Assembly (NCBI RefSeq): GCF_008693185.1
Contig: NZ_VXKN01000002.1
Span: 124,001-188,000, forward strand
DNA length: 64,000 bases
Reading direction: 5' to 3'
DNA from: Acinetobacter qingfengensis
GTDB lineage: Bacteria > Pseudomonadota > Gammaproteobacteria > Pseudomonadales > Moraxellaceae
Position numbers and translations under genes: made by a program. Below are positions 1 through 64,000 of the stretch, piece by piece. Within the stretch, counting starts at the first letter, position 1. Every line of letters starts with the position of its first letter. The notes below the pieces were generated by a model that saw nothing but the letters and a program-made list of their open reading frames with translations, had not been told where the DNA came from and made no database searches.

Positions 1-588
1 AGAACCAATCACACCTTCAACCACTTTACCTTGCTTATAATTTGATTTAGCTTTGACAGCAGCAGCTAAGAGTACCGGATCAGCCTGAAAACGCAAATGA
101 CGGCTTTCTTCTTCAGGTGTTGCATTTTTTGGTAAGACATTAAAAGATTTATTCCATGTCAAACTATTAGAACCCTCACCCAATGCTTTCTTAGGTGTAA
201 TAAAAGCACCAATATTTTCAGATTCCTTACCAATTACAATATCAAAAACTTTTAATTGAGGATCATGTCCACCAGATGTTCCCTGATTAATAATTGCCGC
301 AGGTCGATAATGTTCTATCGCTAATACAGTTGCTGCTGCGGAATTACTCATTCCCATGAGTGTTCGTGAAATAACAATTGGATAACCTTTATATGTACCT
401 TGCCAAAATTTCCAGCCCCCATAAGTTTTTATACTGACATTTTCCAATTGCTGAATCATATGATCAGTTTCAATGTCCAAGGCTCCCTGAATTACAACAG
501 GCGCTTGTTGCGGTGCAGCAATAGTATGTGTTGCCCACAATGTGACTGTGACAATAGCTGTATTTTTTAGTACACTTTTTAGCATCAT
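1..588 (-). CDS. Exported nucleosidase-family protein (PNP/UDP phosphorylase superfamily), 3' end outside window
   Basis: The frame is open from an ATG at 588 to the window edge, giving 196 codons of N-terminal and central sequence. A GAGGAAA ribosome site lies about 6 nt upstream. The protein begins with a Sec-type signal peptide (cleavage likely near THTIAA). It then shows the phosphorylase-superfamily segment INQGTSGGHDPQLKVFDIVI, the glycine-rich turn and strand that bind the nucleoside. The same segment occurs as FSGIAGSLNPELHVGDVVIA in the lipoprotein at 1997-3055, so the two look like distant paralogues. It is divergent from the Tsx channel gene, with 362 bp between them. Inferred role: cleavage of nucleosides or methylthioadenosine-like compounds in the periplasm. 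The catalytic Asp lies beyond the window, so activity cannot be judged. Confidence 0.8.
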   Translation of the reverse strand, partial: MMLKSVLKNTAIVTVTLWATHTIAAPQQAPVVIQGALDIETDHMIQQLENVSIKTYGGWKFWQGTYKGYPIVISRTLMGMSNSAAATVLAIEHYRPAAIINQGTSGGHDPQLKVFDIVIGKESENIGAFITPKKALGEGSNSLTWNKSFNVLPKNATPEEESRHLRFQADPVLLAAAVKAKSNYKQGKVVEGVIGS

Positions 589-950
589 TACATTTCCTCA
601 TTAAAAATTGGCTAAAATATCAAAGAATAATCAATATTATGCATCAAAAAATAGCAATAATTTTTGCTTGCAAATTTATTTGATTACATATCGATTTAAA
701 TAAAAAAATCTATCACCCTCTCAAAGCAATTTTAATGCCTTAAATAACTTTTAAGATAAATTATTCAGGTCAAATGCTTTAAATAAAATCAATTGGCAAA
801 GCATCAAAACAATAAAATTCGATTTTTATAATTTTCAATATATACTTCCCAAAATGTTAAAATAGGTATGAAAATTGCTTAATTTTGATTTACTCATGTT
901 ATTAATTATGAATAACTTCGTTTAATCTTCTAAATAAGGATATTCCTTTT
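589..950. other. Divergent intergenic region between nucleosidase and tsx
   Basis: This is 362 bp of very AT-rich DNA without a credible ORF. It must hold the promoters of both flanking genes. The only promoter-like match I can place is upstream of tsx (885-912). No clear inverted-repeat operator is visible. Confidence 0.6.
885..912 (+). promoter_or_regulatory. Candidate sigma70 promoter of tsx
   Basis: TTGATT at 885-890 and TATGAA at 907-912 are 16 bp apart, about 40 bp upstream of the tsx start codon. The background is AT-rich, so this is a weak prediction. Confidence 0.35.
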
Positions 951-1814
951 ATGCTAGCGAAATCTTTAATCTGTACATTTACTGCTCTTGCCACACTTGG
1001 TGGTGTACAACAAGCCAGTGCTGAAGTTGGAACGACTTTATGGGGGATTTATAGTAACAACGTTATGTTTAGCCCAAAGCCCGTTGAAAATGCCTATCTT
1101 GAACTTGAATACTATGGTCAAAAAGGGCCTTTCGATTTATATGGATATTTTGATGCTCCAAAATATTTTGGTGGTAATGATAATATTCAAGGTGTTTGGG
1201 ATAAAGATAGCTCAAAACTTTTCATGGAACATGAACCAAAATTGTCATTTAATCGCTTAACTGGCAAAGATTTATCTATTGGACCATTTAAAGACTGGTT
1301 TATTGCTGCTGACTGGATTCTTGATGCAGGAAATACCGTAACTTCTCGCCAAAATACTTTATATTATGGCGTAGGTACAACCATTGATACGCATAGTAAA
1401 CTAACAGTTAATGTAAATGTATATGCAAAACAACAATGGGAAAATTATGGTGCCGCAAATGCATACACTTCAGATGATGGTGGTCGCTTACAAGTACAAT
1501 TTTTCTATCCGATCATGACTTTAAATAATGGTGCATCCATTAATTACTTCTCATTTTCCAATTATGATTTTGGTTCTGATTTATCCAGCAAAACAGATGC
1601 TATTTCAACGTATAAAAATACCCGTACCGATGAAGCTTTTGTTTCAACTCATATTTTTTCATATAATATGAAACATTTAAGAGCCTATGCTGCCGGTCGT
1701 TACTTCCATAATGGCGGTCAGTTTAAAAATGGTGCAACCAATAACTGGGGTACAGAATTTAATCAAAAAAGTAATGGCTGGGCTTATTATTTAGGTTTAG
1801 GTTATCAATTCTAA
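951..1814 (+). CDS. tsx: Tsx/OmpK-family nucleoside-specific outer-membrane channel
   Basis: The product is 287 residues with a signal peptide cleaved after QASA (about residue 24) and a C-terminal Phe typical of outer-membrane barrels. The segment around residues 45-60 (YLELEYYGQKGPFDLYGY) matches the strongly conserved start of the Tsx/OmpK family. Alternating aromatic residues run through the rest, as expected for a 12-strand barrel. AAGGA lies upstream of the ATG. Family role: diffusion of nucleosides through the outer membrane. Exported nucleosidase-family genes on both sides support a nucleoside-uptake role for this copy. Confidence 0.88.
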   Translation: MLAKSLICTFTALATLGGVQQASAEVGTTLWGIYSNNVMFSPKPVENAYLELEYYGQKGPFDLYGYFDAPKYFGGNDNIQGVWDKDSSKLFMEHEPKLSFNRLTGKDLSIGPFKDWFIAADWILDAGNTVTSRQNTLYYGVGTTIDTHSKLTVNVNVYAKQQWENYGAANAYTSDDGGRLQVQFFYPIMTLNNGASINYFSFSNYDFGSDLSSKTDAISTYKNTRTDEAFVSTHIFSYNMKHLRAYAAGRYFHNGGQFKNGATNNWGTEFNQKSNGWAYYLGLGYQF

Positions 1815-1996
1815 ACAATATCAATCTAATATCATGGTGTATAAGCATCATTTTATATGCTGCGCTTTAAATGTATCTTTAAAGCAGCAGTTATTGATTG
1901 TAGTTTATTCATTTTACATGATGAATTGATTTTGAAATATATTTTGCTTTTTAAATGGTTATTTTTAATGATAACTTTTTTGGAGAATCTTCTATC

Positions 1997-3055
1997 ATGC
2001 GTTTACTCAAACTCTCAGTTATTATTGGTGCAGTTACTTGTGCCATGGGGCTCGTTGGTTGTGCAACATCAACCAAACTTAATCAATCACAGCCTACTGT
2101 TGCACCAGCATCGGTTAATTATCTGACTGACGCCAATCCTCGTCTTGGAATCATTGCAGCATTTGGGCAAGAAGCCGATCTATTGCTTGAATCAACATCA
2201 GATAAAAAAGAATATTTTATTAAAGGTCGTAAGTTTGTGACAGGTACCTTACAAGGTGCGCCCGTTGTGATTACACTTAGTGGGATTAGCATGACCAACG
2301 CAGCCATGACCACTCAATTAATGATTGATCATTTTCAATTAACCGGATTAGTATTTAGTGGAATTGCAGGAAGTTTAAACCCTGAGCTTCATGTAGGTGA
2401 TGTAGTCATTGCAAAAAGCTGGATTGCACCTAACGAAGTTTATTATGCCAATAAAACCCAACTACCTGCCGCATGTGGTACACCAGGTGATGTTTCCTGC
2501 TTAGGTTTAGCCTTGGATAATAAAATTCCACCCTATGCTGCACAATTTTTTCGTCAAACCAATGTAATGAATGCAAGTAATTACAACAAAGTTGCCTTAA
2601 CAACAAAAATTGCGGACCAAAATATTCCAGTTGCATTTGGTGAAATGAAAACAGATTTCCCCGTTGATGAAAAAATGTGGAATATTGCCAATAAAGTACA
2701 AGCTCAAACCCAAAATAGCTTAGAGCCAATTTGTGCAAGTAAGCAAAAATGCTATCAGCCCAAGATTGTTATGGGTAAACGAGGTGTATCTGGCGGTGCT
2801 TTTTTAGCCAATATTGAATATCGTAATTATCTACATCAGTATATGCAAGGTGATAGTGTAGATATGGAAACTGCAGCCGTAGCGCAAGTGGCTTATTCCA
2901 ATGAAATTCCATATATTGCTTTCCGTAGTTTATCTGATCTTGCAGGAGCAGATCATGATCCAAATGTAGGCGCTTTCTTTGGTTCAGGTGTCGCGCAGCG
3001 CAATGCTGCGAAATTAACCATGGCATTTATAAAAGAATGGAATACTGAAAAATAA
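1997..3055 (+). CDS. Lipoprotein MTA/SAH nucleosidase-like phosphorylase-superfamily enzyme
   Basis: I chose the ATG at 1997 because it has GGAG upstream and starts a lipoprotein signal with the lipobox LVGC (Cys22). An in-frame ATG 14 codons earlier would spoil the signal. The mature protein (352 aa with signal) has the MTA/SAH nucleosidase fold: GIIAAFGQEADLL at the start, then FSGIAGSLNPELHVGDVVIA, then VDMETAAVAQVAY. RSLSDLAG near the C-terminus carries the Ser-Asp pair that supplies the catalytic Asp in MTAN. Cytosolic MTAN is about 230 aa; here about 100 extra residues with several Cys (AACGTPGDVSCLG, PICASKQKCY) lie inside the fold and may form disulphides in the envelope. Its position right after tsx suggests hydrolysis of nucleosides near the outer membrane. 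The exact substrate is not readable from sequence. Confidence 0.8.
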   Translation: MRLLKLSVIIGAVTCAMGLVGCATSTKLNQSQPTVAPASVNYLTDANPRLGIIAAFGQEADLLLESTSDKKEYFIKGRKFVTGTLQGAPVVITLSGISMTNAAMTTQLMIDHFQLTGLVFSGIAGSLNPELHVGDVVIAKSWIAPNEVYYANKTQLPAACGTPGDVSCLGLALDNKIPPYAAQFFRQTNVMNASNYNKVALTTKIADQNIPVAFGEMKTDFPVDEKMWNIANKVQAQTQNSLEPICASKQKCYQPKIVMGKRGVSGGAFLANIEYRNYLHQYMQGDSVDMETAAVAQVAYSNEIPYIAFRSLSDLAGADHDPNVGAFFGSGVAQRNAAKLTMAFIKEWNTEK

Positions 3056-3079
3056 TTACAATTGATAATTTGATCGCTT

Positions 3080-3111
3080 AAAAGAGCTTACATTATTGTT
3101 TAAGCCCTTTT
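3080..3111 (+). terminator. Hairpin terminator after the nucleosidase lipoprotein gene
   Basis: AAAAGAGCTTA (3080-3090) pairs with TAAGCCCTTTT (3101-3111) with one mismatch and a 10-nt loop. It lies 25 bp after the stop codon and ends in T-rich sequence. Confidence 0.6.
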
Positions 3112-3158
3112 AATTTCTAATCGGTATTTGCGGGTATTTACTAAAAAGACATTTTCTA

Positions 3159-3189
3159 ACAACTCTCATCAATATCTTATGGGAGTTGT
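3159..3189 (-). terminator. Hairpin overlapping the stop of the 160-aa exported protein
   Basis: ACAACTCTCAT (3159-3169) and ATGGGAGTTGT (3179-3189) form an 11-bp stem with one G-U pair. The stem includes the stop codon of the minus-strand gene at 3177. Confidence 0.45.
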
Positions 3190-3659
3190 TTGTTTAATAT
3201 TGCAAAGCATTGTTGCCCTTTTTCTGTACCACAAAATTCAATTTTTTGCGGATTAATCCATTTGACAAAAAATTGTTGAATTTGCCCTGTTTGATCTTCC
3301 TGAATCCCTGAACAATCTTTTTCATTATTATCATATTTGATTTGCATGATTAACATCGGCAAAACTTCAGCCCGGTTATTAGGTGCCTGATATTGATATT
3401 GCCCAATTGACCATTCTTGTGCGCTTTTTACTACAACTTCATTGTTACCACGAAAGTTATAATACTCTACACATTGTTTATTGTTAGGAATATCCATGCC
3501 CCATAAACCTACAATTTCAGGTCTATTGATAATACTAATACTGCCTTGATTATCAGCATTATTTTGTTGGCGGCCTTCTGCCTGCACAGGCGCATTATTT
3601 TCAGCCCAAATTGCAGAAGAACATAAAATACAAATTATTGATAAAACTGTCTTTTTCAT
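3177..3659 (-). CDS. Exported hypothetical protein, 160 aa
   Basis: The protein opens with a clear Sec signal peptide (MKKTVLSIICILCSSAIWA, cleavage near residue 19). A Gln/Asn-rich linker follows, then a compact domain beginning PEIVGLWGMDIPNNKQCVEY. That domain has four Cys, which could form two disulphides in the periplasm, and the WGMD...C.EYYNF pattern resembles small exported lipocalin-like or DUF domains. I do not recognise the family. It stands alone between converging terminators, so context gives no functional hint. Confidence 0.7.
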   Translation of the reverse strand: MKKTVLSIICILCSSAIWAENNAPVQAEGRQQNNADNQGSISIINRPEIVGLWGMDIPNNKQCVEYYNFRGNNEVVVKSAQEWSIGQYQYQAPNNRAEVLPMLIMQIKYDNNEKDCSGIQEDQTGQIQQFFVKWINPQKIEFCGTEKGQQCFAILNKQLP

Positions 3660-3757
3660 GGAGTCTTAAATACATATTTAGACGGATGATTTAACTTAGC
3701 ATACTTTAATTAAATTTTCTGTGATATTAACGATATAAAACAAAGTCTTCATGAACA

Positions 3758-3775
3758 AGCAGCCCGAAAGCTGCT
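3758..3775 (-). terminator. Terminator of cysK
   Basis: AGCAGC (3758-3763) and GCTGCT (3770-3775) flank a 6-nt loop just past the cysK stop. On the minus strand the stem is followed by T-rich sequence. Confidence 0.55.
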
Positions 3776-3788
3776 AACTCAATATAAT

Positions 3789-4790
3789 TTAAATGTCTTC
3801 AAATAAACCTTCAAATAATACAGATGACAAATAACGTTCTGCACTATCAGGCAAGATCACCACAATAGTTTTTCCTGCATTTTCAGGTCTCTGTGCCAGT
3901 TGCTCTGCTGCGGCAATTGCAGCACCACTGGAGATTCCCGCAAGTATTCCTTCCTGTGTTGCCAATTGTCGTGCAAATGCAATAGCATCATCACTTTTTA
4001 TGGCAATCACTTCATCGACCAAATCAAGATCAAGATTTTTAGGAATAAAATTTGCACCAATTCCCTGAATCTTATGTGGTCCAGGAGTCAGTGTTTCGCC
4101 ACGTTTTGCTTGACCAATAATAGGAGATTCCGCAGGTTCAACCGCAACAGAATATAATACTTGCTGTTTTACTTGTTCAAAATAACGTGAAATTCCACTA
4201 ATTGTACCGCCCGTTCCTACACCGGATACCAGAATGTCAACTTTACCACCCGTTGCCTGCCAGATCTCAGGTCCTGTTGTTGTTTCATGGATTTTAGGAT
4301 TGGCGGGATTTTCAAATTGCTGTGGCAAAAAATAGACATCAGGCTGTTCACTAACTAAACGTACAGCTTCATCAACGGCACCTTTCATGCCTTTTGCTGC
4401 TTCAGTCAACACCAAATTGGCACCCAATGCTTTTAAGATTTTACGACGCTCTAGACTCATACTTGCCGGCATAGTCAATGTGATTGGATAACCTTTTGCT
4501 GCTGCAACAAATGCCAATGCAATTCCTGTATTACCACTGGTAGGTTCTACAATGTGCATACCCGCTTTTAATACTCCACGCTGTTCAGCATCAGCAATTA
4601 AAGCTGCACCTAAACGGCATTTTACTGAAAATGCAGGGTTACGGCTTTCTATTTTCGCAAGAACTGTCGCCGAACCATTCACCACTCGATTAATACGAAC
4701 CAAAGGTGTGTTACCTATGGCTTCAGCATTGTTGGCATAAACAGCAATACCAAGATTTTCAGGTGCTGGAAATTGTGGATCTGTAGCCAT
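3789..4790 (-). CDS. cysK: Cysteine synthase A (O-acetylserine sulfhydrylase)
   Basis: PLP enzyme making cysteine from O-acetylserine and sulfide. The start at 4790 (MATDPQ) has AAGGAT upstream; an in-frame ATG 15 codons earlier lacks support. The 333-aa sequence shows [11 protein letters not shown], then NPAFSVKCR with the PLP-binding Lys57. [20 protein letters not shown] is the substrate/PLP loop, [14 protein letters not shown] the phosphate cup, and [11 protein letters not shown] the C-terminal signature. The long stretch [18 protein letters not shown] is typical of CysK rather than CysM. It is a single-gene unit with its own terminator. Confidence 0.95.
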
Positions 4791-5048
4791 TATTGTATCC
4801 TTAATTGTAAAGTTATAAGCAGTAACCCAAATCATAAACCGATTATTACGATTGACTCAAGCATAATATCAGTTAATTATAGATCAGCAAAAATAAATTA
4901 AATATTTGATTTATATCAAAAATAAATATTTTTCAATTTAAGATTTTTATATTAAAACATTTTTAGACCATGATTATCACGAGTTAAAAGATACATTTTT
5001 CGCAAAAAGTGTTGATATTTACATTGTGAAAAATTCATTGAATTATGC

Positions 5049-5054
5049 TATACA
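5049..5054 (+). promoter_or_regulatory. Extended -10 promoter element for tal
   Basis: TGC followed by TATACA (5046-5054) is an extended -10 match 35 bp upstream of the transaldolase ATG at 5089. It places transcription start near 5060, downstream of the GTG at 5026, which argues against the longer reading frame. Confidence 0.4.
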
Positions 5055-5088
5055 TAAAACGAATTTCGTTCACAAAGCAATAAACTAT

Positions 5089-6072
5089 ATGACAACTTCA
5101 CTCGAACAATTGCAACACTTTACCACCATCGTTGTGGACAGTAGTGATCTGGATGCGGTACAAAAATTTCGTCCATTGGATGCAACGACCAATCCATCAC
5201 TGATCACCGCAGCAGCCAATCAACCACAGAATCGTACCTTGATTGAACAAGCTTATGAATTAGCAAAAGCTGAAAATTATGAAGATGATGTACTAATTGA
5301 AAGAACGATTGATATTTTAACCGTTAAATTTGGAGTAGAAATTCTAAAATATATTGATGGTCGAGTCTCCACGGAAGTCGATGCCAGTCTTTCTTATGAT
5401 ACCCAGGCAACTATTGAAAAAGCTTATGACCTTATTGAGCTTTATAAAAAATTTGATATTGATACCAATCGTATTCTGATAAAAATTGCATCAACATGGG
5501 AAGGTATTCAGGCTGCCAGACATCTTGAAAGTGAAGGTATACATTGTAATCTGACCTTATTATTTGGTCTGCATCAAGCACAGGCATGTGCGGATGCCAG
5601 AGTTACTCTGATTTCTCCTTTTGTGGGCCGAATTCTGGATTGGTATAAAAAGTCTGAAAATAAACAAAGCTATCCAATTGACGCTGATCCAGGAGTACTG
5701 TCTGTACAAAAAATTTATACCTACTACAAACAAAATGCGATTAAAACTCAAGTCATGGGTGCCAGTTTCCGCAGTACTGAACAAGTTCTAGCATTGGCAG
5801 GCTGTGATCTACTTACCATTGCCCCAAATTTATTACAACAGTTATCTGAGCAACAAAACCCTGTAATTGCTCAACTTTCTGCTGAAAAAGCACAACAGGC
5901 AAATCCTATAAAACTTGATGCATTAGATCAATCCAGTTTTAAACAACAACTGGAAAAAGACTTAATGGCATTTCAGTTATTACAAGGTGGGATTGATGGT
6001 TTTATCAAAGCTCGAGAACAACTGGCTCAATTATTACGTGAAAGTTTTGGCCTTAGTAAAACTTCTCTATAA
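5089..6072 (+). CDS. tal: Transaldolase (TalB type)
   Basis: Non-oxidative pentose phosphate enzyme that moves a dihydroxyacetone unit between sugar phosphates. From the ATG at 5089 the protein is 327 aa and starts MTTSLEQLQHFTTIVVDS, colinear with E. coli TalB. Visible motifs are RPLDATTNPSLI near residue 30 and RILIKIASTWEG, which puts the Schiff-base lysine at residue 132, as in TalB. Further on are GASFRSTEQVLALAGCD and LTIAPNLL. No strong ribosome site precedes the ATG. It is probably a single transcription unit, closed by the hairpin at 6117-6152. Confidence 0.94.
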   Translation: MTTSLEQLQHFTTIVVDSSDLDAVQKFRPLDATTNPSLITAAANQPQNRTLIEQAYELAKAENYEDDVLIERTIDILTVKFGVEILKYIDGRVSTEVDASLSYDTQATIEKAYDLIELYKKFDIDTNRILIKIASTWEGIQAARHLESEGIHCNLTLLFGLHQAQACADARVTLISPFVGRILDWYKKSENKQSYPIDADPGVLSVQKIYTYYKQNAIKTQVMGASFRSTEQVLALAGCDLLTIAPNLLQQLSEQQNPVIAQLSAEKAQQANPIKLDALDQSSFKQQLEKDLMAFQLLQGGIDGFIKAREQLAQLLRESFGLSKTSL

Positions 6073-6116
6073 ACCTATATCAATGTTTTCTAAAAACACA
6101 TTAATATGATCCTCAT

Positions 6117-6152
6117 ACCTGTGCGAAGGAATATTCAGACTTTCACACAGGT
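6117..6152 (+). terminator. Hairpin after tal
   Basis: ACCTGTGCGAAGG (6117-6129) pairs with the complementary arm ending CACAGGT (6146-6152), with one mismatch, one wobble and a 10-nt loop. No T-run follows on the plus strand, so it may be an imperfect or processing-type terminator. Confidence 0.45.
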
Positions 6153-6201
6153 GAAATAACCTTAACCATTAAATCTGATATAAATATAATTTGTAAAAAT
6201 T

Positions 6202-6957
6202 ATGATAAATGCGTTAGAACACGCCATTAAACTTGCAATTTGCCAACATCAACAGCAAGTTGATAAAGCCGGACAACCATACATTTTGCATCCATTAAAT
6301 GTGATGCGACAAGTGCAATCAACAGACGCCAAAATCGTTGCTGTACTACATGATATTTTAGAAGATACAGAAATTACAGTAAATGATTTAATTCAAATGG
6401 GTTTTCAAGCACATGTGGTAACAGCCATTATCGCATTGACCAAACGATCTGATGAAAATCGTTTTAAAGCAGCACAACGCACTAAACTTAATCCATTGGC
6501 TTGTGAAGTCAAGCTGGCTGATTTACAGCATAATATGCAATTATCCCGTTTAAAAATTATCACGAATAAAGACCTTAGGCGATACCGACAATATCAGATT
6601 ATTCAAGCAATATTAAATATTGCATGGCAAATTCATCAACATTTTAAATATCTTACTCAAGATGAAATAAATCATGCTAAATTTCACTATACAACTTTAC
6701 AAGAAAATTATGCTAATTTATTAAAGATTATGCTGTTAAAACACAATAACATGAGTCTTCAACGTATTGTAAAATTTACACCAGCCATTATCCAAAGTAG
6801 TCAATATTTTACTTTTTGTCAGCGCAAGAAACTTGCTCCTCAAGAGAAACATTTTTTATTTATTTATCAAAAAATCCTGGTGAGTCATCAAAATAACGAT
6901 CAATTAAAGTTTATTTTTAAACAATTTAAACAATATCATTTCGAAGAAAGTTTATAA
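6202..6957 (+). CDS. Stand-alone HD hydrolase of the SpoT/MESH1 alarmone type
   Basis: The first 120 residues carry the full SpoT/MESH1 hydrolase motif set. These are GQPYILHPLNVM (His30), AVLHDILEDTE (His50-Asp51, Glu54-Asp55) and VKLADLQHNM (Asp107, Asn111). These residues normally bind Mn2+ and remove the 3'-diphosphate of (p)ppGpp. There is no synthetase, TGS or ACT domain, so this is not a full RelA/SpoT. Typical stand-alone hydrolases are about 180 aa; this one is 251 aa. The last 110 residues are basic, rich in Gln, Lys and Phe, and unrecognised. There is no good ribosome site. Expected role: alarmone hydrolysis. Action on another pyrophosphorylated nucleotide is possible. Confidence 0.75.
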   Translation: MINALEHAIKLAICQHQQQVDKAGQPYILHPLNVMRQVQSTDAKIVAVLHDILEDTEITVNDLIQMGFQAHVVTAIIALTKRSDENRFKAAQRTKLNPLACEVKLADLQHNMQLSRLKIITNKDLRRYRQYQIIQAILNIAWQIHQHFKYLTQDEINHAKFHYTTLQENYANLLKIMLLKHNNMSLQRIVKFTPAIIQSSQYFTFCQRKKLAPQEKHFLFIYQKILVSHQNNDQLKFIFKQFKQYHFEESL

Positions 6958-7021
6958 TAAAATGACTAATATTTAATTTTTGTAATTAAAAAACCTAGAA
7001 TTATCAAGTAGGAATCAATAG

Positions 7022-7471
7022 ATGAAAAAACAAAATATTCTGTCATTATTTGCGCTCAGTATAATTTTATCTGCTTGCCAGAAACCGGATGAACAACAAC
7101 CTCAGCAGCAAAATACATCTGCATCCACTGCTTATCATTCTACCGTCGAAACCATTAATGGTGTGGCAACTCAAGCAGCCGACAATAAGCAAACAACACC
7201 ATCAACAATATCAAATCAGCAACAATTCAATCAAGCCGATCAGAAAATTAGTGCATTTATGGATCAAATCGAAGATTCCAATACATCACAAAATTTACGT
7301 CATCAAATTATTTGTCAAGACTATCCAAATCTGTATACACAACAATATATTCCAGCTTTACTGAAATTATCTCCTAAAAATACAGACCAAAAATCTTTAC
7401 TTGAACAAATGAATTTCATTTTAAATGATTATAAACAACGTTATAATATCAAATGTTCATCAGTAAAATGA
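7022..7471 (+). CDS. Small lipoprotein of unknown function
   Basis: The 149-aa product starts with a lipoprotein signal whose lipobox LSAC puts the lipidated Cys at residue 19. A Gln/Ser/Thr-rich linker of about 50 residues follows. The C-terminal domain is small and mostly helical (about residues 70-149) with two Cys, ICQDYPNLY and NIKCSSV, possibly a disulphide pair. TAGGA is upstream of the ATG. No family is recognised. Confidence 0.68.
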   Translation: MKKQNILSLFALSIILSACQKPDEQQPQQQNTSASTAYHSTVETINGVATQAADNKQTTPSTISNQQQFNQADQKISAFMDQIEDSNTSQNLRHQIICQDYPNLYTQQYIPALLKLSPKNTDQKSLLEQMNFILNDYKQRYNIKCSSVK

Positions 7472-7509
7472 CTTGGTTTTTAATCTGTGACACTAATAAA
7501 GTTTAATAG

Positions 7510-8121
7510 TTAACGCATACGTTTTAAATTATAAGTTACAACTCCCCAAATAATCATTTCCTGTCCCTCTTCAATATAAATATTTTGGAACTCTGAATTT
7601 TCTGCCTTTAACCAGATCTTTGGAGGTTCAAAATGATGGTCAATCATCAGACGTTTAACTGTAAATTCATTATCAATCATGGCAATAATGATATCTCCTG
7701 CCTTGGCAGGAAGACTACGATCCACAATTAAAGGATCATCAATATCAATACCTGCATCCAACATCGATAAAGAGTTTGCTTTGACAATAAATGTGGCATT
7801 TTCATTGCGAATTAAATATTGGTTTAAATCCAACGCCTGTTCAATATGGTCTTGCAAAGGTAATGGCACACCTGCTGCAACACGCTCTGTGGCAAGTGGA
7901 ATATGATAAATTTTATTTGGATCAGGCTGTACCGGATAAATCTTTATATTATGATGAACATCAGTAAAATCATTGGTTTTGACATTTTGCAGTAACCATT
8001 TTTTTATAAAATCCACTTGCGATTCCGGAACACGAATAACCTTTGTAGGTTCCTGAAATTGTGCCTTACGTCCTGAATTAGCTCTTGCACCACCATGCTC
8101 AACTTTCTTACTTGTAGACAT
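7510..8121 (-). CDS. umuDAb: UmuDAb, SOS-response repressor/S24 autopeptidase
   Basis: LexA/UmuD-type self-cleaving regulator. At 203 aa it has the length of Acinetobacter UmuDAb, longer than E. coli UmuD (139 aa). The cleavage site Ala83-Gly84 is visible in ERVAAGVPLPL, the nucleophile Ser119 in KANSLSM and the general base Lys156 in EFTVKRL, all at the published UmuDAb positions. The extra N-terminal region (GGARANSGRK, PTKVIRVPES) replaces LexA's winged helix as a DNA-binding part. Family knowledge: UmuDAb with DdrR represses error-prone polymerase genes until RecA-driven cleavage. It is divergent from a ddrR-like gene across the palindrome at 8163-8189, and no umuC is adjacent. Confidence 0.93.
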   Translation of the reverse strand: MSTSKKVEHGGARANSGRKAQFQEPTKVIRVPESQVDFIKKWLLQNVKTNDFTDVHHNIKIYPVQPDPNKIYHIPLATERVAAGVPLPLQDHIEQALDLNQYLIRNENATFIVKANSLSMLDAGIDIDDPLIVDRSLPAKAGDIIIAMIDNEFTVKRLMIDHHFEPPKIWLKAENSEFQNIYIEEGQEMIIWGVVTYNLKRMR

Positions 8122-8162
8122 GATTACTCCTAACAGGATGTTTTATTGGATAAAATTAATTT

Positions 8163-8189
8163 AACTTGAAATCGTTACAAATTCAAGTT
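8163..8189. promoter_or_regulatory. UmuDAb/DdrR SOS operator
   Basis: AACTTGAA (8163-8170) and TTCAAGTT (8182-8189) are perfect inverted arms around an 11-nt spacer containing GTTAC. The TTGAA-N11-TTCAA layout matches the published UmuDAb-binding palindrome of Acinetobacter umuDC promoters, as I recall it. It sits between umuDAb and ddrR and touches the candidate ddrR -35 box. Confidence 0.8.
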
Positions 8190-8216
8190 GACGAACCTAA
8201 TTTTTTACATAACAAT
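8188..8216 (+). promoter_or_regulatory. Candidate ddrR promoter overlapping the SOS operator
   Basis: TTGACG (8188-8193) and AACAAT (8211-8216) are separated by 17 bp. The -35 box begins inside the right arm of the operator, which would let a bound repressor block polymerase. The -10 match is 4 of 6. Confidence 0.45.
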
Positions 8217-8267
8217 ACATCTAAAAGATCAATTTATCTGCAACCTGTCCTGATAGGGAGAGTGAAT

Positions 8268-8501
8268 ATGAATATTCAACGTGATGCAATTCTGGGTTAT
8301 GCTGATGAACGTCAGGTTTATTTTATCCAATTTATCGAAAATAATACAGTAATGGGTGAACGCTACGGTTTATTATGCCAACATTCTGATGCTGAAGTTG
8401 CCGAAAGCATTATGACCACCTTATTTCTTAAAAAGTCTTTCTGGCTAAATGGATCAGAATTTCAGGATATTGTGAAGGGCTTAATGCCGATTACAATATA
8501 A
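8268..8501 (+). CDS. ddrR: DdrR-like SOS co-repressor
   Basis: I chose the ATG at 8268 because GGGAGAG precedes it and an earlier in-frame ATG would begin inside the operator. The 77-aa acidic protein (MNIQRDAILGYADERQVYF at the start) has no recognisable DNA-binding motif. Its size and its position opposite umuDAb identify it as DdrR, which is known to work with UmuDAb in repressing SOS genes and is itself DNA-damage induced. The identification rests mainly on context. Confidence 0.8.
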   Translation: MNIQRDAILGYADERQVYFIQFIENNTVMGERYGLLCQHSDAEVAESIMTTLFLKKSFWLNGSEFQDIVKGLMPITI

Positions 8502-8570
8502 TATCGATCCAATTAAGAAATTAATTTCTCTCCTTATATTTTAGTTATATTTACTTAAGATGATCTTTTT

Positions 8571-8612
8571 AAAGGATATATAATTTAAATAAATTCTATT
8601 TATATATCCTTT
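8571..8612. terminator. Bidirectional terminator between ddrR and the racemase
   Basis: AAAGGATATATAA (8571-8583) and TTATATATCCTTT (8600-8612) form a perfect 13-bp stem with a 16-nt loop in a convergent gap. Confidence 0.55.
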
Positions 8613-8701
8613 ATATTAAAAATAAAAAGTGTTAACGTAAATATAAATTACCATTTTAATAGAACATTATCGCAACATATACATTATTGTTAACTGATTC
8701 C

Positions 8702-9400
8702 TTATTTTTTTTCAGGATAATTATAATCTCCCCATTTGCTGGTTTTGATACCCAATCCGTGTAAGGCTTCAATTAATTTTACCGCAGCAGTTACACCATC
8801 GATCACCGGAATGTCTATTTCTGTGGCAATACGTTCGGCAAGTTTTGCCATACCACCACAGCCAAGCACAATTGCACCAATCTCATCTTGTTGTTTTGCA
8901 GCCAGACAGTTTTCCAATAGTTTTTGATAAGTTTGCTGTTCGTTGTTTTCCAGATCCAGAACTGGCAAGTCAATACAACGAATTTTTGCACATTTATGTA
9001 CAAAACCGTATTGATGTAAAAGATGTTCAGCAATAATTTTAGTACGGCTCAGTGTGGTGACAATTGAGAATTTGGTCGAAACCAATGTCGCCATGTGAAA
9101 AGCAGCTTCTGCAATCCCAATCACAGGTGCATTAGCGACTTCGCGTGCAGCATGCAAAGCTGGATCACCAAAACAGGCGATCACATGACCATCAACACCT
9201 TGCTCACGTCCCTGTTGCACCAGTTTTAATATGCCTAAGGCAGAAATGGCTTCATCATAATGACCTTCTATCGACGGCACACCCTGCTCTGGAGACACCG
9301 CGATAATTTCTGTATTCTCTGCCGAAACTTTTTCTGCACTTTTCCCGATGGAAACAGTCATTGCTAAAGACGTATTTGGATTAATCACTTGTATACGCAT
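8702..9400 (-). CDS. Hydantoin/allantoin racemase-type Asp/Glu racemase-superfamily enzyme
   Basis: The ATG at 9400 begins MRIQVINPNTS, the family signature, with GGAAAA upstream; an upstream TTG gives no better start. At 232 aa it has the usual length. The two catalytic cysteines are Cys76 (VIACFGDP) and Cys181 (VLGCGGMA), the same positions as in characterised hydantoin racemases. The family racemises 5-substituted hydantoins or allantoin without a cofactor. An NCS1 permease and a GntR regulator lie upstream, but no hydantoinase, allantoinase or carbamoylase is present here. The substrate is therefore open. Confidence 0.83.
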   Translation of the reverse strand: MRIQVINPNTSLAMTVSIGKSAEKVSAENTEIIAVSPEQGVPSIEGHYDEAISALGILKLVQQGREQGVDGHVIACFGDPALHAAREVANAPVIGIAEAAFHMATLVSTKFSIVTTLSRTKIIAEHLLHQYGFVHKCAKIRCIDLPVLDLENNEQQTYQKLLENCLAAKQQDEIGAIVLGCGGMAKLAERIATEIDIPVIDGVTAAVKLIEALHGLGIKTSKWGDYNYPEKK

Positions 9401-9633
9401 ATTTAAATTTTCCAACAATTATGTATAGCCCAAAGTAAATAAACTATTTTTATCTCTGGTTTTAGCTTAAATAAAACAGCTTTTTTGATACTAAACTCAA
9501 TCTAATACTTATTTCACATTTTCAAAAACAGCCAACTACTGCTGCAATACAACATTGTCACAATAGTGTTCATAGACTCTCTTGAATACGTACACAGCTG
9601 ACTTAAATGTGATATCTATATATTGAGAATTTT

Positions 9634-9667
9634 AGCCTGTCAAAAGAATCATATTTTTTGGCAGGCT
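9634..9667 (-). terminator. Terminator of the NCS1 permease gene
   Basis: AGCCTGTCAAAA (9634-9645) and TTTTGGCAGGCT (9656-9667) pair over 12 bp with one wobble, 13 bp past the permease stop. It separates the permease transcript from the racemase gene. Confidence 0.6.
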
Positions 9668-9680
9668 GTTTGCTTCCGCA

Positions 9681-11114
9681 CTATTTTTTTCTCATTAATA
9701 CAATATAAATCACAAAACCAAGTCCCATCCCGATAAACCATGAAAAGTTTGCCATTATAGACAATTGTGGAATCAATACCCCCATAATTGGGATCAATGC
9801 AGCAGGAATCAAAGTATAAATGGCTTTTTTATTATATCCATTTTCATACCAATAACTGCCTTTAGGATTCATACTATATAAATCATCTACAACAATTTTT
9901 TGCTTCTTCACTACATAAAAATCTGCCAGCAAGATACCAAATAAAGGACCAATCAAAGCACCCAGAATATCAATGGTGTAATGAATCACTTGCGGATTAT
10001 TAAATAAATTCCAAGGTGTGATAAAGATAGAACCGATCGCAGCAATCATGCCGCCTGTACGCCAGCTAATTCTATTGGGTGCAACATTAGAAAAATCAAA
10101 TGCAGGAGAAACAAAGTTTGCCACGATATTAATGCCGACTGTTGCAATCATTAACGTTAAACTACCCAAAATCACTACAGCGGTATTGTCCAGTTTACCC
10201 ACCATTTCAACCGGATCGGTAATCAGTTGTCCATAAATTGGTAAGGTTGCAGCAATACACACAACAGTAAGAATAGAGAAAAATAAAAAGTTAATCGGTA
10301 AACCAAGAAAATTACCAAATTTTACTGCTTCAAAAGACCTGCCATAACGAGAGAAATCGCCAAAATTTAACATTGGACCAGAAAAATAAGAAACTATCAG
10401 TGCAATTGCACCAATCATGACTGGTACGACTTCCAATCCTTGATATTTTACTCCTGACAAATTAAAATCAATATTGCTCCAACCTGCTTCATAAATTAAC
10501 CAAACAGCCATGGCAAACATAACTACATATACAGCAGGCCCTGCCCAGTCAATGAATTTACGAATACCCTCCATGCCCTTCCAGAAAACTATTGCCTGTA
10601 ATACCCACATCAGCATAAAACCGATCCAGCCCAGATAAGACAAACCAAGCAAGCCATATTGGTTCACATCAGCATATCTGCTATATTCCGGAAAAAACTT
10701 GAGAATGACCAATAAAAAGGCACTTGAAGCCAAATAAGTTTGAATTCCATACCATGCCACTGCAATAAGTCCACGGATAACCGCAGGAATATTTGCCCCT
10801 TGTACACCAAACGTAGCACGACAAATGACAGGAAATGGTGCACTGGTTTGTTGACTGGATTTGGCAATTAAATTGGTAAAGAACTGTACAATTACAATGC
10901 CAGCTAACAAAGAAATTAATACCTGCCAACTATTTAAACCTAATGCAAACAAACTACCCGCAGTGACATACCCACCGACACTGTGTACATCCGACATCCA
11001 GAAAGCAAAAATATTGTACGATCCCCAAGTCTGTTTTTTCAATGGTGCCAAATCACTATTGGTTAACTTCGGATCATAAGAAGGTTTAATCACAGCTTCT
11101 GATTCATTCATCAT
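9681..11114 (-). CDS. NCS1-family nucleobase/hydantoin/allantoin:cation symporter
   Basis: The 477-aa protein has about 12 membrane segments. The NCS1 opening motif is present (LKKQTWGSYNIFAFWMSDVH, residues 27-46), as is AVAWYGIQTYLASSAF in TM3, where the Mhp1 substrate-site Trp and Gln lie. NCS1 carriers move uracil, cytosine, allantoin, hydantoins or thiamine-like compounds with H+ or Na+. The racemase next door favours hydantoin or allantoin. Two ATG codons open the frame (11114 and 11111), with a weak ribosome site. Regulation is probably by the divergent GntR protein through sites at 11316-11350. Confidence 0.85.
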   Translation of the reverse strand: MMNESEAVIKPSYDPKLTNSDLAPLKKQTWGSYNIFAFWMSDVHSVGGYVTAGSLFALGLNSWQVLISLLAGIVIVQFFTNLIAKSSQQTSAPFPVICRATFGVQGANIPAVIRGLIAVAWYGIQTYLASSAFLLVILKFFPEYSRYADVNQYGLLGLSYLGWIGFMLMWVLQAIVFWKGMEGIRKFIDWAGPAVYVVMFAMAVWLIYEAGWSNIDFNLSGVKYQGLEVVPVMIGAIALIVSYFSGPMLNFGDFSRYGRSFEAVKFGNFLGLPINFLFFSILTVVCIAATLPIYGQLITDPVEMVGKLDNTAVVILGSLTLMIATVGINIVANFVSPAFDFSNVAPNRISWRTGGMIAAIGSIFITPWNLFNNPQVIHYTIDILGALIGPLFGILLADFYVVKKQKIVVDDLYSMNPKGSYWYENGYNKKAIYTLIPAALIPIMGVLIPQLSIMANFSWFIGMGLGFVIYIVLMRKK

Positions 11115-11627
11115 ACGAATAACTCACTGTTTTTTAACTCTAATTCATGACTTACAAAAGAAGTCTCTTTATCCAAGATGTCATTTACTGTGGTATTAAA
11201 ATTGATATGACCGGTAATTTTACAAATTAAGAATATATCTAATAAAAGCAACTGATTTTGTACAAACATAATTTTATCCCAAAGTGTTTTCAGCTTATAG
11301 TTGAATTAACTACATATTGTTGACAATACATAATGAAAATTGTGTACAATATTATTTAAGCAAAAAAGATGCCATAAAAATAAAATGATTCCTCTGGAAG
11401 AAATTTTTATAAAATATTTTAGATCTTTTAAATTTCTTAACTTTTTGATGTGCAATACATTTAGCAGTTTTAAATTATTACAATTCATAGTGATAAATGA
11501 TTAAGCGATAAGCAAAAATGACTGGCAGTAAATAAAAAAATATTCCAGAATTATCATATAAATTGCTGTATGTATTTGTCTCCTTTGCCATATCATCCAG
11601 TGCAAAATTTTTATTATGGAGAATGTA
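11115..11627. other. Long divergent regulatory region, NCS1 permease / GntR
   Basis: These 513 bp carry no credible gene. Two matching inverted repeats (11316-11327, 11339-11350) and the palindrome TTTGTACAAA (11257-11266) lie on the permease side. The rest is AT-rich. Confidence 0.6.
11316..11350. promoter_or_regulatory. Paired GntR/FCD operators
   Basis: ATTGT-TG-ACAAT (11316-11327) and ATTGT-GT-ACAAT (11339-11350) are two copies of the same inverted repeat, centred 23 bp apart. The NTTGT-NN-ACAAN form is typical of FCD-type GntR regulators, and the divergent gene encodes one. Confidence 0.68.
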
Positions 11628-12365
11628 ATGTCATCTAACGCACCAAAACAAGACACAGAAATATGTAATGATGACATAGACCAACATGTGTATAATGCTA
11701 TCGTAGATGCAATCTTAAATCGTCAGCTTAAACCGGGAACACGTCTTATAGAAGCTCCCCTGTGTAAGGCATTTGGTGTAACCCGAGGGGTGTTACGTCG
11801 GGTGTTTGTTAGATTGGCACATGATAAAGTCATTGAAATTCAGCCCAATCGTGGTGCATTAATTGCCACCTATAGCTTAGAAGAAACCAAAGAAATATTT
11901 GAAGCCCGTAGTATGTTAGAAATCGAAACTGTTAAAAAACTCGCACGTAAAGCCAGATGTATCGATTTAAATCCTCTAAGACATTTGGTCAATCAAGAAG
12001 CAGAAGTTCGTAAATCTGGTTACTGGAAAGAATGGATTAAGCTTTCTGGCGAGTTTCATATTCGTTTAAGTGAGGTTAATCAAAATAGTATAGTCACTAA
12101 TTATTTACAAACACTAATTGCGCGAACATCTTTACTTATCGGAATGTATGAAATTCCTAAACATAACAATTGTTCGGTTGAAGAACACAAAGCTATTTTG
12201 GATGCAATTGAAAAAGGAGATGATAAATTAGCTACATCCTTAATGGAAGAACATTTAGAAGATTATGCCAATATTTTAATGGATGAGCACCCGCAAACCA
12301 ACAATGTAAATTTAACGGATATTTTTAATAATTTAGATTTTCAGGTAAAAAATAGCAAAAAATAA
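11628..12365 (+). CDS. GntR-family regulator with FCD ligand domain
   Basis: The ATG at 11628 follows GGAG by 7 nt. Residues 15-85 form a GntR winged helix (GTRLIEAPLCKAFGVTRGVL, then NRGALIA for the wing). Residues 95-220 are an all-helical FCD domain with the usual metal/ligand histidines, EFHIRL and EEHKAIL, plus a late EEHLEDY. Its place opposite the NCS1 permease, with paired operators between them, suggests it controls the permease and perhaps the racemase in response to the transported compound. Confidence 0.85.
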   Translation: MSSNAPKQDTEICNDDIDQHVYNAIVDAILNRQLKPGTRLIEAPLCKAFGVTRGVLRRVFVRLAHDKVIEIQPNRGALIATYSLEETKEIFEARSMLEIETVKKLARKARCIDLNPLRHLVNQEAEVRKSGYWKEWIKLSGEFHIRLSEVNQNSIVTNYLQTLIARTSLLIGMYEIPKHNNCSVEEHKAILDAIEKGDDKLATSLMEEHLEDYANILMDEHPQTNNVNLTDIFNNLDFQVKNSKK

Positions 12366-12431
12366 TGTGTGAATGATATAAAAACAATAAACTTAAATAA
12401 CTGATTTAATAAACTAAATTAAAAAATTATG

Positions 12432-12455
12432 GCTTGAATTTTATAAAATTCAAGC
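12432..12455. terminator. Bidirectional terminator, gntR / proB
   Basis: A perfect 24-bp palindrome (GCTTGAATTTTA and its complement) lies in the convergent gap, followed by T-rich sequence on both strands. Confidence 0.65.
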
Positions 12456-12468
12456 TCTGTTGGTTTTA

Positions 12469-13602
12469 TTAGTAAATTGCCATGTGATTACGGTGAATCA
12501 TTTCCAAAGAACGCGCCTCACCTAAAACCTGCTTAACCTTATCAGAAGCCAAACCTTTCACAATATCTGCAGATCGCGAGCTAAAATTGATACGTCCAAC
12601 GGCAATTCTACGACCTTGTTGGTCAACACATTCAACGACATCACCTCGTTCAAAATGGCCTTCTATAGCTTTTACACCAACTGGCAATAAACTACGATGA
12701 TTTTGTTTAATGGCTTTGACTGCTCCTTCATCAATAACCACACGACCTGCTGTCTGTAGGTGTGCAGCCAGCCACTGCTGATGTGCAGTAATACGATCAT
12801 TATCTGAAGTAAATAATGTGCCTAAAATTTCACCAGACATTAAGCGTGTAAGTACCTGTTCGCTTTCGCCACTGGCAATTAAAGTCGGACAACCAGATTT
12901 TGCTGCCAAACGTGCTGCACGAACTTTAGTTACCATACCACCACGCCCTAGCGTACCACCACCACCAGCCATTTCAAACAGTTTTTCATCCAGTGCCCGC
13001 ACAGTTGATAACAATTTTGCATCTGGATTGCTACGTGGATCAGAATCAAACATGCCTTGTTGGTCTGTAAGAATAACCAATAAATCAGCGTGAACCTGTG
13101 CAGCAACCATTGCAGCCAAGGTATCGTTGTCACCAAAACGAATTTCATCTGTTGCGACCGTGTCATTTTCATTAATAACCGGAATAACATGCCATTCAAT
13201 TAAGTGATTCAGTGCATCACATGAATTGAGATAACGGCGGCGATCCGTTAAATCATCATGTGTTAATAAAATTTGCGCTGTTTGAATATGATGTTGTTCC
13301 AGTATGCTTGACCATGCCTGGATCAATCCCATTTGTCCGATAGCAGCACAGGCCTGTAAGCTTGGTAAATCATCGGGACGTTGTTCAAACTGCATCCGCA
13401 CCATACCTTCTGCGACTGCGCCTGAGGATACCAGAATAATTTCATGTCCTTGCTGGTGGAGTTTTGCAATTTGTCCTGCCCAATGAGCAATGGCTTGCAA
13501 ATCTAGCCCTTGTCCATTGGCAGTTAATAAGGCTGAGCCGATTTTGACCACGAGTCGTTTACAATTGGATAATATCCGCTTATTGCCAGTTACTTCAATC
13601 AT
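12469..13602 (-). CDS. proB: Glutamate 5-kinase
   Basis: First step of proline synthesis: ATP-dependent phosphorylation of glutamate. The 377-aa protein has an amino-acid kinase domain starting [12 protein letters not shown], with [31 protein letters not shown] and [21 protein letters not shown]-terminal PUA domain (about residues 285-370) follows, as in the E. coli enzyme. It is 27 bp downstream of obgE on the same strand, so the two are probably co-transcribed. Confidence 0.95.
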
Positions 13603-13629
13603 TTATTCAATCCAGCTATACAGAACGTA

Positions 13630-14868
<1,239 letters not shown>

Positions 14869-14936
14869 TCAAAAGCGGTATAGTATGCCATAATTTTATC
14901 TGTTTCTCGAGTATTAAACACAGATGAAAAGGCTAT

Positions 14937-15302
14937 TTAAAGGTCTTGAGTTCTATTGGCCAAAATTTCAGGCAGCATTTCTTCAAGCCATGATGTGAAA
15001 TGAAAAAAACGTTCCGCAGCCTCTATCCCAAAGGCCGTTAAAGAATATTCAACTCGTGGCGGAACTTCGGGATACACTTCACGATGAATAAATCCATCTT
15101 GCTCAAGTGCTTTTAGAGTTTGTGCCAGCATTTTTTCACTTATTCCACCAATCCCCTGACGTAATTCACTAAATCTCAGGGTGCAATCACGTAATGAAAT
15201 TAATACCAAACCACCCCAGCGACTGGTTAAATTCAACAATATCTGTCTGGATGGGCAATCTTGGGCAAGGACACGCCCTTTTAAATGTTGATCTGTATTC
15301 AT
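14937..15302 (-). CDS. HxlR-family transcriptional regulator (YtfH/QorR-like)
   Basis: The 121-aa protein has a winged helix with an early Cys (LAQDCPSRQILLNLTSRWGG) and the HxlR signature RFSELRQGIGGISEKMLAQT followed by LEQDGFIHREVY. It is divergent from a qorB gene, the same arrangement as E. coli ytfH/qorB. HxlR proteins often sense electrophiles or quinones through the N-terminal Cys. Symmetric sites at 15330-15364 are its likely operator. The ribosome site is weak. Confidence 0.85.
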   Translation of the reverse strand: MNTDQHLKGRVLAQDCPSRQILLNLTSRWGGLVLISLRDCTLRFSELRQGIGGISEKMLAQTLKALEQDGFIHREVYPEVPPRVEYSLTAFGIEAAERFFHFTSWLEEMLPEILANRTQDL

Positions 15303-15329
15303 TTACAAAAAGACCCTAATCACGTCCAC

Positions 15330-15364
15330 ACTTACTTTTAGGTAAGTACTTACTTTTAGTTAGT
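15330..15364. promoter_or_regulatory. HxlR operator array
   Basis: The order is ACTTAC-ttttag-GTAAGT-ACTTAC-ttttag-ttAG. GTAAGTACTTAC (15342-15353) is a perfect 12-bp palindrome. The upstream copy of ACTTACTTTTAG makes overlapping inverted and direct repeats. It sits between the divergent hxlR and qorB genes. Confidence 0.72.
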
Positions 15365-15424
15365 TTAGCAATTATGATGAAATCCGACAACAAAACTTTT
15401 TTAACGGAAGATATGGAGACTTTT

Positions 15425-16282
15425 ATGAAAATTGCAGTTACGGGTGCAACTGGTCAACTTGGACAATTGGTTATTGAGCAGCTATTAAGTCGTACACATC
15501 AAGACAATATCGTTGCGCTGGTACGTGATCCGCAAAAAGCTCAGACATTCGAGCAACAAGGTATTGAGACTCGGGCTTTCGATTATACGAATCCAATTGA
15601 TCAACTTTCAGAAACCCTTAAAGGCATCACACATTTGCTATTAATTTCTTCCAGTGAAGTTGGTCAGCGGATACCACAACATAAAAATGTCATTGATGCT
15701 GCCAAAAATGCAAACGTAAGCCAGATTGCTTATACCAGTATATTAAATGCGGAGCAATCTCCATTGGCTTTGGCACAGGAACATGTTGCAACTGAACATT
15801 TAATTAAGACATCAGGGCTGATTTATACATTACTGCGTAATAGTTGGTATAGTGAAAATTATGCAATCTCATTACCTCAAGCAGTGGAATACGGAACGAT
15901 TTTTGGCGCAACACATCATGGCAAAATCAGTTCCGCCTCAAGACTGGATTATGCGACAGCCGCCGCTGTTATATTAACTGAAACAGGCCATGGCAATAAA
16001 ACCTATGAGCTGGCCGGTGACCAAAGTTACACTCTGGATGACGTTGCAAAATGGGCAAGTGAAGTTTCGGGAAAATTAGTAAAATATGAGGATCTTTCAG
16101 AACAGGAATTCAAAAATACTCTGATTAAAGCAGGATTACCCGAAGCACTGGCAACCATGTTAGCAGACTCTGATGAAAGTGTTTCTCAAAATGGTTTGTT
16201 TAGTGAAAGTAAGGATTTACAACACTTAATTAATCGACCAACAACACCAATGCACAAAACTGTACAGCAATTTTTGTCCTAA
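15425..16282 (+). CDS. qorB: NAD(P)H:quinone oxidoreductase QorB-like (NmrA/SDR family)
   Basis: The ATG at 15425 has GGAG upstream and begins MKIAVTGATGQLGQLVIEQL, the NADPH-binding Rossmann start. An earlier in-frame ATG at 15374 adds an unsupported leader. The 285-aa product is colinear with E. coli QorB (286 aa): LLLISSSEVGQR, AYTSILNA, YTLLRNSWYSENY, YELAGD and MLADSDESVSQNGLF. The family reduces quinones with NADPH and the active site includes the NSWYSEN segment. Regulation is likely by the divergent HxlR protein. Confidence 0.9.
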   Translation: MKIAVTGATGQLGQLVIEQLLSRTHQDNIVALVRDPQKAQTFEQQGIETRAFDYTNPIDQLSETLKGITHLLLISSSEVGQRIPQHKNVIDAAKNANVSQIAYTSILNAEQSPLALAQEHVATEHLIKTSGLIYTLLRNSWYSENYAISLPQAVEYGTIFGATHHGKISSASRLDYATAAAVILTETGHGNKTYELAGDQSYTLDDVAKWASEVSGKLVKYEDLSEQEFKNTLIKAGLPEALATMLADSDESVSQNGLFSESKDLQHLINRPTTPMHKTVQQFLS

Positions 16283-16534
16283 ATATTTGGGCTTGTTGAG
16301 ATTTAATCTTTGTAATGGAAAAACAGAAAAATCATGACTTAGACAAAGCAACCAGTGACGACAGTAGTATGAATATTGAAAAACTGGTTAACGCAGTACA
16401 AATCTAATTTAGTCGTGTTTCATGCAAAAATAGAAAGCTTATATTTAATATGTGATCAATTCTTAACAACTCTTAATTGATATTGGCTAGAATATCTCTG
16501 ATTGCGTAACAAGATATTTTAGCCTTGTTATAAA

Positions 16535-16732
16535 TTATTTATGTTCTGCTACCAACGGGTCGTCTATATTTTGCTGTGATAAATAATCTACATCATGTTC
16601 TTTTAGATAACTTCGAATCAATTGCCGAACGACTTGTGATGGTGTAAGGTCCTGTTGGGAACAGAGTTGTTCAAATGCTTTCTTTTTGACTGGATCAATT
16701 AGAATTGTCAGTCTTGCAGTCTTATTCTCCAT
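16535..16732 (-). CDS. Ribbon-helix-helix (CopG/Arc-type) small protein
   Basis: The 65-aa protein has the RHH order: a short strand (ARLTILIDP), a helix (KKKAFEQLCSQQ), the turn LTPSQ and a second helix (VVRQLIRSYLKEH), ending in an acidic tail. GGAAAGGAA is an excellent ribosome site. RHH proteins are DNA-binding repressors or antitoxins. No toxin-like ORF adjoins it, so it is an orphan regulator or antitoxin. Confidence 0.75.
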   Translation of the reverse strand: MENKTARLTILIDPVKKKAFEQLCSQQDLTPSQVVRQLIRSYLKEHDVDYLSQQNIDDPLVAEHK

Positions 16733-16820
16733 AATTATTTCCTTTCCCCCGCTTATGCAAGCTTTATACGATTTTAATAGTCAGTCTAGTTATACTGATT
16801 TTATTTTATGATGACAATAA

Positions 16821-16844
16821 AAAAGCAGCTTTTTAGCTACTTTT
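16821..16844 (-). terminator. Terminator of the FabH-like gene
   Basis: AAAAGCAGC (16821-16829) and GCTACTTTT (16836-16844) form a 9-bp stem in minus-strand RNA (one G-U pair), followed by T-rich sequence, 19 bp past the stop codon. Confidence 0.6.
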
Positions 16845-16862
16845 CTCATCATTTACCACTTA

Positions 16863-17969
16863 TTATGCAAAAATTTTCTTTAAAACAATCGAACCAATTG
16901 AATAACCTGCACCAAATGAACATAGCAAACCAAATTCATTTTCCGCAACCTCATCCCATGTTTTATCCAAAGCGATAATAACGCCTGCGGATGAAGTATT
17001 GGCGAATTCATCCAATACGATCGGCATACGTTCCGCTTCAGCTTCTTTACCCAGTAGCATTTTTAAAATTAATGCATTCATATTGGAGTTTGCCTGATGT
17101 AACCAAAAACGTTTGATTTGCCCAATTTCTAAACCTAAACGTTCAAGCTGTGCCTGAATGGTTTTGGCCACCATTGGCGAAACTTCCTTAAATACCTTAC
17201 GACCATCCTGACGGAAAATTCGGTCATTGCGCACGGCATTTTCACTGGCATTTAAAAAACCAAAGTTATTACGAATGTTATTGGAAAATTGGGTATGCAA
17301 ATAGCAATCCACGATTTCAAAACCTGATTTATGCTCGGTTTGCTCAATGATGGATGCTGTTGCTACATCACCAAAAATAAAATGGCTATCTCTGGAAGTG
17401 TAATCTACCTGACCAGACATGATCTCTACATTCACCAACAAGACCCGACGAGCGCCACCATTGATAGCATCATAAGCTTGTTTTATACCGAATGAAGCTG
17501 CTGAACAAGCCACATTCATATCAAAAGCATAGCCTTGAATTCCTAAAGCGGTCTGGATTTCAATGGCTACCGCAGGATAGGCACGTTGAATACAAAGTGA
17601 AGATAAAATAACTACATCAATATCTTCAGGCTGTACTCCAGCTTTTTGCATAGCAATTTTTGCTGCTTCTACACCCATTTCTGCCTGTAGTGATAATTCA
17701 TCATTATCACGTTCACGCAAATTCGGCATCATACGGTTTATATTCAGAACACCTGATTTTTCGACCACATAGCGCTGCTTAATACCGGAAGCTTTTTCTA
17801 TAAATTCTGCTGTAGACTCACGTAAGGCATCAATATCACCTCGTTCGATTGCTTCAGCATTTTCATGATTATAACGTTCTACATAAGCATTGAGGCTAGC
17901 AACCAACTCTTCATTAGTAATGCTTTCAGGTGGTGTATATACACCTGTACCGGTAATACGAATGCTCAT
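16863..17969 (-). CDS. Beta-ketoacyl-ACP synthase III, FabH2-like
   Basis: Thiolase-fold condensing enzyme with the KASIII triad Cys155 ([10 protein letters not shown]), His291 (WLHQANSN) and Asn324 (ANTSSAG). At 368 aa it is about 50 residues longer than housekeeping FabH, mostly from an N-terminal insertion ([17 protein letters not shown], about residues 28-44). That arrangement resembles the Pseudomonas PA3286 group, which condenses medium-chain acyl-CoA with malonyl-ACP and feeds beta-oxidation products into fatty-acid synthesis. AAGGAG precedes the ATG. No other lipid gene adjoins it. The PA3286-type assignment is from memory of that family. Confidence 0.82.
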
Positions 17970-18558
17970 GAAAACTCCTTATTCCCAGATCAGGGAAGTA
18001 CAATTTCATCCAAATCCATGATTGCAACGGCAAAAACTCTGGATTAAAAAATAAAAATCTAAAAATAAAAAAATTGATGTACCAAATTTCCAGTACCTGA
18101 AATTATTCAATGCGATTGCCACGCTCTCTGGCAAGTAACATAAAGAAAAATAATACAAGCAAAAATACTGGACATTATGGTCATCAATAAGTCTTGCTAT
18201 TTTGCCACAAATTATTTAGTTATTTGATGACCGAATATGACGGATCAGCAATAAAAGAACTGGCTATTTCTACATTGTCTCCTAACATTTATTGTGCTTT
18301 ATTGTATGATGCATATTCACCATAAAAAACACAATTATTTGTAATATAAGTATTTTTTATTTTTTAATATTAATTTTTTTTTAAATAATCTGGTTTTAAA
18401 TTTGCAAAAGATGGATTGGCGAGATACATCATTAGTATTCTTAAATAGTTATTTAAATGTCTGAATACTTCTCCAAATTGCTGAAAATTTTATTTATTTT
18501 CTTATAAAAAATATTTATATTTCAGCAATTCTGGAGATTACTACAGTTTCAGACCAGA
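17970..18558. other. Long non-coding gap with a hairpin
   Basis: No credible ORF is seen in these 589 bp. The region nearest the FabH-like gene must carry its promoter. A small repeat TTGCCA-N7-TGGCAA lies at 18116-18134, and the long inverted repeat is at 18471-18536. The centre is AT-rich. Confidence 0.55.
18471..18536. repeat. Inverted repeat with 16-bp arms downstream of usp
   Basis: CTCCAAATTGCTGAAA (18471-18486) pairs with TTTCAGCAATTCTGGAG (18520-18536) apart from one bulged base. The 33-nt loop is AT-rich and can pair further. It lies 22 bp past the usp stop and may terminate the permease-usp transcript. Confidence 0.6.
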
Positions 18559-19455
18559 TTAAGATGATATTTCGCTTGATGCAGGAAGTATCAGTCTTGG
18601 TACTGTCGCATGGCGAATAATTTTTTCTGCGTGGTTACCAACAAAAACGCGTTGTAATATGCCAGACCGACCTGAACCAATAATCAGTAACTCTGAGGCC
18701 TGCCAGTCAATGGAGCGAATGGATTCCTGCCATGTCGCACCTTCTCCAATCTCGAAGCTAATCGGCACATCACTGTCCCAGCTTTGCCTTAGTTCTTTAT
18801 ATTTTGCTTCAATTTGTTCCCGCCACTCATTAATGACCATATTTTCTGCATCAAAACCGGCAGCCGTAGGTGTAATGTCTCGGTCACGCACTGCAAAAGT
18901 CACAAATCTTAAAGGTACTTGAAAAATTTCTGCCCATTCGCTTGCATCAACAGCCAAATGAGTAGCGCGATCAGATCCTGAAAATGCGCAGCTTAATCGA
19001 CCAAGAGGTGTTTGAAAAGTTTCATTTTTATAAAAATTTCTAGGCGCAAGCGCAATTGGTAATCTGGCATGATTCAATAAATCTCCTGCGACCATACCCG
19101 AATAAAATTGACCTTTTTTACCTGAACGTGCTCCCCCGACAACAATGCAATCAGCTGAGATATCTCTGGCTGTTTGTACTAATCCATCACTGATTGATAA
19201 CGCAGTATGTGTAATATAATTCGCAGTGATACCGGCAGGTACATGGTTTCTCGCTTGTTCAAGATTATGCTGAGCCTGATCACATAAGAATTGGTTATAA
19301 TCTTCATCGATTTTCGACAACGCCAATCCCTGTAAAGATCTAACCACAATCTGACAAATCACAACTGAACCACTAGTCATTTCAGCAAGACTTATACCTA
19401 GCCTTAAAGCATCCTTACTACTGGCATCATTAGAGTAACCAACTAAAAATTTCAT
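18559..19455 (-). CDS. Tandem universal stress protein (two UspA domains)
   Basis: The 298-aa protein has two Usp folds in tandem, about residues 1-145 and 150-295. The second ends in IGSGRSGILQRVFVGNHAEK, the ATP-binding glycine loop, and LPRLILP-like strands; the first has VVGGARSGKKGQFYSGMVAG. GGAG precedes the ATG. It starts 3 nt after the permease stop, so the two are co-transcribed. Usp subunits beside amino-acid carriers are thought to regulate transport, which is an inference here. Confidence 0.88.
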   Translation of the reverse strand: MKFLVGYSNDASSKDALRLGISLAEMTSGSVVICQIVVRSLQGLALSKIDEDYNQFLCDQAQHNLEQARNHVPAGITANYITHTALSISDGLVQTARDISADCIVVGGARSGKKGQFYSGMVAGDLLNHARLPIALAPRNFYKNETFQTPLGRLSCAFSGSDRATHLAVDASEWAEIFQVPLRFVTFAVRDRDITPTAAGFDAENMVINEWREQIEAKYKELRQSWDSDVPISFEIGEGATWQESIRSIDWQASELLIIGSGRSGILQRVFVGNHAEKIIRHATVPRLILPASSEISS

Positions 19456-19458
19456 ATA

Positions 19459-20934
19459 TTAATCTCCATGACTGTGTATATTTGCTTCAGAACCTTGTTC
19501 TAGTACCGAATTTTTAGCTGCAAAACAAAAATAATAAATCCCAGCAATAATTGCCCAAATGGCAGCAATGGTATAAACCACACCAGAAAGGCTAGCAATC
19601 AAATATAGACAGGCACAAATACTTAAAATGGGTAACATTGGGAAAAAAGGTACCTTGAATCCGCGCGATGCATCAGGCATACGATAGCGTAAAACCATGA
19701 CACCAATAGAAACTACAGTAAATGCAATTAATGTTCCCATGCTAGTGAGATCCCACAACACATCAGCAGGGATAAATGCAGCAATTGTTGAAACGATACA
19801 GGCAACGATCAATGTATTTGCATTGGGTGTTAATGTTCTGGGATTAACCCGATGAAAAATTTTAGGTGCTAATCCATCACGGGACATTGCAAATAAAATA
19901 CGGGTTTGTCCGTAAAGCACCACCAATGTGATAGAAAATACAGAAATTACTGCACCTGCTGCCAAAATAATTGCCGGCCATGCAGATCCAGTAATATTTT
20001 GCAAAATAACCGCCAGACCAGCCTGTTGTCCTTCAAATAAACCTTGTTGTTGTGCCCCCAATGCAGTTAAAGCAACCAATACATAAAAAATAATCACCAC
20101 ACATAGGGCACTAATAATTGCCAAAGGCAAGTTTCGCCGTGGATTTTCAATTTCCTCCCCTGCGGTAGAAACTGCATCCAAACCAATAAAAGTAAAGAAA
20201 ATAGAGCCTGCTGCTGCACTAATACCAGCAAAACCATGTGGAGAAAACGGTGTTAAATTATCCGAATCAAAAGCAGTTGCAGCAATTGCGATAAACAAGA
20301 TCAGTACAACCAGCTTGACAATCACCATAATCGCATTGGTACGTGCAGACTCTGAAACACCCCGCATCAATAATAAACAACACAAAAAAACCAATACTGC
20401 TGCAGGCAAATTAATTAAACCATCACCACCAAAATGTAATTTATATCCATCTGCCACAATTGGTGCGGAAAGCATCCACTGTGGAAGATGAATACCTGTG
20501 ACATTATGGATCAAATTATTTAGATACTCACTCCATCCAATAGCAACCGCAGCTGCGGAAACACCATATTCTAGAATTAAACAAGCAGCAACCAGAAAGG
20601 CCACGCCTTCTCCCAACGTTGCAAAAGCATAGGAATATGAAGAACCAGAAGCAGGAATCATGGAGCTGAGTTCAGCATAACAAAGAGCTGTTAACCCAGC
20701 AGTAATGCCTGCAATAATAAAAGAAATTAATACTGCAGGACCTGCAACAGGCACCTGTTCACTCAATACAAAAAATATCCCTGTACCAATAGTTGCACCT
20801 ATACCAAAACTGGTGAGCTGAAATAGCGTTAATGATCTTTTTAACTGCTTTCCACTTTGTTTAGTTTCATGTACCAAATAATCAATTGGTTTACAACGTA
20901 AAAGACGTTGGCTAAACGTCATAGGATTTTTCAT
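19459..20934 (-). CDS. APC-superfamily (CAT-type) amino-acid permease
   Basis: I chose the ATG at 20934 because GGAGGGG precedes it; the longer frame adds a hydrophobic leader foreign to the family. The 491-aa protein has 12 to 13 membrane segments. It shows the APC signature GIGATIGTGIFFVLSEQ in TM1 and ALCYAELSSMIPASGSSYSY, as in bacterial cationic amino-acid transporters. Its closeness to the arginine succinyltransferase operon suggests arginine, ornithine or lysine as substrate. A pair of 13-bp direct repeats upstream (20971-21008) may control it. Confidence 0.86.
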   Translation of the reverse strand: MKNPMTFSQRLLRCKPIDYLVHETKQSGKQLKRSLTLFQLTSFGIGATIGTGIFFVLSEQVPVAGPAVLISFIIAGITAGLTALCYAELSSMIPASGSSYSYAFATLGEGVAFLVAACLILEYGVSAAAVAIGWSEYLNNLIHNVTGIHLPQWMLSAPIVADGYKLHFGGDGLINLPAAVLVFLCCLLLMRGVSESARTNAIMVIVKLVVLILFIAIAATAFDSDNLTPFSPHGFAGISAAAGSIFFTFIGLDAVSTAGEEIENPRRNLPLAIISALCVVIIFYVLVALTALGAQQQGLFEGQQAGLAVILQNITGSAWPAIILAAGAVISVFSITLVVLYGQTRILFAMSRDGLAPKIFHRVNPRTLTPNANTLIVACIVSTIAAFIPADVLWDLTSMGTLIAFTVVSIGVMVLRYRMPDASRGFKVPFFPMLPILSICACLYLIASLSGVVYTIAAIWAIIAGIYYFCFAAKNSVLEQGSEANIHSHGD

Positions 20935-21368
20935 AATGCCCCTCCATAGCCAGTTTATAACCACTGGATAATCCATATACAAAATAAATATTACTATCCA
21001 TATACAAATTACCAAATCAATTACTTTAAATAAATAGATATTTTTATAATTAGCAAATAATAAGCCAACTTAGCAAAAATATAATTTTTAATTCACAATT
21101 TATAAAATACAATCAAAAAAACATATTATTTATCTCAAATTAAATTAATCAAATAAAGATAATTATATATCCCAAAAATAATGCCAAAATAAAAAGATGT
21201 ACATAGCACCAAAATTGTGCATTAAAAAATATTTTTTATAAATATTAATAATTTAAATAAAACAAAAAATAGCCAAATTTTTATCTCAGGCTTAATAATA
21301 ATATAAAATAGTACACCTTACATTTGAAATATTAAGGAACTATTTTATTTTAATAAATATCCAAAAAA
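20935..21368. other. AT-rich gap between permease and astE
   Basis: These 434 bp hold no gene. The direct repeats at 20971-21008 lie just upstream of the permease; the remainder is very AT-rich. The permease-usp pair therefore has its own promoter, separate from ast. Confidence 0.55.
20971..21008 (-). promoter_or_regulatory. Tandem 13-bp direct repeats upstream of the permease
   Basis: ATCCATATACAAA occurs at 20971-20983 and again at 20996-21008, 25 bp apart start to start and about 40-75 bp before the permease ATG. A two-site operator or activator array is plausible. Confidence 0.45.
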
Positions 21369-22349
21369 TTAATCTTTAATCAATAATAATCCAGCCCTCA
21401 ATCCTATTTTTACATCTTTATTTGGAAATAAAATCCACACAGAATGGTTTAATAGATCCTCTGCTTTATCCTGTATTGCAATGACTGTATATGCAGGGAA
21501 GTGGCTAAAGTTTGGTGCATTTTCATGTAGATTTAATTTAAAATCGCTGGATTTTTTTATAATTGATTTTACCACTTTAAAAATACTAATAGCATCTTTA
21601 CTTCGAGTGGGAAGCTCTTGTTGTGTCAGTAAGCCATTTAAAACCCGATGAATTGCAGAAAATTGTGATAAATCATTTTTACCAAAGGGTTTGGCTTTTC
21701 CTAATTCCAATGTTGCACTGGCAGCCTGAAATTTTTCACTGCTAAAATGGGTAAAAGTTTTACCAGTTTCATTGTGATAAACCAGTGCATCTAAATCGGC
21801 TGCATTCAAACTTTGTAGTAAATCTTCATCGTATGGATGCTGTTGATACGGCAGCAAAGCAAAAGTTGGTAATAATGAGGTACGGATTGCCGTGTGTAAA
21901 TCATAATGGTAACGCTGACTTTTATGCTCATCAGTCTGAAAGAATGTGGTTACAAGCTTTTCCAGTAATTCTGCTCGCTGAGTTTCCTGATCTGATCGTA
22001 ATGTTCTGTAATGATCACCAAACATTCTATTCAAGTCATTTTCTACATAGCGAACCCCATTCTGAATAGCTAGAGGGTTACCAAGAATAAATAGAACTCT
22101 TTGTTTTAATTTTAATTTCCCCTGAAAAAGATCAAGGCAAATCTGATTTAAAATCTCGATTGGCGCAGTTTCATTGCCATGAATACCTGCGGATAACACA
22201 ATGGATCGGGTATAGTTCTGCTTTGGCATACATTGTAAAATGCCTTCCGCCAGCCATTGCCATTTAAAATCATGTATTGTACCTTCTCGTTGCAATGGAA
22301 TCTGATTGCTCAGGGTTAACTGTAATAAATTCATTATCTGTTGATCCAT
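21369..22349 (-). CDS. astE: Succinylglutamate desuccinylase
   Basis: Last AST step: succinylglutamate to glutamate and succinate. The 326-aa M14-type zinc enzyme has LSAGIHGNETAPIEIL (the HxxE zinc pair), GNPLAIQNGVRYVENDLNRM and YHYDLHTAIR with the third zinc His. The ATG at 22349 follows the astB stop by a few bases; MNLLQL 15 bases on is an alternative start. Confidence 0.93.
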   Translation of the reverse strand: MDQQIMNLLQLTLSNQIPLQREGTIHDFKWQWLAEGILQCMPKQNYTRSIVLSAGIHGNETAPIEILNQICLDLFQGKLKLKQRVLFILGNPLAIQNGVRYVENDLNRMFGDHYRTLRSDQETQRAELLEKLVTTFFQTDEHKSQRYHYDLHTAIRTSLLPTFALLPYQQHPYDEDLLQSLNAADLDALVYHNETGKTFTHFSSEKFQAASATLELGKAKPFGKNDLSQFSAIHRVLNGLLTQQELPTRSKDAISIFKVVKSIIKKSSDFKLNLHENAPNFSHFPAYTVIAIQDKAEDLLNHSVWILFPNKDVKIGLRAGLLLIKD

Positions 22350-22353
22350 CAAT

Positions 22354-23694
22354 TTACTGTTGAAACTGGTATACAGAACCCAGATTCAAAATTTTGGTTA
22401 ATTCATCCAGCGCTGTTCGACTTTCCAATAATAATTGTGGATCTGCTAAATCCTGTTGCGATAATCTATCCCGATAATATTGATCAACCCATTGATTCAA
22501 AATATGAAAAAGTGTATCAGTTAACAATATTGCTGGATTCATAGCCTGTAATTCTTGTTGATTAACTGCAACTCTAAGACGTAAACAGGCTGGCCCCCCC
22601 CCATTTTGCATACTTTCACGTAAATCAAAGACTTTGATCTCATCAATTGGATAACCCATGCTGATCATGTCATTCAGGTATGACCATACTGCGCTATGAT
22701 TACGGGCTTCTTCCGGTACAACAATGGTCATTTTGCCATTGGATCGTGTAAGTATCTGACTATTAAATAGATAAGTCTGTACTGCATCCTGAACACTGAC
22801 ACGATTTGCAGGAACTTCAATCGCAATTAAATCTTCATTGAGTAGTAGCATTTTTTCACGTAATTGTTGCAATGCCTGTTGTTGGTCTAAAAAAGCATGT
22901 TGATGATGAAACAAAACTTGCTGATTACTTACTGCAATTACGTCATTATGAAATACCCCCTGATCTATGACATCAGGATTTTGTTGAATAAAAACAGTAT
23001 ATTTTTCATCCAGACCATGTAGGCGGGCAATGGCATGACTAGCTTCCAGTGTTTGTCTGGCTGGATATTTTTTAGGTGCTTGTCTGGTTCCTAGATACTG
23101 TTGTCCATAAACGAACATCTGTACACTGCGCTGATCATAGTACCCTCCCAGACGATTATGGTTTGCAGCCCCTTCATCTCCAAACATGCTTACTGAGGGT
23201 AACGCCTGATGATGTACAAAATACTGTGGATCAGCAAACATGGCAGCCAGAATGCGACTAGTGGTTGTATGTTCAATAGAACGATGAAACTTATTATTCA
23301 AATTGGCTGCGGTAAAATGTAGTCGTCCATCCCGACTGTCCGCAGATGGTGATACTGTACATGAATTGGCTGTCCACATACTGGAAGCAGAACTTAAGTT
23401 TGACAACAGTTGTGGTGAAGTCTTCATGGCTTGTGTAATCACTTCATGATCGGATCCTATAAAGCCAAGTTGACGTAATGTAGCAATGTGTGGACGATCC
23501 TGTGGTGCAAATACTGCCTGTTTTAATCCCAGATCTGCCAATGCTTTCATTTTTGCCAAACCTTGTCTGGCAGCCAGTTTTGGATTTGAGATATGACTGC
23601 GATTTTTTGTTGAAGCCTCATTCCCAAAAGATAAACCTGCATAATGATGTGTTGGCCCAACCAGACCATCAATATTGATTTCATATCCTGACAT
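22354..23694 (-). CDS. astB: N-succinylarginine dihydrolase
   Basis: Hydrolyses succinylarginine to succinylornithine, CO2 and ammonia. The 446-aa guanidino-modifying enzyme starts [20 protein letters not shown], the AstB signature, with AAGAG well placed for the ATG at 23694 (another ATG lies 6 bases earlier). The catalytic Cys region is [12 protein letters not shown]. The three glycines there are encoded by nine consecutive G (22594-22602), an unusual homopolymer for this AT-rich genome. Confidence 0.94.
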
Positions 23695-23718
23695 TGTCAT
23701 TTCTCTTAATCATTAAAT

Positions 23719-26225
<2,507 letters not shown>

Positions 26226-26231
26226 GATGAA

Positions 26232-27452
26232 CTATTCCTGATTCTCGATGAATTGCACCATCGCCTGTTCAAAACGCTGCAAGCCTTCATCTATATCCGC
26301 AAATGGAATGATTAATGAAGGGGTAAAGCGAATCACATTGGCACCAGCAATCAGCCCCAGCAAACCATGTTGTTGTGATAACTTATTTAGCCTAGCTGCC
26401 TGTCCGGCATAGCATTGCTGTAGGACGCAGCCTAATAACAAACCTGCTCCACGGATTTCACTAAATATTTGATACCGTTGATTTAGTAAATTCAGTGCCG
26501 TTTTAAAGTATTCAAATCTAGCCTCAACACCTTGTAGAACTGCTGCTGTATTGATATGCGAAAAAACCGCACTCCCTACTGCACCTGCAAGAGCATTACC
26601 ACCATAGGTCGTCCCATGATCTCCAACCGAAAATGCGCAGGCATATTCATCCGTAGTGAGCATGGCTCCTATTGGAAAACCACCACCCAATGCTTTGGCT
26701 GTGGTTAAAATATCTGGAAGTACGCCTGTATTCATGTAAGCATATAAACGACCTGTCCGACCAACACCTGTCTGAACTTCATCAAAGATCAATACTGCGC
26801 CTGTCTGATCACACAGATGTCTTAATCCTTGTAGAAATTCAACATTGGCAGGGATCACGCCCCCCTCTCCCTGTATCGGTTCAACAATCACGGCACAGGT
26901 ATGTTCATTGATTACAGATTTAGCTGCATCCAGATCGTTATAGGCAACGTGGGTAATCCCTGAAGGTAATGGTGCATAATCCTGTGAGTATTTCGCTTGT
27001 CCTCCTACCGATACAGTAAATAGGGTTCGGCCATGAAAGGCATTATTAAAGGCGACTATCTGGTTTTTTCCTGCAACACCACTGTTTAAACCAATTTTTC
27101 TGGCCAGTTTCAAGGCAGCTTCATTGGCTTCTACTCCGGAATTACAGAAGAAAGCCTTATCTGCAAAGGTGCTTTCCACCAGTTGTTTGGCAAGGTTTAA
27201 AATAGGTTCATTGGTATAGCCATTACCAATATGCCAGAGCGTCTGTGCCTGTGTCGTCAAGGCATTCACTGCTACAGGATGTGCATGCCCTAAAGCATTA
27301 ACAGCAATACCCCCTGCAAAATCAATATATTCTCGTCCTTGTTGATCCCAGAGTCTTGAACCTTTGCCTTTAACAGGAATAAATTGTGCTGGTGCAAAAA
27401 CCGGCACCATATATTGCTCAAAATCCTGACGGGTTATTAATTCATTTGACAT
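26232..27452 (-). CDS. astC: Succinylornithine transaminase
   Basis: PLP class-III aminotransferase converting succinylornithine to succinylglutamate semialdehyde; it may also act on acetylornithine. I used the ATG at 27452 ([11 protein letters not shown]), matching the family start; upstream in-frame codons add an unsupported leader. Motifs in the 406-aa protein: [47 protein letters not shown] and [15 protein letters not shown] with the PLP lysine. It is the first gene of the operon astC-A-D-B-E and is divergent from an Lrp/AsnC regulator. Confidence 0.93.
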
Positions 27453-27525
27453 ACTAATCTTCATTCCCCAACTAAAGTGATATCCATTTGTACTGACCAC
27501 ACGATATAGACTTATTATTAAAAAA

Positions 27526-27563
27526 CATTTTGATAATAGAAAGTTGATAGATTGATCAAAATG
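27526..27563. promoter_or_regulatory. Inverted repeat in the astC/lrp-like divergent region
   Basis: CATTTTGAT (27526-27534) and ATCAAAATG (27555-27563) are perfect 9-bp inverted arms 20 bp apart, between astC and the Lrp-family gene. It is a plausible binding site for that regulator. Confidence 0.5.
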
Positions 27564-27602
27564 AATTATTTTTTATCAAATTGCTAAGCTAAAGTTTTCA
27601 AA

Positions 27603-28025
27603 ATGAATGATACAGACTATCAAATCCTGAGTTTGTTACGTGACAATGCCCGAATCTCCATTACAGATATCTCAGAAAAAATTCATGTTTCGAGAGCAAC
27701 CATACAAAAACGCATTGAATATATGGAAAAACAAGGCATCATCACAGGATATACTGTAAAAATCAGACCAAATTTTGATCATAATGTGATTCGTGCATGG
27801 ATGAATATTATGGTTGAAGGAACAAAAACCCAAAGTGTTATCAAATCTTTACGTATGGATTCTGCGGTATGTGCATTACATACCACAAATGGTAAATGGG
27901 ATTTATTAGTTGAATTAAAATCTCCTAATCTGGAAGAATTTGATCAGGCATTAAGTCGTATTCGACAGATTATTGGCATCTACAATACTGAAACCAGTAT
28001 CCTACTTTCTACTTATAAAGTTTAA
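27603..28025 (+). CDS. Lrp/AsnC-family regulator, probable ast regulator
   Basis: The 140-aa protein has an N-terminal helix-turn-helix (YQILSLLRDNARISITDISE, then VSRATIQKRIEYME). A C-terminal RAM effector domain follows, with the usual end LVELKSPNLEEFDQALSRIR. Its position divergent from astC makes control of arginine catabolism, responding to arginine or a related amino acid, the simplest reading. The ribosome site is weak. Confidence 0.85.
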   Translation: MNDTDYQILSLLRDNARISITDISEKIHVSRATIQKRIEYMEKQGIITGYTVKIRPNFDHNVIRAWMNIMVEGTKTQSVIKSLRMDSAVCALHTTNGKWDLLVELKSPNLEEFDQALSRIRQIIGIYNTETSILLSTYKV

Positions 28026-28098
28026 TCTGCTATATTTGTCATGTCATTTTAATATTCTTAACCAATAATATATGCAAAATTTTTGAGCCATTAACCCT

Positions 28099-28317
28099 AT
28101 GTCGTACCTTGAACAATTAGATCAATTGATTCAACAAATCAAGATAACAAAAGAACCTGAAAAATTATTAATTGGCTATAAAGCTTACATGGAACTTATG
28201 AACGACCGAAAATTTTATGAAGATGTAGTCGGTTCGTCCATGAATCCAAATAAACGTAGATACAAAAAAATTAAAATTAAAATCACTCAGGATGATTTTC
28301 AGCTAGATGTGATTTAA
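28099..28317 (+). CDS. Small conserved-looking hypothetical protein, 72 aa
   Basis: A charged helical protein whose C-terminal part is basic then acidic (KRRYKKIKIKITQDDFQLDV). No signal peptide or membrane segment is seen. It starts 73 bp after the Lrp-family gene on the same strand and could be co-transcribed. Codon use looks like that of its neighbours. Family unknown. Confidence 0.5.
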   Translation: MSYLEQLDQLIQQIKITKEPEKLLIGYKAYMELMNDRKFYEDVVGSSMNPNKRRYKKIKIKITQDDFQLDVI

Positions 28318-28394
28318 TCCTGATTAACTTACTATTTGCTAAGTATTATTATCTAAAATAAAAATTTTGCAAAAAACAGCGTAGCCATTCAGCT

Positions 28395-28429
28395 TCTTAA
28401 ATTTACTCTTTTACAGAGAAAATTTAAGA
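28395..28429. terminator. Bidirectional hairpin before tamB
   Basis: TCTTAAATTT (28395-28404) and AAATTTAAGA (28420-28429) form a perfect 10-bp stem, extendable by AGCT arms with one bulge, in the convergent gap. Confidence 0.55.
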
Positions 28430-28485
28430 GCTTTGGCAAAAGTTCATAACATCAAAAATTCGATATCTGGTTATATATGGTTGAT

Positions 28486-31400
28486 TTAAAACCTCCAATT
28501 ATAGAATAAATCCACTGCTCGTTCGACCGAAGAGCTGGCTTCCATATATAAACGACGATTTACTTGATAACGCAAAGTCAACTTATTCACTGGAGTAAAA
28601 ATACCCACGCCATAACGTAAATATAGATCTGGTGTAATATACCCCGTAACACTTACCTGAGTATCATTACCCGAACCTTGTGCATCAAGTGCCAAACCAC
28701 TTAAACCAAAACTACGTCCAATCTGGTTGGTCAATGCACGCGTCCCTCCAAGTCCCATGGAAATACCTGCTGCTGCCAGTGTGTTATTGACATCCGATTT
28801 AAAACCTTCAGTATTATTGACAGAGCTTGAACCCGAACTGATACGTCCTGTAATCAAGGCATTTAAAGCTTCCTGTTCAGATAATCCTGCATCATTATAA
28901 ATCTGGATATTCGGACGAGTTGCTACACCTGTAATCCGTAAACCAATAGTATTGTTATCCACATCTTTAGTTGCATCGATATCAAGCGCCGGATTTGATA
29001 ATTCACCATTGAAACGTGCAATCGCACGATTAAGATCCAAACTCTGTCCATAAGCTTCAATTTTAACCTGACGACTTACACCAATTGCTCCTGTACCTTG
29101 CATGGCAATTTCTGTACCACGTTGTGACAAATTCAGACGTCCAACCAATGGAATGACACTATTAAAACCACGGAAAATGACTTGGTTACCTAAATTAATC
29201 GCAATATTTGCACGAATATTCCATGGTCTTGCAGCAGCCAGTAATGCAAGTTGATCATCACTGCTACGTACAACACGTACATCTGACGAAGTATTCACTA
29301 CATTAGCACTACTTTCAGGCATAGAAATCACAGCACGAGGGACATCCACTTTACCCGATACTGTTAATTGACGAATATTTGGGCGAATATCAATATCTAT
29401 ATTTGGCGAAACTGAAGCACTGATTGTTGGTGGCTGTGCAACCAATAATTCCTGACCGATAACACTAAGTTGAATATGAGGTGATCCTGACCAATTTGCA
29501 TTACCAGTAATTTTACCCACACCACGTCCAGAATTAAAACCACCTAAAAGTGTTGCCTGGTTACCACGAATACTTGATTGCAATTGAATATTACGTAAAT
29601 CTACAGGCACACTGATCATTGCTAAACGTCCATCTCGTAGACGAATCTCGCCATTAAATAATGGGGCTGACAATGTGCCGTTCAATTTACCTGCAGCAGA
29701 TAACTTACCATCCAGTACACGAACATCAGAAATAAAAGGTTTTAGAATATTTAATTTGACTTCATCCAGAACAATATCACCAGATAAAGACTTATTCTGA
29801 CTTTGCGTACCAACCAATACATTGAGATACCCTGTTCCAAGCAAAGGTGTATCTGCATTCACTTTTAGAGATAATCCCTGTGGCAAAGTCTTGGCAATAA
29901 TGCGTACCTGATTATATTTTAATGCTGTTGTTGTATTGTCAGATTGGGTTAAATCTTCTGCATCCTCATCATCATTACTTAATGCAATTGAACCATTTTG
30001 CGTAATCAATTGCGTATCCAGTTGCATTGGCTGATTATTTAACCATGATAAATGTGTATAGCCATTCACTTTTCCTGTTAATGCCAACCCTGATGGCATA
30101 AATGCCTGAAAATCACCAAGTTCAATATTTTTTATCGCAACAGAAATGGCACCTTGCGCTTTTGATGCCAACAAAGGTTGGTCCAAACAAATTTGGTTTT
30201 GGGTATTATTTTGACTAATCCAGCAATGTGCAGTAATACTCAATTGACTTTTATTGTAAAGATAGATCAATGATGCGGCTTGGTTTTGCTTTAATTGCGT
30301 ACGCTTAGAATTAAATAAACCATTCTGAATCTGTCCATACCAGTCATTGTTACTGTTTAAACCACCTGCTAGACGAACTGAGAATTTACTTAAGCGGTTT
30401 TCACCTTCGATATTCACCACATGTGCTGCTCGGGTACCGACCAAATCAATTTTAGCTTGACGTACCTGTCGTTCGCCACTACGGGCATTTTGTAATTGCA
30501 ACAATAACCGTGTTGGTTGATTTCCTGTCGGCAGAGTTCCGACTACACTCATACGCTCTACATTCAGTAAATTGGTAAAACCAAGATTTTGCACAACCAG
30601 ATTAGCTTGTGCATTGAGTTGTGGGCGACTTTGCAAGGAAATAAATCCTTTAATTGTGCCACGTAACCCAGAATAAATTTCACTTAAATTAGGTGCATTA
30701 ACATTTAATTGTAAGCGCTGCGCATTACCTGTGGCATGTACCACATTATTAGCATAACTCAGTATAAGATTATTTGCCTCAAACTGCTGTGGAACAAAGC
30801 CATGTGCATCATTAAAGCTTAGTGCCAAATTACCTCGCCCCAATACAGGCTGATTATTTAAGCGACCATATAAATTAAGGTTTTGTACTGACAAATATTT
30901 AGTTCGATCTGACCATTGACCTGTGGTATTAATCGCACCAGTTAATTCACCATTTAAACCTGAGACAAAAAATTGTGGTTTAAACTGTTGTAATGCAGCC
31001 TGAATATTCCATTTAAATCCACCTGCCAAATTCACCAAACCATTGGCATTAATTTGCCCAGCTGCACCTTGATGATAAAACTCGGTAATTTTAAGCACAT
31101 CAGGCGTACCTGATAATTTTAGGCGTAGAGGGCCCTCTGTATAATTTTGTGCGGCCAGTTGTCCATTATAAAGCACAGCGTAACTATGCAATCCAGATTG
31201 TTGGCCAGCACCCATCACCAAAGCAATGGTAGAACGTCCTTTAAGCTGTATCGTTTGCTGATTACTTTCCTGTGCCAAACGTCCCTGTAAATTAATATTT
31301 TCCAGACGAATGATTTGTTGGTTAGTATTAGCATAACCATTGGCTTTAAGTGAACCATTTAATAAATTCACAGGCAGTGCAGATAAAACCGTTTGCGGAT

Positions 31401-33012
31401 TAAATTGCTGTGTATTGAGATTTGCCTGCCATTTTAATTGCGTTTTCTCAGTTGGCAAATTAATCACAGCATTTGCAAGAAGTTTACTTTGACCCTGACT
31501 ATAAGCAAAGCTTTTAATATTTAAAATATTTTTTGCATAATTAAGTACACCTGCATAGTGACCAGCAGGTAGGGATGATTTTTCATGTGCTTCAATATCT
31601 GTTGCCAGTACAATATCATCACCTCGATCAGACAGGGTCAAATCCACCTGTCCTTTTTGACTTTTTAACCAGCCAACATACGGAATTTCCCGATCAAAAT
31701 TATTCCATGCGACATTTATCAACCAAGGTTGCTGTTTTTTATCATTACTATTTTGGACCAGGTTTATCTGCCACTTCTCATACTTATCAAAATCAATACT
31801 GGCAGCAATCTCTGATTTTTTATCCAGTGTTCCTTTCGAGGCAATCGCACCATTGATATTTGGTGGTAGAAAATCTCGTACCACCTCAGGAATATTTTGG
31901 TTTTTAGGGCTAATTCCCTGCATATTTCCCTGAATATTCCAGTTTACGCCTTTTTGCCAATCAACAACGCCAGCTAGATTAATTTCACCGTTCATGACTT
32001 CGCCAATGAACTGATCAATCTGTAATTTTTTTAAATCTGTAAACATCGCTGCCTGATAATTACCTTTTGGAACATTTTTTCCAGCAAGATCACTATCCAG
32101 ATTTAAATTTAAACGAGCCAGATCACCAGAAAAAGCCAGTTTGCCACGTTCTGAATTGAATTGTTGCTCTACTGCAAAAGGCCAGCGAAATTTTTCCCAG
32201 TTTAATTGTCCAGACATCGGCACATTTTTACGTACTGGATGTGCAACGACATATCCAGTAATAATATCCGGTGTCGCAGATGCAATTCCAGCACGAACTG
32301 TATCCAGATCACCACGTGCCACAACACTTATTTGTTGCAAGTTTAAACCTTGAAGTGATGGAATGGTTAAATCTGCCTTTACATCCAATGGATATTTCTT
32401 ATTAAACTCGATATAACCCCGAACGTTTTGAACATTCAGATAATCCATTGCCAATGCAGCTTTTTCAATATCAATCTTTGTTCCTGACCAAACCGAATCA
32501 TGAAGCTCTATATGATAAAAGTTAACTTTAGTTGTCGTATTTTGAATCGTTAGTTTGTTTACTTTGGCATCATTTAAACGCAAGGTAAATGGTAGTTTTA
32601 ATTCACTGAACTGAAAAGGTTTATTGCTTGGCGGTGTACGATCAATCACTTCTACCTGATTGGCTGAAATGGTCATAAAATGTAATTCACGACTCATGAT
32701 TGCCCGCCAACCAGGACGTACTTCCGCCTGATCAATTTTTAACTCGGTATTCTTCACCTTGACGACAATATTCTTTAGATTCAATCCATTGATTAAATTT
32801 CCTTTTTCATATTGGTACTGCACAATTTGCTGCCGATTCATGATTAACTCAAGCAGCCACCGACTACCTTTATCAGAACTGGCAAGAAAACCAAGTGCCA
32901 CAAGTAATAAGAATAATAATCCCAAAAGTGAAAAAACCACCCATTTTATTATACGTTTTGCACGTAGCTGTGGTTGTTCTGGTAAATTGTTTTCAGGCAC
33001 TTGTTCAGTCAT
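28486..33012 (-). CDS. tamB: TamB, inner-membrane AsmA-like subunit of the TAM system
   Basis: The 1508-aa protein has one N-terminal membrane helix (WVVFSLLGLLFLLLVALGFL, about residues 25-44). A very long beta-rich periplasmic body of AsmA/TamB repeats follows, then the conserved TamB domain ending TPDLYLRYGVGIFTPVNKLT and RRLYMEASSSVERAVDLFYNWRF. TamB bridges the periplasm, is linked to phospholipid transport and barrel assembly, and partners TamA. It starts 32 nt after the tamA stop, with AGGA upstream of its ATG, so the genes are co-transcribed tamA-tamB. Confidence 0.93.
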   Translation of the reverse strand: MTEQVPENNLPEQPQLRAKRIIKWVVFSLLGLLFLLLVALGFLASSDKGSRWLLELIMNRQQIVQYQYEKGNLINGLNLKNIVVKVKNTELKIDQAEVRPGWRAIMSRELHFMTISANQVEVIDRTPPSNKPFQFSELKLPFTLRLNDAKVNKLTIQNTTTKVNFYHIELHDSVWSGTKIDIEKAALAMDYLNVQNVRGYIEFNKKYPLDVKADLTIPSLQGLNLQQISVVARGDLDTVRAGIASATPDIITGYVVAHPVRKNVPMSGQLNWEKFRWPFAVEQQFNSERGKLAFSGDLARLNLNLDSDLAGKNVPKGNYQAAMFTDLKKLQIDQFIGEVMNGEINLAGVVDWQKGVNWNIQGNMQGISPKNQNIPEVVRDFLPPNINGAIASKGTLDKKSEIAASIDFDKYEKWQINLVQNSNDKKQQPWLINVAWNNFDREIPYVGWLKSQKGQVDLTLSDRGDDIVLATDIEAHEKSSLPAGHYAGVLNYAKNILNIKSFAYSQGQSKLLANAVINLPTEKTQLKWQANLNTQQFNPQTVLSALPVNLLNGSLKANGYANTNQQIIRLENINLQGRLAQESNQQTIQLKGRSTIALVMGAGQQSGLHSYAVLYNGQLAAQNYTEGPLRLKLSGTPDVLKITEFYHQGAAGQINANGLVNLAGGFKWNIQAALQQFKPQFFVSGLNGELTGAINTTGQWSDRTKYLSVQNLNLYGRLNNQPVLGRGNLALSFNDAHGFVPQQFEANNLILSYANNVVHATGNAQRLQLNVNAPNLSEIYSGLRGTIKGFISLQSRPQLNAQANLVVQNLGFTNLLNVERMSVVGTLPTGNQPTRLLLQLQNARSGERQVRQAKIDLVGTRAAHVVNIEGENRLSKFSVRLAGGLNSNNDWYGQIQNGLFNSKRTQLKQNQAASLIYLYNKSQLSITAHCWISQNNTQNQICLDQPLLASKAQGAISVAIKNIELGDFQAFMPSGLALTGKVNGYTHLSWLNNQPMQLDTQLITQNGSIALSNDDEDAEDLTQSDNTTTALKYNQVRIIAKTLPQGLSLKVNADTPLLGTGYLNVLVGTQSQNKSLSGDIVLDEVKLNILKPFISDVRVLDGKLSAAGKLNGTLSAPLFNGEIRLRDGRLAMISVPVDLRNIQLQSSIRGNQATLLGGFNSGRGVGKITGNANWSGSPHIQLSVIGQELLVAQPPTISASVSPNIDIDIRPNIRQLTVSGKVDVPRAVISMPESSANVVNTSSDVRVVRSSDDQLALLAAARPWNIRANIAINLGNQVIFRGFNSVIPLVGRLNLSQRGTEIAMQGTGAIGVSRQVKIEAYGQSLDLNRAIARFNGELSNPALDIDATKDVDNNTIGLRITGVATRPNIQIYNDAGLSEQEALNALITGRISSGSSSVNNTEGFKSDVNNTLAAAGISMGLGGTRALTNQIGRSFGLSGLALDAQGSGNDTQVSVTGYITPDLYLRYGVGIFTPVNKLTLRYQVNRRLYMEASSSVERAVDLFYNWRF

Positions 33013-33044
33013 CGGTGTTCCTAGAATTTTTTTTCTTGCAATTG

Positions 33045-35735
33045 TTATAGTGCAGGACCAATAAAGACATGCAGACGAATTGGAATATTATCCTCACTAA
33101 TACCGGCACCCACATCAATACGAATTGGCCCAACTGGCGATGCCCAGCGTAGCCCAAGCCCTACACCGTATTTGGTTGGTGTTTTAAAATCTGCATCGTA
33201 GGCATTCCCTACATCAGCAAATACTGCACCTCGCCAGCCTGGTTTAAATTGGTAGTTATATTCCAGTGAACCCACTGCCAAAGCCTGTCCACCAATTAAT
33301 AAATCATTTTCTTCAGGTGATAAGCTTTTATAGTCATATCCACGAATACTTTGGTCACCACCAGCAAAATAACGTAAATTATAAGGAACCCGATTAAAAT
33401 CATCTGTAACGATATAGCCTAGATCAGCACGACCTACAAACTGATGATCATTATTTTCACCAAGAGAATAAATAAAACGCCAACCTGCATTGAGAATGGC
33501 CATATCAGTTTCTGTCAATAAACTCTTTGTACCGGCTTCAATGCGATAAAATTGTCTGAATCCACGGTTGGGATTAACCCGATTGTCCATATCGGTACGG
33601 GAAATTTCATATCCAAATAAAAGTGACTCCTGCTCCGGATCATCACTAATTACTTTAAATGCATCCGGAATATCGTCATAATCAACAGCACCTTTTGTAG
33701 TGATGCGATCCAGACGATAACGTACCGACATATTTTGTTGCCACTGTCCCAGTGACTTTTTAATCAAACGCTCAAATCCAAGTACAGCTGATTCGGTATC
33801 CAGCTCAACGCCTTGACCAATATCATCATTAACTTCACGCTCATAACCACCAACCAGATTAAAATAGTCGTTCAGTGGATCTTTATAAGGAATACTATAA
33901 CTGGCATCAATCGCTTGACGAATTTGTGAAAGCTCCAGACTGGATTCAAAACTATGGCCGGATTCATTGACAATAGAACGTCGATATTGCGAACGTATAC
34001 GGAACCCTGTATCTGTCCCATAACCAAAACCGGCTTCCAGATTATTCAGTTTATCTGCATTTAAAGTAACGATCACCGGAATTTTTTTGTCAATTCGTGC
34101 CTGCTGTTTTAGACGTTCATTTTCATCCTCTTCCGAACTAGCCTGTGCCGCCAGTTTAGATTGCTGTGGATCCTGATTTTCCTGTGTACCGGCAAACATG
34201 GATTCTTCTACAGCTTGTTGTTTGGTTTGTGCAGTATTTTCCTGCTGTTCAATAGGCTGCAAATTTTGTGGATTTTCACTATTACTTTGGCGTTGCTGTT
34301 CGACCAACGTTTTCACATCTGGTGGTAGCTCCAAAGGTTTATCAATTGCATCAGGTTTAACAACATCTACGCTGGCATAATTAAAATATCGGCTATTGAT
34401 TAAATTATTATTCAGTAGAGTAATCCGCCAACTGGCATAATCCGTACCATCCTGAAATGGAACCAGTTTTCTTAACACCGATTCTTTAAGTGGAAATGGC
34501 TTTTTAGGATCACTCATCCGAAATTCAACATCAGCCAGTTGATAACGCTCACCAGTTTCATAGGATAAATTAATATCTGTACGATCTTTTTGCTGAGGAT
34601 CTGTTGAATTTTCATCCTTCAATGTGACTTTAACATCGTGCATCCGCCAATAACTATCAAAATACCCCTGATCACTGGCTGCTGAAGTAATACGTGTTTT
34701 GGTCGTTTCATATAAACCATGATTAAAAATATCGCCGATATTCAAATCTGGCGCTAGTTTAATGGCCATAAATGCCGGTTTATCTGCACCTTCACCTGAA
34801 AACCCAATATCTTGTGCTGTTACTTTAACTGGTTCATTTGCTGTCACATCAACAGTGAGTGCATTATCTGATGTCTTGGTAAATTTAAACTGAGCATGAT
34901 AATAGCCCAGCGCTTCTGCGGCTTGTGTGGTCAAGGTGCGAATTTGTGGTAATGCTACACTATAATCTTCAAAGGCATCTTCGGTAAAAGTCGACAATTT
35001 TGCTTCGATATTATTATTCAATTCAGGCACAGCACCTCGAACAGTTACTTTTATTTTTGGTAAAGCCTTGACTGTAGCCGTGTCTGAGGAATCACGATGA
35101 AATAATCTGGAAAAAAAACCACGTTTTTGCTCTGTTTGTTCAGCCGCCAATTCAGGGACTTGAATATCATTTCCCTCTTGTAACACTTGTGGCAGTTGTA
35201 CCTGTTCCTGAGAAAGCTCACTAATATAACTATCTACACTTTTTGCAGGCTCATTCATCTGAATTGCTGCATTTGCTGTATTACTTTCAGCTTTTTGTGC
35301 CTGAATTAATTGTGACACCCCTGGAATCTGTGCAGAATCCTGTTTGGCTTGTTGTTGAGCTTGTTCAGCAACCTGATAAATTTCATTGACCATTGATTGA
35401 TCAACTTGTGGAATATCAGCAGAATTCAATTGATACACAGCATCCGACTGAAAATTTTTTAAACTATTATCAATTGCTGTATTTTGAATCTTTTGATCTG
35501 CTGTATTTTGTTGTGTGGTGGTCGTTTGCTTAACGTCATCTTGAGCCAATGGATTGACTGTAGTCAGTACCGTATCTGCTGTCGAGGATGTTTGCTGATC
35601 AGCGTAAACATAATTAGCACATACACAACTTAAACCCAAAATTAATGTTCTGGGAATAGAATGTAGACAGAGTGATTCCTGAATAGCGTGGGCCAGATTA
35701 GATTTTTGCAAGGGTTTATTGTTCATGTTAAACAT
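33045..35735 (-). CDS. tamA: TamA, Omp85-family outer-membrane subunit of the TAM system
   Basis: Omp85 protein with POTRA domains and a 16-strand barrel. The barrel end is clearly TamA: RYFAGGDQSIRGYDYKSLSP, YQFKPGWRGAVFADVGNAY and WASPVGPIRIDVG. I give the start at MFNMNNKPLQ; an ATG 30 nt earlier is possible. The export signal lies about residues 25-45 (LILGLSCVCANYVYA). At about 896 aa it is some 320 longer than E. coli TamA. The excess is a Gln/Ala-rich stretch of about 180 residues before the first POTRA and an insertion of about 95 residues (SNSENPQNLQPIEQQENTAQ onward) between POTRA3 and the barrel. Confidence 0.92.
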   Translation of the reverse strand: MFNMNNKPLQKSNLAHAIQESLCLHSIPRTLILGLSCVCANYVYADQQTSSTADTVLTTVNPLAQDDVKQTTTTQQNTADQKIQNTAIDNSLKNFQSDAVYQLNSADIPQVDQSMVNEIYQVAEQAQQQAKQDSAQIPGVSQLIQAQKAESNTANAAIQMNEPAKSVDSYISELSQEQVQLPQVLQEGNDIQVPELAAEQTEQKRGFFSRLFHRDSSDTATVKALPKIKVTVRGAVPELNNNIEAKLSTFTEDAFEDYSVALPQIRTLTTQAAEALGYYHAQFKFTKTSDNALTVDVTANEPVKVTAQDIGFSGEGADKPAFMAIKLAPDLNIGDIFNHGLYETTKTRITSAASDQGYFDSYWRMHDVKVTLKDENSTDPQQKDRTDINLSYETGERYQLADVEFRMSDPKKPFPLKESVLRKLVPFQDGTDYASWRITLLNNNLINSRYFNYASVDVVKPDAIDKPLELPPDVKTLVEQQRQSNSENPQNLQPIEQQENTAQTKQQAVEESMFAGTQENQDPQQSKLAAQASSEEDENERLKQQARIDKKIPVIVTLNADKLNNLEAGFGYGTDTGFRIRSQYRRSIVNESGHSFESSLELSQIRQAIDASYSIPYKDPLNDYFNLVGGYEREVNDDIGQGVELDTESAVLGFERLIKKSLGQWQQNMSVRYRLDRITTKGAVDYDDIPDAFKVISDDPEQESLLFGYEISRTDMDNRVNPNRGFRQFYRIEAGTKSLLTETDMAILNAGWRFIYSLGENNDHQFVGRADLGYIVTDDFNRVPYNLRYFAGGDQSIRGYDYKSLSPEENDLLIGGQALAVGSLEYNYQFKPGWRGAVFADVGNAYDADFKTPTKYGVGLGLRWASPVGPIRIDVGAGISEDNIPIRLHVFIGPAL

Positions 35736-35891
35736 TATTGACTCAAGAAACTGTAGATTTCCCATCTTGTGATTGTCCTAACTTCCCGTTATGTTGTAAA
35801 GAATCTTTATGTTATTTCTGCATTTATCTTCATATTAAATATTGTATTGCTAAACAGCAATATATTAATCCGCAGAGAACGAGTAGTTTAA

Positions 35892-37202
35892 ATGACCCAG
35901 AGTACACAACATTTACTTGCTTCACGCCGTTTCCTACCCATGTTTGCCACTCAGTTTTTTGGTGCATTCAATGACAATATCTATAAATATGCCTTACTCA
36001 TGGTATTTACTTATGGCTGGGTTGACCGGGGCGACATTCGTATTAGCACCTTAAATAATATTGCTGCATTGTTATTTATTTTGCCTTTTTTTATTTTTTC
36101 AGCAACTGCTGGACAAATTGCTGACCGCTATGAGCGTGCGCAACTGATACGCTGGTTAAAAATTGGTGAAATCAGTATTATGCTAATCGCAACACTGGGA
36201 TTTTTTTTAGGGCATCTGTGGTTATTGTTATTTGCACTATTTTTAACTGGAACACAAGCCACCTTTTTTGGTCCAATCAAGTATGCGATTTTGCCTGATA
36301 TCTTAAATGAACGGGAATTAATGATGGGTAATGCCATGTTCCAGTCAGGGACATCTTTGGCAATTTTACTCGGAATGGTGATTGGCGGTATTGTGATTTC
36401 TTTTTCTGCCGGAAGTATGTGGTGGATCAGTTTAACTATTATATTTGTTGCAATACTAGGCTATTTGTCCAGTCGGTTAATTTTGCCGCAAAAAATTGCT
36501 GATCCAGCGCTTATCGTAAACTGGAATTTTTTTGCTACAAGCTGGCAAATTTTAAAACTAAGTTATGGTTTACCTTTAATTTTTCTCATTTTACTGGGAA
36601 ATTCATGGTATTGGTTTTATGGCGCAACCGTTATTACCCAAATACCGCAAATGACTGAACAATATCTGCATGGTAATGAAAATGTTTCTAGTGTGGTACT
36701 GACGTTTTTTTCAGTTGGTATTGTTATTGGTTCAGCAATTTGCAAAAAATTAAGTGGTGAGCAAGTGAACATTAAAATGGTACCATTTGGTGCTATCGGC
36801 TTAACCATTTTTGCCTTTTATCTCTCATGGGCATTAAGCCTGATTCCTGCATCCAATACACAGGATTACTTGGGAATTACAGATATTTTTCAGCAAGGTT
36901 TAAGTTATTATCACGTTTTTGCCGCAGTGGTTTTACTCGGAATCAGCGGTGGATTTTATATTGTGCCACTGTATGCCATGATGCAAGCAAAATCTCCTGA
37001 AAGTCATCGTGCCAGAATTGTTGCTGCCAATAACATCTACAACGCAATTTTTATGGTGACTGCCGCCATTTTCTCTATTGTAATTTTAAGTTTCTTACAC
37101 CTGAGCCTGTTACATTTATTTATAATTAGCGGTATCCTCAGTGCCCTAATTACAGGTATTCTGATTTATAAAATTAGGCTGCAGCTCAACATTCAACATT
37201 AA
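35892..37202 (+). CDS. MFS transporter, LplT-like lysophospholipid carrier family
   Basis: The 436-aa protein has 11 to 12 membrane segments. Its opening RRFLPMFATQFFGAFNDNIY matches the LplT and fused MFS-PlsC-Aas group (TQFxGAFNDN), as do GQIADRYERAQLIRWLK and FFGPIKYAILPDIL. LplT flips lysophospholipids inward for reacylation. No acyltransferase domain is fused here. It is divergent from tamA-tamB and starts 20 bp upstream of coq7. The role is by family; the exact lipid is not established. Confidence 0.8.
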   Translation: MTQSTQHLLASRRFLPMFATQFFGAFNDNIYKYALLMVFTYGWVDRGDIRISTLNNIAALLFILPFFIFSATAGQIADRYERAQLIRWLKIGEISIMLIATLGFFLGHLWLLLFALFLTGTQATFFGPIKYAILPDILNERELMMGNAMFQSGTSLAILLGMVIGGIVISFSAGSMWWISLTIIFVAILGYLSSRLILPQKIADPALIVNWNFFATSWQILKLSYGLPLIFLILLGNSWYWFYGATVITQIPQMTEQYLHGNENVSSVVLTFFSVGIVIGSAICKKLSGEQVNIKMVPFGAIGLTIFAFYLSWALSLIPASNTQDYLGITDIFQQGLSYYHVFAAVVLLGISGGFYIVPLYAMMQAKSPESHRARIVAANNIYNAIFMVTAAIFSIVILSFLHLSLLHLFIISGILSALITGILIYKIRLQLNIQH

Positions 37203-37222
37203 ATATTGTCAGGGGATAAATT

Positions 37223-37858
37223 ATGCGTCGTATGACAGGTATGGATCGGCTGATTGCATCTTTTGATCAGGCATTACGCAGTTTAGTGCCCGGTGCCACA
37301 GCAGCACATCGCAATAATCCTGCTGCAGACTTATCGGCACAACTTAGTATTAATGAAGCCCGACACGTTGCTGGCCTGATGCGGGTGAATCATAGTGGTG
37401 AGGTCTGTGCTCAGGCACTTTATCACGGACAAGCCATGACAGCTAAATTACCTAGTGTTCGTCTGGAAATGGAACATGCCGCAGAAGAGGAACAGGATCA
37501 TCTTGCTTGGTGTGAAGATCGTCTAAGAGAATTAAACAGTGTACCAAGTGTACTTAATCCCGTTTGGTATTCTTTATCCTTTGCCATGGGTGCAGCGGCA
37601 GGTATTGCCGGCGACCAATATAGCTTAGGTTTTGTCGCAGAAACTGAAAAGCAAGTTAGTGAACACTTACTGTCACATTTAGCACAGTTACCTGAGCAGG
37701 ATCAACGCTCAAAAGCAATTTTAGAGCAAATGAATACCGATGAACTTCATCATCGTGACACTGCATTGGATGCGGGTGGTATAGATTTGCCTTTACCTGT
37801 TCGCTTGGTCATGACTGCCATTTCCAAGACCATGACCAAAACTAGTTATTATCTTTAA
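37223..37858 (+). CDS. coq7: 3-demethoxyubiquinol 3-hydroxylase (Coq7)
   Basis: Di-iron monooxygenase of ubiquinone synthesis, 211 aa. Iron ligands are visible in VNHSGEVCAQALYHGQ (Glu60), EEEQDHLAW (Glu90, His93) and the second half TDELHHRDTA. AGGGGATAAATT is a strong ribosome site. It lies 20 bp after the LplT-like gene, so the two are co-transcribed. Many gammaproteobacteria use UbiF for this step; Acinetobacter and Pseudomonas use Coq7. Confidence 0.94.
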   Translation: MRRMTGMDRLIASFDQALRSLVPGATAAHRNNPAADLSAQLSINEARHVAGLMRVNHSGEVCAQALYHGQAMTAKLPSVRLEMEHAAEEEQDHLAWCEDRLRELNSVPSVLNPVWYSLSFAMGAAAGIAGDQYSLGFVAETEKQVSEHLLSHLAQLPEQDQRSKAILEQMNTDELHHRDTALDAGGIDLPLPVRLVMTAISKTMTKTSYYL

Positions 37859-37886
37859 ATTAGTCTACTTAAACACCATAATTGCT

Positions 37887-37908
37887 CCCCTGAACTCATA
37901 TTCAGGGG
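37887..37908 (+). terminator. Hairpin after coq7
   Basis: CCCCTGAA (37887-37894) and TTCAGGGG (37901-37908) form a perfect 8-bp GC-rich stem with a 6-nt loop, 28 bp past the coq7 stop. No T-run follows. Confidence 0.55.
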
Positions 37909-37958
37909 TAGAATTAAAATGGATTAAAAACTATAAATATTGTGTATTCCACCTAAAA

Positions 37959-38162
37959 TTAATAAATAGTAATACGACTAAACTGTAAATCATATTCAAG
38001 ATATTTTCTTACAAACGCTGTTTTATCCTGACTTTTTAATAAGTTCTGATGAAGAAGTGCGGGAACTGAACAAAAGAGCACACCACGACCATCACTATAA
38101 AAAAGTTTTAAGCGCCTTGCCATTGAATCATATTTAAATGTTGTAATATATACTGCACTCAT
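37959..38162 (-). CDS. KTSC-domain-like small protein, 67 aa
   Basis: A single small domain with the KTSC pattern: a strand (ITTFKYDSMARRLKLFYSDG), then GVLFCSVPALLHQNLLKSQD, then a helix with FVRKYL. GAGGAGAG precedes the ATG, a strong ribosome site. KTSC domains occur as short stand-alone proteins of unknown biochemical role. It is a monocistronic gene. Confidence 0.6.
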   Translation of the reverse strand: MSAVYITTFKYDSMARRLKLFYSDGRGVLFCSVPALLHQNLLKSQDKTAFVRKYLEYDLQFSRITIY

Positions 38163-38381
38163 ACAACTCTCCTCATATTAATCAAATCAAAATATCCCTA
38201 TGACATAACTTCCCTCACTTACCTAAAAAATAAATTTTATGAAACATTGAATTGAAATCTATTGATAGCACAAAAAGTTTGATTAAAGCAAAATTATTCT
38301 ATAACTGATTTATGATTTTTTATCATATAAACAGATGAATCTAATCATATACATTAATTAATTTTTTAATTACAAATAAGA

Positions 38382-38414
38382 CCTTATTATCTGACTAAAT
38401 TTTAGATAATAAGG
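38382..38414 (-). terminator. Terminator of the nitronate monooxygenase gene
   Basis: CCTTATTATCT (38382-38392) and AGATAATAAGG (38404-38414) form a perfect 11-bp stem, 35 bp past the stop of the minus-strand gene. Confidence 0.55.
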
Positions 38415-38448
38415 CGGTATTATAAATATTTTTTGTGAATAACGTACA

Positions 38449-39495
38449 TCACTTACTTTGTATTTCTTCAATCAATGTCTGCATTAATGGTCCAGCATCC
38501 AGACGACGGATTTCGGCCACATTTGCTCCAGCCCAATATGCAGCAAACCCATCATCATTATCTTGTTTACTGGCAATTGCATGTAATTGTTTTGCCAAAT
38601 CATAAGTATAAGGATACCCTGCATGTTCAGGACGATTCGGCTGATCTATGAGTTCCTGCCAATAATTAAATAATCCTCTGGCTGGCCGACCTGAAATGCT
38701 GTCTGTGATCTGGGTAATACTTTCATTAAATAAGGCTTCACGGTAAGAGTCATTTGCCGCAGATTCTGCACACTGAACAAATGCTGTACCCAATTGCGCG
38801 CCTTGTGCACCAAGTTCCAGATATAAAGAAATATCCTGACCTGTCATGATGCCACCCGCTGCAATGATTGGTAATTGCACATAATGCTGTAGCAATAAAA
38901 CCAAATCGATAGTAGATAATCCACTATCACAATTGGCATTAAATAGCCCACGATGTCCACCGGCCTCAATGCCTTGAGCAATCAGGATATCAATACCAGC
39001 TTGCTCAGCAAGTAAAGCTTCACTTAACTGAGTAACCGATGCAATTGTCACAATATCAGCCTGTTTTAACCGTTGCATTTGTGATGCTGTAGGCAATCCA
39101 AAATGGAAACTGACAGCTTTGGGATGAGTATCCAGTACCACTTCAAGTAAGTCATCATTTTCAATAAAACTTTGATAAATTTTATTTAGCTGCTTTGGTG
39201 CATCTTGTTGATAATCAGAGAAATATGGTGATAAGTAGTTTAACCATGCCTGTGCTTGATCAGCATCATAAACTTCTGGCTGGTGACAAAAAAAATTGAC
39301 CTGAAAAGGTCGATCAGTTAATTGTTTTGTTTTTAGAATTGCTGCTCTAGCCTGTTCGGTCTGACTTGCACCTAAACCTAAACTTCCAAGGCCACCTTCA
39401 TTAGATACAATAGCCGCTAATTCTGGTGTAGAGACACCTGCCATCGGTGCCAAAAATATTGGATATTGAATATCAAGTATATTACAAAGTTGCAT
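38449..39495 (-). CDS. Nitronate monooxygenase (NMO/2-nitropropane dioxygenase family)
   Basis: FMN TIM-barrel enzyme oxidising alkyl nitronates, including the toxin propionate 3-nitronate. The 348-aa protein has IQYPIFLAPMAGVSTPELAA at the start, SFHFGLPT with the class-I catalytic His, GIEAGGHRG and PIIAAGGIMTGQDISLYLEL for FMN phosphate binding, and GTAFVQCAES. GGGAG precedes the ATG. It is a single-gene unit with no clustered partner. Confidence 0.9.
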   Translation of the reverse strand: MQLCNILDIQYPIFLAPMAGVSTPELAAIVSNEGGLGSLGLGASQTEQARAAILKTKQLTDRPFQVNFFCHQPEVYDADQAQAWLNYLSPYFSDYQQDAPKQLNKIYQSFIENDDLLEVVLDTHPKAVSFHFGLPTASQMQRLKQADIVTIASVTQLSEALLAEQAGIDILIAQGIEAGGHRGLFNANCDSGLSTIDLVLLLQHYVQLPIIAAGGIMTGQDISLYLELGAQGAQLGTAFVQCAESAANDSYREALFNESITQITDSISGRPARGLFNYWQELIDQPNRPEHAGYPYTYDLAKQLHAIASKQDNDDGFAAYWAGANVAEIRRLDAGPLMQTLIEEIQSK

Positions 39496-39810
39496 TTACG
39501 ATCTCCCTTTCTTGTTTCAAACAATAGTAGCACAAATCAAATATCAGAATTTATTTAAATCAAAAATGTTCATTATTTATATAATTATCGTTTCTTTCAT
39601 AAAGAATGAAATCTTATTATTTATAAACAAAATTATTATTGATTGCAGAATATTCATACAATTACTTTTTATTTTTCCAAATATTAACAAAATAAATAAT
39701 ACACTTCATAATCTAAGACTGTATTTTCACTTCAAACAAGGTAGAATCCTGTATTCTTTTGCCGTTTGAATTTGCGCTTCAACGCAATTAATTTTTTTCA
39801 TAGGATTTTT
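39496..39810. other. Fructose operon promoter region
   Basis: No gene is seen in these 315 bp. TAGAAT near 39742-39747 could be a -10 box. TTGCG-N6-CGCAA (39772-39787) is a short inverted repeat between it and the start codon, a weak candidate operator. No fruR/cra gene is present locally. Confidence 0.4.
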
Positions 39811-42660
39811 ATGCTAGCACTAGATATACAACATGTTCGCATGAATCAACGAGCTGCGAACAAAGCTGAAGCGTTGCAGTGTTTAGTTAATATTTTAGTA
39901 GAAGATCAACTTGTTACACCGCAATATTTGGAAGGTTTACAAGCGAGAGAACAACAAAGTGCAACTTATCTAGGTCAAGGCATTGCCATTCCGCATGGCA
40001 CGCCACAATCTAGACAGCATATTTTAAAAACAGGCGTTCGATTAGCGCATTTTCCCGATGGTGTTATCTGGGATGGTGAAAATACCATTTATCTAGCGAT
40101 TGTCATTGCTGCAAAATCAGATGAACATTTACAGGTATTACAGATTCTTACTCGCGCCTTACTCAATGATATTTCAGAACAAGTCAAAATCGCTGATACA
40201 CAGCAACAACTGATTGAGCTTTTACAAGCGCAACCGCATTCTTTGGCACTACATGAAAATTTGATTGAAACACACGTTTTAGCTGAGGATCTTGATGATT
40301 TACTCTGGCATAGCGCACAGTGTCTTAAACAACAAAAAATGGTCGAAACCGGATTTATCAGTGCATTAAATCCGCAACACATGATCCATCTTGGTGAAAA
40401 CATCTGGTCAATTTCTGCAAACCAACATGTATTAAGTCCTGCTGTAAGTATTGTAAAAGCTGAAAATACACTCCAATACCAGGATAAGAATTTACAGACA
40501 CTGATCTGTATTGCAAGTAACGAACAATTGGATTTAATACAATTTAATCGCTTAATGGATGTCCTGTTTGATCCTAATCAACAACAACAACTACATGATC
40601 AACAAGATGCACATCAAATTGCACAACTGATTGGTGCAGAGATTATTCCCGACTGGCCGACTCGTACCGTTATTCTTGCCAATGCTCATGGATTACATGC
40701 TCGTCCATCATCCTATTTAGTCAATATCTGTAAAGGGTTACAAGGTGAAATTCAGGTTGCTGTCGATCAGGGACAATATGTTTCTGCCAAAAGCGTAACC
40801 CGATTACTATCTTTAGGTTGCAAACGTGGTCAAAAACTTACCTTTATTGCTGAACCTGAAACTCAGGCAGCGGTACAGCTTGACCAGATCATTGAAGCTG
40901 TCAAACAAGGTCTGGGCGAAACTGTTGAACCCATTGATGAGAGCAACCTTGTTCAGGTACAACAAACACCTGTTTTAGATTTTAATAACGATCAGAGTGA
41001 TCAGCAAAATAAAGGAATTGCAGCTTCATCAGGGTTGGCTTTTGGACCAGCCCATGTCGTAAAAGCAAGAACTTTTCAATATGATCGTTATGGTCATAGT
41101 CTTAAATCCGAAACAGAAAAATTAGATATTGCCATCCATTCAGTCAAAAACAGTATTCGTCAATACATTACCAAAACAGATATTGATGCGATTAAGCAAA
41201 TTTTTACGGCACATCTGGAAATGCTGGAAGATCCAGATCTTTTGCAAAATGTACATAAAAATCTTGCACAAAATTTATCTGCTCCAGCTGCATGGCATGA
41301 ATATATTGAATCCGCAGCCAAAGCACAAGAAGCATTAAATGATCATCTACTTGCAGAACGTGCTGCTGATTTGCGTGATATCGGTGATCGGGTATTGGCT
41401 GTTTTATGTGGTGTAGAAGAAATTAAGGAACCCGAAACGCCATATATTTTGATTAAGCATGATATTGGTCCAAGTGATGTTGCCAAATTAAATAAAGATC
41501 GCGTGGCTGGAATACTTACAGCCGTTGGTGGTGCCAGTGCACATAGTGCTATTGTTGCTCGTGCACTAGCAATTCCTGCTGTGGTTGGTGCAGGTTCATC
41601 AATTTTACAAATTAAATCGCATACTACTGTGCTAATTAATGGCGATAATGGTGAATTCGTCATTGAACCAGAACCAAACTTAATCGATCAGGCAATTGCA
41701 GAAAGACAACGACAACAACAGATCAGATATGAAGCTGAAGCACAATGTCAACATAATGCAATTACAATAGATGGACATCAAGTCGAAGTTGCTGCCAATA
41801 TTGGTAAAGTACAAGCAACTCAGCAGGCCGTAGAGCGTGGTGCTGAAGCCATTGGTTTATTAAGAACCGAATTGGTATTTATGCAGCATAACAGCGCACC
41901 AGATGAAGCCACCCAAGAAGCTGAATATCGCATTGTAATGAATACACTGGCAGGTCGCCCACTTGTTGTTCGTACACTAGATGTTGGTGGGGATAAACCT
42001 CTACCGTACCTACCAATTCCAGAAGAGGAAAATCCATTTCTGGGTTTAAGAGGAATTCGTTTAACCTTACGCAAGCCGGAATTGTTACATCAACAATTAA
42101 CCGCCTTACTCAAGGCAGCAGATGATCGCCCGTTGCGTATTATGTTTCCAATGATTGGGCGCGTAGAAGAATGGCGATCTGCCAAAGCCATTCTGGATGA
42201 TGTACGCATTCAATACCCTTGCAAAAATCTTCAAGTGGGTATCATGATTGAAGTTCCGGCAGCTGCACTACTTGCACCAATTTTGGCCAAAGAAGTCGAT
42301 TTTTTTAGTATTGGCACCAATGACCTTACTCAATACACTATGGCCATTGACCGTGGGCATCCCCTACTTTCTGCCGAAGCCGATGGGTTACATCCAAGTG
42401 TTTTACTATTAATTGATCAGACAGTACGCGCAGCACATGCACATGGCAAATGGGTCGGTATTTGTGGTGAACTTGCAGCAGATCCAAAAGCAGTCCCTAT
42501 TCTTATGGGACTAGGGGTTGATGAACTCAGTATGTCGAGTACCAGTATCCCGTTGGTTAAAGCACAAATTCGTCAATTAAATTATGCACAAAGCCAACAA
42601 CTGGCACAAAAAGCCCTCAGTTGTGAAAGTGCTTTTGATGTTCGTCAATTGGTAGGATAA
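39811..42660 (+). CDS. fruB: Fused fructose PTS protein EIIA-HPr-EI
   Basis: Phosphorelay protein that carries phosphate from PEP to the fructose permease in one chain of 949 aa. The ATG at 39811 has AGGA upstream. Residues 1-145 are EIIA with His62 (IAIPHGTP). Residues 160-275 resemble the FruB middle domain. HPr lies about 284-370 with His296 (NAHGLHARPSSYLV). Enzyme I lies about 401-949 with His578 (GGASAHSAIVARAL), LRTELVFM, and GTNDLTQYTMAIDRG for PEP. It is the first gene of fruB-fruK-fruA. Confidence 0.94.
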   Translation: MLALDIQHVRMNQRAANKAEALQCLVNILVEDQLVTPQYLEGLQAREQQSATYLGQGIAIPHGTPQSRQHILKTGVRLAHFPDGVIWDGENTIYLAIVIAAKSDEHLQVLQILTRALLNDISEQVKIADTQQQLIELLQAQPHSLALHENLIETHVLAEDLDDLLWHSAQCLKQQKMVETGFISALNPQHMIHLGENIWSISANQHVLSPAVSIVKAENTLQYQDKNLQTLICIASNEQLDLIQFNRLMDVLFDPNQQQQLHDQQDAHQIAQLIGAEIIPDWPTRTVILANAHGLHARPSSYLVNICKGLQGEIQVAVDQGQYVSAKSVTRLLSLGCKRGQKLTFIAEPETQAAVQLDQIIEAVKQGLGETVEPIDESNLVQVQQTPVLDFNNDQSDQQNKGIAASSGLAFGPAHVVKARTFQYDRYGHSLKSETEKLDIAIHSVKNSIRQYITKTDIDAIKQIFTAHLEMLEDPDLLQNVHKNLAQNLSAPAAWHEYIESAAKAQEALNDHLLAERAADLRDIGDRVLAVLCGVEEIKEPETPYILIKHDIGPSDVAKLNKDRVAGILTAVGGASAHSAIVARALAIPAVVGAGSSILQIKSHTTVLINGDNGEFVIEPEPNLIDQAIAERQRQQQIRYEAEAQCQHNAITIDGHQVEVAANIGKVQATQQAVERGAEAIGLLRTELVFMQHNSAPDEATQEAEYRIVMNTLAGRPLVVRTLDVGGDKPLPYLPIPEEENPFLGLRGIRLTLRKPELLHQQLTALLKAADDRPLRIMFPMIGRVEEWRSAKAILDDVRIQYPCKNLQVGIMIEVPAAALLAPILAKEVDFFSIGTNDLTQYTMAIDRGHPLLSAEADGLHPSVLLLIDQTVRAAHAHGKWVGICGELAADPKAVPILMGLGVDELSMSSTSIPLVKAQIRQLNYAQSQQLAQKALSCESAFDVRQLVG

Positions 42661-42663
42661 ATC

Positions 42664-43602
42664 ATGACTACGATTTTATGTATTACACTCAACCCAGCCA
42701 TTGATGTCACACTGCAATTAGATATATTAAAAATTGGCGAAGTTAATCGTCAGCAAAATATTGAATGCCATGCAGCAGGCAAAGGACTCAATGTTGCACA
42801 AGTGCTAAAAGATCTTGGACATAAAGTCATTGTGACTGGATTTTTAGGTCAAAATAATCGTCAAATTTTTGATCAACATTTTGCTACACAACATTTTCAT
42901 AATCAATTTGTGTATGTTGAAGGTGAAACCCGTCAAAACATCAAAGTTGCTGAACAATCAGGACGCATGACGGATATCAACGGAAAAGGTTTTCTGGTTT
43001 CTGAGCAACACAAGCAGCAATTACAACAACAAATTTCGCAATTGCTTGAACAATTTGAAATTGTAGTCATTGCTGGAAGTTTACCTCAAGGTTTTAGTAC
43101 ATTCGAACTTGCCGAACTGATTAAGTGGCTCAAAAGTAAAGGTAAAAAAGTTGTGGTTGATACCAGTGGTTCTGCATTATCCGCAGCAATTTCTGCACAA
43201 CCGTGGATGATTAAACCCAATACAGATGAACTTGCAGAAACTTATCTGCAACCAGCACAAAGTTATCTGCAACAAAAGCAACTCTTTCAGTCACTTCAAA
43301 TACCCGAAATTGAACATATTATTGTATCCATGGGGGAACTTGGTGTGAATTGGTTGGGACAACAACAGGATTTTCATGCCAATGCTCCAAAGGTTACGGT
43401 AAAAAGCACTGTTGGTGCAGGAGATTCTCTACTTGCAGGCATGATTCATGGGTTAATTCAAAAAAACTCTGCACAGGAAACCTTAAAAACAGCAACGGCC
43501 ATTGGTAGCCATGCAGTCACCCAGATTGGTTTTCATATTCCCCAAAATTCCATTATTGATGATTTGAAGCAACAAATTTCAGTCACTGCATTGAGTGAAT
43601 AA
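42664..43602 (+). CDS. fruK: 1-phosphofructokinase
   Basis: Phosphorylates fructose 1-phosphate to fructose 1,6-bisphosphate. The 312-aa PfkB/ribokinase-fold enzyme has CITLNPAIDVTLQL at the start, AGKGLNVAQVLKDLG, AGSLPQGF, KPNTDELAE and STVGAGDSLLAGMIHG with the catalytic Asp. It starts 3 nt after the fruB stop, with AGGAT as ribosome site inside the fruB end. Confidence 0.94.
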   Translation: MTTILCITLNPAIDVTLQLDILKIGEVNRQQNIECHAAGKGLNVAQVLKDLGHKVIVTGFLGQNNRQIFDQHFATQHFHNQFVYVEGETRQNIKVAEQSGRMTDINGKGFLVSEQHKQQLQQQISQLLEQFEIVVIAGSLPQGFSTFELAELIKWLKSKGKKVVVDTSGSALSAAISAQPWMIKPNTDELAETYLQPAQSYLQQKQLFQSLQIPEIEHIIVSMGELGVNWLGQQQDFHANAPKVTVKSTVGAGDSLLAGMIHGLIQKNSAQETLKTATAIGSHAVTQIGFHIPQNSIIDDLKQQISVTALSE

Positions 43603-43603
43603 G

Positions 43604-45325
43604 ATGAACGAAATTAAGCATATTTTATTCGTGCCTAACAGCACAGAGCAGCAAATTAATGCAACTATTTTTGCCAAAAAATTAGCCACCATTGCTTCTG
43701 GCTTAGGGTATAAAAGTCAAGTTACACAATCTTTTGAAAATTTAAATGTTGATACTACTGACCTTGTTATCATTATTGGTCAAAAACCACGTCAGCTTGA
43801 ATCATTGCAGGATAAAAAATTTGCGCTTGTCAATCTATCCTCATTACAACAAGATGCTGAACAAATCCTTAAAAATGCCATTGCAACTGCGCAACCGGCT
43901 AATGAATTTACACAAAAAAATCAAGTACAAACAACTTCCGATCAACTAAAATTTGTTGCAATTACTGCCTGCCCAACAGGAGTTGCGCATACATTCATGG
44001 CTGCTGAAGCATTACAACAAGGTGCAGCAAAACACGGCTATCAAATTGATGTAGAAACTCAAGGTTCTGTTGGTGCAAAAAATATTTTATCGCCACAAGC
44101 GATTGCCGAGGCAGATATTGTAATCTTGGCAACTGATATCGAAGTGAATACTGATCGCTTTCTCGGCAAACGTGTTTATCGTTGTGGTACTGGATTTGCG
44201 CTGAAACAAACCGATAAAGCCTTTAATGCCGCAATTGAAGAAGCACAAATACTTAGTTCTGGCAAACAATCTCAAACCAATGATACCAATAAAGAAAAAT
44301 CTGAAAAAACAGGTACTTATAAGCATTTATTAACCGGTGTTTCCTTTATGCTACCAATGGTTGTCGCTGGTGGATTATTAATTGCCTTATCCTTTTGTTT
44401 TGGGATTAAAGCATTTGAAGTTGAAGGTTCACTTGCCGCAGCATTAAAACAAGTCGGTGATGCAGCATTTTTACTCATGGTACCTATGCTGTCTGGTTAT
44501 ATTGCCTACTCTATTGCAGATCGTCCTGGTTTAGCACCAGGACTAATTGGCGGTGTATTGGCCAGTCAGTTACAGGCAGGGTTTTTAGGTGGTATTATTT
44601 CAGGCTTTTTAGCAGGATATTTTGCCTTATTTTTAGCAAAGAAACTCAAACTTCCACAAAGTCTCGAAGCACTTAAACCTATTTTGATTATTCCGTTACT
44701 CGGTTCATTGGTTGTAGGTTTGGCAATGATTTATGTCATTGGCAGTCCAGTTGCTCAAGTGTTCCATGCGATGGAACATTTTTTAAATAATATGGGAACT
44801 ACCAATGCCATTTTAATGGGCATGATTCTGGCAGGAATGATGTGCGTGGATTTGGGTGGCCCAATTAATAAAGCGGCTTATGCATTTACGGTAGGATTAT
44901 TAACCACACATACCTATTTACCTATGGCAGCAACAATGGCCGGTGGAATGGTGCCAGCGATTGGTATGGCAATTGCCACATGGATTGCAAAAAGTAAATT
45001 TGAACAGGCAGAACGAGATGCTGGTAAAGCATCATTTGTATTGGGTTTATGCTTTATTTCTGAAGGAGCCATTCCTTTTGCAGCCAAAGACCCAATGCGT
45101 GTTATTCCAAGTGCTATTATTGGTGGCACAATCACAGGCGCATTAGTTGCATTTTTTCATTGTGAGCTTATGGCGCCACATGGAGGAATTTTTGTACTAT
45201 TAATTCCTGGTGCGATTAGCCATGCAGGTTGGTATCTGTTCTCAATTGCAGTAGGAAGTATAATTACAGGTATAATTTATGCAATACTTAAACAAAAACA
45301 AGTCGCAACACAACAGTTGGCTTAA
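43604..45325 (+). CDS. fruA: Fructose PTS permease EIIBC
   Basis: Transports fructose and phosphorylates it to fructose 1-phosphate. The ATG at 43604 is one base past the fruK stop codon; an upstream GTG would overlap fruK. The 573-aa protein has a degenerate EIIB-like N-terminal domain without the active Cys (about 1-100). The active EIIB follows with Cys123 (ITACPTGVAHTFMAAEAL). The EIIC membrane domain runs from about residue 230 (GVSFMLPMVVAGGLLIAL) to the end. Confidence 0.94.
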   Translation: MNEIKHILFVPNSTEQQINATIFAKKLATIASGLGYKSQVTQSFENLNVDTTDLVIIIGQKPRQLESLQDKKFALVNLSSLQQDAEQILKNAIATAQPANEFTQKNQVQTTSDQLKFVAITACPTGVAHTFMAAEALQQGAAKHGYQIDVETQGSVGAKNILSPQAIAEADIVILATDIEVNTDRFLGKRVYRCGTGFALKQTDKAFNAAIEEAQILSSGKQSQTNDTNKEKSEKTGTYKHLLTGVSFMLPMVVAGGLLIALSFCFGIKAFEVEGSLAAALKQVGDAAFLLMVPMLSGYIAYSIADRPGLAPGLIGGVLASQLQAGFLGGIISGFLAGYFALFLAKKLKLPQSLEALKPILIIPLLGSLVVGLAMIYVIGSPVAQVFHAMEHFLNNMGTTNAILMGMILAGMMCVDLGGPINKAAYAFTVGLLTTHTYLPMAATMAGGMVPAIGMAIATWIAKSKFEQAERDAGKASFVLGLCFISEGAIPFAAKDPMRVIPSAIIGGTITGALVAFFHCELMAPHGGIFVLLIPGAISHAGWYLFSIAVGSIITGIIYAILKQKQVATQQLA

Positions 45326-45342
45326 CTGATCAATTTATACAA

Positions 45343-45369
45343 GCCAGCCAAAAAATCTTTTTGGCTGGC
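45343..45369. terminator. Terminator of the fructose operon
   Basis: GCCAGCCAAAAA (45343-45354) and TTTTTGGCTGGC (45358-45369) pair perfectly around a 3-nt loop, 17 bp past fruA in a convergent gap. Confidence 0.75.
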
Positions 45370-45479
45370 ACTGAATCTAAAATAATGCTTTTTTTCTATA
45401 AACTTTATACAAAATTCCCCATATCCCTAAAATTATAATTCGCATTAAATACCAATTAGAAGGGATCCATTACAAAGGC

Positions 45480-47534
45480 TTAAACGTTATCTTGTACAAC
45501 TAAAAATTTTCTGGCAGATGCTTCAGGTAATGCTTTGTTATATAAGAATCCCTGACCATAAATACAACCACTATTCACGACAAGATCTCGCTGCTCAATA
45601 GTTTCAATTCCTTCTGCAATGACTTCTAAACTTAAACTCGGGGCTAACTGACAAATTGCCTCAATAATTGCTAATGCAATCGGGTCACTTTGAACACTAC
45701 GCACAAATTGACCATCAATTTTGACATAATCCACTGCAAAAGTTCGTAAATGTGTTAACGAGGAATATCCTGTTCCGAAATCATCTAAAGCAATTTTAAT
45801 TCCATAATCTCTTAATGTTCTCAATGCACGCTTAACGAAGTCCACTCCACGTTGAACAAAATGATGTTCAGTGATTTCAATATTAATGTATTCTGCTGGA
45901 ATACGATATTGTTCAAGACGTTGAATAAATTTTTCTGCACAATCATCACGTAGAAATTCAATTGGTGCAATATTGATGGAAACAGGTACAGGTTTTAAAC
46001 CACTATTCATCCATTGATAGATATCATTAAAAATCTTATGTTGCATGGCTTCACTGGTTTTCTTCGCCCATTCATAATTATGAAAAGCTTCCAGTAATTC
46101 ACCGGGGAAACGAAGCATTCCTGTTTCATCATGCCAGCGTAATAAAGCTTCAAAACCGATGGTTTCACCTGTCAATAAATTCACTTGAGGTTGATAATAA
46201 GGGGTGATCATATCTTTTTGGATAATCATACGTGCGACATTCAACTGATCCATGGCAACTTCAACACTTTTTAATGCATTGATATCAAGTAATTCGACAC
46301 TACCTCGTCCACGAGCTTTTACTTCATTGAGTGCAATATCAGCACAACGTAATAACTCAGTTCCCACTTCACTATGATCCGGATAAATTGCACAGCCAAT
46401 ACTCATACCACAATTCACAACCTTACCAGCAAAATAAACAGGTTGTTCAATCAACTTTAAAATTCTCTCTCCAACTTCAATTACTTCATTTGGGTCATGT
46501 ATCATTGGAACGATAACTGCAAACTCATCCCCACCCAAACGGGCTACAGTAATATCGCTAGATAACAATGTATTCATGCGATTAGCAATCACTCTTAATA
46601 AATGATCGCCTGCAATATGGCCCAATGAATCATTAACATTTTTAAAATGATCCAAATCAATCATTAATAAACCCAATTTCTTTGCAACATTTTTATGTTG
46701 ATTAATTTTTTTAGCTAAAAGTTTTTTAAAAAGCCGCCTATTTAACAGTCCCGTCAAATCATCCAACTCACTGGCTTTTTTAAAAGCATCCTGAATTAGA
46801 CGCTGTTCCGTAATATTTCTTGAGATACCCAATATACGAACTACTTGTCCATGAATATCATATTCTGGTGTTAAAATATTATCCCAATAAACCTGCTGTC
46901 CCTGATTATCTAATATGTCCATTTCAAAACGAACAAATTCACCCTGATTTGCTTTTTCTATTGCATTCAAACAACGTTTTTGCATATTTTTAGGTAATAA
47001 ATCTGTCCAGAACATACCAAATTTTTGTTCATTTATCGGTAAATTCAGTGCCTGACAACCAGCCTGATTCATATAAATTAAACGAGAATCCGGATGGAGA
47101 ATTTTAATGCAGTCGACACTGGTGTTAAATATATGTTTTTGTTGTTTTATTTGTTCATTGACCGACTCTTCCATACTAGCATTAATATCAGATGCCTGAA
47201 TAATGAGTCCTGAAATATTACCTGCTGAATCTACAATTTCCAACTTGGAAAGCATAAACCAATGATATTGGTCATTAACAAGTTGTAAACGGCATTTTAG
47301 AATATGGGAAGGTTCTGAGTGTTGTTGTAAAAAATTATCTAATGCAACATAGTCATCAATATAAGTTATTTTTTTCCAAATACTTACATCATACTCATAT
47401 TGGTTTATCGCAAATTGCTCACACCATAATTGATTAAAATATACCATTTCATTATGATTATATTTAATGGCAATTAATTGTGGTAATTTTTCACACCAAA
47501 TTTGATTATCTAAAATCTCAGCCATTGAATTCAT
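45480..47534 (-). CDS. PAS-PAS-GGDEF-EAL cyclic-di-GMP protein
   Basis: The 684-aa cytosolic sensor has no membrane segment. PAS-like domains lie about residues 10-120 and 130-250. GGDEF follows (about 258-415) with the intact motif ARLGGDEFAV (334-338), and EAL comes last (about 430-675) with GFEALLRWH, LDDFGTGYSSL, YVKIDGQFV and VIAEGIETIEQ. Both active sites look complete. The RxxD inhibitory site normally five residues before GGDEF is missing (SSDI instead). It may make or degrade c-di-GMP depending on the PAS input. It stands alone. Confidence 0.9.
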   Translation of the reverse strand: MNSMAEILDNQIWCEKLPQLIAIKYNHNEMVYFNQLWCEQFAINQYEYDVSIWKKITYIDDYVALDNFLQQHSEPSHILKCRLQLVNDQYHWFMLSKLEIVDSAGNISGLIIQASDINASMEESVNEQIKQQKHIFNTSVDCIKILHPDSRLIYMNQAGCQALNLPINEQKFGMFWTDLLPKNMQKRCLNAIEKANQGEFVRFEMDILDNQGQQVYWDNILTPEYDIHGQVVRILGISRNITEQRLIQDAFKKASELDDLTGLLNRRLFKKLLAKKINQHKNVAKKLGLLMIDLDHFKNVNDSLGHIAGDHLLRVIANRMNTLLSSDITVARLGGDEFAVIVPMIHDPNEVIEVGERILKLIEQPVYFAGKVVNCGMSIGCAIYPDHSEVGTELLRCADIALNEVKARGRGSVELLDINALKSVEVAMDQLNVARMIIQKDMITPYYQPQVNLLTGETIGFEALLRWHDETGMLRFPGELLEAFHNYEWAKKTSEAMQHKIFNDIYQWMNSGLKPVPVSINIAPIEFLRDDCAEKFIQRLEQYRIPAEYINIEITEHHFVQRGVDFVKRALRTLRDYGIKIALDDFGTGYSSLTHLRTFAVDYVKIDGQFVRSVQSDPIALAIIEAICQLAPSLSLEVIAEGIETIEQRDLVVNSGCIYGQGFLYNKALPEASARKFLVVQDNV

Positions 47535-47881
47535 CCAATATTCCTAACACAAAATCTGGATTATTATTTAACATCCTATTAACGTATCATTTTATACAAA
47601 CCATTAAAAATATAATATAAGTTTATAAAAATAATTACCTAAATCTATTAATAAGTTGAGCTTATCTTAAATCAACACAGATCATGTCACAAGTACCGAG
47701 CCAAAGTTTATTTTCAATCTGTATTTTACTTTAGATAAAATGAATTGATGCATAAAATATGTACGTTCATTCCTATTGTATAATACTTATGTTAAATATA
47801 AATTAAGTTTCAGCTTTTGCGACTTAAACATTTTTCATCTGTTATACTATTTCAATCATGTTTTAATTAAGAGTGTATCTG
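47535..47881. other. AT-rich gap between the GGDEF-EAL gene and the DUF3144-like gene
   Basis: These 347 bp are the divergent upstream region of two genes. I see no gene, strong operator or hairpin in them. Confidence 0.5.
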
Positions 47882-48265
47882 GTGTCTAATCGTATTGATG
47901 CAACTGATGTTACTGAAGAAGAAGCATTAAATGCTACTTTTTTTAATTGGGCAGATCAGTTTATTAAACAGGCCAATGAGTTTTGTCGTACAAAACCCGG
48001 TGAACAAGCCAAACCGGCAGAAATACGTGGACAAGTCAGTGCATCATTACTCTTTGCAGCTGCACGTTTTAATACTTGGGTGAGCGCCAATACATTTAAA
48101 GATGGTCAAGAAATGCTTGAGGCCAAAGAACAGGTCATGGCCTATCTGGTACAGCAATTTCAAGCCATGCTAGAAGATAATTATGATGAATATTGCGAAC
48201 AATTTGATAATTATCTACGTTTTAGAAAAATGGAAGAATTTCACACACATAAACACGATCATTAA
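47882..48265 (+). CDS. DUF3144-like conserved protein
   Basis: I chose the GTG at 47882 because AAGAG lies 8 nt before it; another GTG 9 nt earlier is possible. The 127-aa protein is acidic and helical (FFNWADQFIKQANEF, SASLLFAAARFNTWV, QFDNYLRFRKMEEF) with a His-rich tail (HTHKHDH). This resembles the DUF3144 family of short proteobacterial proteins of unknown function. It is monocistronic, with a strong terminator. Confidence 0.68.
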   Translation: MSNRIDATDVTEEEALNATFFNWADQFIKQANEFCRTKPGEQAKPAEIRGQVSASLLFAAARFNTWVSANTFKDGQEMLEAKEQVMAYLVQQFQAMLEDNYDEYCEQFDNYLRFRKMEEFHTHKHDH

Positions 48266-48267
48266 GC

Positions 48268-48296
48268 AAAATGCCTCGAAATCATCGAGGCATTTT
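48268..48296 (+). terminator. Strong rho-independent terminator
   Basis: AAATGCCTCGA from 48268 pairs with TCGAGGCATTT, ending in a T-run. The stem is perfect with a 5-nt loop. The site is between convergent genes and may serve both. Confidence 0.8.
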
Positions 48297-48304
48297 TATT
48301 GATA

Positions 48305-51061
48305 TTACTTTTGTTGTTTGCCGTATTGGTCAGCCATGACCTCAACAAAATGTTCAGGTTTCAGATATTGTCTGATTACACGATTGACATCTTGTACAGT
48401 CAGTTTGGCAAATTCCTGATCACGCTTTTGACGATCCAGTAGCGTTTTATCATGCTCAAGTTGATAATTTAACATGCCATGAATGGTACGACTATCATTC
48501 AATTGAACTAAGCGCTGTTTTAAAATATCGGCTTTGGCTGCTTCCAACTCCTGCTGAGTAACACCGTTTTTAATAAATTCTGCAAAAACCTGATGAATCA
48601 CCTGACTCACTTCCTGTGATTTATCCACCTGATAGTCTGCACTAATTGTTAATGTACTAAGATCTGTATCAGCGTCGCGGTTTAAGTTACTTCTAAAACT
48701 ATACACCAATGCATTTTTTTCTCTTAATCCCTGACCCAGACGAGAAGAAATTTGTGAATTTCCTAAAATCCTATTCATCACCACTAATGCAGCACTATCT
48801 GGATGCTGATCCCCAATAGGCATTAAAAGCACGCCACGATAACTTCCAGATTCTCGTTGTTCAGCCAATACATGATGTTTTTGTGCTTGATAAATAAAAT
48901 ATTGATTATTCACAGGCTGATACGGCTGGTATTTATTCCACTGACCAAGTTGTTGTTCAAGGTCTGCTCGTACTTTTTCTATATCAAACTGCCCTGTCAC
49001 CGCAACCTGCGCATGATCCATGGCAATATATTGCTGATAAAATGCTTTTACTTGCTCATTGTCTATTTTCTGCAATTGTTCTTTGGCAAGTTCCGGTTCA
49101 AAATGATAACGTAAGTCTCCAGGTTGATAACGCTCCATGAGTCGCTCAATCGTCAAAGCTGAAACCAAATTAGGTTCTGTAAAAGGTTGCTCAAGCGAAC
49201 GTAAAGATTGTGATTTAGCTAAATCAAATTCCTGCTGATCGAATCGGGGATGTTTAAGAATATCCATAATAAAATCAAAATAAGCCTGAAAGTTTTCTTT
49301 ACGGGCATTTAATGTGACAGTTAATCCATTGCCTGAGCTAGTTACACTGGCACTGCCATCTAGCGCAATACTTTTATCAACAATCTCCTGATAAGAATAT
49401 TTATCCGAACCACGCAATATTAGGTATGCAAGAAAATCCACAACACTTTCTTGATTTAATAAAGCCTTTTCATCCAGAAATTTTAAGCTAATTTTTGCAT
49501 AAACACGATTATCTTTGGTGTCTACAGGATACAGTGCATATTTAACACCGTTAGATAATTTTCCACGTTGAATATTTTTTTCCGCAGTATTAATTAATTG
49601 TTTTGAAAGACTTACATCTGTTTTAATTTCTTTTTGATAAGTTTTAACGTCCTTAAATTCTTCTTTTTTGATTACATTTGATGTATGCAATGTTGCCGTA
49701 GAACTGGTTGCTGTCAATGCTTGTTTTTGTGAATCAGGTGTAGGTTGAATAGTAGTTGCCAAGCGTTGTGATGAGGTAAAAACCTGTTTAATCACCTGAT
49801 TAATCTGACTAGCATTCAACGCCAATGAAGCATTTTGATCAATAAAATATTGATCCCAGTTTCGTTGATTAGCAATGTATTCACCTAAAATTGATCCCAA
49901 TAATACCGAGTTGGCGAGAACATCCTGTCTAGTATTTTTGATAATATTCTGTAGTCGCTTTACATCACTTTCTGTGTAAGGCTGCCCTTGCTCTACATTC
50001 TGAATCAAATCTTGTTCGACCTTTGTTGCATCTTGCGATGGTGTGTACCATGCCCCAACAAAAAGTAAATTAAAATCAGGCGTTAACCATATTGTTGACA
50101 AAACATTTGAACTGACCCCTGTTTTCACCATGTTTTGATACAAACGACCACTAGGTTCAATCGTCAGTAAATATGGAAGCATAGGTAGTGCTGTTTCAAT
50201 ATCAGGCCGATTTTTTGCCATATATATATTAAATTTTCCATATTTACTGCCTTTCTCTACACTGAAGTGGCGCTGTGTTACTATCGATAAATCAACTACA
50301 GGTTGTTTCACACTCACAGGCAATGTTTTCGCCGAAATAGGTGTAAAGTTTTTGTCAATCTGTTGCAGCATGTCCTGTAAATCGAACTTCCCTGTGATGA
50401 CTATGGCTGCATTATTTGGTGCATAATATTGCTGATAAAATGTTTTTAACTCGGGTAATTTAATCGATTTTAATTCATCGAGATCACCGATCGGCAAGCG
50501 CCCAAATGACTGATTACCATAAGCTGCCTTAAATACTTGATCAATCATGATTGATAACGGCTGGTCTAATCTCATTTCACGTTCACGACGGACGATTTCA
50601 ATTTCGGTTGGAATAAACTTGTCTTGTAAAACCAGTTGGTCCATACGTTGTGCTTCCAAATATAAAATCTTGTGATAAGCATTTTTATCAGGGCGAATCG
50701 TATTAATGTATCGAGTAGAATAGTAATCTGTACTGGCATTATTGGATAAAGTAAATTGATCAAGTTGGCGCTGGAAGGTTTCTCCCTGCACATTTTGAGT
50801 GCCCTTGAATGCCAAATGCTCCAGTAAATGTGCCAACCCGCCTTTTCCCTGTGGATCATTTAGGGATCCGGTAAAATAAATGGTGTTCATATAAATTTTA
50901 CTTTCTTGAGGATTGGGCGCCAATATAACTTTTAAGCCATTGTCCAATTTATATTCATAAATATTTTGCTCAGTCTTAACCAAAACCGGAGCAGCCCAGA
51001 CATTTGCAGTTATACCCAAAACACATAGTGTTAACGCTATTTTTCTTACACTTAATAACAT
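48305..51061 (-). CDS. M16-family zinc metalloprotease (pitrilysin-like)
   Basis: Periplasmic peptidase of 918 aa with a signal peptide (cleavage near NVWA, residue 23). The inverted zinc motif HLLEH (His78, Glu81, His82) stands in GLAHLLEHLAFKGTQN, and EIVRREREMR carries the third ligand. The second half repeats the M16 fold without the motif (about 500-915, with GVLLMPIGDQHPDSAALVVM). The two-lobed layout is typical of M16B/pitrilysin proteins that degrade peptides in a closed chamber. GGAAGA precedes the ATG. Confidence 0.9.
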   Translation of the reverse strand: MLLSVRKIALTLCVLGITANVWAAPVLVKTEQNIYEYKLDNGLKVILAPNPQESKIYMNTIYFTGSLNDPQGKGGLAHLLEHLAFKGTQNVQGETFQRQLDQFTLSNNASTDYYSTRYINTIRPDKNAYHKILYLEAQRMDQLVLQDKFIPTEIEIVRREREMRLDQPLSIMIDQVFKAAYGNQSFGRLPIGDLDELKSIKLPELKTFYQQYYAPNNAAIVITGKFDLQDMLQQIDKNFTPISAKTLPVSVKQPVVDLSIVTQRHFSVEKGSKYGKFNIYMAKNRPDIETALPMLPYLLTIEPSGRLYQNMVKTGVSSNVLSTIWLTPDFNLLFVGAWYTPSQDATKVEQDLIQNVEQGQPYTESDVKRLQNIIKNTRQDVLANSVLLGSILGEYIANQRNWDQYFIDQNASLALNASQINQVIKQVFTSSQRLATTIQPTPDSQKQALTATSSTATLHTSNVIKKEEFKDVKTYQKEIKTDVSLSKQLINTAEKNIQRGKLSNGVKYALYPVDTKDNRVYAKISLKFLDEKALLNQESVVDFLAYLILRGSDKYSYQEIVDKSIALDGSASVTSSGNGLTVTLNARKENFQAYFDFIMDILKHPRFDQQEFDLAKSQSLRSLEQPFTEPNLVSALTIERLMERYQPGDLRYHFEPELAKEQLQKIDNEQVKAFYQQYIAMDHAQVAVTGQFDIEKVRADLEQQLGQWNKYQPYQPVNNQYFIYQAQKHHVLAEQRESGSYRGVLLMPIGDQHPDSAALVVMNRILGNSQISSRLGQGLREKNALVYSFRSNLNRDADTDLSTLTISADYQVDKSQEVSQVIHQVFAEFIKNGVTQQELEAAKADILKQRLVQLNDSRTIHGMLNYQLEHDKTLLDRQKRDQEFAKLTVQDVNRVIRQYLKPEHFVEVMADQYGKQQK

Positions 51062-51324
51062 TTAATCTTCCAGTTTATTTGATGTCTTGCTGATTTGCTC
51101 AATAGGCAAACTGGTTGATACTTTACGTTATAATTTTATTTTATAAAATGTTTGTTCTCATTTTTTTGCATCATTAAATTTAAAGGAATCTTTCTATGCT
51201 TTTCTGCATTTGAAGTTGATTATTTCCTAATATTCACCCACTTTATTCTATTAAATTATACTTTAATTTAGAATATTTAATTAAGACAAAATCCCCTAAA
51301 TATGAATCACAATCATCAAAAAGA

Positions 51325-51350
51325 TATGGCCAGTCATTTTACTGGCCATA
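51325..51350 (-). terminator. Terminator of the 164-aa hypothetical gene
   Basis: TATGGCCAGT (51325-51334) and ACTGGCCATA (51341-51350) pair perfectly. A T-run follows on the minus strand. Confidence 0.72.
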
Positions 51351-51357
51351 CCTATGA

Positions 51358-51852
51358 TTATATGGTCATATTTAATACAGATTTTGGAATATCAGCTTGC
51401 CAGCTTTGTTTCAGTGTTGGCAAGTAAAATGGCGTACCTAACTCTACCAACTCTGCATCTAATAAACTATGCGTAGCCAATAAAAATACATAATCAGCTT
51501 CAAGTAAATTCAAACGTATCTGTTTATGCTGAAAATTTTTACGTATTTGTTGAGCCTGTTTAACCAGCTTATTGGCATCATCTTGCTGTTTAAATTTGGT
51601 TAATGCAGATAGTCGAATTTCAACAATTGCCCATTCTTTAATCAGTCGTTTAAAGAGTTCCAAAGCATGACGATCGCTTTCCCAAGTCACCTGATCCAAT
51701 TGACTTTCATCTTCGGGTAATACCGGAAGCAATAAATCAAAAGTGGAGGGGAAAATTTTCTTAAAATTCATCATAAATTTAATCGGATCTTCACCTGGAT
51801 AGTCATGAAATTCGATATTTTTTTGACTGTCTTTTAAGAAAATATGCAGCAT
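51358..51852 (-). CDS. Hypothetical cytosolic protein, 164 aa
   Basis: No signal peptide or membrane segment is seen. The sequence is mixed alpha/beta, with a strand-rich start (MLHIFLKDSQKNIEFHDYPG), long charged helices (HALELFKRLIKEWAIVEIRL, NKLVKQAQQIRKNFQHKQ) and LLEADYVFLLATHSLLDAEL. I do not recognise it. It has its own terminator. It lies downstream of the sohB-like gene on the same strand, but a terminator separates them. Confidence 0.62.
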   Translation of the reverse strand: MLHIFLKDSQKNIEFHDYPGEDPIKFMMNFKKIFPSTFDLLLPVLPEDESQLDQVTWESDRHALELFKRLIKEWAIVEIRLSALTKFKQQDDANKLVKQAQQIRKNFQHKQIRLNLLEADYVFLLATHSLLDAELVELGTPFYLPTLKQSWQADIPKSVLNMTI

Positions 51853-51931
51853 AATGATACTCTAAGAAAAATTTATAATATTGTAACCATTGAATGGCAG
51901 GCTTCCTACCTTTATTAATAAAATCTCAAGA

Positions 51932-51959
51932 AAAAATCAGCCACTTAAGGCTGATTTTT
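51932..51959 (-). terminator. Terminator of the SohB-like gene
   Basis: AAAAATCAGCC (51932-51942) and GGCTGATTTTT (51949-51959) form a perfect 11-bp stem with a 6-nt loop and T-runs on both strands. Confidence 0.78.
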
Positions 51960-51968
51960 ATTTTATGC

Positions 51969-52931
51969 TTAAAATCTGGAATCACGCAATAAGACGCGTT
52001 CCAAACCTATTTTATGCAGGCTTTCCTGAGCAGCCTGTACCACTACAGGTAAAACCGATTGTGTAATTTGGGCAGCCTGTAAGCCCAGTTTTTCGCCTAA
52101 GGTCGGTTTTTTACGAGTATTGATGATGTAAACATCATGTTTTCCCAATAAATTCTGTAGATATGCATCAGAAGTTTTTAATTCATCAACCAGTTTTAGA
52201 CGTTTGGCATCTTCACCATACCAATGCTCACCTGTTGCAACTTCCGTTACATTAAGTTGTGGACGGTAGTTTTCAACGAAATGTTTGAATAAATGATGGG
52301 TTTGCTGCAATTCCTGTTCAAATTTAGCTTTACCTTCTGTGGAGTTTTCGCCAAACAGGGTAACCGTACGTTTATATTCACCAGCAGTAAACACTTCGTA
52401 ATCAATATGATGTTGTTTCAGTAATTTATTAAAGTTTGGTAATTGTGCCACCACACCAATAGAGCCCAGGATAGCAAAAGGTGCAGCAACAATTTCATTA
52501 GCAATACAGGCCATCATATAACCACCGCTGGCTGCAACCTTGTCAACACAAATGGTTAGGTGAAACCCTGCATCTCGCAAACGCACCAGCTGTGCTGCTG
52601 CCAGACCATACCCATGTACCACTCCACCCGGGCTTTCTAAGCGAAGTACCACACGGTCCTTTTGTGCTTTGGCTGTCGCCAGAATCATGGTAATTTCTTC
52701 ACGTAATTGTTCAACAGCACTGGCTTGCATATCTCCTTTAAAATCCAGTACAAATATTTTTTGATTATTTTTTTTGCGTAATACCGCTTCTTTTTTCAAT
52801 TGTGCTGCTAACTGTAAAAGTTCAATTTTTCCCATAGTACTTTGGGCAATACGTTTACGCTGCTGATCTACTCGACTATTTAAATGCACAACACGTAATT
52901 CTGAAGGAAGCTTGGGTAAATGAAATAGCAT
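51969..52931 (-). CDS. SohB/SppA-like S49 peptidase without the N-terminal membrane anchor
   Basis: The 320-aa protein has the S49 core: VVLRLESPGGVVHGYGLAAA, the nucleophile Ser135 in KVAASGGYMMAC, FAILGSIGVVAQLPNF, and the general-base Lys187 in GEYKRTVTLFGENS. E. coli SohB has Ser178, so about 43 N-terminal residues carrying its membrane helix are absent. An in-frame stop lies eight codons upstream of the ATG, so no anchor can be added from a nearby start. It is probably a soluble or peripherally bound signal-peptide peptidase-like enzyme. A C-terminal amphipathic stretch (ITQSVLPVVVQAAQ) could touch the membrane. Confidence 0.83.
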   Translation of the reverse strand: MLFHLPKLPSELRVVHLNSRVDQQRKRIAQSTMGKIELLQLAAQLKKEAVLRKKNNQKIFVLDFKGDMQASAVEQLREEITMILATAKAQKDRVVLRLESPGGVVHGYGLAAAQLVRLRDAGFHLTICVDKVAASGGYMMACIANEIVAAPFAILGSIGVVAQLPNFNKLLKQHHIDYEVFTAGEYKRTVTLFGENSTEGKAKFEQELQQTHHLFKHFVENYRPQLNVTEVATGEHWYGEDAKRLKLVDELKTSDAYLQNLLGKHDVYIINTRKKPTLGEKLGLQAAQITQSVLPVVVQAAQESLHKIGLERVLLRDSRF

Positions 52932-53211
52932 AATCGTTTTTATCCAGTCACGTTAATTTTTTTGATATGAGGGTGCGCTGAAATTTTTCAAGTTGGATGA
53001 TTGGTTAAACATATCACCAGATCATTCCAATAATACAATGAACATTTTTATTTCTTATTATTTTCTATCAATACTTCCTTCCATAACGATTAATCCATGA
53101 TGCAGGGTCAACATCGTTTTTCCATCTATTTTCTGTTATGCTAGCTCGGCCTAAAATCATTAGTATAGTTAGAATTTAGATATCAACTTTCCGATCAGGA
53201 ATCTTTAGTTT

Positions 53212-55035
53212 ATGTTGCGTTGGTTTGAAAAAAGAGTGGATGCCTATCCCAGTGATCATCTAAACGAACCGTTACCTAAAACTTTTTTTGCGTTTATCTG
53301 GCAAGCTACTCAGGCTTTTCGTCCCTATTTAATTTTATTAGTGTTGTGTACTGCTGGGGCTGCCAGTTTTGAAGTGCTACTCTTTTCTTATATTGGGAAA
53401 TTGGTGGACTGGATCAGTAATAGTGACCCACAGCATTTTTTGCAAGATCATGCCAATAATATATTGCTATTACTGGCTTTACTTGCTGCAAATTTTTTCT
53501 GTGTATTGATTCAGTCAATTTTAAAACATCAGATTTTTTTTAGTAATTTCCCCATGCGTTTACGCTGGCGTTTTCATAATCTGTTATTACAGCAATCTCT
53601 TGATTTTTTTCATAATGATTTTGCAGGACGCTTATCAGCGAAAGTCATGCAAACCGCGTTGGCTGTTCGTGAATTCTGGATGATTCTGGCAGATATGCTG
53701 GTCTATGTCAGTATTTATTTTATTACCATCAATATTGTATTGGGTTCAACTTCGCCGTTTTTAATTATCCCGCTTATGTTATGGCTGGTTTTATTTATTG
53801 GCATTGCTATATTTTTTATTCCACGCTTAGGTAAAATTTCTCAACAACAGGCGGATGCACGTTCCGTAATGACCGGACGCATTACCGATGCCTATACCAA
53901 TATTCAAACGGTAAAGTTATTTGCACATGCCGGTCGTGAAAGTCAGTATGCAAAAGAATCCATGCAAGAGTTTATGGTGACAGTATATAAGCAAATGCGA
54001 CTGGCAACATGGTATGAAATTTCAATCAAATTTCTGAGTGCTTTTTTATTTATCAGTGTAATTGGTAGTGCCGTATGGTTGTGGATCATTGGCGAAGCAG
54101 AATTAGGCATTATTGCGGCAACCACTGCCATGGTACTCAAACTGGATAGTTTATCTGGGTTTATGATGTGGCATATCACCATGCTGTTTGAAAATATCGG
54201 TACTATTCAAGATGGCATGAAAACACTAGGCAAGCCGATTTTGATTCAGGATCAGCCCGATGCAAAACCATTATCCGTCAACAAAGGCAGTATTGAATTT
54301 CGTCAAATTAGCTTTGCCTATAATGATAAAATCATTATCGATCAATTTAATTTAAAAATTGCCGCAGGTGAAAAAATTGGAATTGTGGGACGTTCAGGTT
54401 CTGGAAAATCCACACTGATCCAGTTGTTATTGCATTTTTATCAGCTAAATCAAGGAAAAATTCTGATTGATGATCAGGATATTTCAGGAGTAACACAAGA
54501 TAGTTTACGTAAAAATATTGCGCTGGTTAGTCAGGATACCTCTTTACTGCATCGTACTGTGCTAGAAAATATTCAATACAGTAAACCACATGCTACAGAT
54601 ACAGAAATAGAGCAAGCGATTGCTCAAGCACAAGCCACAGGATTTATTCCTCAATTGGTAGATATGTATGGTAATCAAGGTTTATCGGCTTATGTTGGTG
54701 AGCGTGGGGTCAAACTCTCTGGTGGACAACGACAACGAATTGCCATTGCACGAGTTTTCCTGAAAAATGCGCCTATTTTGGTTCTGGATGAAGCCACCAG
54801 TGCTTTGGACTCAGAAGTTGAATCAGCAATTCAAGAAAGTCTGGAATGTCTAATGGAAGATAAAACTGTAATTGCCATTGCACATCGCTTATCCACAATT
54901 GCAAAGATGGATCGTTTGATTGTATTGGATCAGGGACGAATTATTGAACAAGGTTCACATCATGAATTGATCCAGAACAATGGATTATATGCTCAACTTT
55001 GGGCTAGACAAAGTGGTGGATTTATCGAAAACTGA
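53212..55035 (+). CDS. ABC exporter half-transporter (MsbA/multidrug type)
   Basis: The 607-aa protein has a six-helix membrane domain (about residues 30-330) fused to an ATPase (about 355-600). The ATPase shows Walker A GRSGSGKSTL, the signature LSGGQRQRIAIAR, Walker B ILVLDEATSALD and the switch His in IAHRLSTIAKM. It works as a homodimer. Homologues export lipids, drugs or peptides and the substrate is not readable here. No adjacent partner or regulator is seen. Confidence 0.88.
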   Translation: MLRWFEKRVDAYPSDHLNEPLPKTFFAFIWQATQAFRPYLILLVLCTAGAASFEVLLFSYIGKLVDWISNSDPQHFLQDHANNILLLLALLAANFFCVLIQSILKHQIFFSNFPMRLRWRFHNLLLQQSLDFFHNDFAGRLSAKVMQTALAVREFWMILADMLVYVSIYFITINIVLGSTSPFLIIPLMLWLVLFIGIAIFFIPRLGKISQQQADARSVMTGRITDAYTNIQTVKLFAHAGRESQYAKESMQEFMVTVYKQMRLATWYEISIKFLSAFLFISVIGSAVWLWIIGEAELGIIAATTAMVLKLDSLSGFMMWHITMLFENIGTIQDGMKTLGKPILIQDQPDAKPLSVNKGSIEFRQISFAYNDKIIIDQFNLKIAAGEKIGIVGRSGSGKSTLIQLLLHFYQLNQGKILIDDQDISGVTQDSLRKNIALVSQDTSLLHRTVLENIQYSKPHATDTEIEQAIAQAQATGFIPQLVDMYGNQGLSAYVGERGVKLSGGQRQRIAIARVFLKNAPILVLDEATSALDSEVESAIQESLECLMEDKTVIAIAHRLSTIAKMDRLIVLDQGRIIEQGSHHELIQNNGLYAQLWARQSGGFIEN

Positions 55036-55343
55036 TTTATGGAGTTATTGCAAAAGCCTTTAAATTATTTGAAAGAAAATAAGGAAATTATAGATAACTT
55101 TGCAAGAATTCTATTTCATCTTTAAATGATACTTTCCTTTATTTCTGCCTAAGTCGCTTTCTGTTAAGAGATTGAGCATAAAAGGATAATTATTAGCATT
55201 ATTAATGATGCGAAAAATGAAAAAAATCGATTTATTTTATTCTCCTGTTATCGATCTAGTCATGCATCATTATTTACCTTTTTCATCATACATTCATAAA
55301 AACACAATAAATTGTCGGACTTATCAATTTAGGGGGAATAGAT
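55036..55343. other. Upstream region of the 5'-nucleotidase lipoprotein
   Basis: These 308 bp hold a short shadow-like ORF only. GATAATTATTAGCATTATT (55185-55203) matches 15 of 19 positions of the Fur-box consensus and overlaps the near-palindrome GCATTATTAATGATGC (55196-55211). Confidence 0.45.
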
Positions 55344-57230
55344 ATGAAATATTCAGCTTTGATTCAATGCTCTACATTATCTGCATCAATTTTAGCGTTT
55401 AGTGGTTGTTCTACAACTCCGATAAGTTTATCAAAAACCGTATCACAAGATAGTAATCAGGTTGTAGATATCATTGCTTTTAATGACTTTCATGGAAATA
55501 TTGAACCACCTAAACGTTGGATAATAGCACCTAAACCGTTATATCCTAATGAACATAACCAAAGCATAAAAACCATTGAAAATCAAAATCTTGCTAAAAA
55601 ATATAAAAACTCAACTGAAGAAATTATTACACAAAACTCAACAAAGAAAAATGAATCTGAAAATATTAACGTACCCGCAGGAGGTGTAACTTACTTGGCC
55701 GATGCTATTCAAAAATTACGAGTACAAAATCCTAATAATATTGTGGTTTCAGCAGGAGATTTAATTGGTGCATCCCCACTTATATCCTCTTATTTTTTAG
55801 ATGAACCAACAATCGATGTCATGAATGACATTCATATTGATTTAAATGCGGTTGGTAATCATGAATTTGATCGAGATATTCATGAATTGCAACGTAAGCA
55901 AAATGGTGGTTGTCAGCAATTTACCACGACAAAACCTTGTCAGATTAATAAAAATTTTATGGGAGCACAATTTAATTTTTTGGCAGCAAATGTCACAATG
56001 AAAAAAGAAAATCATCGCACCATTTTTCCAGCCTATAAAATAAAAAAATTTGGTGGTATTCCTGTAGCCTTTATCGGTTTAACATTAAAAGGTACACCTG
56101 ATATTGTATCCATGCCTTTAAATGAGAATTTAGATTTTCATGATGAAGCAAAAACAATAAATGCTTTAATTCCTGAGCTAAAAAAACAAGGGATTGAAGC
56201 CATTGTCGTTGTTATCCATGAAGGTGTATCTCCAAGTACAAAATTAAATGAAAAAACGTGTAAAGGTTTAAGCGGGCCACTTTTAAATATTTTAGAACAA
56301 TTAAATCCTGCTATTGACATTGTCATTTCCGGACACACGCATCAATCATATATTTGTGATTATTCAACAGTTAACCCAGCAAAACCATTTTTACTTACAT
56401 CGGCTGGACAATATGGTATGTTAGTAACTGATATTCGTATTGAATTAGATGCAAAAACTAAAGATATTATTAAAAAAGATGCAAAACAGATTATCGTACA
56501 AGGCGAAGGATTCTCAACCAACACCACTACACTCAATACCACACCATTATATGAAAAATTTAATAAAACACCTAGTGTGGAAGCTATTTTAAAGCCTTAT
56601 CGTCAAGCCATTGCAGATATTTCTAACCAAATTATTGGTCGTGCAATATCAAATATTGAAAGAATAGAAGTTAAAAGTGGAGAAAGTCCTTTAGGTAATT
56701 TGATTGCAGATGCACAACAAGCAAGCGCCAAAAAAGCTAATAAATTAGGTTCTGATTTTGCCTTAATGAACTCAGGTGGCGTACGTGCACAATTACAAAT
56801 GAACAAACAAAATGAAATTAACTATGGTAATTTATTTTCGATCCAACCATTTGAAAATCCTGTTGTCACTTTAAGTTTAACAGGAAAACAAATAAAAGCT
56901 TTGCTGGAACAGCAATGGTCTGATCACAATCCTTCAGAAGCAAATATCCTGTACCCATCTCAAGAATTAAGCTATCAATACAGTATACATAAACCACTCT
57001 TGTCCAAAGTCAGTAATATTAAAATATCTGGCATTCCACTAGATGAAAACAAGATTTATCGTGTCACTGCAAATAAATTTCTTGCAGAAGGTGGAAATAA
57101 TTTCTCTATTTTTAAACAAGGTCAGGATCGTGTTGAATCTGGCTTGGATATCGATGCCTTAGTCAATTATATCAAGGCCAATTCACCAATTTCAGCACCC
57201 AAAACAACTCGTATTAAAGTTATAGATTGA
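55344..57230 (+). CDS. UshA-like 5'-nucleotidase/metallophosphatase lipoprotein
   Basis: AGGGGGA precedes the ATG. The signal ends in AFSGC (Cys22), so the protein is probably lipidated. The metallophosphatase domain has IIAFNDFHGNI, VVSAGDLIGASPL, AVGNHEFDRD and VISGHTHQSY, the full di-metal set. A 5'-nucleotidase C-terminal domain follows with GNLIADAQQ, ALMNSGGVRAQL and SIQPFENPVVTL. Family role: hydrolysis of external nucleotides (UDP-sugars, AMP) to nucleosides and phosphate. A low-complexity insertion (about residues 60-105) follows the first motif. Together with the Tsx channel and exported nucleosidases at 0-3 kb it would form an envelope nucleotide-scavenging route. Confidence 0.87.
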   Translation: MKYSALIQCSTLSASILAFSGCSTTPISLSKTVSQDSNQVVDIIAFNDFHGNIEPPKRWIIAPKPLYPNEHNQSIKTIENQNLAKKYKNSTEEIITQNSTKKNESENINVPAGGVTYLADAIQKLRVQNPNNIVVSAGDLIGASPLISSYFLDEPTIDVMNDIHIDLNAVGNHEFDRDIHELQRKQNGGCQQFTTTKPCQINKNFMGAQFNFLAANVTMKKENHRTIFPAYKIKKFGGIPVAFIGLTLKGTPDIVSMPLNENLDFHDEAKTINALIPELKKQGIEAIVVVIHEGVSPSTKLNEKTCKGLSGPLLNILEQLNPAIDIVISGHTHQSYICDYSTVNPAKPFLLTSAGQYGMLVTDIRIELDAKTKDIIKKDAKQIIVQGEGFSTNTTTLNTTPLYEKFNKTPSVEAILKPYRQAIADISNQIIGRAISNIERIEVKSGESPLGNLIADAQQASAKKANKLGSDFALMNSGGVRAQLQMNKQNEINYGNLFSIQPFENPVVTLSLTGKQIKALLEQQWSDHNPSEANILYPSQELSYQYSIHKPLLSKVSNIKISGIPLDENKIYRVTANKFLAEGGNNFSIFKQGQDRVESGLDIDALVNYIKANSPISAPKTTRIKVID

Positions 57231-57250
57231 AGCGATTTAATATAAAAAAA

Positions 57251-57283
57251 GACAGCCTTAAACTTTCTAAAGTTATGGCTGTC
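57251..57283. terminator. Hairpin with T-run on the minus strand
   Basis: GACAGCC (57251-57257) and GGCTGTC (57277-57283) close a stem with an inner AACTT/AAGTT pair. Seven T follow on the minus strand, so it can end the ybh transcript; it also lies 20 bp past the plus-strand nucleotidase stop. Confidence 0.65.
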
Positions 57284-57445
57284 ATTCATCAGAATTTTGA
57301 TTTTTTAAATATTTTAATCACTAATACCGAGCTTTTTTACAGGGTAATCTTAGCTGATATATCTGCAATAACCAATTCTAAAAAAAACAGTAAATTACCT
57401 AGGTGATTTATCTATTTTTGATCGCTGATATATATTTCTATGTCA

Positions 57446-57475
57446 AAGCATATTTTTAAAACCAAAAATATGCTT
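57446..57475 (-). terminator. Hairpin overlapping the ybhR stop codon
   Basis: AAGCATATTTTT (57446-57457) and AAAAATATGCTT (57464-57475) pair perfectly around a 6-nt loop. The right arm includes part of the stop codon. Confidence 0.55.
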
Positions 57476-58592
57476 AAGACAATCGATTTCTAAATAACCA
57501 AGCGGCAAGCGGTAACGTAATAATCGCAAGAACGATCATGGGTAAAAAATCTGATTTCACTTGTGCAAAGGTCGCACCTTCCAGATAAATACGCTGTACT
57601 AGATCAATTCCGAAACGTAACGGATTGGCATACGTTCCTATTTCCAGTACATAAGGCATGTTTTGTACTGGTGTTAATAATCCGGATAACAACATGAGTG
57701 GCATAATGAGAAAGAAAGTAAAAAGCATAGCCTGCTGCATATTCATGGAGATGGCAGAAATGGATAGACCAACACCAACCACAGCAATATTGAAACATAA
57801 CAAGCCAAAATAAAGTAATAATAATGAACCATTCATTGGGATCTGAAACCAGAATATAATGATCAACAAAATAATGCTGGACTGCATCAATCCGACAAAA
57901 ATAGGCGGTAATGCTTTGCCGATCATGATATGAATTGGACTATAGGGTGTTACCAGTAATTGATCAAATGTACCCTGTTCTCTTTCACGAGCAACGGATA
58001 ATGCAGATAATAATAAAGTTTGCATCATGCTGAGAGCTGCAATCAGTGACGGCATCATGCCCCATCTGGATTCGACATTGGGGTTATACCACGTACGGGA
58101 TTCGATGCTGATTGCAGAAGAACTCCCCGAACGCTGTTGATTAAATTTAGCTACAATAGTCGCAATATAAGACCCGGCCATACCTGCGGTAGAGGAATTC
58201 CGCCCATCCAGAATGACCTGAATTGGTGAAGTCTGCCCCTGATTCAGTTTATTCTCAAAATCCTCGGGAATAATAATCACCGCTAATGCTGTGCGCTGAT
58301 CAATCATTTGTTTTATTTGAGTATTATTATCTAGTGTGGCGGTTCGTTTAAAAATACCAGAGCCTTCCAGATCATTAATTAATTGCACTGAAGCCTGACC
58401 TTTGCTTTGATCAAGTAGTGCATAATCAACATGGTTTACATCGTAACTGGCAGCGTAACCGAACAATAATGCCTGTATCAATGCCGGTGCAAATAAGATT
58501 ACGCGATTGGCAGGATCACTAAAAATCACCAAAAATTCTTTTTTTACGATAACCAGTAAGTAATTTAACCAGATAATAGTTTTATTGATCAT
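57474..58592 (-). CDS. ybhR: ABC-2 type permease YbhR
   Basis: The 372-aa membrane protein has one N-terminal helix (VILFAPALIQALLFGYAASY), a periplasmic domain of about 130 residues and a C-terminal block of five helices. The ABC-2 signature SALSVAREREQGTFDQLLVTPY is present. Gene order matches E. coli ybhG-ybhF-ybhS-ybhR, where the complex exports drugs or cations. It starts 4 nt after ybhS and is the last gene of the operon. Confidence 0.9.
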   Translation of the reverse strand: MINKTIIWLNYLLVIVKKEFLVIFSDPANRVILFAPALIQALLFGYAASYDVNHVDYALLDQSKGQASVQLINDLEGSGIFKRTATLDNNTQIKQMIDQRTALAVIIIPEDFENKLNQGQTSPIQVILDGRNSSTAGMAGSYIATIVAKFNQQRSGSSSAISIESRTWYNPNVESRWGMMPSLIAALSMMQTLLLSALSVAREREQGTFDQLLVTPYSPIHIMIGKALPPIFVGLMQSSIILLIIIFWFQIPMNGSLLLLYFGLLCFNIAVVGVGLSISAISMNMQQAMLFTFFLIMPLMLLSGLLTPVQNMPYVLEIGTYANPLRFGIDLVQRIYLEGATFAQVKSDFLPMIVLAIITLPLAAWLFRNRLS

Positions 58593-58596
58593 AGTG

Positions 58597-59727
58597 TTAT
58601 CTCAGACGTTTTTTTAGTGACAAACAGGAAGCTATGGTAAAAATCACGATATACAACATTAAGATTGCGCACTCCTTAAACCATAATTTCCAATCATCGC
58701 CTCCAAGGAACAGCGTTTTGATCAATGTCATAAAATGTGTTGCCGGTAAAATCTGACTGATGATTTGTACAATCGCTGGCAAATTACGGGTATCAAAGAC
58801 GAAACCGGATAACATCATCGCCGGCATAAAACTGACTAATAATGCCATCTGACTGGCCTGAAACTGACTTTGTGCAAAACCTGAGATCGTCAGTCCCAGC
58901 AATAATGACACCATTAAATAAAAAAACGATGCACTTAAAATGGCGAATAGCGACGCACGCATTGGTACATGAAACAAAAAATGTGCTGCGATCAGGCACA
59001 TTACAATATCAATCATGCCAATCACAATATATGGAATGAGTTTGGCAAGGACAATTTCTAGCGGACGCACAGGTGTAACAAATAAGGCTTCGAGTGTGCC
59101 ACGCTCGCGTTCACGAGCAATCAGCAAACCTGTCAAAAATGCACCAATTAAAGTTAAAATTAATACGATTAAACCCGGAACAATAAACCACGTACTATTT
59201 GAAGATTCGTTGAACCACATGCGTTGTTCAATTATGACCATGCCTATAGATGAACTTGTCTGCTGACGATCTGCCTGAATGGACTGTGCTGTGTTTAATG
59301 CCCCTGAAATATAGCCCTGCAAAGCCGATGCAATTGTGGTTGAACGACCATTTAAAATGACTTGTACCGTTGTCGTCCCTTGCGAATTTTGTTGGGCAAA
59401 ATCACTGGGCAAATTGACTATGGCATCAATTTCTGCCCGTCCCATCGCCTGTTCTGCCTGATAAAAACTCGGATATTGGCTGACTTCAAGATATGTTGTA
59501 CCTTTTAAACCTGTGATCAGTTGCTGACTTTGCGGCGTTTGATGTTGTACCACAACCCCGACTCGCCCATGACTGAGATCAAAAGACAAGCCATACCCAA
59601 ATAATAAAATCAGAATAATCGGTAAAATTAGTCCGATCATCAGACTGCTTTTATCCCTGAGTAATTGATGCCCTTCTTTTGCAGTCAGTGCACCTAGTCT
59701 TCGCCAGAATAATGTAAGATCTCTCAT
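58597..59727 (-). CDS. ybhS: ABC-2 type permease YbhS
   Basis: The 376-aa paralogue of the next gene has the same layout: N-terminal helix (SLMIGLILPIILILLFGYGL), a periplasmic part, then five helices with LIARERERGTLEALFVTPVR. It overlaps ybhF by 4 nt, showing coupling. The two permeases probably form a heterodimer served by the tandem ATPase YbhF. Confidence 0.9.
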   Translation of the reverse strand: MRDLTLFWRRLGALTAKEGHQLLRDKSSLMIGLILPIILILLFGYGLSFDLSHGRVGVVVQHQTPQSQQLITGLKGTTYLEVSQYPSFYQAEQAMGRAEIDAIVNLPSDFAQQNSQGTTTVQVILNGRSTTIASALQGYISGALNTAQSIQADRQQTSSSIGMVIIEQRMWFNESSNSTWFIVPGLIVLILTLIGAFLTGLLIARERERGTLEALFVTPVRPLEIVLAKLIPYIVIGMIDIVMCLIAAHFLFHVPMRASLFAILSASFFYLMVSLLLGLTISGFAQSQFQASQMALLVSFMPAMMLSGFVFDTRNLPAIVQIISQILPATHFMTLIKTLFLGGDDWKLWFKECAILMLYIVIFTIASCLSLKKRLR

Positions 59728-61511
59728 GCACCGGCTCCTTTGCTTTGCCGTTTTTGTGCACGAGCCTGCTCTACAATGGCAATAAACGCGCTGTTCATAT
59801 CGGTTGCACCTGCACTATTGGCTTGTTGCCGTACATCTTTGGGTGAACCTAATGCCAGCATTTTTCCAGCATCCTGAATGGCTATGCGATCGCAATATTC
59901 CGCTTCTTCCATAAAATGTGTAGTGATAATAATGGTAATGCCCTGATTGGCTAACTCACCAATGGTGTACCAAAATGCCCGTCTGGCCAGAGGATCAATA
60001 CCACTGGTCGGTTCATCGAGAAATAAAATTTCTGGTTGATGCAACAAAGCCGCAGCCATTGACAAGCGTTGCTTAAAGCCATTAGGTAATTCACCGCTGA
60101 TCGCCTGTGGTTTTAAATTAAATTGTTGCATGGCATTTTCTATTTGTTGGTGAAGTCTTTTCCCTGATAAACCGTATGCACCGCCAAAAAATTTTAAGTT
60201 ATCCAGTACAGTTAAATTGCCATATAAAGCAAACTTTTGTGATACATAACCAATTTTTGCCCGTGCCTGTGCCCGAGCATGGCGTAGATTTACGCCGGCC
60301 ACATCTAATGTGCCGCTTGTAGCCGGCAATAAACCGCATAACATTCGAAAAGTAGTGGTTTTACCTGCCCCATTTGGCCCCAGCAAACCGAAAATTTCAC
60401 CTTGCTGTACCTCAAAAGAGGTACTGGCAACTGCGGTAAAATCACCAAATTTTCGGACTAGGTCTTTAACCACAATGATAGGACCTTGTGATACGGCATG
60501 TTCAACTTGAATATGCTGTACCAATTCCTGAGAGTGATCATTTTGATCAATAGACTGTGCCTGATGTTGTGCCTGATGCAGAAAGAACATAAAGGCATCT
60601 TCAAGTTCGGGCTGCCGAGATTGTACAATCGTGCCTTGTGGTAATTGTCCAGAGGGTAATTCAGGGCAATTCTTTTTGGTCATGAAGCGCACCACATCAC
60701 CTTTGGGTACGGCATCGGTAATATATTGATGATTCTCCAATAAATGTGCCTGCAATGTTCTGGCTTTCATGGTTTCAGGCGGTTTTGCCTGCCATGTCAA
60801 TCCTCTTATTTGCTCACTTAACTGCTTTGGTGTACCTTGCTCTAATATCTTCCCTTCATACATGACATAAACTTCAGCACAACGTTCGGCTTCATCCATA
60901 TAGGCTGTGCTGATAATGACACTTAAATTTTCCTCTTTGACCAATTGTTCGATAATGCGCCATAGATCACGTCGGGATAATGGATCAACTCCGACGCTTG
61001 GTTCATCGAGTAACAATAATTCGGGTGAGCGTACCAAGGTACATGCCAAACCTAATTTTTGCTTCATACCACCTGACAGTTTTCCGGCAGGTCGTTCGGT
61101 AAATTCGGCCAAATCTGTAATGTCCAATAATCGGGCAAAACGCTGTTGTCTGATTTCCTGTGCAACATTATGCAAATCGGCATATAGATTTAAATTTTCC
61201 TGAATACTTAAATCTTCGTACAAACCAAACCGTTGTGGCATATAGCTAATACGGTTTTGTATTTGCTGTGGATTTTTTGCCGCATTGATGCCCAATACTT
61301 CAAGAGAGCCGGAACTTGGTTGATATAAGCCTGCGATCAAACGTAAAAAAGTGGTTTTTCCGGCACCATCCGGTCCAACCAATGCTGTAAGCTGCCCTGC
61401 CTGAATTTGCATGTTTAAACCCTGCAAAGCAAATACATCAGGCAATTTTTTGTTTTCAGCTTTAAAACTTTTTTGTAAATCTTTGGCAATGACCACACTG
61501 GAATGATTCAT
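59724..61511 (-). CDS. ybhF: Tandem ABC ATPase YbhF
   Basis: Two complete ATP-binding cassettes lie in one chain of 595 aa: the first with VGPDGAGKTTFLRLIAG, LSGGMKQKLGLACTLVR and LLLDEPSVGVDP, the second with GPNGAGKTTTFRML and ILFLDEPTSGIDP. The second has GELPNGFKQRLSMAAALLHQ in place of the canonical LSGGQ signature, which may make its catalytic site asymmetric. The ATG at 61511 is used; a TTG just upstream is unsupported. Confidence 0.9.
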   Translation of the reverse strand: MNHSSVVIAKDLQKSFKAENKKLPDVFALQGLNMQIQAGQLTALVGPDGAGKTTFLRLIAGLYQPSSGSLEVLGINAAKNPQQIQNRISYMPQRFGLYEDLSIQENLNLYADLHNVAQEIRQQRFARLLDITDLAEFTERPAGKLSGGMKQKLGLACTLVRSPELLLLDEPSVGVDPLSRRDLWRIIEQLVKEENLSVIISTAYMDEAERCAEVYVMYEGKILEQGTPKQLSEQIRGLTWQAKPPETMKARTLQAHLLENHQYITDAVPKGDVVRFMTKKNCPELPSGQLPQGTIVQSRQPELEDAFMFFLHQAQHQAQSIDQNDHSQELVQHIQVEHAVSQGPIIVVKDLVRKFGDFTAVASTSFEVQQGEIFGLLGPNGAGKTTTFRMLCGLLPATSGTLDVAGVNLRHARAQARAKIGYVSQKFALYGNLTVLDNLKFFGGAYGLSGKRLHQQIENAMQQFNLKPQAISGELPNGFKQRLSMAAALLHQPEILFLDEPTSGIDPLARRAFWYTIGELANQGITIIITTHFMEEAEYCDRIAIQDAGKMLALGSPKDVRQQANSAGATDMNSAFIAIVEQARAQKRQSKGAGA

Positions 61512-61517
61512 CAAAAT

Positions 61518-62525
61518 TTACTCTTTTGTCGAACCTGATTGAATTTTAACCGTAACAGGCTGCCCCATTTTTAATTGATCATTCGGATCTTTCACATAGA
61601 TCCGCACCTCATACACCAGATTTGTACGAATATCTTCGGTTTGTACAGTTTTAGGCGTGAATTCTGCTACAGATGAGATATAGCCAATTTTCCCGCTAAT
61701 CGGCTGATCAGGTTGTGCATCACGAATAACCTGTGCTGTGCCGCCCATTTTAATGTGACTTAACTCTTTTTCATTGGCATATACTCTGACCCATTTCGGA
61801 TCAGTCAGTGCCAAGGTGTACACTGTTTTTTGTGCCGTGGTCATATCGCCCACTTCCTGCAATCTGGCACGTACAACCGCATTGACAGGTGAGCGTAATT
61901 CACTCTGCGAAATCTGGTAATCAATTAAATCCAGATTGGATTGACTTGCATCATATTGCGCTTTTGTCGCAGCACGGTCTTCGCTTCGGGCACCTCTTTG
62001 TAATAATGTTAAATTGGCTTGACGTTCTTTTACTGTCGCTGCTGCTGTCGCCTGAGTACTTTTGGCATAGTCCAGTTCCTGCTTGCTAATGGCCTGACCC
62101 GATGTGGTATGATTTAACACTTGCAAGCGTTGTAAATCCTTATTGGCTTTTTCCAATTGCGCCTGTGCCGAAACGATTTGTGCTTTAGCCTGCATAATTT
62201 CTTCAGGACGGGTTCCGGCATCCTGTTTTAAAATTGCCTGACGTTGTATATCGAGCTGCGCTTTGGCTTGTTGTGCCTGAATGCTAAGTGCATCGGTATT
62301 TAATTCTGCCAACAATTGCCCTTGCCGAACTTTATCGCCTTCTTGAGCAGTTAAATTTTTAATCCGCCCCGATTGCTCAAATGCCAATGAAACTTGTCGA
62401 ATGTCGACATTGCCATAAAGTACCAATGCCTGTTCAGTATCTTTATCCTTATAGAAAAACCAATACACACTTATTGCCAAAGCAATAAGTGCTATCCCCG
62501 AAACTGCAATCAAAGCCTTTTTCAT
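61518..62525 (-). CDS. ybhG: Periplasmic adaptor YbhG (HlyD family)
   Basis: Membrane-fusion protein of 335 aa with one N-terminal anchor (ALIAVSGIALIALAISVYWF) and the signature LYGNVDIRQVSLAFEQSGR. Two long coiled-coil helices with a turn follow (about 80-195), then barrel domains ending VAEFTPKTVQTEDIRTNLVY. The sequence is colinear with E. coli YbhG. As the first gene of ybhGFSR it links the inner-membrane ABC pump to an outer-membrane channel encoded elsewhere, probably TolC-like. Confidence 0.92.
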   Translation of the reverse strand: MKKALIAVSGIALIALAISVYWFFYKDKDTEQALVLYGNVDIRQVSLAFEQSGRIKNLTAQEGDKVRQGQLLAELNTDALSIQAQQAKAQLDIQRQAILKQDAGTRPEEIMQAKAQIVSAQAQLEKANKDLQRLQVLNHTTSGQAISKQELDYAKSTQATAAATVKERQANLTLLQRGARSEDRAATKAQYDASQSNLDLIDYQISQSELRSPVNAVVRARLQEVGDMTTAQKTVYTLALTDPKWVRVYANEKELSHIKMGGTAQVIRDAQPDQPISGKIGYISSVAEFTPKTVQTEDIRTNLVYEVRIYVKDPNDQLKMGQPVTVKIQSGSTKE

Positions 62526-62558
62526 ATCAAGTAACCATTCACTGACTACACACTGTAG

Positions 62559-62633
62559 TTTAAATTCAATTTAAATTTAAACTATACCAAATTATCAAAA
62601 AAAGATATACTTAAAACGTAAAATTCAATTTAA
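62559..62633. promoter_or_regulatory. Two CecR-type operators between ybhG and the TetR gene
   Basis: A perfect 17-bp palindrome (TTTAAATT-C-AATTTAAA, 62559-62575) lies near ybhG. A second copy of the 13-bp core AAATTCAATTTAA (62621-62633) lies just before the regulator start. The centres are 59 bp apart. Confidence 0.72.
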
Positions 62634-62641
62634 GGTCAAAT

Positions 62642-63274
62642 ATGTCTAGAGCTAGACGCAGCGATGGTGATTTAACCAAAGCGAAAATTCTTGAAGCCGC
62701 AGGAAGTCTGATCGCCCAGCATGGTTTTGCTCAAACCAGCAATAAAATGATTGCCCAAGCAGCACAAGTTGATCTGGCTGCCATTAATTATCATTTTGAT
62801 GGTCGTGACGGTTTATATAGAGCGGTTTTAGTTGAAGCACATGCACACTATCTTGAAGAAAATTTTTTATTGGAATTACTGGCAAGTTCACATCACCCCA
62901 CACAAAAACTTGAGCTTTTTTTTGAAATGTTAGTTGCCAAATTAGCCGAAAAAAATGTTTGGTATAACAAGGTATTTATTCGTGAATTTTTTTCGCCTAC
63001 CTCCTATTTAAAGGACTTTATGGCAAATGATGGTGCAAGAAAATTTCAGGCAATGCGATCTATTATTAGTCAGGCATCTGGCATAGATGAAAACCATCCT
63101 GCGCTATTGCCGTGTATTTTGAGTGTCCTCGCCCCTTGTTTAATGCTCATCATTTCAAGTAATAATGTTCCAACACCAATACACAGTATTTCTCAAATGA
63201 ATGAAAAACAACTGGTTAAGCATTTCATGACATTTTCTTTGGCTGGATTAGAGGCAGTCAAAAAGTCAGTCTAA
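62642..63274 (+). CDS. cecR: TetR-family regulator, CecR/YbiH type
   Basis: The 210-aa protein has a TetR helix-turn-helix (KILEAAGSLIAQHGFAQTSN, then LAAINYHFDGRDGLYRAVL) and a helical ligand domain with FIREFFSPTSYLKDF, typical of the YbiH/CecR subfamily. In E. coli the orthologue controls ybhGFSR, and here it is divergent from the same genes. AAGG precedes the ATG and the second operator overlaps this region, suggesting autoregulation. Confidence 0.88.
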   Translation: MSRARRSDGDLTKAKILEAAGSLIAQHGFAQTSNKMIAQAAQVDLAAINYHFDGRDGLYRAVLVEAHAHYLEENFLLELLASSHHPTQKLELFFEMLVAKLAEKNVWYNKVFIREFFSPTSYLKDFMANDGARKFQAMRSIISQASGIDENHPALLPCILSVLAPCLMLIISSNNVPTPIHSISQMNEKQLVKHFMTFSLAGLEAVKKSV

Positions 63275-63593
63275 AGCCAGAATTCACAGTTAGTGATCAA
63301 TAGCTTTATGTATTTTGTTTTTTTAAAATAAGTGTCTATGCCCATTAAATATAATTAGCTTTGAAATATCTGAAAAAAGCCTAATGATTGTTTAAAACAA
63401 GCATAGAACTTTTTTAAATCCATTTAATAAAATAATACCTATAATCTTGCAAAGATATAAAACATAAATTTAATCTTGATACACTTATTACTTCTAACAT
63501 TATCAGCAATAATTTAGTATTAATTGATAATGTTAGAAATAGATACAATTAAAACTTGGTTATTTTCAACATAATTTAAAAAAATTAAAAATA
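63275..63593. other. Convergent gap with a long hairpin
   Basis: These 319 bp contain no credible gene. The only structure is the perfect inverted repeat at 63492-63538. Confidence 0.5.
63492..63538. terminator. Perfect 14-bp inverted repeat, likely bidirectional terminator
   Basis: TTCTAACATTATCA (63492-63505) and TGATAATGTTAGAA (63525-63538) are perfect arms around a 19-nt AT-rich loop, between two converging regulator genes. The stem is long but GC-poor and lacks a clear T-run. Confidence 0.5.
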
Positions 63594-64000
63594 TCAGTTA
63601 ATATGTTTAATAACCAATAGCCTTTCCAAAATAGATTTAAATGATGATATATCCTTTGTTAAAGAAAAATCGACATTAACCGCTTTACGACAAATTAATC
63701 CATCAATAAGTGCAAATATAATAAGTGTAATTTCATTAACATCAATTAAAGGATTAAATTCACCGGCCTCAATTCCTTTTCCTATAATTGTTGCTATGCC
63801 TTTTCGCATTATATTGTCACTGGAAATAAATGTAGATCTTAATTCTTCATTTCTTGAAGACTGAGCCATGATTTCAACCCAAAGATTGTGTGTAACCGGG
63901 TAGCCAACTTCACTAATACATTGATTAATCAAATGATATAATCTCTCAAAATGAGAACTATCATAATTTTTTGCATGTTCATTAAGCGCAGATTTTTGTT
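63594..64000 (-). CDS. TetR-family regulator, 5' end outside window
   Basis: The frame is open from the window edge to the stop at 63594, giving 135 codons. The sequence ends in an all-helical TetR ligand domain of the usual pattern: NLWVEIMAQSSRNEELRSTF, GIEAGEFNPLIDVNEITLII and ALIDGLICRKAV. The DNA-binding domain lies outside. No function can be assigned, and it appears independent of the ybh operon. Confidence 0.72.
   Translation of the reverse strand, partial: QKSALNEHAKNYDSSHFERLYHLINQCISEVGYPVTHNLWVEIMAQSSRNEELRSTFISSDNIMRKGIATIIGKGIEAGEFNPLIDVNEITLIIFALIDGLICRKAVNVDFSLTKDISSFKSILERLLVIKHIN

Follow-up and report, generated by a model that had tools for sequence, protein, structure and literature searches.

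In the window (the whole 64,000-nucleotide stretch of the Acinetobacter qingfengensis genome analysed here), a gene for the outer-membrane nucleoside channel Tsx lies between genes for two exported proteins of the MTA/SAH nucleosidase (MTAN) superfamily, and sigma-54-type sites stand upstream of tsx and of the left-hand gene. On the sequence evidence, we consider it reasonably probable that the cluster forms an envelope purine-nucleoside scavenging unit under nitrogen control: nucleosides would be split within the envelope and the bases then taken up. The genes, their export signals, their linkage, the sigma-54-type sites and the catalytic residues, save for an Asp-to-Asn replacement in the left-hand protein, can be read directly from the genomes; from them we infer catalysis, substrates, expression and a flow from nucleoside to base.

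The tsx gene (positions 951–1814, plus strand) encodes a 287 aa protein with a signal peptide. Its product matched the Pfam profile Channel_Tsx (PF03502) at 217.9 bits (cut-off 27.2) and the NCBIfam Tsx model NF011686 at 344.6 bits, above the curated cut-off of 311, identifying it as a true Tsx. It thereby resembles E. coli Tsx in passing the subfamily model, but differs in that its gene adjoins exported nucleosidase genes and has a sigma-54-type site upstream. To its left, the A-type gene (positions 1–588, minus strand, continuing 246 bases past the window start) has 196 residues inside the window and was completed from the genome to 277 aa; the product scored 141.6 bits against PF01048 (cut-off 25.1) and has a plain Sec-type N-terminus, ...THTIAA-PQQ, by eye. 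To its right, the B-type gene (positions 1997–3055, plus strand) encodes a 352 aa lipoprotein scoring 142.8 bits; although the ORF is listed from 1955, a start at 1997 (MRLL...GLVGC) suits a lipoprotein. Profile matches and N-termini thus bore out the arrangement proposed in the first-pass annotation, a Tsx between two exported MTAN-superfamily proteins, and the export signals and family assignment of both flanking proteins hold (PF01048; N-termini by eye).

The B-type protein retains the catalytic set Glu59, Glu291 and Asp314, which was kept in all 11 aligned rows of B-type and related C-type proteins. The roughly 100 extra residues with additional Cys that had been described for it are present and the Cys pairs are conserved: Cys160 and Cys168 of the insert, like the lipobox Cys22, were found in 6/6 B-type proteins, and Cys246 and Cys252 in 11/11 B- and C-type proteins. 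An AlphaFold model of the B-type protein built from nine sequences was of poor quality, with a mean pLDDT of 50.5. A 5'-nucleotidase-family lipoprotein reported elsewhere in the window (positions 55344–57230, plus strand), unlinked to the tsx cluster, was confirmed by its Metallophos and 5_nucleotid_C domains (Pfam) and a lipobox FSGC by eye. It is a possible upstream step, and nucleotides may thus be broken down in stages, first to nucleosides and then to bases. The window had no Rfam match at gathering score, a plasmid search with it returned a single short Nostoc match and nothing else, and scans for sigma-70 promoters and terminators did not exceed what shuffled sequence yields.

In the left-hand protein, Asn245 aligns with the catalytic Asp197 of the E. 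coli enzyme, and Asn occupied this position in 45/45 A-type orthologues, so the expectation that the catalytic Asp would be found in the full-length protein was contradicted. The residues Glu40 and Glu222 were invariant in 15/15 aligned rows; we take them to be the counterparts of catalytic Glu12 and Glu174 of E. coli MTAN. The predicted structure of the A. baretiae A-type orthologue (pLDDT 75.6) matched MTANs (NP-I fold), and superposed on the Aeromonas periplasmic MTAN with Z 34.1 and rmsd 2.2 over 227 residues. That enzyme is also the closest solved relative of the window's A-type protein (222 bits; the next different protein, 81), which conforms to the A. hydrophila-type periplasmic MTAN in similarity, Asn site and export signal (the last by eye). 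The A. hydrophila structures (PDB 5b7g, 5b7n, 5b7p and 5b7q) bear titles that name a periplasmic MTA/SAH nucleosidase and mention functional analysis. Because this closest solved relative has the same Asn, the missing Asp does not settle the activity of the left-hand protein, and taking the Asn as proof of a dead enzyme was dropped for the same reason. The A-type enzyme could nevertheless be slow or inactive on MTA, since its Asn corresponds to the substitution in cytosolic MTAN mutants (Asp to Asn) whose structures, by their entry titles (PDB 1z5o and 4p54), contain MTA. Of the earlier description of two exported nucleosidases, export and family stand; both proteins are likely to be exported nucleosidases, the left-hand activity being putative.

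The linkage to tsx was conserved in related genomes, as had been anticipated: an A-type gene lay within 3 kb of tsx in 11/11 examined Acinetobacter genomes with a true Tsx. This set combines the seven Tsx-bearing genomes (Tsx >200 bits) among 99 of the genus, linked in 7/7, with ten named Acinetobacter tsx loci, linked in 10/10, six being shared. An Asp-type exported enzyme also stood beside tsx in 9/11, the window with B and eight genomes with C, while A. baylyi and A. soli had A-type alone near tsx. The order A-tsx-B was found only in the window's genome among those examined, and the true Tsx of two Paraburkholderia had no such neighbour. A class-wide sample of 274 genomes from 222 genera was too thinly spread to inform on linkage: Tsx exceeded 200 bits in two (the window's genome, G000, and G370), with one further weak match at E <= 1e-20; A-type proteins at E <= 1e-40 occurred in G000 only and B/C-type proteins at E <= 1e-35 in G000, G244 and G278. 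G370 has a true Tsx but no A-type or B/C-type match at these thresholds.

Sigma-54 promoters carry a GG and a GC separated by ten bases, within a TGGCA...TTGC context. Sites were scored with a scheme devised for this analysis on that consensus. In the window, the GG-N10-GC 16-mer AGGCATTAAAATTGCT (positions 725–740, minus strand) lies 152 nt upstream of the A-type start codon and the 16-mer AGGTATGAAAATTGCT (positions 864–879, plus strand) 87 nt upstream of the tsx ATG. By our own scoring scheme, the tsx and A-type sites have the GG/GC spacing, context and conserved place of sigma-54 sites. Such a site was located 79–109 nt upstream of tsx in 10/11 Acinetobacter loci, the window's being the weakest of the ten (score 17.5) and A. 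apis tsx having none upstream; 9/11 loci scored at least 18 within 250 nt, taking the later, likely ATG as the A. soli tsx start. For stand-alone A-type genes, a score of at least 18 within 150 nt upstream was reached by 24/27 compared with 1/105 background genes (Fisher p 5e-22, kinship ignored, many of the 27 being close relatives). Three genes fell short: L016, L028 and that of the window, whose site lies at -152. The 27 omit L034, L035, L037 and L038, which lie directly behind C, as well as L046–L048 (three without a signal), L049, L052, L057, L055 (an A. soli duplicate of L036) and L103–L110. Within 250 nt, A-type sites were found for 26/33 genes, two of them (L035 and L038) inside C. B-type genes had a site in 1/6 cases, and the window's own had none within 250 nt upstream. 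These patterns suggest that sigma-54 control is likely to be common to tsx and the A-type gene.

The gene content of the whole genome (3.15 Mb, completeness 99.99) is consistent with cleavage in the envelope. It contains just two PF01048 genes, A and B, both with export signals, and no cytosolic PF01048 enzyme, so PF01048 matches in these genomes cannot be read as cytosolic MTAN. No matches were found in it to the importer families CNT or Nuc_H_symport or to the nucleoside hydrolase family IU_nuc_hydro. YfiH (PF02578), which may split nucleosides in the cytosol, is present. There are five Xan_ur_permease genes, two with strong upstream sites (20.5 and 19.5; the former precedes a gene named adenosine deaminase) and three with no site of at least 18 directly upstream. 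Sigma-54-type sites at purine permease and UraD genes were examined after the A-type and tsx sites had been seen. CNT and IU_nuc_hydro were present in 5/6 other tsx genomes, where a cytosolic route therefore coexists.

In the proposed unit, nucleosides would cross the outer membrane through Tsx, and the secreted A-type and lipid-anchored B-type enzymes would cleave the N-glycosidic bond hydrolytically once in the periplasm. The adenine or hypoxanthine released would enter via nucleobase permeases and be deaminated and degraded for nitrogen. The tsx gene and the divergent nucleosidase gene would be transcribed from the sigma-54-type promoters, and the unit would consequently respond to nitrogen shortage or to a purine-sensing activator.

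The exported enzymes might instead be strict MTA/SAH/5'-deoxyadenosine nucleosidases, working beyond the cytosol to remove or salvage sulphur or signalling nucleosides, with the Tsx link serving uptake of these rather than of ordinary nucleosides. We regard this as rather unlikely. The title given to the closest solved relative of A points this way, the best NCBIfam model for both A and B is MTA/SAH nucleosidase, and both pass the TIGR01704 cut-off of 73.8 (87.5 and 79.1 bits), but both fall under the NF004079 cut-off of 169 (107 and 137.7 bits). The sigma-54-type sites that purine permease and UraD genes share with the cluster favour nitrogen supply, although MTA as an adenine source would still be compatible with them.

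The Asn/Asp difference underlies two further readings. In trimeric PNP, Asn at the place of the catalytic Asp goes with 6-oxopurines. By this association, Asp-type B/C enzymes might cut 6-aminopurine nucleosides and Asn-type A enzymes 6-oxopurine nucleosides (inosine, guanosine); together they would let the tsx unit handle all purines. The strict division of Asn (45/45 A-type) and Asp (11/11 B/C-type), with one of each beside tsx in 9/11 genomes, is in keeping with such a split, but the Asn-type Aeromonas protein is called an MTA/SAH nucleosidase, a 6-aminopurine activity, and A. baylyi and A. soli have A alone near tsx; we think a substrate split improbable. Still less probable, and to our minds very doubtful, is that the left-hand protein has lost catalysis and serves for binding or storage, B (or C) alone cutting nucleosides. 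The Asn and the mutants deposited with MTA would fit this, whereas the invariance of both Glu residues and the nucleosidase title of the Asn-bearing relative argue against it. We retain the envelope scavenging unit as the preferred reading.

The predicted cellular address of the A-type protein varied with the presence of Tsx. A T2SS-type lipobox (a lipobox Cys with a D/E/N/G-rich stretch after it) was found in 29/34 A-type orthologues from genomes without a true Tsx and in 0/11 from genomes with one; the pattern misses ...TASC of A. puyangensis, which leaves the contrast unaffected. The tsx label needs three changes on the A-type tree, of which well supported branches force one, and with so few changes p values that ignore phylogeny are too favourable. 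Lacking a lipobox, the window's A-type protein does not qualify as a T2SS surface lipoprotein and is expected to be a soluble periplasmic protein. In this it differs from the A. baumannii 'nucleosidase' lipoprotein D1G37_RS10930/RE180_14235, listed in Table 1 of PMC12802150 as a verified or putative T2SS substrate, whose mature N-terminus CNDDNSSV is that of the A-type proteins of two genomes without a true Tsx (G007 and G085). When A. baumannii supernatants of the wild type and a gspD mutant were compared, an annotated MTA/SAH nucleosidase ranked first among differentially identified proteins (PMC9245377). It is possible, though we hold it only tentatively, that the address of the Acinetobacter nucleosidase is tuned to outer-membrane permeability, at the surface via T2SS without a true Tsx and periplasmic with it, and that both forms are part of a purine-nitrogen regulon controlled by sigma-54, where cleavage takes place outside the inner membrane and nothing but the base is imported.

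Compared with cytosolic MTAN (E. coli MtnN; PDB 1jys, 1nc3), A and B share both catalytic Glu, B also the Asp, and A, judging by its modelled orthologue, the fold; they differ in being exported, in the Asn of A at Asp197 and in the roughly 100 additional residues of B with conserved Cys pairs. The earlier view that exported MTANs are unusual was too strong, being preceded by the A. baumannii case (PMC9245377) and by the periplasmic MTA nucleosidase of Aeromonas hydrophila (Xu et al. 2017), as cited in PMC6302742. The latter shares with A the Asn, export and closest solved kinship, whereas tsx linkage and sigma-54-type sites are described here for Acinetobacter. In a search of mostly open-access literature, neither a tsx-nucleosidase cluster nor its sigma-54 control was found described. 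The parts are of known kinds; their linkage, the likely shared sigma-54 control and the change of address seem new. If correct, this would give a nitrogen-scavenging role to the annotated MTA/SAH nucleosidase in the supernatant comparison of the A. baumannii T2SS mutant study (PMC9245377), tie the A-type family to an outer-membrane channel and provide a simple case of an enzyme's address shifting with envelope permeability.

The genome around the window is of Acinetobacter type (3.15 Mb). A true Tsx gene (match of >200 bits; 951–1814) lies between two genes for MTAN-like proteins of family PF01048: gene A (277 aa), divergent from tsx and running from 588 down to 246 bases past the window start, and gene B (352 aa), which follows tsx at 1997–3055. 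Their PF01048 scores were 141.6 and 142.8 bits respectively, and they were the only proteins of this family in the whole genome. By eye, the N-terminus of A is a plain signal peptide and that of B carries the lipobox LVGC. Domain search also identified a protein with Metallophos and 5_nucleotid_C domains (55344–57230). The first-pass annotation had outlined a Tsx channel between two exported nucleosidases, with stepwise breakdown of nucleotides to nucleosides and bases in the envelope. This outline was largely right as to genes, signals and tsx linkage, except that exported MTANs were already known; a review describes a cytoplasmic MTA nucleosidase and a periplasmic counterpart in A. hydrophila (PMC6302742). 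The components are of known kinds.

Glu59, Glu291 and Asp314 of B were invariant among all 11 aligned B-type and C-type proteins, the latter being further exported MTAN-like proteins with the catalytic Asp, found beside tsx in other Acinetobacter. Both Glu positions were kept by the A-type (15/15 aligned rows). In the alignment, A has Asn245 at the position of the E. coli MTAN catalytic Asp, and Asn occupied this position in 45 of 45 A-type proteins examined. Loss of this Asp had been named beforehand as grounds for rejecting the outline; the residue is indeed lost, which is not decisive. Mutants of cytosolic MTANs with the same change have been deposited with MTA, according to the titles of PDB entries 1z5o and 4p54. 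Cys160 and Cys168, in the insert of B, were present in 6/6 B-type rows, and Cys246 and Cys252 were common to B and the C-type (11/11 rows); disulphides formed by such cysteines would suit an envelope protein.

Tsx matches above 200 bits were found in 7 of 99 genomes of the genus, all seven with a PF01048 gene ~0.3 to 3.0 kb from tsx. Scanning the Tsx alignment against named genomes gave 12 loci, ten from Acinetobacter and two from Paraburkholderia. Six of these ten Acinetobacter genomes were also in the genus sample, so that, with the genome of the window added, 11 tsx-bearing genomes were covered. An A-type gene lay within 3 kb of tsx at 10/10 named Acinetobacter loci and was absent from the tsx flanks of both Paraburkholderia (0/2). 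Eight of these loci had A and C encoded on the same strand and tsx diverging from them; the remaining two, those of A. baylyi and A. soli, had A ~2.8 kb from tsx with apbC in between. The order A, tsx, B was seen in the window and at none of the other ten Acinetobacter tsx loci. In five relatives B and tsx were on different contigs, with B at most ~240 bases from a contig end; among the five ends examined (L039–L043), two carried 5S rRNA (L039 1–81, L042 5–119), so an rRNA operon probably adjoins B in those species. True Tsx also occurs in G370, which belongs to the same order; at the cut-offs applied, neither the A-type nor the B/C-type search matched anything in that genome.

The cellular address of the A-type protein was compared with Tsx status. 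Among genus-sample genomes without true Tsx, 29 of 34 A-type proteins had a D/E/N/G-rich stretch after a lipobox (of the remainder, one was another lipoprotein and four had no lipobox), vs 0/11 in true-Tsx genomes (Fisher p 4e-7, kinship ignored). Mapped onto the tree of A-type proteins, possession of tsx requires three state changes, of which well supported branches force one. The mature N-terminus in two genomes (G007 and G085), CNDDNSSV, is the sequence given for a 'Nucleosidase' lipoprotein in Table 1 of PMC12802150, where it is listed with other T2SS substrates, verified or putative. This may be the MTA/SAH nucleosidase that PMC9245377 reports as the most differentially identified protein when supernatants of the wild type and a gspD mutant were compared. 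From the lipobox contrast and the T2SS-substrate match, therefore, the address seems to follow true-Tsx status, with the protein surface-exposed in genomes lacking true Tsx and periplasmic in those that have it. Weaker Tsx-like proteins were found in nearly all genomes without true Tsx, and nucleosides may pass through them too. The A-type proteins of G092, G055, G015 and G095 (loci L046, L047, L048 and L106) had neither lipobox nor clear export signal and seem, from their sequences, to be cytosolic; no sigma-54-type site of ≥18 was found at the three of these loci tested.

Alignment of tsx upstream regions from 11 species revealed a conserved block, in surroundings where mean column identity is 31%, that has the sigma-54 promoter form GG-N10-GC and precedes the tsx ATG by 79 to 109 nt in 10/11 species; A. 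apis has no such site before tsx. By our own scoring scheme (maximum 21), 24 of 27 stand-alone A-type genes had a site of ≥18 within 150 nt, against 1/105 other genes and 14/5,400 base-shuffled upstream regions. Sites within 250 nt were found for tsx in 9/11 cases, C in 6/8 and B in 1/6. In the window, the site before tsx scored 17.5; that of A, 152 nt upstream of its start codon, scored 18.5. B had no site of its own in the 250 nt scanned and may be transcribed by read-through from tsx.

Permease and UraD genes were scored post hoc, after the first sites were known. Of the genome's five Xan_ur_permease genes, two had strong sites (20.5 and 19.5), and the one with the 20.5 site is followed by a gene annotated as adenosine deaminase; a third is preceded by a UraD gene whose site scored 19.5, and the last two had no site of ≥18 upstream. 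At 8702–11114 the window encodes an Asp/Glu/hydantoin racemase and an NCS1 cytosine/purine/allantoin permease (9681–11114); the permease has a site of 19.5 ~260 nt upstream (at 11359, minus strand), and the pair possibly belongs to the same nitrogen regulon. Translations at 22354–27500 resemble the arginine succinyltransferase (ast) pathway, another nitrogen-scavenging set. G007 encodes, next to a xanthine permease and UraD (L098:383–3499), a weakly matching Tsx-like protein of 241 aa, with sigma-54-type sites at both the Tsx-like and UraD genes; this protein could be a second channel of the outer membrane with a link to purine catabolism. A comparative study places gdhA and gltBD under NtrC in Moraxellaceae, and tsx is absent from its main text (PMC5343134). 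In a search covering few subscription papers, no paper was found on tsx–nucleosidase linkage, sigma-54-type control or the change of address.

The genome of the window had no match to CNT nucleoside transporters, Nuc_H_symport or IU_nuc_hydro; five nucleobase permeases, one YfiH and SAH hydrolase were present. CNT and IU_nuc_hydro were both present in 5/6 other tsx genomes searched, indicating that a cytosolic route coexists there, and both were absent from G014. A. apis, A. rathckeae, Acinetobacter sp. HY1485 and A. boissieri (G020, G026, G050 and G098) lacked SAH hydrolase (PF05221), and their PF01048 matches were A, B and C only, all with export signals; thus the PF05221 and PF01048 searches found no known cytosolic S-adenosylhomocysteine enzyme in these four. 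A C-type protein with a signal peptide was also found in a distant gammaproteobacterium (G278, L078:7930–8859), flanked by genes resembling hisE and tatA, and on its sequence the exported family with Asp would extend beyond Acinetobacter.

From the observed genes, signals, linkage, residues and conserved sites we infer activity, substrates, regulation and flow, for which nitrogen-controlled nucleoside scavenging is the most economical account. Nucleosides would cross the outer membrane via Tsx, the base would be split from the nucleoside in the periplasm, and the freed base would be imported and then degraded.
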